Assembly (NCBI GenBank): GCA_025928335.1
Contig: JAICJQ010000008.1
Coordinates: 1-48,167, forward strand
Source of the DNA: Gemmatimonadaceae bacterium
GTDB lineage: Bacteria; Gemmatimonadota; Gemmatimonadetes; Gemmatimonadales; Gemmatimonadaceae
Reading direction: 5' to 3'
Length of the DNA stretch: 48,167 bases
The notes beneath the pieces are model-generated. The model worked only from the letters and a program-made list of their open reading frames with translations, did not search any database and was not told the origin of the DNA. The position numbers and the translations under genes were made by a program. This document shows, one piece after another, positions 1 through 48,167 of this stretch (positions are counted from its first letter, which is position 1; each line of letters opens with the position of its first letter).

Positions 1-678
1 CTCGTCGGCGACGATGAGGGTCCGCTCGAACTGCCCGGTGTCGGCCGAGTTGATGCGGAAGTACGTCGACAGCTCGACGGGACAGCGTATACCCTTCGGC
101 ACGTAGACGAACGAGCCGTCGGAGAACACGGCGCTGTTCAACGCGGCGAAGAAGTTGTCGCTGTACGGCACGACCGATCCGAGATACTTCCGGACGAGAT
201 CGGGATGTTCGCGAATCGCTTCGCCGAACGAGCAGAAGATGATGCCGAGCTTCGATAGCTCCTCGCGCATCGTCGTGCCGACCGACACAGAATCGAAAAT
301 CGCGTCGACCGCGACGCCGGCCAGCATTTTCTGCTCGTGCAGCGGAATGCCGAGCTTCTCGTAGGTCGACAGCAGCTCCGGATCGACGTCGTCGAGACTG
401 CCGAGCGGCGTCTTCGTCTTCGGCGCCGAGTAGTAGCTCACCGCCTGATAGTCGATCGGGCCGTACGTCACGTTCGGCCAATGCGGCTCTTTCATCGTCA
501 ACCACCGGCGATACGCTTTCAGCCGCCAGTCGACCATGAACGCCGGCTCGTTCTTCTTCGCCGCGATCGCGCGGACAATGTCCTCGCTCAACCCCGGCGG
601 CAGGGTGTCCGACTCGATGTCGGTCACGAACCCGGCGGGGTATTCTCGAGTAATCAGTGATTCGATCGAACTGCTCAT
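1..678 (-). CDS. sufB: Fe-S cluster assembly scaffold protein SufB (partial)
   Basis: SufB is the scaffold subunit of the SufBCD complex that builds Fe-S clusters in the cytoplasm, fed by SufS/SufU cysteine desulfurase. The first 226 residues are present; the rest lies left of the window. The start is the ATG at 678 (MSSSIESLITREYP). Recognisable family segments are GLSEDIVRAI, EPAFMVDWRLKAYRRW, the PNVTYGPIDYQAVSYYS block, SVSVGTTMREELSKLGIIFC and YVPKGIRCPVELSTYF. SufB proteins are usually about 470-480 residues, so about half is seen. Transcription runs leftward, so sufC/sufD/sufS are expected outside the window (inference). A possible Rrf2-type operator lies upstream at 866-885. Family assignment is firm. 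Confidence 0.96.
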   Translation of the reverse strand, partial: MSSSIESLITREYPAGFVTDIESDTLPPGLSEDIVRAIAAKKNEPAFMVDWRLKAYRRWLTMKEPHWPNVTYGPIDYQAVSYYSAPKTKTPLGSLDDVDPELLSTYEKLGIPLHEQKMLAGVAVDAIFDSVSVGTTMREELSKLGIIFCSFGEAIREHPDLVRKYLGSVVPYSDNFFAALNSAVFSDGSFVYVPKGIRCPVELSTYFRINSADTGQFERTLIVADE

Positions 679-865
679 GACATGCTCCGGTTCAACCCGT
701 CACAATGGGTTCGCCGTCGTTACGAACCAGGTTACGACGAAGGCGCCCTGAGACCGCGAGCGCCGTACCGATAGGCACGGCGCAAGTCTATTTCCACGAA
801 TCGGTTGCGGGCTCCTCACGCCGCGCTCGCCATCGCGCGTTCCGCCGGTACGTCAGGCGGGGTCA

Positions 866-899
866 ACTAAGCAGATAAAATTAGTCGGGTTTCGACCCG
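866..899 (-). promoter_or_regulatory. Candidate sufB operator/promoter patch with adjacent hairpin
   Basis: An AT-rich island in GC-rich surroundings carries ACTAA-N10-TTAGT (866-885), directly followed by a CGGGT-TTCG-ACCCG hairpin (886-899). It is about 190 bp upstream of the sufB start. Short ACT/AGT dyads are typical of Rrf2-family (IscR/SufR-like) sites, but the match is loose and no Rrf2 gene is in the window. The regulator assignment is inference. Confidence 0.3.
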
Positions 900-944
900 G
901 AAGGTAGCCGCCCCGTTTGCCCAGTGCGGCGAAATGCCCCGAAT

Positions 945-999
945 GGGGTCAGACCCCTGGTTACACTGGTTACATGGTTTGTAACCAGGGTCTGACCCC
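945..999. repeat. REP-like palindromic element with duplicated inner motif
   Basis: The left arm (945-965) begins GGGGTCAGACCC and continues into CTGGTTACA. The right arm (980-999) is its reverse complement except for one missing C. The inner motif CTGGTTACA is tandemly duplicated (957-965 and 966-974), leaving a short loop. GGGGTCAGACCCC-type palindromes are known as dispersed REP-like elements, often linked to Y1 (RAYT) transposases in other bacteria. No transposase is in this window. It could also work as a terminator for the gene ending at 1013, although no T-run follows. Confidence 0.75.
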
Positions 1000-1012
1000 A
1001 AGCGGACCGGAA

Positions 1013-1975
1013 TCACGCCAGAAACCGAATCGCGTCGCGAAGCAGGGACTGAGCCAGCTCGACCTTGTACCCGTTCTTCGACAGGGGCTCTGCGTCATAC
1101 ATCGCCCGTTCGGCCAGCGTCGTAACAGTGTCCTCGTCCAGGCCGCCGGAGCTGACGTCCTCCTCGATCGACGAATTCACCCGCCACGGCCTCGGCGCCA
1201 CGCCTCCAAGGACGATCCGAACGTCGCCGTCCGGCCGACGGCACCCGGCAATGCTCACCAGCGCGAAGTCCCAGGCCTCGCGCTGCATCAGTTTCTGATA
1301 GCGCTGCCTCCCCCCAGCCGCCACAGCCGGCAACAGAATCGCCGTCACCACCTCACCCGGTTGCAATACCGTCTCGTGGTCGACTCGCTCCCGCGGCAGG
1401 AGATAGAAATCTTCGATCGCAACCACCCTCTCTCCCTTTGTAGACCGGATTTCGACCTCGGCGTTGAGCGCTGCCAGCGCGACCGCGGGATCCGATGGGT
1501 GAACGATGAAGCATGGGCCGCCGTCCAGGATAGCCAGGTACTGGTTCTCACCGTCGCGGGCTGGACAACTGCTTCCGCCGTTCTTGTAGCAGTCAATTCC
1601 GCGCCTGAAGTACCAGCAACGTGGCCGCTGACAGAGATTTCCGCCGAGTGTCCCCATCTCGCGAAGGGCTGGTGTCGCGACGACCGCACACGCCTGCGCT
1701 AGCACGCCGTACTGCTCGCGAATCAGCGCATGACCCGCCAGCTGCTCGATGCGCGCCGACGCCCCGATGCGGAGGGATCCGTCCTCACGAAGGTCAACGC
1801 TGTCGCTTGCTGGAATTTCACGCAGGTCGACGACAGCATCGGGTGTGTAAAGCCCTTCGTCGATTGAGACGAGCAAATCGGTACCGCCGCCCATGGGCAG
1901 CGTGCGCGGCTCGGCCAGCCGCGCGAGCGCGTCCTCGATCGACGCCGCGCGCTGGTAGACGAATGGTGATGTCAT
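1013..1975 (-). CDS. Molybdenum hydroxylase FAD-binding subunit (PaoB/CoxM-like, with extra Fe-S Cys loop)
   Basis: This is the flavin subunit of a xanthine dehydrogenase/aldehyde oxidoreductase-type enzyme, passing electrons from the 2Fe-2S centres to FAD. I chose the ATG at 1975 (MTSPFVYQRAAS, 320 residues); a longer reading to 2047 adds an unlikely leader. The FAD pyrophosphate motif PMGGGTDLL is at residues 27-35, and TLGGNLCQRPRCWYFR follows at about 109-124. Four cysteines at 115, 120, 129 and 137 match the loop that holds an extra [4Fe-4S] cluster in PaoB/YagS and in 4-hydroxybenzoyl-CoA reductase beta. Its partner subunits are 4 kb away (6107-8861), an unusual split. The substrate cannot be told from sequence; an aldehyde is the best guess. 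Confidence 0.9.
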   Translation of the reverse strand: MTSPFVYQRAASIEDALARLAEPRTLPMGGGTDLLVSIDEGLYTPDAVVDLREIPASDSVDLREDGSLRIGASARIEQLAGHALIREQYGVLAQACAVVATPALREMGTLGGNLCQRPRCWYFRRGIDCYKNGGSSCPARDGENQYLAILDGGPCFIVHPSDPAVALAALNAEVEIRSTKGERVVAIEDFYLLPRERVDHETVLQPGEVVTAILLPAVAAGGRQRYQKLMQREAWDFALVSIAGCRRPDGDVRIVLGGVAPRPWRVNSSIEEDVSSGGLDEDTVTTLAERAMYDAEPLSKNGYKVELAQSLLRDAIRFLA

Positions 1976-2071
1976 CGGCTGTAACCCAACGTGAAGGGTG
2001 CGGCCCGCTGTTCCAAATAAAAAGGCGGAGCCAAACGGCCCCGCCAACCGGAATTCGTCGCTCGCGATGTC

Positions 2072-2284
2072 TTAGCGCTCCTGCTCGGCTCCCGAAGTCG
2101 CGGCCGGCGCGCCGTTGCCGGACCCCTTTCCATGCCACGTTGGGTCGGTCGGGTGCTTATAGGTCTGCTTGTGTACGTAGGTCGCCGTCGCGATGCAGAT
2201 GACCGCGAGCAGAATTATTCCACTGGCGAAGCCCCAGCCGCCGTTCGTGTCGGCGGGGATATAGCGATCGACATGGTTGGCCAT
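2072..2284 (-). CDS. Small single-span membrane protein, unknown function
   Basis: A 70-residue protein starting at the ATG at 2284 (MANHVDRY); a GTG at 2305 would add seven residues. One hydrophobic segment of about 20 residues (ASGIILLAVICIATATYV) is followed by a short basic and polar tail (HKQTYKHPTDPTWHGKG) and a disordered C-terminus rich in Gly, Ala and Ser. No catalytic motif is seen. It precedes the FAD-subunit gene on the same strand (96 bp gap) and is divergent from the Ser/Thr kinase. No clear Shine-Dalgarno is present for either start. Reality of the gene is probable rather than certain. Confidence 0.6.
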   Translation of the reverse strand: MANHVDRYIPADTNGGWGFASGIILLAVICIATATYVHKQTYKHPTDPTWHGKGSGNGAPAATSGAEQER

Positions 2285-2455
2285 GGCGGGAATGTAGCCG
2301 GGCACAGTTCCGACCGGGAGCGGCTTCGAACGAACCCTCCTGCGTTCGCGTTACGTAAGATTTGCATACGATGCGCAACCTTGCCCTGATACTCAGTGTC
2401 TCAAGTGTTGAGCGGGGCCTAATCCGGGTCATCCTGCTGCTTTCGCGCATTTGAC

Positions 2456-4960
2456 GTGACCATTCTTCGAGACGAGCTCCAGCGTACGCTGGGATCTGGC
2501 TACACGATCGAGCGGGAGCTCGGTGGCGGCGGCATGTCCACCGTGTTCGTTGCCCGCGACAACACGCTCGGACGCCTCGTCGTGGTCAAAGTGCTGCCCT
2601 ACGAGCTCGCGGCCACCGTGTCCGTCGATCGCTTCAAGCGGGAGATCATGCTCTCGGCGGCGCTCCAGCATCCGCACATCGTGCCCGTGCTGAGCTCCGG
2701 AGAAACGACCCCGAACGACGGCGACGGCACTACCCGGCTGCCGTTTTTCATCATGCCTTTCGTCGAAGGCGAGTCGGTCCGCGCCCGACTAGCGCGCGGT
2801 CCGCTCTCCGTGCGCGAAGCCGTCAGCATTCTCAAGGACGTTTCGCGCGCACTCGCCTACGCCCACGGTCGCGGCGTGATCCACCGGGATATCAAACCGG
2901 ACAACATCCTGCTCTCGGGCGGATCGGCGACAGTCACCGATTTCGGCGTGGCGAAGGCTTTGTCCGCCTCGCGAGAAGGGAAGCAGCAGACGTCGACGCG
3001 GACCGGCACCATCACGCTGGTAGGGACCTCGATCGGGACACCTGCCTACATGGCACCCGAGCAGGCGGCGGGCGACCCATCGACGGACCACCGCGCTGAC
3101 CTCTATGCGCTCGGGATAGTTGGGTATGAAATGCTGGTCGGCACGCCGCCGTTTCATGGCCGCGCTCCGCAGCAACTCCTCGCCGCGCAGCTCACCGAAG
3201 CACCGCCACAAATCGCTTCACGCCGGTACGACGTCCCGGAAGCGCTCGCGGCGCTCATCATGCGTCTCCTCGAGAAAGAGCCGGCGAAGCGTCCGAAAAC
3301 CGCGGCCGAAGTGACGCGCTTACTCGAGGACCCGGCCGTTGTTAGCGGGACCTTTGTCTCCGCTCCGCCGGTCAAGACGGCCAAGCCGAAGCGCGTGCTG
3401 TGGGCGTTCGCCGGCGCGGGAATTCTCGCGTCGGTCGCGGCGGGCGGTGCGTGGTTCTCGAATCGGCATGTACAACCGTCGGCGTCCGCTCCGTCTGCCG
3501 CGTCCGCGGTAACGAGTCGCTCGATCGCCGTGATTCCGCTTGTCAACATCAGCCGAGATACCAGCGACGCGTATTTTGCGGCCGGCATGACGGCCGAGCT
3601 GACGAACGCGCTGAGTCGCATTCCCGGCGTGCGTGTCGCGGCCGGCAATGAGAGCACTCCGCGCGAACAGGCGGCGAGCCCGGTCGATCTGGGAAAAGCG
3701 CTCGGCGTGAACATGGTGCTTGTCGGCACGGTGCAGCGCGATGGGGGGCGGACCCGCGTCACCGCACGCCTCGTGAACACCGCCGACGGATTCACCATCT
3801 GGTCGGACATGTTCGAGCGTGAATCAAAAGACGTCTTCAAGATGCAGGACGAGATCTCGTCGGCGATCGTCGCGGCGATCTCGCCCGAGCTCTCGGCCAA
3901 CGGCGGAGCGGGGAGCACTCCAGCTGCAGCGCCGAGAGACACGCTGGCCACGAGCGCCGCGGCATCGGCCGTCCCGCGCGGCACGGCCGATCTCCAGGCG
4001 TATGATCTGTACCTTCGTGGCCGCTTCTTCTTCGACAAGCGCGGGGAGACATCCCTTCGCCGCGCGCTCGACTACTTCGAGCAGGCGGCGAAGAAGGACA
4101 CGGCGTTCGCCCGTCCGTACGCGGGGATCGCAAACGTCTACGCGTTGCTGCCGCTCTACGCCAACGTTCGCGCCGACTCGGTGATGCCGCTCGCGCTCGC
4201 GGCGATCAATCGCGCGGTGTCGCTCGACAGCACGCTGTCCGAGGCATTTGCGTCGCGGGGCGCGCTGCTCCAGGCCAACTGGCAGTGGGCCGAAGCCGAA
4301 CGCGACTACGAGCGTTCGCTCCGCCTCGATCCCAACTCGGCGCAGGCGCATCAGTGGTACGGGGAGCTTCTGCTGATCGACGGCCGCGCCTCGCTCGCGC
4401 AAACGCAGCTCAAGCGGGCCACCGAGCTCGACCCACTCTCGCCGATCATCTTCGGATCGTACGGTCTCGCGCTGGCCGCGGCTCGCCAATCGGATGCCGC
4501 CGTCGCGGCGGCTCGTCGCGCGGTGGAGCTGGACTCCACGCTGCTCGTGAGCCGCTTCATGCTCGGTACGGTTTACCTGCAGGCCAACCGCGTGCCCGAG
4601 GCCGTGCGCGAGCTCGAAATGGCCGCGCGTCTCGACGACACATCGGTGCCGACAATGGGACTTCTCGGCTACGCCTACGCCAAGTCGGGAAAAACGGGCC
4701 AGGCGACCGATATCGCGCGCGAGCTCGAGGCATCGATCGGCAAGAAAGCCGGGGCCGCGGCCGCCGCGGCGCGCGTGTACCTGGGCCTCGGCGACAAAAG
4801 CCGCGCGCTCACCCTGCTCGAGCGCGCGGCAACGATTCACGATCCCTTCTTCTCGAGCGAATCGATGCTGGAGGGCTTCGTCGATCCCATCCGCGCCGAT
4901 CCTCGCTTCGATGCGCTGGTGTCGCGCGTCGGATTGAGCAAGCGGCTCCTCAATCACTGA
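2456..4960 (+). CDS. Transmembrane Ser/Thr protein kinase with sensor domain and TPR tail
   Basis: 834 residues from a GTG start. The kinase domain (about 15-290) has the P-loop LGGGGMSTVFVARD (22-35), the lysine K45, the HRDIKPDN catalytic loop (143-150), DFG at 162-164 and GTPAYMAPE (194-202). One membrane span follows at about 314-334. The extracytoplasmic part begins with a TolB/CadC-associated type domain (SIAVIPLVNIS, ALGVNMVLVGTVQRDG, DGFTIWSD; about 356-480) and then several TPR units (about 500-834) with many Ala, Asp and Arg. This layout is characteristic of the large kinase families of Gemmatimonadota and Acidobacteriota. It probably senses a periplasmic state and phosphorylates cytoplasmic targets; neither can be named. 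Confidence 0.93.
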   Translation: MTILRDELQRTLGSGYTIERELGGGGMSTVFVARDNTLGRLVVVKVLPYELAATVSVDRFKREIMLSAALQHPHIVPVLSSGETTPNDGDGTTRLPFFIMPFVEGESVRARLARGPLSVREAVSILKDVSRALAYAHGRGVIHRDIKPDNILLSGGSATVTDFGVAKALSASREGKQQTSTRTGTITLVGTSIGTPAYMAPEQAAGDPSTDHRADLYALGIVGYEMLVGTPPFHGRAPQQLLAAQLTEAPPQIASRRYDVPEALAALIMRLLEKEPAKRPKTAAEVTRLLEDPAVVSGTFVSAPPVKTAKPKRVLWAFAGAGILASVAAGGAWFSNRHVQPSASAPSAASAVTSRSIAVIPLVNISRDTSDAYFAAGMTAELTNALSRIPGVRVAAGNESTPREQAASPVDLGKALGVNMVLVGTVQRDGGRTRVTARLVNTADGFTIWSDMFERESKDVFKMQDEISSAIVAAISPELSANGGAGSTPAAAPRDTLATSAAASAVPRGTADLQAYDLYLRGRFFFDKRGETSLRRALDYFEQAAKKDTAFARPYAGIANVYALLPLYANVRADSVMPLALAAINRAVSLDSTLSEAFASRGALLQANWQWAEAERDYERSLRLDPNSAQAHQWYGELLLIDGRASLAQTQLKRATELDPLSPIIFGSYGLALAAARQSDAAVAAARRAVELDSTLLVSRFMLGTVYLQANRVPEAVRELEMAARLDDTSVPTMGLLGYAYAKSGKTGQATDIARELEASIGKKAGAAAAAARVYLGLGDKSRALTLLERAATIHDPFFSSESMLEGFVDPIRADPRFDALVSRVGLSKRLLNH

Positions 4961-5000
4961 CCTGTGCGACGGGCCCTGGAATTGGATCTCTCGGGGCGGT

Positions 5001-5016
5001 GACTCGGCGACTCGGC
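5001..5016. repeat. Octamer tandem repeat, 2 copies
   Basis: Two head-to-tail copies of GACTCGGC (GCGACTCG in another phase) lie in the gap between the kinase and the M23 gene. The same octamer recurs inverted at 5177-5208 and as a nine-copy array at 37839-37910. Confidence 0.7.
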
Positions 5017-5054
5017 GTCCGCAACCTTCAGTCGATCGACTCGTCAATCGTTTG

Positions 5055-5741
5055 ATGCGGTCTACCTCCCGACTCTGGCTCTCAGCGCTCCTCGCGAGCA
5101 CCGCCTGCGCGCGCCCGGTGCTGTACTATCCAGAGCCGTTAACCGCCGAGCCTAAGCCGGCCGAACCAAAGCCCGCCGAGTCGCCGAGTCGCCGAGTTGC
5201 CGAGTCGCCGAGAGCGCCGCTCATGACCGTCTCGGGCTACCTGCCGCCCAGCGCATCGGCGGACATGGAGTATCTCCGATCGCGCCAGCTCATTGTCCCG
5301 GTGGCCGGCGCGGACATGACGCGCGTCGAGGATTCGTTCAACGAGCCGCGCGAAGGCGCCCGTGTCCACCGCGCCATCGACATCCTCGCTCCGCGCGGCA
5401 CGCCCATTCTCGCCGCCGACGACGGACGCATCATGCGCATGACGACGAGCACCTTGGGCGGCATCTCGATGTACACGGTCGATCCCGATCAGCGGATCGT
5501 GTACTACTACGCTCATATGGATCACTATAACGACGCGATGACACCGGGCAGAACGATCGCGAAGGGCGACACGCTCGGCTTCGTCGGCACAACGGGTAAC
5601 GCGCCGAAGAACATGCCGCATCTCCACTTCCAGGTGATGCGCTGGCCCGCCGACGGAAAATATTGGAATGGCGAGCCGATCGATCCGTTCGATCTGCTCG
5701 GCGGTCACGCTCAAGCTGCGGCGTCGACGCCCCGGCGATGA
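5055..5741 (+). CDS. M23-family (LytM) peptidase lipoprotein
   Basis: 228 residues. The ATG at 5055 is used; a TTG sits one codon upstream. A hydrophobic signal ends in LASTAC with Cys18 as a possible lipidation site, so the protein is probably attached to the envelope. A low-complexity linker (about 30-55, PAEPKPAEPKP then [11 protein letters not shown]) is partly encoded by an octamer DNA repeat. The LytM domain has H105 and D109 (HRAID), H154 (YYAHMDHY) and H189/H191 (MPHLHF), the full set expected for an active zinc metallopeptidase. Family members cut peptidoglycan cross-links or activate amidases. It lies 94 bp after the kinase gene and 15 bp before yhbY. Confidence 0.93.
   Translation: MRSTSRLWLSALLASTACARPVLYYPEPLTAEPKPAEPKPAESPSRRVAESPRAPLMTVSGYLPPSASADMEYLRSRQLIVPVAGADMTRVEDSFNEPREGARVHRAIDILAPRGTPILAADDGRIMRMTTSTLGGISMYTVDPDQRIVYYYAHMDHYNDAMTPGRTIAKGDTLGFVGTTGNAPKNMPHLHFQVMRWPADGKYWNGEPIDPFDLLGGHAQAAASTPRR
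5177..5208. repeat. Octamer tandem repeat inside the M23 peptidase gene, 4 copies
   Basis: Units are CGAGTCGC, CGAGTCGC, CGAGTTGC and CGAGTCGC, the reverse complement of the octamers at 5001 and 37839. Eight is not a multiple of three, so three units code for eight residues; here they make the ESPSRRVAE part of the linker without breaking the frame. Confidence 0.8.
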
Positions 5742-5756
5742 CCCTGCTATTCTTGG

Positions 5757-6068
5757 ATGATGCGGCTATCGTCCAAGGAACGCGCCACCCTTCGCGCTGA
5801 AGCGCACCGACTGACAGCAACCGTTCACGTCGGCCACCACGGTGTCACCGATGCGGTCCGCCAGTCGCTCGACGATGATCTGCGGACGCACGAGCTGGTG
5901 AAGATCCAGTTCACCAAGACCGCTGACGTCACGGTCAAGGACGCGGCGAACGATCTGGCGAAGGCGATCGGAGCGGATGTCGTCCAGGTGATCGGGCGGA
6001 CGGCGACTCTGTTTCGGGAGAATCCAGAGCTCGAGAAGAAAGAGGCTTCGCCGCCGTGGAGACGCTAG
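5757..6068 (+). CDS. yhbY: YhbY/CRM-domain RNA-binding protein (ribosome assembly)
   Basis: 103 residues, close to the usual length of about 97. The CRM fold is recognisable from LSSKERATLRAEAHRL, the RNA-contact loop GHHG at residues 26-29, ELVKIQFTK and the end IGRTATLFREN. E. coli YhbY binds pre-50S ribosomal particles, so this protein likely acts in large-subunit assembly. Two ATG codons are adjacent (5757 and 5760); either may be used. It follows the M23 gene by 15 bp on the same strand and is convergent with the molybdenum hydroxylase genes. Confidence 0.95.
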   Translation: MMRLSSKERATLRAEAHRLTATVHVGHHGVTDAVRQSLDDDLRTHELVKIQFTKTADVTVKDAANDLAKAIGADVVQVIGRTATLFRENPELEKKEASPPWRR

Positions 6069-6106
6069 CCCCTCCGGCGCTCGTCCGCGACCTCTGCGTC
6101 TCTGCG

Positions 6107-8404
6107 TTATGCGATTGAGCCCCCGCGCACCGAACCCAAAACTCTCCACGGCGTCATCGGAATCTCCGCGACCTCGACTCCCAGAGCATCAGCCACGGCG
6201 TTTGCGATCGCCGGCGCCGTGGCGATGATCGGCGGCTCGGCCACGCCCTTCACGCCGGTGTGATTTGCCACCGTATCCGGAATGTCGACGAAGAACGCGT
6301 CGATCTCCGGCACGTCCCCAATCGTCGGAATCTTGTAGTCGTGCATCGTCGGGTTGAGGGGCACGCCCGTGCGCGAATCCAGAATGCGTTCCTCGAACAA
6401 TGCGTATCCGAGCCCTTGAATGATCCCGCCCTCGAGCTGACTTTCGGCGAGCGTGGGATTCACGATGCGACCGGAGTCATGCGCCGAGACCACTCGTAGC
6501 ACGCGCACTCGTCCGGTCTCGACATCGACTTCCACCTCGGCGAACTGTGCCCCGAACGCCGAGAGCGCGGTCTTTTCCGGATTCGGCCCGCGGCTGCCCT
6601 GGCCGATGATCATGACGTCGCCGAGCTTCTCGCAGACCTCGCGGAAAAGCAGGCATCTGTCGCTCGACTTGGCGTGAATCTCACTGTCGCGCGACTCGAG
6701 TTCGTTCGGTTCAGTATCGAGCATTCCCGCGGCCGCCTCGAACAATGCGTCGCGCGCTTCTTCCGCGGCCACGCGCACCGCCGGCCCGACCGACGCCGTC
6801 GTGATCGATCCCCACGAATTCGACGCGAACGGCAGACGTTCCGTATCGCCGAGCACCGTGCGCACATCGTCGAGCTTGGCGCCGAGCACCTCCGCCGCGA
6901 CCTGCGCGAGCACCGTACGCGCGCCGGTCCCGAGATCCTGCGCCCCCGTTAGCACTTCGATGCTTCCGTCGCCATTGATCCTGACGGTCGCGTAGGCCGG
7001 GGGGCCACCGCCCGCGCCCCACGCGAGGGACGCCATTCCCACGCCGCGCCGCACGCGCGCGCTCGTGTCGCGCTTCCGCGACCGCGCGCGCGACCATCCA
7101 AAGCGCTCGGCGCCGAGTCGGTAGCACTCGTCGAGATGCTTGGCGGAGTAGCGGCGGTTCTTGTCCTGATCGTGATCGGCATAGTTCCGACGACGCAATT
7201 CGAGCGGGTCCATCTCCAACTCGTGCGCCAGGACGTCCATCGCCGACTCCAGGCCGAACGCCCCTTCGACGTTGCCCGGCGCGCGAAAGGACGCCATCGG
7301 CGCGGTGTTCGTGAAGACGAAGGTCTCCGACGTGCGTACGTTGGCGCAGCGATACATCTCGGAGTACATGCGCGCCGGACTCGACAACCATCCACCGATT
7401 CCGAGTGGAATAGTTGCATCGAGCGAGATCGCGGTGAGCGTTCCGTCCCGTCGCGCGCCGAGCGTGACACGCTGCACGGTCGCGGTTCGGTTGCCCGCGT
7501 CCGTCTGCTCGCCCTCGCGATCGAAAATGCAGCGCACGGGCCGACGAAGCTTGCGCGAAAGCGCGACCGCCGTGTATGCCGCGAGCGACGCTCCGTTCTT
7601 CGCGCCAAACCCGCCGCCCATGTAGTTCTTCACGACGCGCACTGACGACAGCGGCAGCTCGAACGCCTCGGCGAGATCTGAGCGGGTGTTGAAGATGCCT
7701 TGCGTCGATTCCCAGACCGTCACGCGATCTCCGCTCCACGCGGCCACCGCGCCGTGCGGCTCGAGGGCGGTGTGGAGCGCGACCGGCGTTCGGTACTCGC
7801 GCGTGATGGTGACCTCCGCGTCGCGAAGTCCTGCCGCGATGTCGCCGCGGCTCGCGACACGAGGCGATGCGCGATGCAGGTTGCCGTGCGGCTTGACGCG
7901 AGGCGCGTCCGGTGCCAGCGCCGACGCGGCGTCGAGCACGTGGGGCAGACGTTCGATCGCAGGGTGAATCGCTCGGACCGCGCGCTCGGCTATCTCCTGC
8001 GTGTCGGCGCAGATCGCGGCGATCGGTTGATATACATAATGGATCGTCCGGTCGAACACCTGGATGCCGTCCAGCTTGATTCCCGGGACGTCGTCCATCG
8101 TGATCGCCCCGCGCACCCCGGGCATCGCCAGCGCCGGCGCGAGGTCAAGACTCTGCATCTTGCCCGCCGCGACGCTCGCCCGCGCCAGCGCGACGTACAG
8201 CATTCCGGGGAGCTGGACGTCCGCGGTGTACTCCGCCTCACCGGTCACCTTCTCGAGCGCGTCCATGCGCTTGTCGCGCCGCCCGACGATGTGCAGCGAC
8301 GCGTCGACGCCCCACGGCTCGGGCTCGCGCGTCGGCAGCTCGACGACCTTCGTCTCTTCGCGCCCCTCGACCTCGACTTTGGTCGTCACGAAACGCTTAG
8401 CCAT
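6107..8404 (-). CDS. Molybdenum hydroxylase, molybdopterin-binding catalytic subunit (PaoC/XdhA-like)
   Basis: 765 residues, the large subunit that carries the molybdenum cofactor and oxidises the substrate with water as oxygen source. The aldehyde oxidase/xanthine dehydrogenase domain a/b hammerhead is at about 40-150 (LEKVTGEAEYTADVQLPGMLY). MoCo-binding blocks follow: GGGFGAKNG, FRAPGN, QDLGTGA and the C-terminal GVAEPPIIA, in which E723 corresponds to the catalytic glutamate. The start overlaps the end of the 2Fe-2S gene by 8 bp (ATGGCTAA), so the two are translationally coupled. No Tat signal is seen on either subunit, suggesting a cytoplasmic enzyme, unlike E. coli PaoABC. The FAD subunit is encoded apart, at 1013-1975. 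Confidence 0.95.
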   Translation of the reverse strand: MAKRFVTTKVEVEGREETKVVELPTREPEPWGVDASLHIVGRRDKRMDALEKVTGEAEYTADVQLPGMLYVALARASVAAGKMQSLDLAPALAMPGVRGAITMDDVPGIKLDGIQVFDRTIHYVYQPIAAICADTQEIAERAVRAIHPAIERLPHVLDAASALAPDAPRVKPHGNLHRASPRVASRGDIAAGLRDAEVTITREYRTPVALHTALEPHGAVAAWSGDRVTVWESTQGIFNTRSDLAEAFELPLSSVRVVKNYMGGGFGAKNGASLAAYTAVALSRKLRRPVRCIFDREGEQTDAGNRTATVQRVTLGARRDGTLTAISLDATIPLGIGGWLSSPARMYSEMYRCANVRTSETFVFTNTAPMASFRAPGNVEGAFGLESAMDVLAHELEMDPLELRRRNYADHDQDKNRRYSAKHLDECYRLGAERFGWSRARSRKRDTSARVRRGVGMASLAWGAGGGPPAYATVRINGDGSIEVLTGAQDLGTGARTVLAQVAAEVLGAKLDDVRTVLGDTERLPFASNSWGSITTASVGPAVRVAAEEARDALFEAAAGMLDTEPNELESRDSEIHAKSSDRCLLFREVCEKLGDVMIIGQGSRGPNPEKTALSAFGAQFAEVEVDVETGRVRVLRVVSAHDSGRIVNPTLAESQLEGGIIQGLGYALFEERILDSRTGVPLNPTMHDYKIPTIGDVPEIDAFFVDIPDTVANHTGVKGVAEPPIIATAPAIANAVADALGVEVAEIPMTPWRVLGSVRGGSIA

Positions 8405-8861
8405 TGCCGGCGCCTCCTTCCGCTGCCGCCAGCACCGCGCGCACGATCTTGGGGTAGGTTCCGCACCGGCACAGGTTGCCGCTCATCCCGCGTCGCACGT
8501 CGTCTTCGCTCGGATGCGGTTGGCGGTCGAGCAGCCCCACCGCGGCGAGAATTTGGCCTGGGGTGCAGAACCCGCACTGGAGGGCGTCGTGATCGATGAA
8601 GGCTTGCTGAACCGGGTGGAGCTCACCGTCTTGAGCCAAACCTTCGATCGTCGAGACCTCTCGACCGTGGCAGGCGGCCGTCAGCGTGAGGCACGCGTAC
8701 GCGGGCGCCCCGTCGAGTAACACCGTACAGGCTCCGCACTCGCCGCGTCCGCAGACGAGCTTCGTGCCAGTGAGATGGAGACGGTCGCGCAGCGTCGTCA
8801 GCAGCCGCTCGTGGTCAGGCGCCGCGACCTCGTGGCTCGCTCCGTTGACGATCAAGCGCAT
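8397..8861 (-). CDS. Molybdenum hydroxylase 2Fe-2S subunit (PaoA/CoxS-like)
   Basis: 154 residues holding two [2Fe-2S] clusters that move electrons from MoCo to FAD. The N-terminal plant-ferredoxin-type cluster has C37, C42, C45 (CGRGECGAC) and C57. The C-terminal cluster has C96 and C99 (QCGFCTPG) and C131/C133 (NLCRCGTYP). Length and motifs are typical of the family. The protein begins MRLIVNGASHEV with no Tat leader, so it should stay in the cytoplasm. The ATG at 8861 is 50 bp from the divergent ferredoxin start, so the two share a promoter region. It overlaps the catalytic subunit gene downstream. Confidence 0.95.
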   Translation of the reverse strand: MRLIVNGASHEVAAPDHERLLTTLRDRLHLTGTKLVCGRGECGACTVLLDGAPAYACLTLTAACHGREVSTIEGLAQDGELHPVQQAFIDHDALQCGFCTPGQILAAVGLLDRQPHPSEDDVRRGMSGNLCRCGTYPKIVRAVLAAAEGGAGNG

Positions 8862-8911
8862 ACAACTAACTTAGCTTTGTCGCTACGACCAGCGGGAGAA
8901 CGAGGCACCGA

Positions 8912-9175
8912 ATGCCCTACGTCATTACAGAAGCTTGCATCGGCGTGAAGGATCGCGCTTGCGTCGACGTCTGCCCCGTCGATTGCATCTACGAGGGGGA
9001 TCAGCAGCTCTTCATTCACCCCGACGAATGCATCGATTGCGGCGCCTGCGAACCGGAGTGCCCGGTCACGGCGATCTTCCCCGAGGAAGACGTCCCGCAG
9101 AACCAGAAGCAGTTCGTGCAGATCAACCGGGACGTCTTCAAGAGCGACAACCCGCCCGGACGCCCGCAGAAATAG
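8912..9175 (+). CDS. fdxA: 7Fe ferredoxin ([3Fe-4S][4Fe-4S])
   Basis: 87 residues, an electron carrier. Cysteines at 9, 17, 21, 25, 40, 43, 46 and 50 fit the 7Fe pattern: C9, C17 and C50 for [3Fe-4S], and C21, C40, C43 and C46 for [4Fe-4S]. The second position of the first motif (usually Cys in an 8Fe protein) is Val12, as in Thermus 7Fe ferredoxin, whose CIGVKD and CIDCGAC segments it shares. GGGAG lies upstream of the ATG. It is divergent from the molybdenum hydroxylase genes by 50 bp, but whether it serves that enzyme is unknown. It ends in a strong terminator. Confidence 0.95.
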   Translation: MPYVITEACIGVKDRACVDVCPVDCIYEGDQQLFIHPDECIDCGACEPECPVTAIFPEEDVPQNQKQFVQINRDVFKSDNPPGRPQK

Positions 9176-9185
9176 CCGGCAACGC

Positions 9186-9214
9186 AAAAGGCCCGCGCAA
9201 TGCGCGGGCCTTTT
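9186..9214. terminator. Bidirectional intrinsic terminator
   Basis: A perfect 13-bp stem AAAAGGCCCGCGC / GCGCGGGCCTTTT with a 3-nt loop (AAT). T-runs on both strands make it active in both directions. It sits between the convergent ferredoxin gene and the five-gene operon ending at 9247. Confidence 0.93.
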
Positions 9215-9246
9215 GCCGAATCGCCCGATCGCCCAAGCGCCGAATC

Positions 9247-9888
9247 TCACGCCCACCAGATCTTCTGCTTCACGGCGAACACGACGATCAGCGCCCCATA
9301 CTGCAGGAAAGTGCTGATTTCACTCCGCCACGCTTCCTTCCAGTTGTGCGGGCCCTCTTCTCGGTGCTTCGGGGGACGGGGTAGCCAGCGCGGTGTTGTT
9401 TGCTTGTACGCCAAATACTCCGCGCCGAAGATCGACTCCAGCACGCCTTCCTCGTAGGCGACGATCAGCGTGTACTCGATCGCGAAGATGACGATCGCCA
9501 CCGGCAGAAACCACAAGACGCCGGAGATCACGACAAAGCCCATCCATATCAGGAAGTTCCCGACGTAGAGCGGATTTCGGACCCAGGCAAAAACGCCGTA
9601 GTTCACCAGCCGCTGCACATCGCGCGATCGGCGGCGCGTGACCGTTCCCGCGGCCGACACCCCGGCCAGTCGAACCATCTCGCCGATGACGATCAGCACG
9701 AAGCCTACCAGCCAGTTGTACCAGCTCGGGTGCGACGGAGCGAGCAGCGCGACCAGCAGGAAGGGAACCGGAAGCCAGCTTCGGTTCCTGAACAAGACGG
9801 CGCCGATTCGCGCGCTCGTGCTCTGCTCGGCTTGCGATGGAGCCGCGGCAGGTGAAGACGTGGGGTCGCCGGATGCTGGATTGGACAT
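9247..9888 (-). CDS. Isoprenylcysteine carboxyl methyltransferase-family membrane protein
   Basis: 213 residues. After a disordered Ser/Ala/Pro-rich N-terminus (1-27) there are about four hydrophobic segments (about 40-75 and 108-145, plus one near the C-terminus). The ICMT/PEMT signature region is present: YGVFAWVRNPLYVGNFLIW (the RNPLYVG part is diagnostic), then EEGVLESIFGAEYLAYK and RWLPR, the SAM-binding part. Family members methylate lipid-linked carboxyl or amine groups in the membrane; bacterial substrates are mostly unknown. It is the last gene of the operon, 12 bp after the alpha/beta hydrolase, and is followed by the terminator at 9186-9214. Confidence 0.88.
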   Translation of the reverse strand: MSNPASGDPTSSPAAAPSQAEQSTSARIGAVLFRNRSWLPVPFLLVALLAPSHPSWYNWLVGFVLIVIGEMVRLAGVSAAGTVTRRRSRDVQRLVNYGVFAWVRNPLYVGNFLIWMGFVVISGVLWFLPVAIVIFAIEYTLIVAYEEGVLESIFGAEYLAYKQTTPRWLPRPPKHREEGPHNWKEAWRSEISTFLQYGALIVVFAVKQKIWWA

Positions 9889-9900
9889 GCAGGGCGAAAC

Positions 9901-10713
9901 CTAATTGTACAGCAGGCTCGCCAAGAACTCGCTCACCACCGTGTTGAACGCCGCCGGTCGCTCCATGCTCGACAGATGACCCGCCTGCGTCAGCACCTCG
10001 AGGCGAGCCCCGGCGCCGATCGCATCGCAGGTACGACGCGCCTCTTTCGGCGGAGTGATCACGTCCTCGTCCCCCACGACGACCAGCGTTGGAACGTCGA
10101 TCGTCGCGCAGGTCTCGGTCGAATCCGGTCGGTCGATCATCGCCTCGAGCGCGCCGACGATCCCGTCCGTCGGCGCCTGCGCGATCATCCGGTGCACGGC
10201 GTCGTAGATGTCGGGCCGCCGCGCGCGAGACGTCTTGCCCATCAACCCGGCGATCTGGGCGTTTGCCACCGCGGTGCTCCCCTGCGACTCGGCCATCTCG
10301 ATCAGCTCGCGACGACGCTCCACGTTGTCGATCGTGTCCGCGCCGATTCGCGTGTCGGCGAGAATGAACGCCCGAACGCGGTCGCGATGCCGCCGCCAGA
10401 GCGCGAAGGCGACGTAGCCGCCCATCGACAGGCCACAGACCACGGCGCGCTCGATCTGCAGAACATCGAGCACGCCGACGACATCATCGGCGTAACGATC
10501 CATCGAGTACGGCGGCGCCGCGGCCGAATCGCCCAGTCCGCGCATGTCGATCGGAATGCAGCGGCACTCGGCGACCAACGCTCCGACCTGCGGCTCCCAC
10601 ATCGTCCGGTTGAGCGGGAACGCGTGCACGAAGACGACCGGCAGCCCCGAGCCGACGTCGTCATAGGCGATGCCGGCATCTCCGACGAGGGCGATCACTC
10701 CGGCTCCGGCCAT
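9901..10713 (-). CDS. Alpha/beta-fold hydrolase
   Basis: 270 residues from the ATG at 10713; a GTG at 10734 would give 277. The oxyanion motif HAFPLN is near residue 30, the nucleophile elbow GLSMGG has Ser96, the acid is in VVGDEDVITPP and the histidine in QAGHLSSMERP. This places it with 3-oxoadipate enol-lactonase/esterase-like hydrolases, but the substrate is not determined. The start overlaps the end of the thioesterase gene by 19 bp, and the ICMT-like gene follows 12 bp later, so it is part of a tightly packed operon. Confidence 0.88.
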   Translation of the reverse strand: MAGAGVIALVGDAGIAYDDVGSGLPVVFVHAFPLNRTMWEPQVGALVAECRCIPIDMRGLGDSAAAPPYSMDRYADDVVGVLDVLQIERAVVCGLSMGGYVAFALWRRHRDRVRAFILADTRIGADTIDNVERRRELIEMAESQGSTAVANAQIAGLMGKTSRARRPDIYDAVHRMIAQAPTDGIVGALEAMIDRPDSTETCATIDVPTLVVVGDEDVITPPKEARRTCDAIGAGARLEVLTQAGHLSSMERPAAFNTVVSEFLASLLYN

Positions 10714-11108
10714 TGTGGCAGCATCTCGCGCCACGACTCGGGCACCGGAACCGGCTCGCCCTTCTGGTTCACCGCGACGAAGACGATCGAGGCTTCGGCG
10801 ACGAGGGTGCTACTCCCAACTTTTCGTACTTCCTGCTTGATGATGTAGCTGGTGCGTCGAACGGCAAGCAGTCCGGACCGAACGACGAGATCTTCGCCCG
10901 GCAGCGACTGGGCGAGATATCCAATGTCCACGTGGCGCACGACGGAGAAGACCGGTTGTCGCGCCCATTCGCGAATGTTGATTTGCGGCTCGAGCAACGC
11001 CCAACGCGCGCGCTCGAGAAAATTGAGCATGGTCGCGTGGTTGAGATGCCCGAGCATGTCGCAGTCGGTGGGGTAGATGTGAAAGGTGACTTCAGGGAGC
11101 TCGGTCAT
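10695..11108 (-). CDS. Acyl-CoA thioesterase, 4HBT/YbgC-type hotdog fold
   Basis: 137 residues with the 4-hydroxybenzoyl-CoA thioesterase signature near the N-terminus: PTDCDMLGHLNHATMLNFLERAR, with D15, D17, G20, H21 and N23. The remaining hotdog strands (VFSVVRHVDIGYLAQ, VRRTSYIIKQEV, LVAEASIVFVAV) follow in order. These enzymes hydrolyse acyl-CoA or acyl-ACP thioesters in the cytoplasm; chain length cannot be predicted. The ATG overlaps the stop of the PLP-enzyme gene as ATGA (11105-11108), indicating translational coupling, and the downstream hydrolase overlaps in turn. Confidence 0.92.
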   Translation of the reverse strand: MTELPEVTFHIYPTDCDMLGHLNHATMLNFLERARWALLEPQINIREWARQPVFSVVRHVDIGYLAQSLPGEDLVVRSGLLAVRRTSYIIKQEVRKVGSSTLVAEASIVFVAVNQKGEPVPVPESWREMLPQWPEPE

Positions 11109-12088
11109 CGCGGTTCCAGGAGGCGAGGGTCAAAGGTTAACCAAAACAAGACCGACTCGCGCGACGCGAGCCGAAGCGCCACCTCGAACGCCTTCGCGCT
11201 GTACGTCGCGTCCAGACGCACGGCCCCGCCGGTCGCGTCGGCGAGCCGCTCCGCCGCGGCGCGTGCCGCCACGGTCTCGCGACCGTAGGCTCCGCCGTAT
11301 GCGTCATTCACAACGAGCACGGCATCACGTCCGACAACGGGAACCTTCAGCCCGGTTTTCCCTTCGATCAGTGCAGCTGTTCGGCGCGCCAGTCGGAGCA
11401 CGCGGCCGCGTCGGCCGACGATCCACGGCACGACGCGCACGCCCACGACTTTGACATCGAGTCCCGCGATCGCGAACGCGAGTGCCAACCCCGCGGCGGT
11501 CCCACCGGTTCCCAGCGGGACGACCACCATCGCCGGCGATGGGATTTCGTCCGACGTGATTTGCTCGGCTAATTCGAGTCCTGCATTCACGTGCCCAAGA
11601 ACACCGAGCGGCGTGCTTCCCCCCGCCGCGATCCACCTCGCGCCTCGAGCACGTGTCCAAGCCCAAAGGTATGCGCCGGGCGGATAGGCAAAGAGCCTCG
11701 TTTCGTGCGCCGTTCGATCGAGCCGAGCGGCGACCCGTTCGGCCGTCTCGTTCATCTCTTGCCGCCAGCGCCCGACGATGGTTCGTGCGCCGAGCTGCGA
11801 TGCGTACGTTGCGACCGCCAACGCGTGGGTCGACCCCGCTGAACCGACGGTGACGACGCGATCGCCTTCTCGCACGCCGGCAAGGAGAAACTCGAGTGCA
11901 CGAACCTTGTTGCCACCGAATGGAGTCGCGCCGAGGTCGTCGCGCTTCATCCAGAGCCCTCGCGCGAGCGCCGCGAGCGGCTCGACGGGCGTCGGAAAAT
12001 GACCGAACCCGACTCGAGGAACAGCGCTCAAGGCGGGAAACCGCGAGACCAGCGGCCCGGCACGTTCCGCGGCGCTAGGTCTCGACAC
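11105..12088 (-). CDS. PLP-dependent 1-aminocyclopropane-1-carboxylate deaminase/D-cysteine desulfhydrase family enzyme
   Basis: 327 residues using the GTG at 12088, which overlaps the end of the AI-2E gene by 14 bp; an ATG at 12145 would extend it into that gene. The fold-type II PLP enzyme is recognised by WMKRDDLGATPFGGNKVRALEF, with the PLP lysine K61, then VGSAGSTHALAVA and the phosphate-binding glycine loop VPLGTGGTAAG. Family members open ACC to 2-oxobutyrate and ammonia or split D-cysteine to pyruvate, H2S and ammonia. The residues that tell these apart cannot be judged safely here, so D-cysteine desulfhydrase and ACC deaminase are both open. It is the second gene of a five-gene operon. 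Confidence 0.87.
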   Translation of the reverse strand: MSRPSAAERAGPLVSRFPALSAVPRVGFGHFPTPVEPLAALARGLWMKRDDLGATPFGGNKVRALEFLLAGVREGDRVVTVGSAGSTHALAVATYASQLGARTIVGRWRQEMNETAERVAARLDRTAHETRLFAYPPGAYLWAWTRARGARWIAAGGSTPLGVLGHVNAGLELAEQITSDEIPSPAMVVVPLGTGGTAAGLALAFAIAGLDVKVVGVRVVPWIVGRRGRVLRLARRTAALIEGKTGLKVPVVGRDAVLVVNDAYGGAYGRETVAARAAAERLADATGGAVRLDATYSAKAFEVALRLASRESVLFWLTFDPRLLEPR

Positions 12089-13328
12089 CCTTCTGCGGAT
12101 TCTCGTCCGGCCCGATCTGCTTGTCGCCGACGACGTCCTCCACATACAGCATCTTCACGGCGGTGATGACCGCCGCGAGTACCGGCACGGCGCACATCAG
12201 TCCGAGAAATCCGAACATGATCGCCATCAGCGCCTGCGAGAGAATCGTGAGGGCCGGCGGAATGTTGATCCCGCCTTTCATGAGGAGCGGGATCAACAAG
12301 TGGTTTTCCATGAACTGAATTCCGATGTAGGCAATCGCGACCCACAATGCTTTTTCCGGCGAATCGAGGAATCCCATCGCAATCGCCGGCAACGACGAAA
12401 CGATCGGGCCAACCGTCGGGATGAACTCCATCAATCCCGAGAGCAGTCCGAGGGCAAAGGCGGCTTTGACGCCGAGGATCGCGAGCACGATGGTGGAGAC
12501 AACGCCGATCGTCACCATCGCGATGAGCTGCGTGAGCAGCCACCGGCGCAGCACGGCGGCGACTGCGGTAAGCACTTCCGCCGTCCGCTCGCGCCGTCCG
12601 CGGGGAAAGAGATGGAGGATGCCGCGCCGATACATTGCCGGATCGGCGGAGATGTAGACCGATAAGAATATGATAATGAACAAACCACTAACCACTTCCA
12701 GCGTCGACGACAGGAAGGGAAAGAGGTAATGGCCTACGCGAGACATCTGCCCGCCCAAACGGTTTCGCAGCGTGGAGGCGACGCGGATCGAGTCCGCTGC
12801 CGGGCCAGTCCCGGCCGGCGCCACGGCTCCCGGTGTTGGCGACGGTGTGGCCTTCGGTGCCGGCGTCGAATCCGGCGCGCTCCCGCTTGCCAGCGAACTG
12901 AAGAGCAGTCCGATGAACCCGTTGCGACGAGAGTTGACCCACGACTCCACACGGTCGATCGCATCGGGCAGACGCCGGCGCAGCTCGACTCCTTGGTCGT
13001 GGAGCGTCGGCGCCATCCAGGCGCCGAAGGCGACCAGCAGCCCAAAGAAAGTGATGACGATGAGCGCCGCGCCCAATCCGCGCGGCACCCGCCAACGGGT
13101 GAGTCGATCGACGCCGGCCGACACGGCCAAGCCGATCAGAATCCCGAGAAACGCGGTGAGCACCAGCGCGTTGGCCACCCAGAGCACGCGCAGCACCACG
13201 TACATGGCAATGACGAGCGACGCGGTCCGCAGCACGTCGGCGTTCCGCCAACCGGCGCGGCGCATCCGGGTGCGAGCGCGCCGCTTCGCGTGGGCCTCGA
13301 CCGCCGTCTCCTGCGACGTCTCACTCAT
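12075..13328 (-). CDS. AI-2E (TqsA/PerM) family transporter
   Basis: 417 residues from the ATG at 13328; a TTG at 13346 is less likely. It has the hydrophobic profile of the family: two spans at about 38-75, one at about 90-110, then the large C-terminal set including FIIIFLSVYI, LLTQLIAMVTIGVV and the signature GLMEFIPTVGPIVSSLPAIAMG. A Pro/Thr/Ala-rich insert (TPAPKATPSPTPGAVAP) sits in the loop before residue 180. Despite the name, members range from autoinducer export to Na+/H+ antiport, so no substrate is assigned. It is the first gene of the operon and is divergent from rnd across 43 bp. Confidence 0.92.
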   Translation of the reverse strand: MSETSQETAVEAHAKRRARTRMRRAGWRNADVLRTASLVIAMYVVLRVLWVANALVLTAFLGILIGLAVSAGVDRLTRWRVPRGLGAALIVITFFGLLVAFGAWMAPTLHDQGVELRRRLPDAIDRVESWVNSRRNGFIGLLFSSLASGSAPDSTPAPKATPSPTPGAVAPAGTGPAADSIRVASTLRNRLGGQMSRVGHYLFPFLSSTLEVVSGLFIIIFLSVYISADPAMYRRGILHLFPRGRRERTAEVLTAVAAVLRRWLLTQLIAMVTIGVVSTIVLAILGVKAAFALGLLSGLMEFIPTVGPIVSSLPAIAMGFLDSPEKALWVAIAYIGIQFMENHLLIPLLMKGGINIPPALTILSQALMAIMFGFLGLMCAVPVLAAVITAVKMLYVEDVVGDKQIGPDENPQKGVET

Positions 13329-13371
13329 CGCGCGACTCCGGGGCAAGCGGGATGCCGGTTAGATTGCCGAC

Positions 13372-14499
13372 GTGCATACGCCGGTCTATCTCGATACGAC
13401 GAGCACCGTCGACAGCTTCCTCGCGTCGATCGCGAACGCGCGAATCCTGGCGCTCGATACCGAGGGCGCGAGCTTCCATCGCTTCGTCGATCGAATCTAC
13501 TTACTCCAGCTGTCGACGCGGGAGCACACCGCGATTCTGGATCCTATCCCGATCGGGAAGCCTCCGCGGTTGGGACAGCTGCTCGAGGACCCGGCGGTCG
13601 AGATCGTATTCCACGACGCCGATTACGATCTGCGCTTGCTCCGACAGGACTACGGCTGGCTCGTTCGGAACATCTTCGATACGCGCGTCGCCGCACAGCT
13701 CCTCGGCATCAAGAGCTTCGGCCTCGCCGCGCTGCTCGAGCGGTATTTCGGGGTGAAGCTGGACAAAAAATTCCAACGCGCGGACTGGTCGATGCGGCCG
13801 TTGTCGCAGGGGATGCTCGACTACGCGGCGCAGGACACCATCCACTTGCTCGAGCTGCGCGACCGTTTGCATCACGAACTCGATCATGCCGGACGACTCG
13901 ACTGGGCGCGTGAAGAGTTCGCGTTGCTCGAGGGCACACGTTGGTCCGATGAAGATCCCGCCGCGGGATTTCTTCGCATCAAGGGCGCGCGCGATCTCAC
14001 GCGCCGCGAGCTCGCCATCCTGCGCGAGCTCGTCCCCTGGCGCGACGAGATCGCCCGGGGCCTCGACCGCGCGACGTTTCGCGTTCTTGGCAACGAACAG
14101 CTTCTCGAAGTCGCCAAGCGCCGCCCCGCATCGCGCGACGAGCTGGCCGCGATCAAAGGGATGCCGCGCGGTCTGCTCGATGCTCGCGCCGGTGAGATGA
14201 CCGCCGCCGTTCAGCGCGGACTCGCGATCCCCGAAGCCGAGCTTCCGCGGTTCCCAAAATCCCCGCGCTGGGACCGCGATCCCGACTTCGACGCCCGCGT
14301 TGCAACGCTAAGGACCGTTCGCGACGAAGCCGCGACTCGACTCGATCTCGACCCCGGCGTCCTCTGCGCGCGTGATCGACTCGAGGCCGTGGCGCGCAAA
14401 AATCCGAAATCGACCGAGGAGCTCGCGTCGGTCAACGAGCTCCGAAAGTGGCAGCGCGCGGTTCTCGGCGAGGAGTTCGTTCGAGCGCTGAGGAAGTAA
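13372..14499 (+). CDS. rnd: Ribonuclease D (DEDDy exonuclease with HRDC domains)
   Basis: 375 residues from a GTG start. The 3'-5' exonuclease domain (about 1-165) shows all catalytic positions: D29 and E31 (LALDTEG), D86 (HDADYDLRLL), Y151 and D155 (LDYAAQD). Two HRDC-like helical regions follow (about 200-280 and 305-375), including LTRRELAILRELVPWRDEIAR and AAIKGMPRG. RNase D trims tRNA 3' ends and other stable RNAs. Length and order match E. coli RNase D. It is monocistronic as seen, divergent from the AI-2E operon and convergent with the SufT-like gene 15 bp downstream. Confidence 0.94.
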   Translation: MHTPVYLDTTSTVDSFLASIANARILALDTEGASFHRFVDRIYLLQLSTREHTAILDPIPIGKPPRLGQLLEDPAVEIVFHDADYDLRLLRQDYGWLVRNIFDTRVAAQLLGIKSFGLAALLERYFGVKLDKKFQRADWSMRPLSQGMLDYAAQDTIHLLELRDRLHHELDHAGRLDWAREEFALLEGTRWSDEDPAAGFLRIKGARDLTRRELAILRELVPWRDEIARGLDRATFRVLGNEQLLEVAKRRPASRDELAAIKGMPRGLLDARAGEMTAAVQRGLAIPEAELPRFPKSPRWDRDPDFDARVATLRTVRDEAATRLDLDPGVLCARDRLEAVARKNPKSTEELASVNELRKWQRAVLGEEFVRALRK

Positions 14500-14514
14500 C
14501 GGGATCGCGCGGGC

Positions 14515-14907
14515 CTACAGACCCATGTACGCCCTGACGCGCGGTTCGATTCGATCCGGCGTCCAGAACGGCGTCCAAATCAGATTCATCGCGACGTTGC
14601 CGACGCCGGGAATTGCCTTCACCGCGCGCTCGATGTCCGTCATGATTTGTGGACCCGCGGGGCACCCGGGGGACGTGAGCGTCATGTCGATCTGCACCTC
14701 CGACCCGTCGACGCGGATGTCGTAGACGAGACCGAGGTCGATGATGTTCAGGTTGAGCTCCGGATCCTTCACCTTACGCAGTGCCAGCTTGACCTGATCG
14801 GCGCTCGGCGGCGGCTCCTCTCCCTGCGCGGTGCTGCTCGACGGCTCCGCGTGAGGCGCGGCATCGTCCTCCGCGAATGCGTCGTCGTCCTTCCAAGGCT
14901 CACTCAT
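14515..14907 (-). CDS. Metal-sulfur cluster assembly factor (MIP18/DUF59, SufT-like)
   Basis: 130 residues from the ATG at 14907; an upstream ATG at 14919 is also possible. The N-terminal 40 residues are acidic and disordered (KDDDAFAEDDAAPHAEPSSS). The DUF59 domain follows: DQVKLALRKVKDPELNLNIIDLGLVYDI, then DMTLTSPGCPAGPQI with the conserved reactive cysteine, and VAMNLIWTPFWTPDRI. SufT/MIP18 proteins help mature Fe-S proteins in the cytoplasm; PaaD-like and PaaJ-like variants also exist. It is not next to sufB (14 kb apart). Its 5' side abuts a truncated Omp85 fragment on the opposite strand. Confidence 0.9.
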   Translation of the reverse strand: MSEPWKDDDAFAEDDAAPHAEPSSSTAQGEEPPPSADQVKLALRKVKDPELNLNIIDLGLVYDIRVDGSEVQIDMTLTSPGCPAGPQIMTDIERAVKAIPGVGNVAMNLIWTPFWTPDRIEPRVRAYMGL

Positions 14908-15000
14908 GATTCGAAACATCGAGGCCGGCTGAAGGCGCAGCAAGTCCGTTGCTACGTCATTCCGCCGGCCCCGCGCGACGTCCAGCACTCGGTCGGTCAT

Positions 15001-15723
15001 CCTTCACTGCGTGGACTCGTCGGCGCCGGATTCTTCACGGACCGCATCGACCTCACGCCCTTCGACAGCGGCACCACGCTGATCGACCGCGATCTGTCGA
15101 ACAAACAACCGGCGGCCGGCCACACCAACTACCTCCGCGCCGGACTCACCTGGGACAGTCGCGACCGCGAGATCGGCACGCACAAAGGAACGTGGACGGA
15201 TGTGATCGTCCAACGCGTCGACCACGCGCTCGGCGCAACGAACGACTACACGCGGTCGACCGTCACCGTCCGGCACTACCAACCACTCGGCGACCGCCTG
15301 ACCATCGCCAACCGGCTGCTCGCGCAACAAGTGAGCGGCGAAGCCCCCTTCTATGCGCTGACCGAAATCCAGACTACTCAGAAATCGCAGGACGGTCTCG
15401 GCGGTGCGAGCACCATTCGCGGCCTCCCGAAGGACCGCTACACGGGGAAGGGAACGCTCGTCTCGAACAACGAGATCCGTTGGCGCGCCGCGGATTTCAA
15501 GTTGCACGGCCGCGGCTCATCGCTCGTCCTCAGCGGCTTCGTCGACACGGGGCGCGTGTGGGATGACCAGATCGATCTTGGCGACGCCCTGCGAGATCTG
15601 CACACGGGCTACGGCGGCGGCGTTCGGCTGGCCTTCGGTTCCAGCTTCGTGATCGCAACCGACGTCGGCCACTCGGCGCAGTCAACCGCCCCGATCTACA
15701 TCGGGCTCGAGTATCAATTCTGA
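15001..15723 (+). pseudogene. 5'-truncated Omp85/D15-type outer-membrane barrel fragment
   Basis: About 240 residues of the C-terminal barrel of a BamA/TamA-like surface antigen: GLTWDSRDREIGTHKGTW, the loop-6-like GASTIRGLPKDRY, LSGFVDTGRVW, GYGGGVRLAFGSSFVIATDVG and the terminal aromatic YQF typical of BAM substrates. The N-terminal half, any POTRA domains and a signal peptide are missing. Upstream in frame the reading is only the complement of the SufT-like gene, and no ATG or start with ribosome site lies near 15000. The barrel part shows no stop or frameshift, so truncation may be recent, or it may be an end of a rearranged gene. Confidence 0.75.
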
Positions 15724-15733
15724 GATCGGGGAA

Positions 15734-17113
15734 CTAGCGCGCGGTCTTCTTGGACGTCGTGGACTTCGAGCGGCTGGCTTTGGACTTCGACGCGCTCGGT
15801 CTCGCCGCGCTGGCCTTGCCCCTCGTCGTGCTACTCGACACCGCGGCCTTCTTCTTCGCCTTGGACACGACGTGCTTGCGGGCGTGGCGTTCCGGACGGT
15901 TCCAGTCCACTGCCTTGTCGGCGCGGAACGAAGCCGGCATCTCGAGCATTCCGTCGCCGTAATCCGTGACGGCGAGCGCGGCAGCGTCAGCGAGGTCGGC
16001 GCGAACGTCGGCAATCACCTTCGCCGGCCGCTTGGCGCGTGCGTCGTGGACGCGGTTCGTCAGCAGGATGACGAACATGTCGCGGTCGGGATCGAGCCAC
16101 AGAGACGTACCCGTGAAGCCCGTGTGCCCGTAGGCGTCGGCGCCGAGGTACTTGCCGCAGCTTCCCGATCCACCGCAGGTGTCCCAGCCGAGCGCTCGCG
16201 TTCCGGCAGCGCGTGTGGTGAACAGCGCGACAGTGGAATCGGCAAAAACGCGCGTGCCGTTGTACTGGCCGCCGTTGAGCATCATCTGCGCGAACACGGC
16301 CAGATCGGCCGCGCTGCTGAAGAGGCCCGCGTGTCCGGCGATTCCGCCGAGGGCGTACGCATTCTCGTCGTGCACCTCGCCCTGAAGCGAATAGCCGCGC
16401 GGCGAGTTCGTCTCCGTGGGAGCGATGCGTGCCTTGAGCGAGTCAGCCGGACGGAAGAACGTGTCGCTCATCCCGAGCGGGGTGAACACGCGCTCGGTGA
16501 CGAACTGATCGAGACGCTCGCCCGATGCCGCTTCGACGACGAAGCCGAGCATGTCGGCGCCGAGGTCCGAGTACTCATAGCAGCGTCCCGGCTCACAGAC
16601 GAGCGGTGTCGAGATCACCGCGGCGCGCGCTTCCTCGGGAGTGTGAGCGATGCGCCACAAGTCGCGACCCGCGGGCAGACCCGAGCGATGCTCGAGCAAC
16701 ATGCGCAGCGTGACGCGATCCTTTTCGCCGCCGGAGAATTCAGGGATGTACCGAGATACGGGATCGTCGAGGTGAATCTTCCCCTCGTCGTACAGAACCA
16801 TGAGCGCGGACGTGGTGCCGACGACCTTGGTGAGTGACGCCAAGTCGTAAATCGTGCGATCCGTGGAAACCCACGGCGAAGTCTTTTCCCAGCTCAACCG
16901 TCCGAAGCCTTTCTCCCAAACGGCTGCGCCGCGACGTCCGACGACCACAGCCGCGCCGGGATAGCCGCCGGCGGAGATGCCGCGTTGGACGACGTGATCG
17001 ATCTTGGCCAGGCGCTCGCTGGACATGCCGACGGACTTCGGGGTCTTCAACGGCAGACCTTCCCCGTCACTGGCGGCGAGAGTGAAAGCCGAGATCAGCA
17101 GCGAGAGCAGCAC
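15734..17113 (-). CDS. Class C beta-lactamase-family serine hydrolase with Lys/Ser/Ala-rich tail
   Basis: 459 residues from a GTG start. A signal peptide occupies about 1-14. The beta-lactamase/PBP fold has the nucleophile motif S93-L-T-K96, Y181-S-D183 in place of YxN, and H330-T-G in place of KTG. It resembles the EstB/AmpH group that hydrolyses esters, peptides or cell-wall fragments, and resistance is not implied. The last 50 residues (about 410-459) are almost only Lys, Arg, Ser, Ala and Thr (KAKKKAAVSSS, SKSKASRSKSTTSKKTAR), resembling histone H1 or a cell-wall/LPS-binding basic tail. It is convergent with the Omp85 fragment and divergent from the sigma operon. Confidence 0.9.
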   Translation of the reverse strand: MLLSLLISAFTLAASDGEGLPLKTPKSVGMSSERLAKIDHVVQRGISAGGYPGAAVVVGRRGAAVWEKGFGRLSWEKTSPWVSTDRTIYDLASLTKVVGTTSALMVLYDEGKIHLDDPVSRYIPEFSGGEKDRVTLRMLLEHRSGLPAGRDLWRIAHTPEEARAAVISTPLVCEPGRCYEYSDLGADMLGFVVEAASGERLDQFVTERVFTPLGMSDTFFRPADSLKARIAPTETNSPRGYSLQGEVHDENAYALGGIAGHAGLFSSAADLAVFAQMMLNGGQYNGTRVFADSTVALFTTRAAGTRALGWDTCGGSGSCGKYLGADAYGHTGFTGTSLWLDPDRDMFVILLTNRVHDARAKRPAKVIADVRADLADAAALAVTDYGDGMLEMPASFRADKAVDWNRPERHARKHVVSKAKKKAAVSSSTTRGKASAARPSASKSKASRSKSTTSKKTAR

Positions 17114-17443
17114 GTTTACCTGCTTTGGAAAAGGCTACAAACACCAACCCCCCGCCGAAGTGCCTGGCGGGGCCTTGAACACATGTATTGCGAGCGATTG
17201 GCTGGTCTTGGGGGGAACCGCCGCACGACCGCTAGGTGCGATACGTCACAATCGCGCAGAAGTTCCCCCTGCGCAAGGGACTAAAGTGCCGTATAGTACC
17301 TCTGTCCCGGGACGACTGGTCGCGAGCGATGTAACGGCGGGTCAACGATTTGGCCCAAGGTATACAGACGTTCTTGCCGAGCCCGCCGCGTTCTGGGACC
17401 GGCGTAAACCATTCCCCCTGCCAGCGTGACCTACTGAGCAGTC
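17114..17443. other. 330-bp divergent promoter region of the hydrolase and sigma-factor genes
   Basis: No gene is seen. A 7-bp hairpin CCCCGCC-N9-GGCGGGG (17150-17172) lies in the leader of the minus-strand hydrolase. A possible -10 element TATAGT (17292-17297) on the plus strand, with a weak -35, sits about 146 bp before the sigma-factor start. Otherwise nothing stands out. Confidence 0.4.
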
Positions 17444-18040
17444 ATGGATCACGAGCTCCTCATCATCCGGCGCGCGATCGACGGCGACGAGGGGGCGCTC
17501 CGGGCCCTTTGGACCCGGCATGCCCCTCACATCGATATCGTCGTGCGGCGGCTGGTTGGGGGCGACATGGACCTGGCCGCTGATATCGCGCAGGAGGTTT
17601 GGATCCAAATCTTCCGGGCTCTTCCGAGCTACCGCGGCGACTCCCAGTTCAGCACGTGGGCGCATCGCATCGCGGTGAATAGAACGCTCAACGCGCTCCG
17701 GAAATCGCGTCGTCTCGCTAACCTCGAGACGGAAGTCACCGAGGACAGCGCCTCGTTCGAGCCCGATACCGACCGCTCGTTCATCGCGCAGTCGATCGAC
17801 GAGGCCGCGGCCAAGCTCTCGCCGGGCGCGCGAGCGGTGTTCATGCTCCATGACGTGGAAGGTTATACGCACGAGGAGATAGCGCTCGAGCTCGGAATCA
17901 CGGCGGGCGGCTCTAAATCACAACTCTTTAAAGCTCGCGCCAAGCTCAGGAAGCTGCTGGCGCATCTCATAGAAGTGAAGGAAGGCAACGATGCCCGACT
18001 ACCAAGCAAGGAACACGAGCATGTCGCACCTGTCTCCTGA
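17444..18040 (+). CDS. RNA polymerase sigma factor, ECF type
   Basis: 198 residues. Region 2 (about 22-90) is clear: DMDLAADIAQEVWIQIFRALPSYRG and FSTWAHRIAVNRTLNALRKSRR. Region 4 (about 120-170) follows: LSPGARAVFMLHDVEGYTHEEIALELGITAGGSKSQLFKARAKLRKLL, with the helix-turn-helix at HEEIALELGITAGGSKS. It lacks sigma regions 1 and 3, as expected for an ECF factor. The anti-sigma gene overlaps its 3' end by 50 bp and a PDZ protein follows, so the factor is probably held inactive by the membrane protein. The signal is unknown. Confidence 0.94.
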   Translation: MDHELLIIRRAIDGDEGALRALWTRHAPHIDIVVRRLVGGDMDLAADIAQEVWIQIFRALPSYRGDSQFSTWAHRIAVNRTLNALRKSRRLANLETEVTEDSASFEPDTDRSFIAQSIDEAAAKLSPGARAVFMLHDVEGYTHEEIALELGITAGGSKSQLFKARAKLRKLLAHLIEVKEGNDARLPSKEHEHVAPVS

Positions 18041-18728
18041 GCGGCTCGCCGCACTGGTCGACGAGACGCCGACAGCAGCGGAACTGGCACACCTTGCCGG
18101 CTGCGCGGAATGCGCGCGCGAACGCGCCGCGTATCGGAACCTGGTCGAGCTCGCGGTCAACAATTCCGCGAGCATCGCGTCGCCGCTGACGACGTGGGAA
18201 GCGCTGCGCCCCGCGCTCGGTCGCGACGGCATCATCGACGACGGGAGTGTCACGCCGGTCGTAACGCGTCGCGCGGGTCGTCCCTGGCTTCAGGCGGCGG
18301 CCGCTGTCCTGCTGGTCGCCGGCGGCATGATCGGTGGACGACTGTCCGCTGGTGCCTCGCCGCTTCCGGTCACGGAAGCGAACAGGCCGACGCAGACCGC
18401 GTCGCGCATCACCGATTCTGTTTCGCAGTTCCGCACCGTGGCCGACGCCCGCGCGGCACAGGCCAGGGCACAGGATCTCTATCAGAACGCCACCGCGTTC
18501 ATTGCCCAGCGAGATACCGCGACCGTGCCGGTCGAGTCGCCGGCGGCGATGCGAACGCGCCTCGCTGCACTCGACCGCACCCGACAAGTGCTCGGCGAAG
18601 CCCTCAACGAAGCGCCATATGATCCTGTGATCAACGGCTACTATCTCACTACGGTCGGACAACGCGAGGCGACGATGCGACAGCTCAACACCGTCTCGCC
18701 CGCGAGTATGAGGCTCACGAGTTACTGA
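17991..18728 (+). CDS. Membrane anti-sigma factor with zinc-finger (ZAS) domain
   Basis: 245 residues. The cytoplasmic N-terminus carries the ZAS motif H34-x3-C38-x2-C41 (HLAGCAEC), which binds the sigma factor. One transmembrane helix is at about 98-118 (WLQAAAAVLLVAGGMIGG). The rest (about 119-245) is predicted outside the cytoplasm and is helical with many Ala, Arg and Gln; no known fold is recognised. The start overlaps the sigma gene by 50 bp, and an internal ATG at 18021 is possible. The stop overlaps the next start as TGATG. The order sigma, anti-sigma, periplasmic protein suggests envelope-stress control (inference). Confidence 0.88.
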   Translation: MPDYQARNTSMSHLSPERLAALVDETPTAAELAHLAGCAECARERAAYRNLVELAVNNSASIASPLTTWEALRPALGRDGIIDDGSVTPVVTRRAGRPWLQAAAAVLLVAGGMIGGRLSAGASPLPVTEANRPTQTASRITDSVSQFRTVADARAAQARAQDLYQNATAFIAQRDTATVPVESPAAMRTRLAALDRTRQVLGEALNEAPYDPVINGYYLTTVGQREATMRQLNTVSPASMRLTSY

Positions 18729-19816
18729 TGCGAATGACTTCGATGAAGACGAAAGGAGGAATGCGAGCGGGGGTCGCCGTCACGGCTGCGTTGATCGCGG
18801 CGAGCGATCTCGCGGCGCAGCGACCGGCGTCGACGCGCGGGCGCGATTCGGTCGTCGTGCGAGTGGTGGGGACGGGACTGTCGGGCGATTCGTTGCGCGT
18901 CTTGATCCAGCAGTTCGATCGTGAAGCGGCGGGAACGCAGCGATGGCTCATCCTCAAGGGCCGCATCGATTCGCTCGTTGGAATGCCCGACGGGATCGCC
19001 AACGCCACCAATGCGTTCGTGCACTCCATGGTCGCCAGGGCCGAAGCGAGCCGTTCGCTCGCCGAGTCGCGTCGAGGCTGGCTCGGCTTTTCGACGCAGG
19101 GGCCGGCCCGTCGAGAGTATCTCGGCAACGGAGATTTGCTCGTCACGCAATTGGCCTATCCCACGATCGTGACGGTCGACCCGCAGTCGCCCGCGGAGAA
19201 AGCGGGGATCGTCGCTGGTGACGTGCTCGTCGCGTACAACGGCGTCGACGTCGTCAACCACGAATTCAGCATGAACGCATTACAGAAGCCGGATACGAAG
19301 GTCACCGTTACCGTGCGCCGCGATGGTGAACCGAAGGAATACCAGCTGATCGTCGCCAGGGCGCCGCAGCGGATCTCCGACCAGCGCTGGGCGTTGGAGA
19401 GGCCGGTCACCGCGGCCGCGGCCGGTATGGACGCGCCAGAATCGATGCGGCGCGGGCGGATCATCGCACTCCCGCGAGACCGTGAGCCACTCGTCGGCGC
19501 CATCGTGACCGGATCGCCGCTCGTGTATTTCACCGGCAGCGGCGTCCTCGGCGCGAGCGTATCGACCGTCAATGTGGAGCTCGCGAAGACGCTCAACTTG
19601 CGCGCGGGCGTCCTCGTGAACGACGTCCCGCAGGATAGCCCGGCGTACCGTGCCGGCTTACGCACCGGCGACGTCATCACCGCCGTGGGCGATCAGCCGG
19701 TCGTGTCGATCCCTGAGTTGCGCGCGATGCTCATGCGGACGGGCTCACGTGCGGTCGCGCTCCAGGTGGCGCACAACCAGAAAACCCGCACCGTCAATCT
19801 CGTTCCGTCACCGTAA
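18728..19816 (+). CDS. Exported protein with two PDZ domains
   Basis: 362 residues. The start ATG overlaps the anti-sigma stop (TGATG); another ATG at 18761 has AAAGGAGG directly before it, but the spacing is very short. A signal sequence ends near AALIAASDLAAQ. PDZ 1 is at about 115-205 (GWLGFSTQG, SPAEKAGIVAGDVLVAYNGVDVVN) and PDZ 2 at about 270-355 (GASVSTVNVELA, SPAYRAGLRTGDVITAVGDQPV). No protease catalytic triad is visible, so it is not a DegS/HtrA enzyme. It may bind exposed C-termini or scaffold a protease that acts on the anti-sigma factor (inference from gene order). It converges with the flavoprotein gene, overlapping by 9 bp. Confidence 0.88.
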   Translation: MRMTSMKTKGGMRAGVAVTAALIAASDLAAQRPASTRGRDSVVVRVVGTGLSGDSLRVLIQQFDREAAGTQRWLILKGRIDSLVGMPDGIANATNAFVHSMVARAEASRSLAESRRGWLGFSTQGPARREYLGNGDLLVTQLAYPTIVTVDPQSPAEKAGIVAGDVLVAYNGVDVVNHEFSMNALQKPDTKVTVTVRRDGEPKEYQLIVARAPQRISDQRWALERPVTAAAAGMDAPESMRRGRIIALPRDREPLVGAIVTGSPLVYFTGSGVLGASVSTVNVELAKTLNLRAGVLVNDVPQDSPAYRAGLRTGDVITAVGDQPVVSIPELRAMLMRTGSRAVALQVAHNQKTRTVNLVPSP

Positions 19817-20785
19817 GGCGGCGGCGTGTGCTCGCGGCGCGAGCTTTCGCGACTCGGGTACTAACGATCGATGCATCGCCAACGCGGCCGTCGCTCCCTC
19901 AGCGGCGGCCGTGATCGCGAGCTGTGGTCCCGGCGTGATGTCGCCCGCCGCATATACGTTCTCCACCGACGTGTGCTGGTGCCTGTCCACCAGCGTATGC
20001 CCCTCGTCGTCGCGCTCGCAGCCGAGCTGCGCGCAGAGATCGTCGGCTGGATACTGCCCAATCGTGAAGAAAATCTTTTCGGCGTCGAGCTGCATCCCGT
20101 CTTCCAGCTTGAGGCAGTGAATCTCGCGCCCATCGTAGCACACCTCGTGGATCGCCGAGGTGAGCACGGGAATGTTCAGGGCGTCCAGCTTCTCGCAGTA
20201 CTCGGCGTCGTCCATCTCCGGCGACCGACCGTTTGTGCAGATGATGATGTTGTCCGACCACGTGGTGAGGTTGAGCGCCATCCCGATGGCGCGACGCCCG
20301 TTCCCGATGACAACGATCTTCTTGTCGCGCGATTCGTAGCCGTCACAGTCGGGGCAGACGTGCGCGTTCGCGCCGTACACGTGCTCCAAGCCGGGAAGAT
20401 CCGGCCATACGTCGCGCAGCCCGATCGCGAGCAGGAGCCGGCGGGCAATGATCCGCCCCCCGCCTTCGATGCACACCATGAATTGTTCGTCATCCAACCG
20501 GTCGACGCGCAGGACGATGGCGTCCACGAGCTCGACACCGAGTTGCCGGCACAGGTCGCGGCCGCGGCCGCGCAGCTCGGCGGGGCGGACGCCCTCGAAA
20601 CCGAGGAAGCCATGAATCCCGCGCGTCTCCCAGTTCCGCGGGTCGCCGCTGTCGACCAGCGCGACGGAGTGGAGATACCGCGCCGACCATATCGCCGCGC
20701 TCAATCCCGCCGGACCACCGCCCACGATGCCGATATCGAAAACGCGTTCGTCGTTGGAAGGCTTCACAACGACGACAACGGGCAA
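19808..20785 (-). CDS. Thioredoxin-reductase-like FAD/NAD(P)H oxidoreductase
   Basis: 325 residues from a TTG start at 20785 with GGGGGA about 7 nt upstream; a GTG at 20767 is an alternative. FAD-binding IGIVGGGPAGLSAAI (18-32), the NAD(P)-binding VVIGNGRRAIGMAL (158-171) and the FAD C-terminal motif NVYAAGDITPGPQLAITAA are in the right order. A C144-P-D-C147 pair sits where thioredoxin reductases have CATC, so it may be redox-active toward a thiol partner. It could equally be a bacillithiol/YpdA-like or sulfide-related reductase. It follows two matrixin genes on the same strand (15 bp gap). Confidence 0.9.
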   Translation of the reverse strand: MPVVVVVKPSNDERVFDIGIVGGGPAGLSAAIWSARYLHSVALVDSGDPRNWETRGIHGFLGFEGVRPAELRGRGRDLCRQLGVELVDAIVLRVDRLDDEQFMVCIEGGGRIIARRLLLAIGLRDVWPDLPGLEHVYGANAHVCPDCDGYESRDKKIVVIGNGRRAIGMALNLTTWSDNIIICTNGRSPEMDDAEYCEKLDALNIPVLTSAIHEVCYDGREIHCLKLEDGMQLDAEKIFFTIGQYPADDLCAQLGCERDDEGHTLVDRHQHTSVENVYAAGDITPGPQLAITAAAEGATAALAMHRSLVPESRKLAPRAHAAALR

Positions 20786-20800
20786 GAAGGATTCCCCCGG

Positions 20801-21622
20801 CTACTTCAGCGGGCCCGGCGGAATGCTGTACAGGAGTCTGAGCGTGTTCCGGTCGGCGGGCGCGATGTCGTGGACCATCTCGGTGGGAAACATCATGGTC
20901 TTTTCGTCGCGCGAATGCCCAAGACCAAGCGCGTGACCCGCCTCGTGTTTCACGATCCCGCCTAGTGCCGCCGGCGGAATGACGGTGCCCGCGCTGTCAT
21001 GAACCGCGACGAGGATCTGCGCGTCGGCGATCCAACCATGTTGGTCGCTGGTCCGGCGGGTCGAGCCGACCCGTAGTCCCGCCTCGGGGGGGAACCGGTC
21101 GGTCCAGATCAGACGAATGTCCGCCGTCGCCGAATCGAGCACGAAGTCGAAGCGGAGCGGAAAGCCGCTGTGCTGCCAATCGGCGAAAGCATCCTGCGCG
21201 GTTTGAGCGTCCGCCGACTGATAGTCAGGCACGTCGGCCTTGCTCTGGACCCACACACGCAACGGCTGCCCGGGGCGGTCGGGCCAGCGCACGAGCATGC
21301 CGTTCAGATCGGCGACCATGTCACTCATGTAGGTGCCGCTGGCCACCGCGGCAATGCGCGACCGGATGTCGGCTTCATCTCGCACCGGTGCCGGCTGCGA
21401 CGATGACACGAACGTCGTGCTCAGTTCGGACGAGTCCGAGCCGACGTCCACGGGACCTTGCTCGCCGACGTGCACGACGGGTTGCGCGGTTGGGGCGCTC
21501 GCCACCACGGTCTTTTTCTTGTGCATCGCGGCGCGCGCGCTACTCGTGTGAAAGACCTGCGCGCCGATGAACACCGCGAATGCAGACACGGCCAGCAGGA
21601 GCACCGCGTCGAGTCGGCGCAT
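20801..21622 (-). CDS. Exported matrixin-type zinc metalloprotease (copy 1)
   Basis: 273 residues. An N-terminal hydrophobic segment (about 5-22, DAVLLLAVSAFAVFIGA) serves as signal or anchor, then a disordered linker (to about 85). The catalytic domain ends with the metzincin motif H226-E-A-G-H230-A-L-G-L-G-H236 and the Met-turn MMFP 14-16 residues later, so the active-site zinc ligands and general base E227 are all present. Matrixins cleave proteins outside the cell or in the periplasm. It shares layout and segments such as GTY-S and VRWPDR-G-PL with the upstream copy at 21634-22383, so the two arose by duplication. The 11-bp gap implies one operon. Confidence 0.88.
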   Translation of the reverse strand: MRRLDAVLLLAVSAFAVFIGAQVFHTSSARAAMHKKKTVVASAPTAQPVVHVGEQGPVDVGSDSSELSTTFVSSSQPAPVRDEADIRSRIAAVASGTYMSDMVADLNGMLVRWPDRPGQPLRVWVQSKADVPDYQSADAQTAQDAFADWQHSGFPLRFDFVLDSATADIRLIWTDRFPPEAGLRVGSTRRTSDQHGWIADAQILVAVHDSAGTVIPPAALGGIVKHEAGHALGLGHSRDEKTMMFPTEMVHDIAPADRNTLRLLYSIPPGPLK

Positions 21623-21633
21623 GACGGTCGCTG

Positions 21634-22383
21634 TTAGCGCACCGGGCCGGCGGGCAGCGCGTAAATGAGGCGCACCGTCGCACGGTCGGCATCGGACAGC
21701 TGTCGGACGCGAACGCGCGGCGCCATCACACTCGTGCTGTCCGAGGTATGATCGAGACCGAGCAGGTGGCCGATCTCGTGCAGCGCCATCGCGCGCACGG
21801 CGTCGTCATCGAGCAGGTCGCCGGAGCTATGGTGCACGGCGAGCGTGATGTTCGCGTCGCAGATCGACCAGTCGTCGTCGCGCGCCCAGCGCGTGCGCCC
21901 GCTGATAGGCTGCGAGAAGTGATCGACCCACGTGACGTGAATCTTCGCGTCGGTGGAATCGTCGACGAACATGAAACGCACGGGAAGGCGAAGTCCGTCC
22001 CATTCCTCGAACGCGTTACGAACTTCCTGCACGAACGCCGAGCTGAAATCGCTGATGTTGGATTGCGGCTGGATCCAGATCGTGAGAGGCATCCCGCGCC
22101 GATCTGCCCATCGCACGAGCGTCGAATCGCGCTCGAGTAGAATCTCGCTGATGTACGTCCCGCGAGCGCCGTGCTTCAATCGGCGAAGCACTTCACCATG
22201 ATCGTCCTTGGCCGGCGTCGCGACCGCGGTGACACTGGCGATGGCCCGCCCCACATTGCCGGCGGACGCTGCGTCGCGCCGAACGGGGAGAGGCTCCGTC
22301 GCTCGAGCTGGGGACGTTCGGACCGCGCTGAGAAGGCCGAGGCCGGGCGTGGCCGCGAGGAGAAGAAAAGTCGCTCGCTTCAT
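21634..22383 (-). CDS. Exported matrixin-type zinc metalloprotease (copy 2)
   Basis: 249 residues from the ATG at 22383; a TTG at 22410 is possible. A signal peptide (MKRATFLLLAATPGLGLLSA) is followed by a linker, the segment GARGTYISEILLERD and VRWADRRGMPLTIWIQ, then the metzincin site H202-E-I-G-H206-L-L-G-L-D-H212 with Met-turn SVMAP. Unlike copy 1, the residue before the third histidine is Asp instead of Gly, which is also common in matrixins. C-terminal YALPAGPVR matches YSIPPGPLK of copy 1. Both probably act in the envelope or outside, with unknown substrates. Confidence 0.88.
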   Translation of the reverse strand: MKRATFLLLAATPGLGLLSAVRTSPARATEPLPVRRDAASAGNVGRAIASVTAVATPAKDDHGEVLRRLKHGARGTYISEILLERDSTLVRWADRRGMPLTIWIQPQSNISDFSSAFVQEVRNAFEEWDGLRLPVRFMFVDDSTDAKIHVTWVDHFSQPISGRTRWARDDDWSICDANITLAVHHSSGDLLDDDAVRAMALHEIGHLLGLDHTSDSTSVMAPRVRVRQLSDADRATVRLIYALPAGPVR

Positions 22384-22428
22384 ACCGGAGGTGGGAAAGA
22401 CTTCGCCCAACGTGCCGGGCTAGGAGGG

Positions 22429-22464
22429 GAAGGCGTACTACGAGAGGAAGGCGTGCTACGAGAG
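22429..22464. repeat. 18-bp tandem repeat, 2 copies, across a stop codon
   Basis: Two copies of GAAGGCGT(A/G)CTACGAGAG differ at one base. The second copy covers the stop codon of the hydrolase gene that ends at 22456. Likely a small local duplication. Confidence 0.75.
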
Positions 22465-23349
22465 GAACGATTCTATCGGAGGGAAGAAGCGCTCAGGCGC
22501 TTCCCAAAACGGCATGTGCCCAGAGGAGGGAACTACAAGGTGGTGGGCGTTCGGAAGGATATACGACGGTTCGCTGGAAAGCGTTCGTGGGAGGGGATCG
22601 AGCTCCCCGTGTAAGACGAGCGTTTCGATCGAAAGGGCACGCAGTCGCGCGCGCCAATCGTACCCCTCGCGACGCAAGCGTGCAAGGATGACAGCGCCTG
22701 TTTCGCTCGTCGCCGACGGAGGTGTAAAACGACTTGCCATCTCGGTGTCGGCAAACCATGCCGGATACACTGCGCGGCTGTAGTTCGAGTGCACGACGGC
22801 GTCCGGCTCACCGAGCATCGCCTCACTGATTCGAGCGACGGCGTCGCGTTCCGCGCCATGCAAACGGGAGAGCACCGCCTCGCGAAGCGGAGCCATCCAA
22901 TTACTCGTCGGGCCGACGGCGTCGACGAGAACGAGACGACGAACGCCCGCGAGATCGCTGGCGGACGCGAGCATCGCGATGCCTCCGCCCCACGAGTGGC
23001 CGAGCACGTCCCATTTGCGAATTCCAAGCGCGCGCCGGATCGCGCCGACGTCGAGCGCGTCGTCGTCGATCGTGGCCGACGCCGGGTCACCGGGAGCTGT
23101 CGACGCGCCACGCCCGCGCTGGTCGTACAGCACGAGCTGCCGTCGCTCGGCGAGCGGTGACAACGCCGGCCAGAGCATGGAGTGGTCGTACAACATTCCG
23201 CCATTGATGCAAACAAGAGGCAGCCGGTCGGGAACCGGAGGCGACGTGAAAACCGCGAAGGTTACGCCGCGTGCGCGGACGCTCTGGCGTTCAAGTCGCG
23301 GCGTGCGTGGGAGGGAGCGCCGGAAGGCGACGAAATCGGCATACGACAT
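22456..23349 (-). CDS. Alpha/beta hydrolase, proline iminopeptidase-like
   Basis: 297 residues from the ATG at 23349 (MSYADFVAF); an upstream ATG at 23439 would overlap the divergent promoter. The oxyanion hole region CINGGMLYDHSMLWP, the DQRGRGAS strand-loop, the nucleophile elbow GHSWGG with S119, the acid in LHGELDPLP and the histidine in SSGHMPFWEAPE are all present. GGMLYDHS and DQRGRG are typical of S33-family prolyl aminopeptidases and related esterases; the exact substrate is open. It lies 72 bp upstream of the matrixin genes on the same strand and 106 bp from the divergent M28 peptidase gene. Confidence 0.87.
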   Translation of the reverse strand: MSYADFVAFRRSLPRTPRLERQSVRARGVTFAVFTSPPVPDRLPLVCINGGMLYDHSMLWPALSPLAERRQLVLYDQRGRGASTAPGDPASATIDDDALDVGAIRRALGIRKWDVLGHSWGGGIAMLASASDLAGVRRLVLVDAVGPTSNWMAPLREAVLSRLHGAERDAVARISEAMLGEPDAVVHSNYSRAVYPAWFADTEMASRFTPPSATSETGAVILARLRREGYDWRARLRALSIETLVLHGELDPLPRTLSSEPSYILPNAHHLVVPSSGHMPFWEAPERFFPPIESFLS

Positions 23350-23455
23350 GGAGGGGGAAGGGTAGACCCGATTCGGCAATCGCGCGACGGGCGCGCGGTC
23401 GCCATCTTCTCGGCGGGCACCGACGTTCCGTTCCGTCATTCTTCCTACACCGCAC

Positions 23456-24943
23456 ATGCTCAGACGTCTCATTTTGGTTTTCGCCGCCATTCCCTCCCTG
23501 GCCAGCGCGCAGGAAACAATCGATCAGGCAATGATGGCCAAGATTCGCGACGAAGGCCTCAACCGTTCGCAGGCCTGGTCGATGCTCGACACGCTGGCCA
23601 CGGTGATCGGCCCCCGTCTCACCGCATCGCCGGCATTCATGCGCGCCGCGATCTGGTCGCGCGACCATATGACCGGTTGGGGCCTCAAAGACGTGCACAT
23701 GGAGTCCTGGCCGTGTGGTCGTGGGTGGGAGCTGCAGCGCTTTACGCTCGAGATGACGAGCCCGCGCTACGCGCCGATGATCGGATATCCGGACGCGTGG
23801 TCGCCGTCGACGAACGGCGACGTGGTCGGAACGCCGGTCATGATCGGCGGTGTAACAGCCGACTCGCTCGAAAAGATCAAATCCTCGCTCAAGGGCAGGA
23901 TCGTGCTCTCGCAGCCGTTGATGACAACGTTCATCCGCGAGGATCGTATCAATCCGACAGCGCCGAACGCGCCGGCCGACACCTACACTCCCGTCGGCGG
24001 TGGACGCGGCGGTCGTGGCGGCGGTCGCGGTGGGGGCCCTTCGGAGGCACAACGCATCGCGACGATTCTGCACGACGCGGGCGTCGGCGCGGTGCTGAAG
24101 CCGAGTCGCGGCGAGCATGGGACGATCTTCCTGCAAACGCGCGACGCGGGAGCGAACGGAGTTCCGACCGTTGTCGTCGCCGGCGAGCAGTACAACAACC
24201 TCGTTCGCCTGCTCGGCGACCGCGTGCCGCTCACCGTTCGCGTGAATGTGCAAGGACGCTACTTCACCCAGGACACGAGCGGCTACAACATCATCGCGGA
24301 AATTCCCGGGACCGATCCGAAGTTGGCGAGCGAAGTCGTGATGATCGGCGCACACCTCGACTCGTGGCACGCGGCGACCGGTGCGACCGACAACGCCGAC
24401 GGCGCCGTCACGGTGCTCGAGGCGATGCGCATCCTTCAGGCAGTCGGGGCCAAACCGCGCCGCACGATTCGGGTCGCCCTTTGGGGCGGCGAAGAGGAAG
24501 GCCTATTCGGCTCGAAGGCGTGGGTCGCGCAGCACGTGGCGGGCGAGGCGAACAAAGCAGCGCGCGACAAGCTCTCGGTCTATCTCAACATCGACCCCGG
24601 CTACGGTCCGGTCTACGGCTTCTACACCGAGGGCAACGACGCCGCGAAGAGCATCTTCGATGCGTGGCTGGAACCGTTCAAGGATCTGAGCGTGCGGAAG
24701 AACGTCCATGCGGGGATCGGCAACACGGATCACCTCAGCTTCATCGCCGAAGGGGTTCCGGGTTTCAATCCGATTCAGGAGTACGCGAACTACGACGTCC
24801 GCATCCACCATACGAACATGGACACGATGGAGCGGATGAAGCCTGAGGATTTGAAGCAGGGCGCCGTGATCTTTGCGGCGTTCGCCTACAATGCGGCGAT
24901 GCGCGACGCGATGATGCCGAGGGCGCCGGTTGTCAGGCCGTAA
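23456..24943 (+). CDS. Exported M28-family metallo-aminopeptidase
   Basis: 495 residues. The signal peptide is about 1-18 (cleavage after SLASA). A PA-type insert lies at about 100-270 and contains a glycine/arginine run GGGRGGRGGGRGGG at 181-194. The di-zinc M28 core has H300 and D302 (GAHLDSWH), D312 (TGATDNADG), the glutamates E346/E347 (GGEEEG), D380 (NIDPGYG) and H451/H452 (IHHTNMDTME). All ligands for an active enzyme are in place. It likely removes N-terminal residues from peptides in the periplasm or outside the cell. Such peptidases are abundant in Gemmatimonadota. It is convergent with the histidine kinase gene. Confidence 0.93.
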   Translation: MLRRLILVFAAIPSLASAQETIDQAMMAKIRDEGLNRSQAWSMLDTLATVIGPRLTASPAFMRAAIWSRDHMTGWGLKDVHMESWPCGRGWELQRFTLEMTSPRYAPMIGYPDAWSPSTNGDVVGTPVMIGGVTADSLEKIKSSLKGRIVLSQPLMTTFIREDRINPTAPNAPADTYTPVGGGRGGRGGGRGGGPSEAQRIATILHDAGVGAVLKPSRGEHGTIFLQTRDAGANGVPTVVVAGEQYNNLVRLLGDRVPLTVRVNVQGRYFTQDTSGYNIIAEIPGTDPKLASEVVMIGAHLDSWHAATGATDNADGAVTVLEAMRILQAVGAKPRRTIRVALWGGEEEGLFGSKAWVAQHVAGEANKAARDKLSVYLNIDPGYGPVYGFYTEGNDAAKSIFDAWLEPFKDLSVRKNVHAGIGNTDHLSFIAEGVPGFNPIQEYANYDVRIHHTNMDTMERMKPEDLKQGAVIFAAFAYNAAMRDAMMPRAPVVRP

Positions 24944-24953
24944 GGCGGCCAGC

Positions 24954-26273
24954 TCACGCGCGCGGTAGAAGGAGCGAGAACGTAGACCCAGCGCCTGGCT
25001 CGCTCTGCGCCCTCAAATCGCCGCCCATTCCGCGCGCGAGGTCGCGGCTAATCGCGAGGCCGAGGCCGGAGCCCTCGGTCTGTCGTGTGTGGCTCGCGTC
25101 GACTTGGATGAAGGGTTCGAACACGCTTGCCAGTTTGTCGCCGGGGATTCCGATGCCCGTGTCGATGACACTGACGAGTACGTGATGTTGATCGACAGAG
25201 TCCGCGGTAACGCGAATCGTGCCGCCGGCCGGCGTGAACTTCACCGCATTGGTGAGGAGGTTGATGAGGATCTGCTGAACCTTCTCGCGGTCGGCCCGGA
25301 CCGTGAGACCGGCCGGAACCGCCGCGATCGAGCGCAAGCGGGCGGCGGCCATCTGCGGCTCGATCATCGGCATCACGCTGTTCACGAGATCGTTGACCTC
25401 GACATCCTCGAACGTGAACTCCAGGCGCCCCGCTTCGATCCGCGCGAGGTTGAGGACATCGTTGATCAACCGCAGCAGATGACGCTGCGCCCGTGAAATC
25501 CGCTCGAGCGCGCCCCGTTGCCCGTCAGTGACCGGCCCGTGCACGCCCATGTCGATGAGTTGCGCATAGCCGCCGATCGCGTTCAGGGGCGTCCGCAGCT
25601 CATGGCTCATGACCGCGAGGAACTGACTCTTCGCCCGATTCGCCTCTTCCGCGACGTTCTTGGCACGCTCGAGCTCTTCGCTGCGCTCGAGCAGCTCGTC
25701 GTTGATCGCGTGTAGTTCCTCGCTCTGGGCCTCGAGCTCGGCGGTCTGCTCCTGCAGCTGATGCTGCTGGAGCTCGAGCTCGATCGCCTGTTCCTCGAGA
25801 CGCTCATTAGCCGCCTCCAGTGCGCGTGTCCGCTCCTCGAGCGCCGCGTTCGCGGCGTCCGCGGCCTGGCGTGCCCGGAGCAGCGCATCTTCGTATTTCC
25901 TGCGCTCGCGCACCTCCATGAGGGCACAGTCGATGAATCCTCTGCCATCTCGCTCGCGCCGCACCGCGTTGAGCAGAACCCCGACGTCGCCGCCATCCCT
26001 GCGGCGCATCAAGAGAAACAGCTCCTCCGCCTTGCCGTGCAGCCGGACCATGGGGTAGAGGTGGGTTTGGAGAAAGATCTTACCGGCCACGGTGAGCAGC
26101 GTTTCGACTTGACGTCCGACGAGCTCCGCACGGTCGTAGCCGAGCATCGCGGCGAGCGTCGAGTTCGCGGCGGCTACCGTACCATCGTCGTCGAACGAGA
26201 AGAAGCCGCAGGGGAGCGCGTCGAGCGTCGCGTCCAGCTCGAAGGCATGTACCGGCGCGCGGGTTTCAGCCAA
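24954..26273 (-). CDS. Soluble PAS-domain histidine kinase
   Basis: 439 residues from a TTG start that overlaps the stop of the RsbQ-like gene by 8 bp (TTGGCTGA). The N-terminal PAS domain (about 12-122) includes GFFSFDDDGTVAAANSTLAAMLGYDRAELVG. A long coiled coil rich in Glu, Leu and Gln spans about 125-215. HisKA has H224 (MSHELRTPLNAIGGY). HATPase motifs are NLLTNAVKFTPAGG (N box), DTGIGIPGDKLASVFEPF (G1/F) and GSGLGLAIS (G2). No transmembrane segment is seen, so it senses inside the cell. No response regulator gene is adjacent. PAS plus coiled coil resembles the input half of B. subtilis RsbP, whose gene is also paired with RsbQ. Confidence 0.93.
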   Translation of the reverse strand: MAETRAPVHAFELDATLDALPCGFFSFDDDGTVAAANSTLAAMLGYDRAELVGRQVETLLTVAGKIFLQTHLYPMVRLHGKAEELFLLMRRRDGGDVGVLLNAVRRERDGRGFIDCALMEVRERRKYEDALLRARQAADAANAALEERTRALEAANERLEEQAIELELQQHQLQEQTAELEAQSEELHAINDELLERSEELERAKNVAEEANRAKSQFLAVMSHELRTPLNAIGGYAQLIDMGVHGPVTDGQRGALERISRAQRHLLRLINDVLNLARIEAGRLEFTFEDVEVNDLVNSVMPMIEPQMAAARLRSIAAVPAGLTVRADREKVQQILINLLTNAVKFTPAGGTIRVTADSVDQHHVLVSVIDTGIGIPGDKLASVFEPFIQVDASHTRQTEGSGLGLAISRDLARGMGGDLRAQSEPGAGSTFSLLLPRA

Positions 26274-27078
26274 CGGGGGACTCGAGGAATTCGCGGATGA
26301 GCGACACGGTCTCTTCGGGCGCGCTCATGTGTGGACAATGGCCCGTCGCCCGCATCACGCGCAGTGTGCTGCCCGGCGTCTCTCGGTGAACGTATTCACC
26401 GACGGTGTTGGGTGCGATGATGTCCTCCGAACACTGCAGCACGAGTGTCGGCACGCGAACGTGTTGAAGGTCGGTGCGGTTGTCCGAGAAGAACGTCGCT
26501 TCGGCGAAACGTCTCGCGATGACCGGATCAGTCGAGCAGAAACTCTCCGTCAGCTCGGCCCCGAGCTCGGGACGGTCCGCGTTCTTCATGATCGCCGGGG
26601 CGAGATAATTCGCCCACCCGATGTAGTTCTTGTCCATCGTCTCGAGCAGACCTTCGATGTCCGACCGCTCAAAACCCCCGACATAATTGGGAGGATCATT
26701 GATGTAACGCGGCGACGGGCCGATCAACACGAGTCGCGCGAACCGGTCGGGCTCGCGGTTCGCCGCGATGACGCCGACCATTGCGCTCACCGAATGCCCG
26801 ACGAAGACGACGTCGCGCAAGTCGAGCGCGTGGATGATGTCGAGCACGTCGCGCGCGTAGCCTTCGAGCGACGCGTATCTGGTCGCGTCGTAGGCGGAGA
26901 GCTCCGATTTGCCCGAGCCGACATAGTCGAACAAGACGAGCTTGTAGTCGTCGGCAAAGGCGGGCGCCACGAAGCGCCACATGTTCTGATCACAACCGAA
27001 GCCATGAGCGAACAGCATCGGCTGCTTGCCGCTGCCCGCAACCTTCACGTTGTTTCGGGCGAGAACGTCAAGAGGCAT
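26266..27078 (-). CDS. rsbQ: RsbQ-like alpha/beta hydrolase (KAI2/D14 superfamily)
   Basis: 270 residues from the ATG at 27078. With this start the catalytic triad falls at S96 (GHSVSA), D219 (CSEDIIAP) and H247 (GHCPHM), the positions known for B. subtilis RsbQ. Segments such as FGCDQNMW, VAPAF, LFDYVGSGKS, GPSPRYINDPP, KNYIGWA, FCSTDPVIARRFA and FFSD are those of RsbQ. In Bacillus RsbQ works with the PAS-phosphatase RsbP to trigger the energy-stress response, probably by acting on a small hydrophobic compound; plant KAI2 and D14 are related receptors. Here the partner gene, overlapping by 8 bp, is a PAS histidine kinase. An ATG at 27120 is a weaker start. Confidence 0.93.
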   Translation of the reverse strand: MPLDVLARNNVKVAGSGKQPMLFAHGFGCDQNMWRFVAPAFADDYKLVLFDYVGSGKSELSAYDATRYASLEGYARDVLDIIHALDLRDVVFVGHSVSAMVGVIAANREPDRFARLVLIGPSPRYINDPPNYVGGFERSDIEGLLETMDKNYIGWANYLAPAIMKNADRPELGAELTESFCSTDPVIARRFAEATFFSDNRTDLQHVRVPTLVLQCSEDIIAPNTVGEYVHRETPGSTLRVMRATGHCPHMSAPEETVSLIREFLESPVG

Positions 27079-27197
27079 GGGGGAGACGCTGAAGTTTGGC
27101 CTACCATCACCGCAACCCATGGTCCACTGATCATCTACCAAAACTTTGCGGCCGAAACGCCGAGCACGACCGTGTGCCACCGGTCGGGCTCGGTCAC

Positions 27198-27749
27198 TCA
27201 CAGCGCTTCGAGTCGGTGCACTTCTCCGACCAGGCGGAGAACATGGTCCCGGACATCCGCCGGCCATGCCGCAATCAGCTCCTCGAGTTGCGCATCGGAC
27301 TCGCCGTAGAGCGCTCTGGTCGCGTCCTCGAAATGCGGCAGGTCGCCACCCATCGACCACATGAAGCGCGCAATCCCGTCGCGGAGACGGCGAGCGCGCT
27401 GCGTGCCCGGCTCGCGCTTTCGAGCCTCGTCGACGAGCCGACGAATCGCGGCGGAGATGCCGTTTGGCTGATCTTCCAGCCACTCCCAATGCCGCGGCAG
27501 CAGCGACACTTCTCGGCCCACGACTCCAAGCTTCGGTCGGCCGGGGCGCATTCGCACAGTTCGCGCTCGTCCGCGCTCGAGAACGTCGTCGAGCGAGCCG
27601 CTGAAATCGAAGTCGACCTGTTTACCGGTCATGTCCTCGAAGATCAATACACGTGCTTCGTTAGTGTCGGTATACTGCTTTATGTCAGACAGTATTGTGT
27701 CGCGATTCCCGGCGGCGATCCGCTGGCTTCCTGCAAAGGCGGTGTACAT
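27198..27749 (-). CDS. DUF2239-family protein
   Basis: 183 residues of a conserved family with no known role. Recognisable parts are MYTAFAGSQRIAAG, a small middle region (VDFDFSGSLDDVLERG), the highly conserved GRPKLGVVGREVSLLPRHWEWLEDQPNG and IRRLVDEARK. I chose the ATG at 27749 because GAGGAAA lies just upstream and because the promoter at 27784-27812 predicts a transcript start near 27777, so an ATG at 27776 would have no leader. The protein seems cytoplasmic, with no signal peptide or membrane segment. It lies 119 bp upstream of the RsbQ-like start on the same strand but has its own promoter. Confidence 0.9.
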   Translation of the reverse strand: MYTAFAGSQRIAAGNRDTILSDIKQYTDTNEARVLIFEDMTGKQVDFDFSGSLDDVLERGRARTVRMRPGRPKLGVVGREVSLLPRHWEWLEDQPNGISAAIRRLVDEARKREPGTQRARRLRDGIARFMWSMGGDLPHFEDATRALYGESDAQLEELIAAWPADVRDHVLRLVGEVHRLEAL

Positions 27750-27783
27750 GGTTTCCTCGCCATTCGTGTCGGTCATGGTGGGA

Positions 27784-27812
27784 ATTATATCCAGGTAAAA
27801 TTAGAAACGCAA
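27784..27812 (-). promoter_or_regulatory. Near-consensus sigma-70-type promoter of the DUF2239 gene
   Basis: On the minus strand TTGCGT (27812-27807) and a perfect TATAAT (27789-27784) are spaced by 17 bp within an AT-rich patch. Transcription would start near 27777, 28 nt before the chosen start codon. Confidence 0.75.
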
Positions 27813-27903
27813 TATACCCCGGATAAAACTCTCCGGAAGGGTCATAACGTGCGGTAGGGTCCGCCCGTGACTGGTCGCTCGGCCACAAACAATTACTGCG
27901 CCC

Positions 27904-27933
27904 TTGTACTGAGGCAGCGTCATCGTGCATTAT
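27904..27933 (+). promoter_or_regulatory. Possible promoter of the 52-residue small gene
   Basis: TTGTAC (27904-27909) and CATTAT (27928-27933) are separated by 18 bp, about 58 bp before the small gene's start codon. Both hexamers are imperfect. Confidence 0.35.
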
Positions 27934-27991
27934 CGACGTCGTCGATCCCGATGCTCTGATTCTGGTTTCGACGCGAAGAAGAGGAGGCGCT

Positions 27992-28150
27992 ATGAAGAAA
28001 AAGGGGAAGGCGAACATTCCGGATTTCTCGCGCAAGCGTCCTGGTCTTCCGACGCCGGAGCACCGCGTGGCCGCGCCCGTGCCCAGCACCAGACCGCCGA
28101 TCGTGAAGCCGCATTCGACGTCGGCGAAATCAGGACGACGGGGCCAATAG
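27992..28150 (+). CDS. 52-residue basic Pro/Ser-rich small protein, unknown function
   Basis: A short gene with a strong ribosome site: AGGAGG lies 4 nt before the ATG at 27992. The product begins MKKKGKANIPDFSRKRPG and ends KPHSTSAKSGRRGQ; it has about a quarter Lys/Arg, many Pro and Ser, and no acidic cluster, signal peptide or membrane segment. It is likely disordered and may bind nucleic acid or an acidic partner (inference). The last 21 bp overlap, tail to tail, the 3' end of the sigma-factor gene on the other strand. I seem to recall similar small proteins ending in SAKSGRRG but cannot name a family. Confidence 0.7.
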   Translation: MKKKGKANIPDFSRKRPGLPTPEHRVAAPVPSTRPPIVKPHSTSAKSGRRGQ

Positions 28151-29413
28151 CTCGCACTCGCGGACGCGACGTTCGAGAAAACGGCGCTCCATCGAATTCC
28201 GCGACACCTCAATGGCCGCGGCAAAGTGGTCGCGCGCGCGTGCCCCGTATCCAAGCCGCAACTCCAATTCGGCGACCGCGGCGTGATAGAACGGGTACTC
28301 CGCCAGCCGCTGGCGATTCGCGATCGACTCTAGCGCAGCCAGACCGGCCGCGGCACCGTCGCGTTCACCGATCGCGATCGCTCGGTTGAGCTCCACGACC
28401 GGGGATGGCGCCAGCCGTTGTAAATGGTCGTAGAGCGCGACAATGGTCTCCCAGTTTGTATCGGCGACGCTGGCCGCCCGCACGTGCTCCGCGGCAATGG
28501 CCGCTTGCAGGTGGTACACTGTGAGCTCGTTTCCCGTCGCAGAGCGGTCGAACAGGCCGAGCCCCTGGTCGATCAAGCGCCTGTCCCAACGCGCGCGATC
28601 CTGTTCGCTGAGACGGCTCAACTCACCCGCCGCGTCCACGCGCGTGACCAGCCGCGCGGCGTGAAGATGCATCAGCGCCGCGAGGGCGCTGGTTGCCGGC
28701 GTGTCGGACGGCGGATATTCGCGAAGCAGCATGACGAGGCGAATCGCCTCGGCGCACAGATCGCTGCGCACCGCGAGCTCGGGGGACGATCCGTGGTATC
28801 CTTCGTTGAACAGGAGATACAGCGCACGCTGAACTGAGTCGAGTCGGGAAACAAAGTCCGTGTCGACGAGATCGAAGAGTCGCTTGCTCGCCGCGAGAGT
28901 CTTCTTCCCTCGCGCGATCCGCTTTTCGACCGCGGCGCGGCTGGTGAGAAATGCCGCGGCGATCTCGCCGGCGCTGAATCCGCAAAGGATGTTGAGAATC
29001 AGGGCGACCTGCACGTCTTCGGCGAGACTCGGTTGACAGCACGAAAACATCATTCGGAGCTGCTCGTCGCGAATCGTGTGCACCTCGAACGCCTCGTTGA
29101 CGGCCGGCGACAGCGTCCATTCCGTCTCGAGCAAACGGCCCATCTCCGGCGCGAACGTGCGGGCCGTTCGTTCGCGTCGTAGAACGTCGATCGCCCGATT
29201 CTTCGCCGCCGTCATGAGCCACGCGGCGGGGTTGTCCGGGATCCCGCGCATGCGCCAGGCCTCGAGCGCGCGGACGAACGCGTCCTGAACGACGTCTTCG
29301 GCGAGCGCGAGATTGTGCACGCCGAAAATGCGCGTGAGCGCGGCGACCATCCGTCCCGACTCGCGCCGGAAGAGGTGATCGTCGAGCTCGCGCGGCGTAT
29401 CGGCGCCGGTCAC
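28130..29413 (-). CDS. ECF42-type RNA polymerase sigma factor with C-terminal extension (DUF6596)
   Basis: 427 residues from a GTG start. Region 2 is at about 20-85 (LAEDVVQDAFVRALEAWR, GIPDNPAAWLMTAAKNRAIDVLRRE) and region 4 at about 115-180 (FSCCQPSLAEDVQVALILNILCGFSAGEIAAAFLTSRAAVEKRIARGKKTL). The long extension (about 185-427) contains LFNEGYHGSS, typical of DUF6596, and a TPR-like helical end. In this sigma group no anti-sigma factor is known; the extension controls activity and a DGPF/YCII-like gene is the usual neighbour. Exactly such a gene lies 54 bp upstream in the same direction (29468-29815). Confidence 0.93.
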   Translation of the reverse strand: MTGADTPRELDDHLFRRESGRMVAALTRIFGVHNLALAEDVVQDAFVRALEAWRMRGIPDNPAAWLMTAAKNRAIDVLRRERTARTFAPEMGRLLETEWTLSPAVNEAFEVHTIRDEQLRMMFSCCQPSLAEDVQVALILNILCGFSAGEIAAAFLTSRAAVEKRIARGKKTLAASKRLFDLVDTDFVSRLDSVQRALYLLFNEGYHGSSPELAVRSDLCAEAIRLVMLLREYPPSDTPATSALAALMHLHAARLVTRVDAAGELSRLSEQDRARWDRRLIDQGLGLFDRSATGNELTVYHLQAAIAAEHVRAASVADTNWETIVALYDHLQRLAPSPVVELNRAIAIGERDGAAAGLAALESIANRQRLAEYPFYHAAVAELELRLGYGARARDHFAAAIEVSRNSMERRFLERRVRECELLAPSS

Positions 29414-29467
29414 GCCGCCGCCACGTCCGTCAGCATGACATGACGCAGTTTAGAGTTCTGGACTGAC

Positions 29468-29815
29468 CTACATCGGCGCGACGGGGCGGACCTCGACCGA
29501 GCCCTCGCCAGCGAGCATCGGGCACCCCCGCGCCAGCTCCGCCGCCTGATCGATGTCCTTCGCCTCGATCACGCTGTATCCGAGGACGAGATCCTTCATC
29601 TCGACGAACGGACCGTCGGTGACCGTCTTCACCTTGCCGCGCAGTACGCGCCCTTCGGTCCCTAACGGGTTTCCGGGGTTCTTGATGTGGCCCTTTGCCT
29701 CGAGGTCGCGCATCCACTCGAGCCAGGCCTGCATGCTCTGCTGGCGGGCTTCCGCCGACATCGCGGCGCGCCGTTCGGCGTCATTGGTTCGATACAGGTA
29801 GATAAACTCGCTCAT
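29468..29815 (-). CDS. YCII-related DGPF-domain protein
   Basis: 115 residues from the ATG at 29815 (MSEFIYLYR), chosen for AAGGAG at the right distance; a longer reading to 29857 is less likely. The defining motif TDGPFVEMKDLVLGYSVIEA has DGPF at 67-70, followed by DIDQAAELARGCP. These ferredoxin-like-fold proteins accompany ECF42 sigma factors; their biochemical role is still unclear. It is the first gene of a two-gene unit with the sigma factor and is divergent, across 160 bp, from the STAND/LuxR regulator. Confidence 0.92.
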   Translation of the reverse strand: MSEFIYLYRTNDAERRAAMSAEARQQSMQAWLEWMRDLEAKGHIKNPGNPLGTEGRVLRGKVKTVTDGPFVEMKDLVLGYSVIEAKDIDQAAELARGCPMLAGEGSVEVRPVAPM

Positions 29816-29975
29816 CGTGGCTCCTTGAAATGGTCGGTTGATCGTCACGGAGCGCATTCGCGCCTCCGTCGGCGTTGTCGCCGTTGTACCTCAACGACGC
29901 GCGGCCGGCGCTCCCCCGGACATTTTTGTTCGACCTTGGCGGCGCACGCACCGACTCTCATCTTTTCGATGAGTC

Positions 29976-32393
29976 ATGCCGAACGCATTACAATTTTCCG
30001 CTGAGGCCCGGCCGGCGCCACCACCCGCGCCGTCGACGTCGCTGATCGGACGCCAGGCCGATCTGACCGCGATCTCCGACCGGCTGGTCCGTCCCGACGT
30101 GCGGCTCTTGACGTTGACGGGCCTCCCGGGGGTCGGCAAGACGCGCCTCGCCATCGAGGCGGCCAGGGAAACGGCGCGTGCCGAGGCGATCGACGTCTTC
30201 TTCGTCGCGCTCGCCGAGCGAACGTCGGCGGAGACGGCAGCGATTGGAATCCTTCAGGCTCTCGAGCTGCCGGTGGAAGGTGGTCGCCGTGGGCTGCGCA
30301 ATTTTCTCCGCTCGCGTCGCTGCCTGCTCGTCCTCGACAACGTCGAACAAATCCGCGACGTCGGCTCGCTCGTCGCCGAGCTGCTCGCGTGGGCGGCGGA
30401 CGTGAAGGTGCTCGTCACCAGTCGCGTCGCATTGCGCATCTCCGGGGAGCACGAGTTTCAGGTTGCGCCTCTCCAAGTTCCGAACGAGTCGTCGGTCTCG
30501 GCAGTCACCGTCATCGAGAACCCGTCGGCTGAGCTCTTTGCTGCTCGAGCGCGCGCCGTCGTGCCATCGTTCGAGATCACGAACGACAACGCGGCAACCG
30601 TATCAAAGGTCTGCCGCCGTCTCGAGGGAATCCCGCTCGCCATCGAGCTCGCGGCGGCGCGAATCAAGTATTTTGATCTTGCGACGCTGCTCGGGCGGCT
30701 CGAGGATCGCATGGCGACGCTGCGCGGCGGCGCCCGCGACTTACCTCCTCGCCAACAAACCCTCGCCGCGGCCATCGCGTGGAGTTACGAACTTCTTCCG
30801 CCGGAGCAGCGACGCTTTTTCGCGGCGTTGTCCGTGTTCGCCGGCGGCTGGACGTCCGAAGCCGCGGATGCGGTGTGCGGCGAGGGCAGACCGGACTCGT
30901 TCGAGACGCTCGCCGCGCTCGTCGATCACAGCCTCGTCCAGCGCGCTGCGGGTGAACGGTTCAAGATGCTCGAGACGCTGCGTGATTACGCACGATTGCA
31001 GCTCGAGTCCAATGCCGAGGTCCGTGCCGACGCCGCTCGACTCCACGCATGCTATTTCCTCGACGTTGCGCGGCGGGCGGGCAATGCCCTGCGCGGAGGT
31101 GATACCGCCGCGGCGCTCGCCCAGCTCGATGCGGACGCCGACAACCTTCGAGCGGTGCTCGCCTGGGCGCACGACACAGGCGAGGCCGAGTTGGCGGTCG
31201 GCGTGTGCGCATCGCTCGGGGATTACTGGCGGCTTCGCGGAACGTTGACCGAAGGCCGCGCGTCGATTGAACGCGCCCTCGCACTGTCCGATGCGCCGCG
31301 CGTGGACCGTGCGCGCAGCCTATTGATCGCCGGCGCGCTGGCGCGGCTGGCGAGTGATCTGTCCTCCGCTCGCGACTTCCTCGATCGAGCGATTGCGCTG
31401 GCCGACGGTCTCGGCGAACCGCGCATCAAATGCGAGGCGCTCGGCGAGCTCGGTCTCACACTCGTGTCGCTCGGCGAGCTCGATCCCGCGAAGGATGCAT
31501 TGCAACTCGCCTCACGTCTGAGTCAGTCTGTTGGGACGTGGGAGCAGTTGCTCGCGCTGCATGCCCGCGCCCGGCTCGCGGTGGCTCGCGGTGATCTCAA
31601 GGAAGCCAAACGACTTCGAAGCGAAGCGGTCAACCTTGCCGTTGCCTCGGGCGATCGCGAGTGGGAAGCGCGTGCCCGAGTCGGACTCGGTGACCTCGCG
31701 CGGCAGCAGAGAGACTATCTCGCCGCGCGAAATGAGCTCGAGCGAGCGATAGCGATCTATCGAAACATGAGGAATTCCGTCCACCTCGCGTTGGGTCTGC
31801 GGAAACTGGGTCACGCCGCCCTGCATCTTGGCGACGTCGTCGGCGCGGACGCCGCGTTGGTCGAAAGCCTCAGCCTCTTCAAGCGCGTCGAGCAGCGCGC
31901 GGGAATGTCGGCGTGCGCTGTCGGTTTGGCCTGTGTACTCAGCGCACGCGGCGATGCCGTCGGCGCAGCTCGTTTTCTCGGTGCCTCGGGAATGATCGGC
32001 GTCGATGATTCCGGCCTCCTTCAGCCGGCCGATCTGCGAGATCGTGATGAGGCGCTCGCGCGCTGTCGCACACGTCTCGGGGACTCGGCCCTGCGAGAAG
32101 CGATCGACCAGGGGCGCGTGACGCCGTTCGACGAATTGTTCCAGGCCAGGAATTCACCAAGCTCCGTCACTGCCGCCAGCAGCACGGAGACCCCGCTTCA
32201 TGCTTCGCTCACTGCTCGCGAGCTCGATGTCCTGCGTTTCCTGCCCCAAGGGCTCACCTACGCGGAGATCGGCGAGGCGTTGTTCATTAGTGCGAGAACA
32301 GTCGACGCCCACCTGCGCGCGATCTATGTGAAGCTCAACGTCCGATCGCGACACGAGGCCGCCGGGTATGCGCTTCAACACGGCTTGGCATGA
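29976..32393 (+). CDS. STAND-type ATPase transcriptional regulator with LuxR DNA-binding domain
   Basis: 805 residues. The NB-ARC-like ATPase has Walker A GLPGVGKT (49-56), Walker B-like CLLVLDN, VLVTSR and the GIPLAIELAAARI segment, about 25-330. A long TPR-like helical part (about 370-700) follows, with repeats such as ARDFLDRAIALADGLGE and ARNELERAIAIYRNM. The C-terminal LuxR helix-turn-helix (about 742-805) is LTARELDVLRFLPQGLTYAEIGEALFISARTVDAHL. Such proteins bind a ligand through the helical part and activate transcription upon nucleotide exchange. Target genes are unknown; the divergent ECF42/DGPF unit and the cupin gene downstream are candidates by position. Confidence 0.93.
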   Translation: MPNALQFSAEARPAPPPAPSTSLIGRQADLTAISDRLVRPDVRLLTLTGLPGVGKTRLAIEAARETARAEAIDVFFVALAERTSAETAAIGILQALELPVEGGRRGLRNFLRSRRCLLVLDNVEQIRDVGSLVAELLAWAADVKVLVTSRVALRISGEHEFQVAPLQVPNESSVSAVTVIENPSAELFAARARAVVPSFEITNDNAATVSKVCRRLEGIPLAIELAAARIKYFDLATLLGRLEDRMATLRGGARDLPPRQQTLAAAIAWSYELLPPEQRRFFAALSVFAGGWTSEAADAVCGEGRPDSFETLAALVDHSLVQRAAGERFKMLETLRDYARLQLESNAEVRADAARLHACYFLDVARRAGNALRGGDTAAALAQLDADADNLRAVLAWAHDTGEAELAVGVCASLGDYWRLRGTLTEGRASIERALALSDAPRVDRARSLLIAGALARLASDLSSARDFLDRAIALADGLGEPRIKCEALGELGLTLVSLGELDPAKDALQLASRLSQSVGTWEQLLALHARARLAVARGDLKEAKRLRSEAVNLAVASGDREWEARARVGLGDLARQQRDYLAARNELERAIAIYRNMRNSVHLALGLRKLGHAALHLGDVVGADAALVESLSLFKRVEQRAGMSACAVGLACVLSARGDAVGAARFLGASGMIGVDDSGLLQPADLRDRDEALARCRTRLGDSALREAIDQGRVTPFDELFQARNSPSSVTAASSTETPLHASLTARELDVLRFLPQGLTYAEIGEALFISARTVDAHLRAIYVKLNVRSRHEAAGYALQHGLA

Positions 32394-32502
32394 CCTCGGG
32401 GACGGCCATCGGGAAGTCTCCCGATTCGCCCCCGTCTTGATCGAAATATCCTCCCGTCGCGGCCAACAGGTGTCCGCGACACATCCGATCAATGGAGGAA
32501 GG

Positions 32503-32961
32503 ATGCAGGAATCAACGACTACCGGTACACCAACCGTCGTTCAAGCGGGGGACGGGCGAGTCCTGAAGGCGTTCGGCAATGAGATCCTCTTCAAGTTGAC
32601 GCGGGCTCAGACGGCTGGTCCCCTCACGCTTGGCTTGGCGCTGGTGCCTCCCGGAAGCGGTCCGCCTCCGCATCGGGAACCGGGCGACGAGATCTTCATC
32701 ATCGTCGAGGGTCGGTACCAGTTCACGATCGAGGGCGAGCGGACCGAAGTCGGCCCGGGCGGTGTCGTCTTCGTTCCAGCAACCTGCGTTCATTCGTTCA
32801 AGAACGTCGGCGATGCGGTCGGCCGGCATTGGACGTTCAATATGTCGGGAGATTTCGATCAACTGTTCGAGAAGAGCGCGGCTGTGTTCGCCCAGCCCGG
32901 GCCACCGGATCGGGCGCGATTGCTCGAGATCGCACGGGAGTACGGGGCGGAGTTCGTTTAG
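32503..32961 (+). CDS. Cupin-domain protein
   Basis: 152 residues from the ATG at 32503, directly after GGAGGAAGG; an upstream reading to 32368 overlaps the regulator gene and has no such site. One cupin barrel is seen: PPPHREPGDEIFIIVEGRYQFTIEG contains a His and Glu in the motif-1 positions, and GGVVFVPATCVHSFKNVGD carries the motif-2 histidine. A metal site is likely, though the first motif has one His less than the classic form. A C-terminal segment (about 125-152, FAQPGPPDRARLLEIAREYGAEF) is shared by quercetinase-like cupins. Function is not assigned. It follows the STAND regulator by about 110 bp. Confidence 0.88.
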   Translation: MQESTTTGTPTVVQAGDGRVLKAFGNEILFKLTRAQTAGPLTLGLALVPPGSGPPPHREPGDEIFIIVEGRYQFTIEGERTEVGPGGVVFVPATCVHSFKNVGDAVGRHWTFNMSGDFDQLFEKSAAVFAQPGPPDRARLLEIAREYGAEFV

Positions 32962-33001
32962 TCGTCTCCGGAGGGATCGACGCGGCGGTGGCGCGACGGG
33001 T

Positions 33002-33943
33002 TTAGCCGTTGGCCCGTACGACCGCCGCGTTGCGCTTCAGACCGCGCAACTTGGCTCGCTTGATCGGCGAACCTTTAAACGCACGCTGGAATTCCTCGTC
33101 CGTCATCGCCAGGATCTCATCAGCGAGGCGACGCGCATTCTTTCCGGCGATTGCGGTACGTTCGCGAAACGCCGGCTCGGCGAGCGTTCGGCTGAAGCTG
33201 ATATTCCAGGGACACACCTCCTGGCAGATGTCACAGCCATACAGCCGCTCTCCGACGAGCGGCTTGAGCGCATCGTCGATCTCGCCCTTCAACTCGATCG
33301 TGAGATACGAGATGCATCGAGTCGCATCGAGCACGCGCGCGTCGCGGAACGCGTCCGTCGGACACGCCTCGAGGCAACGTCGGCACGTGCCGCATCGGTC
33401 CGCTTCGAACGGCGCGTCGGGCGCGAGCTCGAGATCGAGCAACAACTCCCCGAGAAAGAAGAAGGAGCCGATGCGTGGGTTGATGAGCATTGTGTTCTTG
33501 CCGAACCAACCGAGGCCGGCGCGCCGAGCGAGATCGCGCTCGAGAATCGGGCCGGTATCCACATACGCCTTACCGGCAACCTCGCGTCCAACGATACGGT
33601 CGACGTACCGATGCAGCTCGCGCAATCGAGACTCCATCAGGTCGTGGTAGTCGTCTCCACGCGCGTAGCGCGCAACTGGCCCCGGCGGCTCGCGCCCACC
33701 GTAATCCAGCGCGACGACAATCGCCGACTTCGCTCCGGGAACAGGGCGCCTCGAGTCGGCGCGCTTCTCGGCGCCGCGGGCGAGATATGCCATGTCACCC
33801 GCGTAACCGGAAGCCAACCAACCCTCGAATTCGGCCGCGGTTTCGACCGGGCCGAGCGGCGCGATTCCCACGAGGTCAAAGCCCAAACCGAAGGCCTGGG
33901 CCTTGATCAGCTGCTCGACCGTTCGACCTTCTGGCGCGATCAC
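33002..33943 (-). CDS. queG: Epoxyqueuosine reductase QueG (short form)
   Basis: 313 residues. The start is the GTG at 33943, which overlaps the previous stop as GTGA; a TTG at 33961 is less likely. QueG is a cobalamin and 2x[4Fe-4S] enzyme that makes the last step of queuosine in tRNA. The cobalamin-domain Asp is D129 (AYVDTGP), followed by GLGWFGKNTMLI. Cluster cysteines are C184, C187, C190 and C194 (CGTCRRCLEACP), and C237, C240 and C244 (GCDICQEVCPWN) with C210. The E. coli protein is about 379 residues; the C-terminal HEAT-like tRNA-binding part is missing or very short here, as in several bacterial forms. Confidence 0.95.
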   Translation of the reverse strand: MIAPEGRTVEQLIKAQAFGLGFDLVGIAPLGPVETAAEFEGWLASGYAGDMAYLARGAEKRADSRRPVPGAKSAIVVALDYGGREPPGPVARYARGDDYHDLMESRLRELHRYVDRIVGREVAGKAYVDTGPILERDLARRAGLGWFGKNTMLINPRIGSFFFLGELLLDLELAPDAPFEADRCGTCRRCLEACPTDAFRDARVLDATRCISYLTIELKGEIDDALKPLVGERLYGCDICQEVCPWNISFSRTLAEPAFRERTAIAGKNARRLADEILAMTDEEFQRAFKGSPIKRAKLRGLKRNAAVVRANG

Positions 33944-34212
33944 GGATCGCGGACCGCCCAACGCGCGTACCGCACGACGTCATCCGCCGAAGGTACGAGG
34001 TATTCATCGCCGTACGCCGTGTACAGCCGCCACCGCATGTACTCGCGATCGGGCATCGGCAGGAAAGGGAACCGACGGTACCAATCGCGGGAGCGGAATC
34101 GCCAACCGACGCGTACCAGTGCGATCGCCGTGCGCGGATTGCGCACCGCACGCCACGTCAGCGCGCCGACGAGCTTCGTCCAACTTCCCGCGGGCTTGCC
34201 CGAGCCGTTCAT
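33940..34212 (-). CDS. Conserved-looking 90-residue protein, unknown function
   Basis: 90 residues from the ATG at 34212. It is rich in Arg, Trp and Tyr: a basic N-terminal half (WTKLVGALTWRAVRNPRTAIALVRVGWRFRSRDWYRRFPFLP) and a C-terminal half with PDREYMRWRLYTAYGDEYLVPSADDVVRYARW. No signal peptide, Cys pair or catalytic motif is seen. It sits 14 bp after the phosphodiesterase gene and overlaps queG by 4 bp, so it is translated as part of that operon. The position suggests a conserved partner of one of these, but no function can be given. Confidence 0.8.
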   Translation of the reverse strand: MNGSGKPAGSWTKLVGALTWRAVRNPRTAIALVRVGWRFRSRDWYRRFPFLPMPDREYMRWRLYTAYGDEYLVPSADDVVRYARWAVRDP

Positions 34213-34226
34213 AACGTGAAGGCTAG

Positions 34227-35624
34227 CTAGAGAAACGACTCGCCGTCCAAGCCGTCCGGAACCGGAAGACCGAGCGACGTGAGCGCACTCGGCATCACAT
34301 CGACGGTGCGTCGTGGCTCCCGCTTCACGGGCTGGTTCACGAGCAACGGAACGAGCATGTGCTCGCGGTGCAAGGCGCCGTGCGAGCTGATATGCGGAAT
34401 GGGTTCGTAGCGCGCCCGAAAATCCCAATCGCGCGCTGCGGAGAGAATGATCTCACCCGAGCGAGGAGCCGTCGCGAGGTTGACGATCTGGACGATGCCG
34501 TCCGGATAGTCCGATTCCAGCGTCGCACCGTAGGCAGCATTCATCGACGCGCAACTGATATCGGTGAGGAGGCCGAGCGGATCGCCGGATTCGCGGCGAT
34601 AGTGATAACCGCGGTCGTCGTGCCAGATGCGCGCGGCGCCGCGCTGTCGAGCGTACACCACCGCTGCGGCGTCCACAGGCGTGATCAACAGGTCGACCGA
34701 CGGGCGCGCGAGAAGCATCTCGATGAGAGCACCAACGCGTCCGTCGCCCGCGGCCGGCCTCGATCGCGCCGGTACTTCGAGATAGAGATGAGCCATCGCG
34801 TTGCCGCTCACCATCACGGCGACCTCCGGCGCGATGTTGTACACCCAGGGATGCGACATCGTGCGCATGCCCGCCGCCTCGATCAGCGCGGCGAGATCCT
34901 CGTGGTGCACGACAGGCGAATGGCCGTGGTCGCTCACGATCCAAAGCGACATCGCCTTCCAACGCCCGTCCTGTTCGGCATCATCGCGAATTCTCGCCGC
35001 GGTGTTGTCGACGATCCGCAGGGCGTCGAGCACCATCGCCGATGCATGCCCGCGCGCATGCGAGACCTTGTCCACGCCCGTGAGCGCGGCGAAGGTGAAG
35101 GCCGGGCGATCCTTTCGAATGCGCTCCACGATTTGGTCTGCCACATCGCGATCGATGTCGAGCCAGCCGGCCACGTTGCCGCGAAAGTGCGTGGTCGCGG
35201 CGCGAAAGGCCGATCGCGCCGTGATTGCGCCGATGCGCCGCCCTTTGTCCAACCCGCGGCTGATCACGCTCAGCGCGGCCAGGCTCTCATCGCACAGCTC
35301 GAAGATCGTCGGAGCGTCCGGATCCAAGTCACGATCCACCGCCGACATTTGATAGCCGACATAGCTCCGCGTGTAATCCGGGAAACGACATGCCGTTCGC
35401 GCGCGATCGAACCAGCGCAGGCCGGGCAGCCCAACGGGTCCCGGAAAGCGGCCCATCAAAAACGGCGTGTACGCCGGCCCGGTCACCGAGGGAAAGCACG
35501 ACGTCACGACGTGGAGCCCTCCCTCATCGCGGAGACGCGCGAGCGCGGGGAGCTCTCCACGTTGCAGCGCGACGTCGAGTGAATCCGGACGCGCGCCGTC
35601 GGCCAGCAGAATGACGACGGACAA
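34227..35624 (-). CDS. Alkaline phosphatase-fold phosphodiesterase/nucleotide pyrophosphatase-like protein
   Basis: 465 residues from a TTG start at 35624, the first in-frame codon after a stop. The alkaline-phosphatase-superfamily metal site is visible: D9 (ADGARPDS), the nucleophile region CFPSVTGPAYTPF (Thr48), GVDKVSHARGH, SDHGHSP and the C-terminal histidine in PHISSHGALH. The order fits type I phosphodiesterase/nucleotide pyrophosphatases and related phosphonoacetate hydrolases. No signal peptide is seen, so it is probably cytoplasmic. Substrate unknown. It is the first gene of an operon with the 90-residue protein and queG and is divergent from the LOG gene. Confidence 0.88.
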   Translation of the reverse strand: MSVVILLADGARPDSLDVALQRGELPALARLRDEGGLHVVTSCFPSVTGPAYTPFLMGRFPGPVGLPGLRWFDRARTACRFPDYTRSYVGYQMSAVDRDLDPDAPTIFELCDESLAALSVISRGLDKGRRIGAITARSAFRAATTHFRGNVAGWLDIDRDVADQIVERIRKDRPAFTFAALTGVDKVSHARGHASAMVLDALRIVDNTAARIRDDAEQDGRWKAMSLWIVSDHGHSPVVHHEDLAALIEAAGMRTMSHPWVYNIAPEVAVMVSGNAMAHLYLEVPARSRPAAGDGRVGALIEMLLARPSVDLLITPVDAAAVVYARQRGAARIWHDDRGYHYRRESGDPLGLLTDISCASMNAAYGATLESDYPDGIVQIVNLATAPRSGEIILSAARDWDFRARYEPIPHISSHGALHREHMLVPLLVNQPVKREPRRTVDVMPSALTSLGLPVPDGLDGESFL

Positions 35625-35698
35625 TGATCAGCAGCGTGATGGTTGAAATGGCAAGCTCGCCTCTGTGCGCACCAGGCTCAACCCCGTAAACTCTACGC

Positions 35699-36616
35699 AT
35701 GGCACAGCGAGAGAAGCGCGCAGGGAAGCAAAAGGTCGCGCGAACGGCTAGTGGAAAGAAAGCGAGCCCCGAAGTCCTCGCCGAGGCGTCGGCGACGGCG
35801 CGCGAGGGCACGCGGGAGCGAACGGAGGAAGGCCACCGGATGGCGGGCCGTACGCCGCCCTCCGAGAAGTCACCGGCGCGCTCGTCGGGCGCCGTTCGCG
35901 TCGTCGATGATTCGATCCGCTCGTACGCGCCGATCACCGAAGACGAGAAGCTTCTGCAGGCGGGGAGCGACCGCGAGGACTTCACGCGCACCGATCCGTG
36001 GCGCGTCATGCGCATCATGGGCGAATTCATCGAGGGGTTCGACAACCTCGCTCACGTGCGCCGGGGGGTCAGCATCTTCGGTTCGGCGCGGACGCACCCC
36101 GATGATCCGCAGTATCAGGCGGCGCAGGAAGTTTCGCGGATCCTCGCCGAGGCGGGCTTCGCGATCATCACCGGCGCCGGACCCGGGATCATGGAAGCCG
36201 CGAACAAGGGGGCGAAGCTCGGCGGCGGCGCGTCGATCGGTTGTAACATCGAGCTGCCGTTCGAGCAGGGCGCGAACCCCTACGTCGATACGCTGATCAA
36301 TTTTCGCTACTTCTTCGTGCGAAAGACGATGTTCGTCAAGTATTCGAACGCCTTCATCATCTTCCCGGGCGGTTTCGGCACGCTCGATGAAGCGTTCGAG
36401 GCGCTCACGCTCATTCAGACGGGCAAGATCTACCAATTTCCGGTCATCATGTTCGGACGACATTACTGGGCTGGCTTGATTCGCTGGATTCAGTCGCGCG
36501 TGCTCGGCGAGTCGAAGATCTCGCCGGGGGATCCGGATCTCATTCTGCTCACCGACGATCCACAGGAAGCGGCGCACGCCGTGATTCAGGCATGGGAGGC
36601 GCAGAATGCCCGCTAA
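35699..36616 (+). CDS. LOG-family (TIGR00730-like) nucleotide phosphoribohydrolase
   Basis: 305 residues. A basic, disordered N-terminus (about 1-65) precedes a Rossmann-like domain. The LOG motif PGGFGTLDE is at 223-231, and the other core pieces are [15 protein letters not shown] (125-139) and [16 protein letters not shown] (157-172). LOG enzymes release ribose-5-phosphate from nucleoside monophosphates; plant members activate cytokinins, while many bacterial ones act in nucleotide salvage (PpnN group). The 3' end overlaps the deoxyhypusine-synthase-like gene by 11 bp (ATGCCCGCTAA), so the two proteins are probably made together. Confidence 0.92.
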
Positions 36617-37838
36617 GCGCCCAAGTGCCGCCGGGCCGAAGGGCGAGCAGAAGCGCGCGGCGGAGGAGCGTGAGCGCGCCGGCGCGCGCCACACGTCGCA
36701 CGAGCGCAGCAAGTTTCTGCGCGGCGAACGAATCGAGCCGACACCGATCAACGGCACCGAGACGACCGCCGATCTGATCGACAACGCGTTCCTCGCCTAC
36801 AACGCGGCTCGGCTGCGCGAGGCCTGCCAGCTCTTCACGCGGAAGATGCTCGAGAAGGATGTCACCATCGGTATGACGCTCACGGGCGCCCTCACGCCGG
36901 CGGGACTGGGGATGGCCGCGATCATTCCGCTCATCGAGAGCGGATTCGTCGACTGGATCATCTCGACCGGCGCGAATCTGTACCACGACACGCACTTCGG
37001 TCTCGGGCTCGCGATGCACCGCGGCAACGCGCAGGAGTCGGACGTGGTGCTGCGTGAGGAAGGGGTCGTCCGCATCTACGACATCTTCTTCGACTATGAC
37101 GTGCTGTTGTCGACCGATGCCTTCTTCCGCACGATCATCCAGGGTCCGGATTTTCAGCACCCGATGTCGAGCGCCGAGTTCCACTATTTGTGCGGCAAGT
37201 ACGTCCGCGAGCGCGAGAAGGCGCTGGGCATCGGACAGAAGTCGCTGCTCTCCGCGGCGTACAGCGCTGGCGTGCCGATCTACACATCGTCGCCGGGCGA
37301 TTCGTCGATCGGCATGAACGTCGCCGCCCTCGCGCTCGAAGGGAACAAGTGCATGATCGATCCGAATCTGGATGTCAACGAGACGGCGTCGATTGTCCTC
37401 ACCGCGAAACGTGGCGGCGGGAAGTCGGGGGTGCTGATTTGCGGCGGAGGGAGCCCGAAGAATTTCATGTTGCAGACCGAGCCACAGATTCAGGAAGTGC
37501 TCGGCATCGATGAAAAAGGCCACGACTATTTTCTGCAGATCACCGACGCCCGTCCCGACACGGGCGGGTTGTCGGGTGCGACGCCGGCGGAGGCGGTCAG
37601 TTGGGGGAAGATCGATCCCGATCGGCTGCCCGACGCAGTCGTCTGTTATCTCGACTCGACTGTCGCGCTTCCGCTGCTTACCGCCTATGCGCACGCGCGA
37701 CACAAGCGGCGCGAGTTGAGGCGGCTCTACGACCGGCGCGACCAGATGATGAAGCTCCTGCGCGACGAGTTCGCGCGCGCGGGGAACGAGCCGGTTGCCG
37801 CGTCGAAGACGGACGACAAATTGCCGATGCACCGGTAG
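36606..37838 (+). CDS. Deoxyhypusine synthase-like protein
   Basis: 410 residues. After a basic disordered leader (about 1-38) the DHS fold is clear: [39 protein letters not shown], then [32 protein letters not shown] and [17 protein letters not shown], where K335 corresponds to the lysine that forms the covalent imine in DHS. In eukaryotes and archaea DHS modifies eIF5A, which bacteria lack; some bacterial homologues make homospermidine or related polyamines. Polyamine synthesis is therefore the best guess (inference). It starts inside the end of the LOG gene and is followed directly by the octamer repeat array. Confidence 0.93.
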
Positions 37839-37910
37839 GCGACTCGGCGACTCGGCGACTCGGCGGCTCGGCGGCTCGGCGGCTCGGCGGCTCGGCGGCT
37901 CGGCGGCTCG
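37839..37910. repeat. Nine-copy octamer tandem repeat
   Basis: The array begins at the base after the DHS-like stop codon: three copies of GCGACTCG followed by six copies of GCGGCTCG, with no interruption. The same octamer appears at 5001-5016 and, inverted, at 5177-5208. The clean block change from A to G versions suggests slippage after a single substitution. Confidence 0.95.
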
Positions 37911-38007
37911 CCCGTCTTGCCTCTCCTGGGCCTGGACCTCCATAATCGCTAGCCGATGTGCAAGTCCGCCTCACCGGAGCGCGGAATAGGTCTACCCCGG
38001 AGGTCCC

Positions 38008-39339
38008 GTGCTGCGACGCGCATTCATCGTTCCGATCGTTTCTATCATGGGTCTCGCCTTGGCCGGCTGTGCGGATCGAGTCACCCCGACCGGGCCCAGG
38101 CCGAGCGCGTCGGCGAGCTTCGCTAACGTGCCTCCGGAGCCGATGACGAAGATTTTATTCAAAGAATACGTCGCGATGGGGTCGTCGATCGCCGCCGGAT
38201 TCATGTCCGGCGGAATCAATGACTCGACGCAAATGCTCGCGTATCCGGTCATTCTCGCCGATCGCGGCGGCGCAAAGAAGTTCGACGTTCCGCTTCTCGC
38301 GAAGCCCGGATGCCCGGCGCCGTGGATTGCTCCACTCACGCCCTCGGCGCCCTCCTGCGCCGGACGCGCAAACGATATCCTTCCACCCGACGCCAACAAC
38401 GTCGCGGTTCCCGGACTGCGGATCGCGGAAACCCTTTTGCCGCCGGCGAACGCCGCCAACGTCTATGCCTTGCTGCTGGGCGGCAGCTCCGAAGTCGACG
38501 CGATGGTGGCCGCGAAGCCGACGTTCGTCACGGTCGAGCTGGGCGACAACGACGTCTTCGAGGCCGCGCTCGCCGGGACCATCGGTCCCGTCGTTCCGAA
38601 CGGCGATAGCATTCTCACGCGGCTTGCCAGCTTCCAGTCGTCGTACGCGCAGATCGTCGCCGCCCTTACGAGCGTCCACCAGCTTCGCGGCGCCGCGCTG
38701 ATTGGAGTGATCGATCCGCTCTTCGGCTCGCCGGTCATTCAGCCGGGTGCGTACTTCTTTCTCGCCCGCGACGCCGCTGGAAATTTCCTCGGCAAGCCCG
38801 TGAACGCGAATTGCTCGCCAGTCACTCCCTTGGGGCAGCCCAATCCCCTTGCGACGAATCTCGTCTCCTTTCAGATCCTCCTCGACGCGAATGTGCCGCA
38901 GATCAACTGCGACCCGGCCGGCTTTCCGGTCGGTGATCCGCGCCGCGGCGCCTACCTGCTCGATCCCGCGGAGCAGCTCACGATCCACACCCGCGTTGCG
39001 CAGTACAACGCGACGATTGCCCAGCTGGCGGCGGCCAACGGCTGGGCGTACGTGGATCCGAACGTGATCATCGCGGCCGCGCTTGCGTCGCGCACGAACG
39101 GCCGCGCGGACCAACTTCGCAAGTGTCAGGATCTTCCCACGGCGACAACCGCGGCGGCGCTCCAAACGGCCGTGCTGAACACGTGCCCAGTGACCGGTCC
39201 GACCGCCGCGCCAAATTTCTTTGGCGCGCTCATTTCGTTCGACGGCGTTCACCCGTCGCCGCTGGGCCAGCGAATCCTTGCGAACACCATCGCCGCGGCC
39301 ATCAACGCGAAGTACGGAACGGCGCTCGCCACGTTCTAG
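38008..39339 (+). CDS. SGNH/GDSL-hydrolase lipoprotein
   Basis: 443 residues from a GTG start with GGAGG 5 nt upstream. The signal peptide ends in the lipobox LALAGC with Cys21. GDSL family blocks: block I YVAMGSSIAAG with nucleophile S60 (GSS in place of GDS), block III ELGDND and block V DGVHPSPLGQ with D412 and H415. It is therefore likely an active esterase or lipase attached to the envelope. The region between (about 230-390) is longer than in small GDSL enzymes and contains several Cys (for example NANCSPV, INCDPAG, LNTCPV) that could form disulfides. Terminated by the hairpin at 39364. Confidence 0.9.
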   Translation: MLRRAFIVPIVSIMGLALAGCADRVTPTGPRPSASASFANVPPEPMTKILFKEYVAMGSSIAAGFMSGGINDSTQMLAYPVILADRGGAKKFDVPLLAKPGCPAPWIAPLTPSAPSCAGRANDILPPDANNVAVPGLRIAETLLPPANAANVYALLLGGSSEVDAMVAAKPTFVTVELGDNDVFEAALAGTIGPVVPNGDSILTRLASFQSSYAQIVAALTSVHQLRGAALIGVIDPLFGSPVIQPGAYFFLARDAAGNFLGKPVNANCSPVTPLGQPNPLATNLVSFQILLDANVPQINCDPAGFPVGDPRRGAYLLDPAEQLTIHTRVAQYNATIAQLAAANGWAYVDPNVIIAAALASRTNGRADQLRKCQDLPTATTAAALQTAVLNTCPVTGPTAAPNFFGALISFDGVHPSPLGQRILANTIAAAINAKYGTALATF

Positions 39340-39363
39340 TCATTGACGTCGGCGAACGTAAAT

Positions 39364-39395
39364 GGGCTGGCCCTCGCCGAGAGGCCAGCCCTTTT
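39364..39395 (+). terminator. Intrinsic terminator after the SGNH lipoprotein gene
   Basis: Stem GGGCTGGCC (39364-39372) and GGCCAGCCC (39383-39391), 10-nt loop, then TTTT. It lies 25 bp after the stop codon and before the convergent lipoprotein gene ending at 39409. Confidence 0.88.
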
Positions 39396-39408
39396 GCTTG
39401 CTCGTGGC

Positions 39409-40071
39409 CTACCGCCTGCCGCTGGCCACGATGTACCCGGAGAAATGCGGTACATCCCAGCTGACGGTTCTCCCACCATCGCTGAGCTTCGTCGACATGA
39501 ACTCGTCGACGATGCCCCAGCCCGTTTGAAGATTGAATTTCGTCGTGTCCGAGAAGTAGGCGCCGGTCAGGCTCGGCGAGTATCCGTTGGGCAGCCGTTG
39601 CGCGCCCCAGTTCGTGTGATCGAGCCGTTGCACCGCCTGGAGCGGCTTCCGGAACACGACGCCGTGCGGCTGAAAATCGTACGCGATCGTGCTGCCGCCG
39701 TACGCCGTCACCGTGAAGGTCATGCTCGTGCCGCTGAACGCGCCGCTCGGGATCTGCAGCTCGAAGTCGGCCCCCGGGACGGAGATTGTACCACCATTGC
39801 TGGAAATGACCGCCGTGACCACGACCGGGCTTGCGAGCGGGGTCAAACGCAGCAGCGCCTGCACACAGTCGGCACTGTCTCGAATGGACGATCCGCTACC
39901 AGTCCCGTGATCGAGACTCGCCCGCCCAATGGGTGCCGGAGAGGCGGCTGGAGCAGTGGCTGACGTCGAATCGCCGCAGGCGACGATGACGGCGGAAAGA
40001 ATGATCGCGGCGAGCGTCGTGATCGTTTGACGTCGCGGGACGGTGGTGTTGCAGTTCGACAATGACCGCAT
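39409..40071 (-). CDS. Lipoprotein with ZU5-like domain (paralogue A)
   Basis: 220 residues from the ATG at 40071; an upstream ATG at 40149 is possible. A signal peptide ends in VIVAC with lipid-Cys at residue 32. After a Ser/Ala/Pro linker comes a beta-rich domain: NGGTISVPGADFELQIPSGAF, TFTVTAYGGSTIAYDFQPHGVVF, similar to ZU5 domains in other surface proteins. The end is HFSGYIVASGRR. The lipoprotein at 44400-44966 shows the same layout and ends HFSGYIVASGRE, so the two are paralogues. No enzyme motif is seen; a structural or binding role in the envelope is likely. Confidence 0.85.
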   Translation of the reverse strand: MRSLSNCNTTVPRRQTITTLAAIILSAVIVACGDSTSATAPAASPAPIGRASLDHGTGSGSSIRDSADCVQALLRLTPLASPVVVTAVISSNGGTISVPGADFELQIPSGAFSGTSMTFTVTAYGGSTIAYDFQPHGVVFRKPLQAVQRLDHTNWGAQRLPNGYSPSLTGAYFSDTTKFNLQTGWGIVDEFMSTKLSDGGRTVSWDVPHFSGYIVASGRR

Positions 40072-40256
40072 CGGTGACTCTCGAAGTCGAGTGAGTAGTT
40101 GATTCGTTAAGCACCGTGCGTGCCCTCGTCCCAACCAGATGAATCGCATGGACTTGCCCGATTCAGCCGATTAGAGATGTCGAAAAGCGCCAAGACTTTG
40201 ATGCAAGAATCTTTACAGCCGCAAAGAATCTTTCCTCGTGCGCGGGCGCGTTCCGG

Positions 40257-41048
40257 TCAGCGGCAACGCCGCACCGCGCGAACAAAGTTGCGACGCGAGT
40301 AGTGTCCCCCGGACAAAACGGCCGCGAGATCTTCGCCACCGAGAATGCGACGAACGATCGCTGCGTCGTCGTCGCCGGCCTGAATTCGCGCCTCGACCTC
40401 GGCGAGTGTCGTCGACAGCCAATCGATCTTGCGATCGATCGCATTGATCGCCCGTGCCACCAGACCTCGGTGAGCGTCAAACATGCGATCGGGGTCGAGG
40501 GCGCGGAGCACGCGCAGGCTTTCCACGATCGTGTACGGATTCTCCGTCGCGTGAACGGTGCGCGCTCGCACGCCGAGCCAGAGGTCACCGGTGAATGCCG
40601 TCCGCGTGGACGCGTCCCACACGATCTGATGATCCGTCGAGTGGCCCGGCGTGTGAATGCACACAAGCTCGTCGAGCTCCGGCCGACGAACGGCCGCGGT
40701 GAGTGACGTCGGCGAACCCCACACGACGCGTCGATACAACTCGATCGGCGGAAACGAGCGAAGCGTCGCTTCGGTGTCGGCGCGCAGCAGAACAGGAACG
40801 CCGAGTGCGGCGAGCGTGGCGACATTGCCCGCATGATCCTCGTGCCAGTGCGTGACGACCGCGGTTCGAACGTCGAGCGTCTGGACGGCGCGCAACAGAA
40901 CGTCCCGCGCGTGCGCGAAACCCGTGTCGACCATCACGCCGCGAACGACGTACGCACTCACGTCGATTCCAATCGCGCGACCCACCGCACTCACCATGCG
41001 CAGTCGCGTCACATCACCGTAGTGCTCGACTCGAAGCGAAGCCAGCAT
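40257..41048 (-). CDS. Metallo-beta-lactamase-fold hydrolase (glyoxalase II-like)
   Basis: 263 residues. The metal motif THWHEDH (H67, H69, D71, H72) and the following PGHSTDH and FTGDLWLG segments supply the remaining ligands, so the di-metal site seems complete. The C-terminal part (about 190-263) has KIDWLSTTLAEVEARI and GGHYSRRNFVRAV, similar to an MBL-fold group with a helical C-terminal domain. No signal peptide is seen. The reaction is not determined; glyoxalase II-like thioester or ester hydrolysis is likely. It is divergent from greA across about 110 bp. Confidence 0.9.
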   Translation of the reverse strand: MLASLRVEHYGDVTRLRMVSAVGRAIGIDVSAYVVRGVMVDTGFAHARDVLLRAVQTLDVRTAVVTHWHEDHAGNVATLAALGVPVLLRADTEATLRSFPPIELYRRVVWGSPTSLTAAVRRPELDELVCIHTPGHSTDHQIVWDASTRTAFTGDLWLGVRARTVHATENPYTIVESLRVLRALDPDRMFDAHRGLVARAINAIDRKIDWLSTTLAEVEARIQAGDDDAAIVRRILGGEDLAAVLSGGHYSRRNFVRAVRRCR

Positions 41049-41057
41049 CCCTACCGT

Positions 41058-41086
41058 TTGCCTGGGTAATGCGCGCCGAGTAACTT
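41058..41086 (+). promoter_or_regulatory. Candidate greA promoter
   Basis: TTGCCT (41058-41063) and TAACTT (41081-41086) with exactly 17 bp between them. The predicted transcript start near 41093 is 7 nt before the terminator-like hairpin and 65 nt before the greA ATG. Confidence 0.5.
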
Positions 41087-41099
41087 CTTAAAGCCTAAC

Positions 41100-41133
41100 G
41101 CGCCCGGCCTTCCGGCCGGGCGCTCAAGTTTTG
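41100..41133 (+). promoter_or_regulatory. Terminator-like hairpin in the greA leader
   Basis: A perfect 10-bp GC-rich stem GCGCCCGGCC / GGCCGGGCGC with a TTCC tetraloop (41100-41123) is followed by TCAAGTTTTG. It lies between the predicted greA promoter and its start codon. The hairpin has the form of an intrinsic terminator with a weak T-tract, which points to early termination control. The E. coli greA leader is known to produce a terminated small RNA (GraL). Confidence 0.7.
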
Positions 41134-41157
41134 TCCTACGACTATCGCGGTCCGCGT

Positions 41158-41640
41158 ATGATCGAAGCACTCAAGCAAAAGCTGGGAGAAGAGGTCGAGA
41201 AGCTCCAATATGAGCTCAACGTCACGCTTCCCAACGAGATTCGGAAGGCGGTCGAGCTCGGCGATCTTCGCGAGAACAGCGAGTATAAGGCCGCCCTCGA
41301 GCGGCAGCAGTTCGTGCAGGCGCGTTTGGGACAGCTCCGCCAGCGATTGAGCAAACTGTCGTCGATCGATCCCACCCAGATCCCGCGCGACAAAGCCGGA
41401 CTGGGATCCAAGGTCGTCGTCGAGGACCAGAAGACCGGACAGCGCGAGACGTACTACTTGGTCTTTGGCGACGCGCTCGAGTTCCAGGAAGGGCATGTCA
41501 CGATGGCGTCACCGATCGGGCGCGCGCTGCTCGGCCAGGGCGTCGGCGACGTCGCGTTTCTCAAGCTGCCCTCGATCGTGCGACAGCTGAAAGTCGTCGA
41601 GCTGAGGACGCTCCACGACGTGGACGAAGGGGATTTGTAG
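41158..41640 (+). CDS. greA: Transcript cleavage factor GreA
   Basis: 160 residues from the ATG at 41158; a TTG at 41131 would add nine residues and begin inside the leader. The N-terminal coiled coil has the acidic tip LGDLRENSEYKAALE, whose Asp and Glu hold the Mg2+ for RNA cleavage, and RLGQLRQRLS. The C-terminal FKBP-like domain has GSKVVVEDQKTGQRETYYLVFGDALE and ASPIGRALLGQGVGD. Length matches the usual 158. GreA restarts backtracked RNA polymerase by stimulating cleavage of the nascent RNA. It is preceded by an attenuator-like hairpin and is convergent with the HD-GYP gene 3 bp downstream. Confidence 0.95.
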   Translation: MIEALKQKLGEEVEKLQYELNVTLPNEIRKAVELGDLRENSEYKAALERQQFVQARLGQLRQRLSKLSSIDPTQIPRDKAGLGSKVVVEDQKTGQRETYYLVFGDALEFQEGHVTMASPIGRALLGQGVGDVAFLKLPSIVRQLKVVELRTLHDVDEGDL

Positions 41641-41643
41641 AGC

Positions 41644-43266
41644 TCAGCTCGCGATCGCGATCGCCGGCATGTGCGCCGGCAGGTTGTAGATGCGCGAGGC
41701 GCGAATCAGACGCTCGAAGCGCGCATACAACTCGGGATCGAACGTCTTGCCGCTCTCGGCGGCCATCATCATCAGCGCTTCCTCGCGCGTGAATCCGCGA
41801 CGGTAGGGGCGATCCGTCGTCAGCGCATCGAAGACGTCGGCGACGCAGACGATGCGCGCGCTGAGCGCGATCTCTTCGCCGGCGAGGCGATCAGGGTAGC
41901 CCGAGCCGTCCCACCGCTCGTGGTGGTGCCGGACCATCGGCAGAATGTCCCACGGGAATTCGATCGATGACAGCAGCTCGCCACCGGCGGCGGCGTGCTG
42001 CTCCATGATCACCCGCTCTTCCGGCGTCAGGCGCCCCGGCTTGTTCAAGATCTCTGACGGCACGGCGATCTTGCCGACATCGTGCAGCACGGCACCGATC
42101 CGGAACCAGAACATCGTGATCTCATCGAAGCCGATGTCACGGGCGAGCGCGCAGGCGTAATCCGCGACACGCTCGCAGTGGCCGCGCGTGTACGCGTCCT
42201 TCGACTCGATGTCGCGCGCCCAACGCGCCACGACGAGGTAAAAACGATCCTCGAGACGGGCGACGCGACGCTGCAGGTCGGCGAGGTTGCGCTCGGCGCG
42301 CAGGCGGGTGAACAGACGGTGCGACATCGAGAGCGCCTGAAGCGTCTCGCGATTCTTCGTCATCTTCTCGAAGAGCTCGGCCTGCTCGGTGGCCGTCTCC
42401 GCGGCGAGCAGCAGATCTTCCCGGCGGAGGGCGTTGTCGAACGCTTCCTGGAGGTGTCCTTCCGCGGCTTCGATGTCCCCGCGCGATCGGCAGATCACGC
42501 CGAGGTTCTTGAACGTCTCGCCGAGCGCCCGTTGATCGCCGGCGTCGCGCGCTTCGCGCAGCAGCGAGCCGGCCATCGTCGCGGCGCGTTCGATGTCGCC
42601 CTGCGCAATCAGCAGGCTGACGGAGCTGTTGAGGGCGAGCAAGCGATGCGGCACATCACCGGCGACGCGGCAATGGACGACAGCTTCCTCGTACGCCGCG
42701 CGCGCGTCGTCGTAGGACTCCATCTGCGTGTAGACGAGTCCCATGTTGTTGAGCGTATGGCCGATCTGCCGGTGCAGCGACTCCGCCCGGTAGATCGCCA
42801 GACTCGATCGATAGTAGTCGAGCGCTGCGGTGAGGTCGCCGCGCACGCTGGCGATCACGCCGAGGTTCTGGGCGATCATTGCCTCGAGCTGGCGGTCCTC
42901 GACGTTGACGGCGAGCAACAGCGCGCGAGCGTACATCGGCTCGGCCGTATCGAAGTCGCCCCGCATGAGATGCGTGTTGCCGATCGCGTTCACGGCATGG
43001 GCGATGTCCTCATCCGACTCGTGCGCCTCGGCGATCACGAGGGCGGCGGTCAGACAGTCGAGCGCGGTCTCGAGGTGGCCTTCGTCGAGGTACGTGCGCG
43101 CGATGCGGCGGATGATCGACGACGCGGCGACGGCGTCCCGGTCGCGGAGCAGATGAAGCGCCGTCTCGTATCGTTCGCGTGCGATCTCTCGCTGGCCGGC
43201 CGCGTCGGCGCGGCCGGCTTCGTCGATCAACGTCTCGACGTCAGGAGAGAGGTCCAGCTTACCCAT
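41644..43266 (-). CDS. TPR-HD-GYP domain protein (putative c-di-GMP phosphodiesterase)
   Basis: 540 residues. Six or more TPR units fill about 20-300 (for example AIGNTHLMRGDFDTAEPMYARALLLA), followed by a coiled linker (about 310-345). The HD-GYP domain (about 350-520) has RGHCERVADY, H395-D396 in LHDVGKIAVPSEI, HHHERWDGSGYP (H447-H449, GSGYP 454-458) and ADVFDALTTDRPYRRG. Full HD and GYP motifs suggest active c-di-GMP hydrolysis in the cytoplasm. The TPR part likely binds a protein partner. It starts 4 bp after the sigma-54 activator gene, so both are probably one operon. Confidence 0.93.
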   Translation of the reverse strand: MGKLDLSPDVETLIDEAGRADAAGQREIARERYETALHLLRDRDAVAASSIIRRIARTYLDEGHLETALDCLTAALVIAEAHESDEDIAHAVNAIGNTHLMRGDFDTAEPMYARALLLAVNVEDRQLEAMIAQNLGVIASVRGDLTAALDYYRSSLAIYRAESLHRQIGHTLNNMGLVYTQMESYDDARAAYEEAVVHCRVAGDVPHRLLALNSSVSLLIAQGDIERAATMAGSLLREARDAGDQRALGETFKNLGVICRSRGDIEAAEGHLQEAFDNALRREDLLLAAETATEQAELFEKMTKNRETLQALSMSHRLFTRLRAERNLADLQRRVARLEDRFYLVVARWARDIESKDAYTRGHCERVADYACALARDIGFDEITMFWFRIGAVLHDVGKIAVPSEILNKPGRLTPEERVIMEQHAAAGGELLSSIEFPWDILPMVRHHHERWDGSGYPDRLAGEEIALSARIVCVADVFDALTTDRPYRRGFTREEALMMMAAESGKTFDPELYARFERLIRASRIYNLPAHMPAIAIAS

Positions 43267-43270
43267 CTCG

Positions 43271-44284
43271 TCAGGCGACGGAGCTCTTGAGCGGCGACGG
43301 CCGAACCATCTTTTTCGCGATCGTCGGACGGGAGATCCCCAGCAGTCGTGCCGCGGCGGCTTGATTGCCGCCCGTGAGCTTCAGCGTGAGAGCGACAGCC
43401 TCGGCGACGATGTCGTCGAGCAGCTTGCCGCCGGGGGGGATGCGAATTTCACCCACGGCGTCGGGAGCCGGCGCGCGCGCGGTACGCCGCTGGATCATCA
43501 GATGCTCGCCGCGCACGAGCGACGAATCGGCGCTGAGAATGGCCGCGCGCTCGATCACGTTCTTCAACTCGCGAACGTTGCCTGGCCACCGGTGAACGCG
43601 CAGCGCCGCGTAGGCGTCGGGCGCGAACTCCTTGGTCTGATGATTTTCGCGGTTTTCCTGAGCCAGGAAATGACGCGCGACGACGTCGATGTCCTCGACG
43701 CGATCGCGGAGGGGCGGCAAGAAAATCGAGAAGACGTTGAGGCGGTAGTATAGATCTTCGCGGAACTCGCCGCTCGTCACGACCTGCTCGAGGATCGGAC
43801 TCGCCGCGGCAATGACGCGGCACTCTATCGAAATCTCGTCATATCCACCCAAGCGGCGGATTTGACGCGACTCGAGTGCGCGCAGCAGCTTGGGTTGGAG
43901 CAGCGGCGGGAGATGATGCACTTCGTCGAGGAAGAGCGTGCCGGAGCCGGCCAGCTCGAGAAGCCCCTGCTTGCGGGCGTGAGCACCGGTGAAGGCGCCG
44001 CGCTCGTGTCCGAACAACTCCGACTCGAGAAGTGAGTCAGGGATCGCCGCGCAATTGATCGCGACAAAGGGTTCGTCGGCCGCGGGACTCGCGTAATGAA
44101 TGCCTCGCGCGAAGAGCTCTTTTCCCGTGCCGGTTTCGCCGATCAGGAGAACTGTCGTGCGGCGGGCCCCCGCCACTTGCTGCGCGAGTCGTACAGCTTC
44201 GCGCAGCAGCGGGCTCTCGCCGATGATGTTCTGAAATCCGAACGGCTCCGGAGCAGCTGTCTGCTCGGCAGTGTCGTTGGCCAA
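43271..44284 (-). CDS. Sigma-54-dependent transcriptional activator without sensor domain
   Basis: 337 residues from a TTG start with GAGG 5 nt upstream. The AAA+ domain begins almost at once: Walker A GETGTGKE (49-56), the sigma-54 contact loop GAFTGA (96-101), Walker B GTLFLDEVHH, RLNVFSIFLPPLRDR and WPGNVRELKNVIERA. A Fis-type helix-turn-helix is at the C-terminus (GNQAAAARLLGISRPTIAKKM). There is no receiver, GAF or PAS domain, so control must come from expression level or a protein partner, as with PspF. The leader contains two nested inverted repeats that cover the ribosome site. The HD-GYP gene follows by 4 bp. Confidence 0.94.
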   Translation of the reverse strand: MANDTAEQTAAPEPFGFQNIIGESPLLREAVRLAQQVAGARRTTVLLIGETGTGKELFARGIHYASPAADEPFVAINCAAIPDSLLESELFGHERGAFTGAHARKQGLLELAGSGTLFLDEVHHLPPLLQPKLLRALESRQIRRLGGYDEISIECRVIAAASPILEQVVTSGEFREDLYYRLNVFSIFLPPLRDRVEDIDVVARHFLAQENRENHQTKEFAPDAYAALRVHRWPGNVRELKNVIERAAILSADSSLVRGEHLMIQRRTARAPAPDAVGEIRIPPGGKLLDDIVAEAVALTLKLTGGNQAAAARLLGISRPTIAKKMVRPSPLKSSVA

Positions 44285-44287
44285 CCG

Positions 44288-44349
44288 TACCTCGAGGGCG
44301 TAAGTGGAGTCCTACCGCTTACGCAGACGACGATCATGCCCTCGAGGTA
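44288..44349 (-). promoter_or_regulatory. Nested inverted repeats over the ribosome site of the sigma-54 activator gene
   Basis: The outer pair is a perfect 12-bp inverted repeat, TACCTCGAGGGC (44288-44299) and GCCCTCGAGGTA (44338-44349). The inner pair is GCGTAAGTGG (44298-44307) and CCGCTTACGC (44315-44324) with one G-T wobble. In the minus-strand mRNA the downstream outer arm contains the GAGG ribosome site just before the TTG start. Folding would hide it; alternatively, the two dyads are operator sites. Confidence 0.75.
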
Positions 44350-44399
44350 TCGGTCGGCGATTCAACGTCCGTTTATTCGGCCGGCGTTCGGGCCCTGGC

Positions 44400-44966
44400 C
44401 TATTCCCGCCCGCTCGCAACGATGTAACCCGAAAAGTGCCAGATCGGGAACACGGCGGCTCCCGCGGAGACACCGACGCTCAGCAACTCGCTGATCACAT
44501 TGTCTTTCGTCGCATCCGCGAAGTATCCGACGAAGAGTGCTCGCACATCGATCAACCCGGCGCCGACTTGCGTGCTGCCGAGGGCCTGCGTCGCGACGAG
44601 TGGAACCGGGAACTTCAACCCGTGAGGCGCGAACTCGTATGCCACGTCGCTTCCCGCAAGCGCGGTGACGGTGATGAGTTGCTTCGAGGGCAGCGCGAGG
44701 GCCGGCACGACCACCGTCAGCCCGGCGGCCGGCAGGTTGATAATGCCGCCCAACGGTCCGATGTACGCCGATGCGCTGACCGGCGACGCGAGCGGCTTGG
44801 TGCGCTGGAGCGGCGTGACGGTCGTCGACGGGATCGGCAAGCCTTTGAGCAGGAGCTCATGCGACGACGACGCCGCCGATGGCGCAGGCGCGACCGGACT
44901 GTCGCTCGTGGAGCAGCTGATGAGCAGCAGGGCCGCGAACATCGGGAGGAGAAGACGATGGCGCAT
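44400..44966 (-). CDS. Lipoprotein with ZU5-like domain (paralogue B)
   Basis: 188 residues from the ATG at 44966. The signal peptide ends LLLISC with lipid-Cys at residue 18. The beta-rich domain LGGIINLPAAGLTVVVPALAL, ITVTALAGSDVAYEFAPHGLKF aligns with paralogue A (39409-40071), and both end in HFSGYIVASGR. The GLIDVRALFVGYF region matches the GAYFSDTTKF part of A only loosely. Secreted to the envelope, function unknown. It lies upstream of the sigma-54 activator on the same strand with a 115-bp gap that contains the nested inverted repeats. Confidence 0.85.
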   Translation of the reverse strand: MRHRLLLPMFAALLLISCSTSDSPVAPAPSAASSSHELLLKGLPIPSTTVTPLQRTKPLASPVSASAYIGPLGGIINLPAAGLTVVVPALALPSKQLITVTALAGSDVAYEFAPHGLKFPVPLVATQALGSTQVGAGLIDVRALFVGYFADATKDNVISELLSVGVSAGAAVFPIWHFSGYIVASGRE

Positions 44967-45167
44967 ACGGCGGGTCGTGTCGGGTTGGGGTGAGTGCGAG
45001 TGAGTGGTGCGAGAAGCCGCGGGGTCCCGGGGGGAAACAGCCCACGATTCCGCGGATACCCTAAGCAGCGAATGTGCCTCGGCCCCAACGCCCACCGCAC
45101 GAACGAGTTACCGGAAATCACCGTCGATCGCGCCGATGCCATTGTCAAATATTGTGACTCACCGTTT

Positions 45168-45180
45168 TTACATGGTGTAA
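45168..45180. promoter_or_regulatory. Candidate PadR operator
   Basis: A dyad TTACA-TGG-TGTAA in an AT-rich patch, 75 bp before the PadR start codon. PadR-family regulators usually bind short ATGT/ACAT-type dyads and repress themselves. The rest of the 288-bp gap 44967-45254 shows no gene. Confidence 0.4.
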
Positions 45181-45254
45181 GAAATCTTGACGGATGCTTG
45201 ACCGGCCGTGCGCGCCATGCCAACTTCCCCATACCAAGTACGGGGAGAAAACGG

Positions 45255-45587
45255 ATGGCCTCGGGTCCGATGGACCTCCTGCAAGGCACGCTCGACGTTC
45301 TCGTCCTGCGCGCCCTCCGGCTCGGACCGATGCACGGCTACGCGGTCTCGCGGTGGATCCGCGAGCGGACCGATGGCGTCCTGGAAATCGAGGACGCGCC
45401 GCTCTACAAAGCGCTGCACCGCCTCGAGCGAGCAGGCCACGTCGCCGCGGACTGGGGCTTCTCTGAGAACAATCGACGCGCGCGGTTCTATCGACTCACC
45501 ACGGACGGCCGACGCCAGCTGAAGGACGAAGAGGCCGCGTGGCGGCGCTACGCGGGTGCGGTGTTCAAAGTGCTCGAGCCGGCGTGA
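45255..45587 (+). CDS. PadR-family transcriptional regulator
   Basis: 110 residues from the ATG at 45255, with GGGGAGA about 8 nt upstream. The winged-helix signature is MDLLQGTLDVLVLRALRLGPMHGYAVSRWI followed by LYKALHRLERAGHVAADW and the wing RARFYRLTTDGRRQL. This short PadR type (subfamily with about 110 residues) is the usual companion of the large duplicated permease in Gemmatimonadota and Acidobacteriota. The permease gene begins 4 bp after its stop, so the regulator probably controls its own operon. The inducing molecule is unknown. Confidence 0.94.
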   Translation: MASGPMDLLQGTLDVLVLRALRLGPMHGYAVSRWIRERTDGVLEIEDAPLYKALHRLERAGHVAADWGFSENNRRARFYRLTTDGRRQLKDEEAAWRRYAGAVFKVLEPA

Positions 45588-45591
45588 CGCA

Positions 45592-48167
45592 GTGAGACGC
45601 TTCTTCCGACTACCGTGGAGAACGCGGCAGCAGATCCGCACCGACGTCGACGATGAGCTGTCGTTCCATCTCGACATGCGGATCGACGCGCTCGCCGCGG
45701 CGGGAATGTCGCGCGACCAGGCACGCGTCCAGGCGATTCGTGAATTCGGAGACATCGACGACGCCCGGCAATACATCCGGGCTGTCGACCACGACATCGA
45801 AGCCGCGCGGCGGCGGAGCGACTACATGAGTGATCTTCGCAACGACATTGTCTACGCGTTCCGCAAGCTTCGCGGCTCGCCAATGTTCACGTTGACCGCC
45901 GTTCTTACCTTGGCGCTCGGCATCGGCGCCAACACGGCGATCTTCTCCGTCGTGAACGGAGTGCTCCTCAAACCGCTTCCCTTCCCGCAACAGGACCGGC
46001 TCGTCCGCATTCAGTTCAGACAGCAAGGCCACGGCGACGCGTCGACGCCGCCGGACCTCGCGGACTTTCGCACGCGCGCTCGCGCCTTTGACGGCTTCTC
46101 GCACTATGAGGGCTACACCGCGAACCTCGTCCGCGAGCACGCCGAGCCCGAACGACTGGTCGGCGCCGAGGTGAGCGCGAATTGGTTTTCGCTCCTCGAG
46201 GTTCGCCCGCTCCACGGTCGCTTCTTCGCCGAGGGAGAGGACTCGCCTTCGGCGCCGCTCGTCGTGATCCTCAGCGAGCCGCTCTGGCGGCGCGATTTCA
46301 GCGCCGACCCCGCGATCGTCGGCAGGCAGATCCAGATCAACGCCCAGAGCATGACGGTCGTCGGTGTGGCACCCGACGGCCAAGGCTATCCGATGACCGC
46401 CGAGCTGTGGGTGCCGACGCGCTTTTCCGTTCGGGATCTGAGTGACGCGACGCGCGGCGCGCGTTGGCTTGGTCTGCTCGGTCGCGTGAAACAGGGCGTG
46501 CCGTTCGAGACCGCCGCCGCCGAAGTCGATCGGATCGAGAAGCAGATGGAAGGCTTGTTCCCTGAGCAGTTCAGGGAAAGACGGGCGCAAGCCGTCCGAC
46601 TCCAATCGGCAATCGTCGGTGATCTCCAGCGTCCGCTCTACGTGATCATGGCGGCCGTCGCCGTCGTGCTGCTCATCGCCTGCGCGAATGTCGCCAACCT
46701 GATGCTGGTGCGCGCCACGGGGCGTGAGGGCGAAATGGCGATTCGCACCGCCCTCGGCGCCGGCCGGTCCCGCCTCATCCGACAACTGATCACCGAGAGC
46801 ATGATCCTTTCGCTCGTCGGAGCGATCGCCGGAGTGCTGCTCGCGAAGTGGGGAATGCGCGTCCTCATCGCCATGGCGCCCACCGATCTGCCGCGCGTGA
46901 AAGCCGTGGCGATCGACGGGACCGCGCTTGTCGTCACCGGCGGTGCGGCGCTGATCATCGGCCTGTTGTTCGGCGTTTTGCCCGCCCTGCAAACCTCGGC
47001 GGGGCAGCTCTCCGAGGCATTGCGCGCCGGAGCGCGCGGAACACGAACGCGACGACATGCCAATCGCACCAAACGTATCATCGTCACCGCCGAGGTGGCA
47101 CTCGCCGTTACGCTCCTCACCGGCGCGGGCCTGCTCATCCGAAGCTTCCGCGAGCTGATGGCGGTGGATCCAGGATTCAAGCCGGATCACATCATGACGA
47201 TGCGCGTGCTGCTTCCGCAGAAGACGTACGACACGCTCTCCAAGATCGCCAGCTTCGCGCGACAGCTCGAGTCACGCGCCTCGGCGCTGCCGGGCGTCCG
47301 GTCGGCGGCGCTCGGCAACGCCGTGCCGCTCGATGGCACCAGCTTCTGGCTCAGTTTCATGGTGCGTGGACGTGCTCCGGTTCGTCAGAGCGATCAGCCC
47401 TCGGCGAGCATCCGCATGGTGACGGCGAACTACTTCAGGGTTCTCGGAACGCCGCTCTTGCTCGGCCGCGTCTTTACCGCCGAGGATCGCGCCAACGCGC
47501 CGCGCGTGGCGATCGTCAACCAGACGTTCGTCAAGCGATTCATGCCGAACGAAGATCCGATCGGCACATACGTCGACATCGGATGGACGGTCGACGGCGT
47601 TCGGCAGGGCGGGCAGATCGTCGGCGTCGTCGGCGACACGCGGGACGACGCGCTCGACGCCACCGCGGACCCAACCTTCTATCTGCCGTTCGATCAGACA
47701 CCGAGCGAGGGAATAGTTATCGCGGCGCGGACCGCCGCGCCTCCGGCGTCGATCACCTCGGCGCTCCGCGGGATCGTTCGCGATCTCGACCCGTCCCTTC
47801 CCGTGTATGGCGTTCGGACGATGGAGGAGCACGTGTCGTCGTCGGTGAGCCGACAACGTTTCTACGCAACGCTGCTCGGCGTGTTCGCGGCGGTGGCGCT
47901 CGCTCTCGCGGCGGTCGGATTGTACGGGGTGATCGCGTATGCAGTCAGCCAACGGACGCACGAGCTTGGCGTCCGCGTCGCGCTTGGAGCGACGGGCCAG
48001 CGCATCAGTCGCATGGTGATCGGCGAAGGTGTGATTCTGACCGTCGTCGGCGTGACCGTCGGGCTCGCGGCATCGCTCGCCGGAGCGCGCTTGATCGCCA
48101 AGTTGCTCTACAACGTCAGGACGTCTGACCCATTCACGTTCATTGGTGTCGCGCTGCTGCTCGGCGC
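45592..48167 (+). CDS. Large MacB/FtsX-type ABC transporter permease (ADOP family), partial
   Basis: 858 residues are visible from a GTG start; the last part is cut off by the window end. An N-terminal helical segment (about 1-75, DELSFHLDMRIDALAAAGMSRDQAR) typical of this family precedes the first MacB periplasmic core (about 95-330; start at FTLTAVLTLALGIGANTAIFSVVNGVLL). Then come FtsX spans (YVIMAAVAVVLLIACANVANLMLVRATGRE), a second MacB core (about 500-740) and final FtsX spans (GVFAAVALALAAVGLYGVIAYAVSQRTHELGVRVALGAT). The two-fold repeat identifies the duplicated orphan permease group, which lacks its own ATPase gene nearby. The substrate is unknown. Confidence 0.93.
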   Translation, partial: MRRFFRLPWRTRQQIRTDVDDELSFHLDMRIDALAAAGMSRDQARVQAIREFGDIDDARQYIRAVDHDIEAARRRSDYMSDLRNDIVYAFRKLRGSPMFTLTAVLTLALGIGANTAIFSVVNGVLLKPLPFPQQDRLVRIQFRQQGHGDASTPPDLADFRTRARAFDGFSHYEGYTANLVREHAEPERLVGAEVSANWFSLLEVRPLHGRFFAEGEDSPSAPLVVILSEPLWRRDFSADPAIVGRQIQINAQSMTVVGVAPDGQGYPMTAELWVPTRFSVRDLSDATRGARWLGLLGRVKQGVPFETAAAEVDRIEKQMEGLFPEQFRERRAQAVRLQSAIVGDLQRPLYVIMAAVAVVLLIACANVANLMLVRATGREGEMAIRTALGAGRSRLIRQLITESMILSLVGAIAGVLLAKWGMRVLIAMAPTDLPRVKAVAIDGTALVVTGGAALIIGLLFGVLPALQTSAGQLSEALRAGARGTRTRRHANRTKRIIVTAEVALAVTLLTGAGLLIRSFRELMAVDPGFKPDHIMTMRVLLPQKTYDTLSKIASFARQLESRASALPGVRSAALGNAVPLDGTSFWLSFMVRGRAPVRQSDQPSASIRMVTANYFRVLGTPLLLGRVFTAEDRANAPRVAIVNQTFVKRFMPNEDPIGTYVDIGWTVDGVRQGGQIVGVVGDTRDDALDATADPTFYLPFDQTPSEGIVIAARTAAPPASITSALRGIVRDLDPSLPVYGVRTMEEHVSSSVSRQRFYATLLGVFAAVALALAAVGLYGVIAYAVSQRTHELGVRVALGATGQRISRMVIGEGVILTVVGVTVGLAASLAGARLIAKLLYNVRTSDPFTFIGVALLLG

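Follow-up and report, generated by a model that had tools for sequence, protein, structure and literature searches.

The locus reported here has its closest known counterparts in RsbQ-PAS modules with a histidine-kinase output, relatives of the RsbQ-RsbP pair of Bacillus subtilis. According to Nadezhdin, Brody and Price (2011; PMC3183031), 45 RsbQ/RsbP-PAS gene pairs carry phosphatase, histidine-kinase or diguanylate-cyclase outputs, with the kinase outputs occurring in Gram-negatives. From yeast two-hybrid assays the same authors conclude that RsbQ binding needs the PAS domain and nothing more. They report that in B. subtilis changes at F55 and Y59 abolish signalling as well as the binding of RsbQ (F55A blocks both) and that catalytic-triad substitutions are null, and they offer two models, in which RsbQ acts either as an enzyme or as a receptor; as of 2011, a target of the module was known in B. 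subtilis only. A 2025 eLife paper (PMC12143880) restates the kinase and cyclase outputs and mentions an AlphaFold2 model of two RsbP with two RsbQ placed at the PAS domain and linker. Judging by its title, Melville et al. 2024 concerns how B. subtilis perceives butenolides through RsbQ. A review states that the plant receptor KAI2 possibly stems from the transfer of a bacterial RsbQ.

The pair described here lies in a window of 48,167 nucleotides, by which we mean the whole stretch of DNA that was analysed, from a source genome whose assembly is 79% complete. An RsbQ-like alpha/beta hydrolase gene (26266..27078, minus strand; ATG start, 270 aa) is followed by a gene encoding a PAS domain, a coiled coil and a histidine kinase (24954..26273, minus strand; TTG start, 439 aa; receiver domain absent from the protein). 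The two overlap by 8 bp (TTGGCTGA; 26266..26273, minus strand), the kinase TTG start being embedded in the final codons and the stop codon of the hydrolase gene, and both the open reading frames and the Pfam matches confirm this arrangement, which the initial annotation had proposed. As the TTG is the first ATG, GTG or TTG in frame past the preceding stop, and the Pfam PAS matches in the kinase start at residue 13-21, a kinase start at the overlap is natural. Upstream of the hydrolase, a DUF2239 gene (27198-27776, minus strand) ends 119 bp before the hydrolase start; downstream of the kinase, an M28 peptidase gene (23456-24943, plus strand) runs convergently. No sigma-70-like promoter was found around the pair, and terminator-like sites occurred there at chance level only, both tests being weak for a GC-rich lineage. 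The initial annotation had also recommended looking for the response regulator of this kinase; a profile search (E 1e-4) of the 48 kb window gave no receiver match, either beside the kinase or further away. Elsewhere in the window, a gene for an ECF-type sigma factor with DUF6596 (28130-29413) adjoins a YCII-domain gene (29468-29857), both on the minus strand.

In a phmmer search against PDB chains, the top match of the hydrolase was B. subtilis RsbQ (1wom, 1wpr; E 1.3e-111), followed by 3qvm (1.8e-87) and then by KAI2/D14-type proteins from 4.4e-64 down. The catalytic triad (S96, D219, H247) and four cavity residues (F27, V97, F136, F196) carry the same numbers as PMC3183031 gives for B. subtilis, and none of them varies in an alignment of 11 sequences from the phylum of the window. 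The earlier claim of an RsbQ homologue with its triad at the same positions is thus upheld by both the ranking and the numbering. The source genome contains 11 matches to the hydrolase superfamily, and among the ten others, the seven whose 1.5 kb flanks were examined with profiles had neither an RsbP-like PAS domain nor a kinase there.

Pfam matches in the kinase cover PAS_9/PAS/PAS_4, HisKA and HATPase_c. Its RsbP-type PAS domain (25887..26237, minus strand; approximately residues 13-129) is the most N-terminal domain and is encoded directly downstream of RsbQ; it contains a PCG motif (C22), the F-alpha sequence KIFLQTHLYP (residues 65-74) and E84, and lacks a DIT motif at its end. At the published signature positions C10, L13, L48, Q53, F55, C56, Y59, E72 and P86, for which the consensus is given in classes (C, L, E, P or hydrophobic, basic, aromatic, H/Y), the window has C22, F25, L60, K65, F67, L68, H71, E84 and G98, the positions having been equated via the F-alpha spacing and not by alignment to B. 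subtilis RsbP itself. The residues corresponding to B. subtilis F55 and Y59 are accordingly F67 and H71. Seven of the nine are common among 166 RsbQ-linked PAS domains; G98 departs from the usual P (138/166, with G in 10), and L68 is rare (L in 2/166, where an aromatic residue or H is usual). Across this set, the counts are 141 for C at position C10, 150 for F or Y at F55, 151 for H or Y at Y59, 161 for P at P62, 146 for E at E72 and 138 for P at P86. The F-alpha motif [RKQ]x[FY]xxx[HY]xxP occurs in the window and in 140/166 linked domains (130/166 when the following E is included). Of the 17 PAS_9 matches in the source genome, the window domain alone shows it uninterrupted by a stop (0/16 for the others). 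A DIT-like motif, D[IV]T[ED], was seen in 5/166 linked domains, and the set described in PMC3183031 is reported to have none. The catalytic core (HisKA and HATPase_c; 24957..25634, minus strand; residues 214-439) has its H-box, N-box, G1, F and G2 motifs all present (SHELRTP with H224, NLLTNA, DTGIGI, F385 and GSGLG).

Between the PAS domain and this core lies a coiled-coil linker (25620..25889, minus strand; residues 129-218), in which 12 of 17 strong hydrophobic residues share one a/d phase, a value reached by 8 of 10000 shuffles; by this hydrophobic periodicity, the kinase has a coiled coil of at least the 21 residues before the output that are taken to define one. We took as linker length the distance between the conserved glutamate at the end of the PAS domain (window E128) and the phospho-acceptor histidine (window H224), which gives 96 residues for the window, or 26 + 10 x 7. 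The same arithmetic recurs elsewhere. Among single-PAS kinases with a canonical H-box and a linker below 100 residues, a set defined by motif and length and serving as the unselected test, 48/48 fit 26+7k, the lengths seen being 26, 33, 40, 47, 61, 75, 89 and 96; there were 55 canonical-H-box loci in all, and of the seven with linkers of at least 135 residues, 3/7 fit. In the phylum of the window, kinases that are close relatives have linkers set apart by whole heptads, from 26 to 96. The histidine could be placed in 107 of 111 kinases, of which 59 belong to the 26+7k series; a linker of 26 residues occurs in 40/107, and that of the window is longer than usual. On the tree, the series implies at least 14 changes across its 59 loci, a count that is descriptive because the loci were chosen by membership in the series.

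The rule is class-bound and not general to all outputs. HDxxEP-type kinases have a linker of 57 in all 28 loci, H[DE]FNN-type kinases have 38, 42, 60 or 165 with no common phase, 10/12 diguanylate cyclases have 121 or 128, and phosphatases fall into two phases, 48/55 and 54/61/68/75. Where it holds, the 26+7k regularity supports a signal carried along a coiled coil that stays in register. Linkers of discrete lengths spaced by heptads have been described in sensor kinases (PMC6798134; PMC4469895); for the RsbQ-PAS module we found no published account of such a rule, and the word 'heptad' does not occur in the main text of PMC3183031.

To place the pair among its relatives, RsbQ presence was scored in phylum and class samples as a match at E 1e-45, with sample phylum names taken from the named record at the centre. 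Matches were found in 26/298 genomes of Gemmatimonadota, 12/198 of Bacteroidota, 5/190 of Alphaproteobacteria, 21/296 of Actinomycetota, 4/299 of Bacillota and 43/193 of Myxococcota, and in none of the three other congeners listed in the sample. The named loci closest to the window belong to Gemmatimonadetes. The initial annotation had suggested a search for RsbQ homologues beside PAS-kinase genes; at 96/106 sampled RsbQ loci, an RsbP-type PAS frame begins no more than 450 bp downstream. This depends on similarity to the window RsbQ, the downstream PAS being present in 89/89 loci at 55% identity or more (spanning all six of these groups), in 7/12 at 45-55%, where one of the misses sits at a contig end, and in 0/5 below 45%. 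By output, the 106 loci comprise 42 kinases, 25 kinases with a receiver, 17 SpoIIE phosphatases and 6 GGDEF proteins, together with 6 in which the output is missing or cut by the flank and 10 without a PAS. For Myxococcota, 30 of the 71 listed places entered the count, the remainder being mostly less similar, and by profile an RsbP-type PAS was absent from four further less similar loci (L166, L244-L246). A genome scan, from which the best 80 of at least 585 confirmed candidates were taken, showed PAS downstream of RsbQ in 78/80; of the exceptions, L058 runs into the end of its contig, and in L107 an RsbP-type PAS-phosphatase gene is placed divergently beside RsbQ. The locus sets of the phylum sample, the genome scan and the other class samples partly overlap. 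RsbQ-PAS adjacency is far beyond chance, and close RsbQ homologues and RsbP-type PAS domains travel together, while the module overall is patchy. The possibility, raised at the outset as an argument against the pairing, that such homologues might prove rare and scattered was half borne out: RsbQ itself is patchy (26/298 in the phylum of the window), but wherever a close RsbQ is present, a PAS gene adjoins it.

Several of the sampled loci are of interest in their own right. In Bacteroidota pairs (L056, L057, L059, L063 and others), profiles often place a single-receiver gene beside the kinase, in L057 with a Response_reg match over 135 aa (Pfam, run for this locus only), which gives a hint of the destination of the output in those bacteria. 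Two Myxococcota RsbQ homologues (approximately 40-44% identity; L245:2992-6296 and L246:1721-4641) stand directly before hybrid kinases with HisKA, HATPase and receiver domains, and in L245 also Hpt, whose 270-320 or so N-terminal residues are without a Pfam match; they may represent yet another form of the module. In three Bacillota loci, two of them named Paenibacillus, RsbQ is followed by a short frame of PAS plus coiled coil (171-182 aa; L074:4785-5297, L076:4785-5297 and L205:2246-2791, plus strand) in which no output domain was found, and these three loci form one side of a starred branch of the RsbQ tree. The divergent arrangement in Bacillus sp. (L107:2720-8122), in which rsbQ faces away from an rsbP-like PAS-phosphatase gene, has genes for CheW and CheA following rsbQ on its own strand. 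Actinoplanes-type relatives (L078:4716-7298, plus strand; Pfam, run for L078 only) combine PAS, GAF and SpoIIE phosphatase domains with a C-terminal HATPase_c_2 in a single protein of 830-860 aa, and a distant RsbQ homologue (35%; L201:1512-3761, plus strand) is overlapped by a PAS and GGDEF frame that by profile has no RsbP-type PAS. Some relatives are apparently broken, with the kinase split over two frames (L009), a stop in the RsbQ match (L021) or both RsbQ and PAS truncated (L032); sequencing error is a possible cause in each. In L012 the RsbQ frame is open over 1069 aa, and a hydrolase-kinase fusion was considered and rejected, as the PAS-kinase lies in another frame and profiles found no further module domain in the long one.

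How inputs and outputs have been combined can be judged from the RsbQ tree (177 rows, quick method, unrooted, 38/173 inner branches starred), which, like our other trees, omits loci present twice and RsbQ fragments below 230 residues. Kinase, GGDEF and phosphatase outputs require at least 11 changes on this tree, and starred branches alone already imply 4 or more kinase changes, 2 or more phosphatase changes and 3 or more GGDEF changes. Pairwise distances of RsbQ and PAS are correlated at r 0.77, with 0/999 permutations as high, as compared with 0.52 for RsbQ and kinase domain and 0.56 for PAS and kinase domain (n=109 and no species-tree control throughout). This is what an input cassette set on exchanged outputs should look like. 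The initial annotation had gone further, stating that the input halves match those of Bacillus and that the output had been swapped from phosphatase to kinase. Its first part stands, by RsbQ identity and PAS signature; the second is no new swap, since kinase outputs were already part of the 2011 description, and a phosphatase-to-kinase polarity was not accepted on a tree that is unrooted and made by a quick method.

Our main reading, to which we assign a probability of about 0.8, is that the window encodes a two-gene cytosolic RsbQ-PAS module with a histidine-kinase output, with signalling proposed to run from hydrolase to PAS to coil to kinase. It builds on what is directly visible at the locus, namely gene anatomy, family, catalytic residues, PAS signature, adjacency and linker register. 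The Ser-His-Asp pocket of the hydrolase would take up a small hydrophobic molecule, probably with slow hydrolysis, and the hydrolase would dock on the F-alpha helix of the N-terminal PAS of the kinase; from the B. subtilis literature we infer a direct RsbQ-PAS contact in this pair as well. Occupancy or turnover of the pocket may then alter the grip of the hydrolase on the PAS dimer, and the resulting change could pass through a parallel coiled coil in heptad register to the DHp helices, as rotation or supercoiling, where it would alter how kinase activity is balanced against phosphatase activity; a response regulator encoded elsewhere would receive the phosphoryl group. The ligand, the sign of the response and the response regulator of this pair can be given by inference only, and a small hydrophobic ligand would fit the butenolide and RsbQ of the 2024 title for B. 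subtilis. Joint function of hydrolase and kinase, which had been put forward from gene overlap and shared layout, is well supported, given the adjacency across phyla, the PAS contact signature, the co-divergence of RsbQ and PAS, and the binding and genetics in B. subtilis.

Other explanations of the same locus differ greatly in how probable they are. PAS folds generally have a cavity, which speaks for a reading in which the hydrolase would make a product for the PAS pocket, the PAS being the true sensor and RsbQ a supplier of cofactor or signal. This is the enzyme model of PMC3183031, and it agrees with the intact triad of the window hydrolase and the null triad substitutions in B. subtilis; set against it are the 2024 title, which places perception in RsbQ, and the statement in PMC3183031 that, as of 2011, a PAS ligand was not known. 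We consider it possible, although doubtful, and favour the receptor model over it. Much further down the scale, the hydrolase might be a plain metabolic esterase whose overlap with the kinase gene is incidental, the kinase sensing something else. The large hydrolase superfamily of this genome and the lack of a PAS partner at RsbQ-like loci below 45% identity (0/5, and 0/4 in the additional Myxococcota) give this idea some footing, but the unbroken adjacency at 55% identity or more and the residue-level PAS signature in the kinase make it highly improbable. The least likely explanation, by a small step, is that the pair is non-functional or decaying in the source genome, as might be suspected from the TTG start, the patchy distribution and the broken relatives; in the window itself, both frames are open over their full length and keep the triad and the kinase motifs.

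The cytosolic RsbQ-PAS kinase module that we prefer can be drawn more boldly, as a two-component receptor for a diffusible butenolide-like signal and bacterial counterpart of the karrikin and strigolactone receptors, built from an exchangeable cassette whose only output rule would be coiled-coil register in whole heptads. The hydrolase would read the ligand, and the coil, at any such length, would pass this on to whatever kinase, cyclase or phosphatase the lineage had acquired; this fuller version we put forward tentatively, as an unlikely extension. Either way, the locus has practical value. A kinase member with all its motifs offers autophosphorylation as an in vitro read-out for whether RsbQ is an enzyme feeding the PAS or a receptor pushing it, the whole-heptad rule makes that same question approachable by linker-length variants, and the tie to plant karrikin and strigolactone receptors supplies candidate ligands.

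Set beside known systems, the pair is a sound, fairly ordinary example of a known sensing module, in which the Gemmatimonadaceae lineage and the linker regularity are new here, the latter not found in print. We found no published account of RsbQ in this group, and 'Gemmatimon-' is absent from the main text of PMC3183031. With the plant KAI2/D14 receptors, the window hydrolase shares its family (250-260 residues aligned, E ~1e-64 to 1e-47) and the Ser-His-Asp pocket, but it is far closer to RsbQ. The plant receptors work with MAX2/D3 and SMAX1, partners without a counterpart at the window locus. Vibrio LuxPQ, a comparison drawn in PMC3183031, resembles the pair in that a separate ligand-binding protein acts on the PAS of a histidine kinase; unlike the window pair, with its soluble hydrolase, LuxPQ is periplasmic and has a hybrid kinase and an unrelated binding protein. 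RsbQ-RsbP of the B. subtilis sigma-B energy-stress branch agrees in hydrolase, PAS, coiled coil and operon order, whereas the window output is a histidine kinase (HisKA/HATPase_c) and not a PPM/SpoIIE phosphatase; the one SpoIIE-type phosphatase match of the source genome is on another contig. A new kind of sensor was considered and rejected, since the 2011 study (PMC3183031) already had RsbQ with a PAS-coil-kinase protein among the three regular output types of the module. From those 2011 kinase modules the window differs in host lineage, in its longer linker (96) and in having G at P86, and it shares with them RsbQ immediately upstream, an RsbP-type PAS in the most N-terminal position, a coiled coil, a kinase output, the missing DIT motif and most signature residues.
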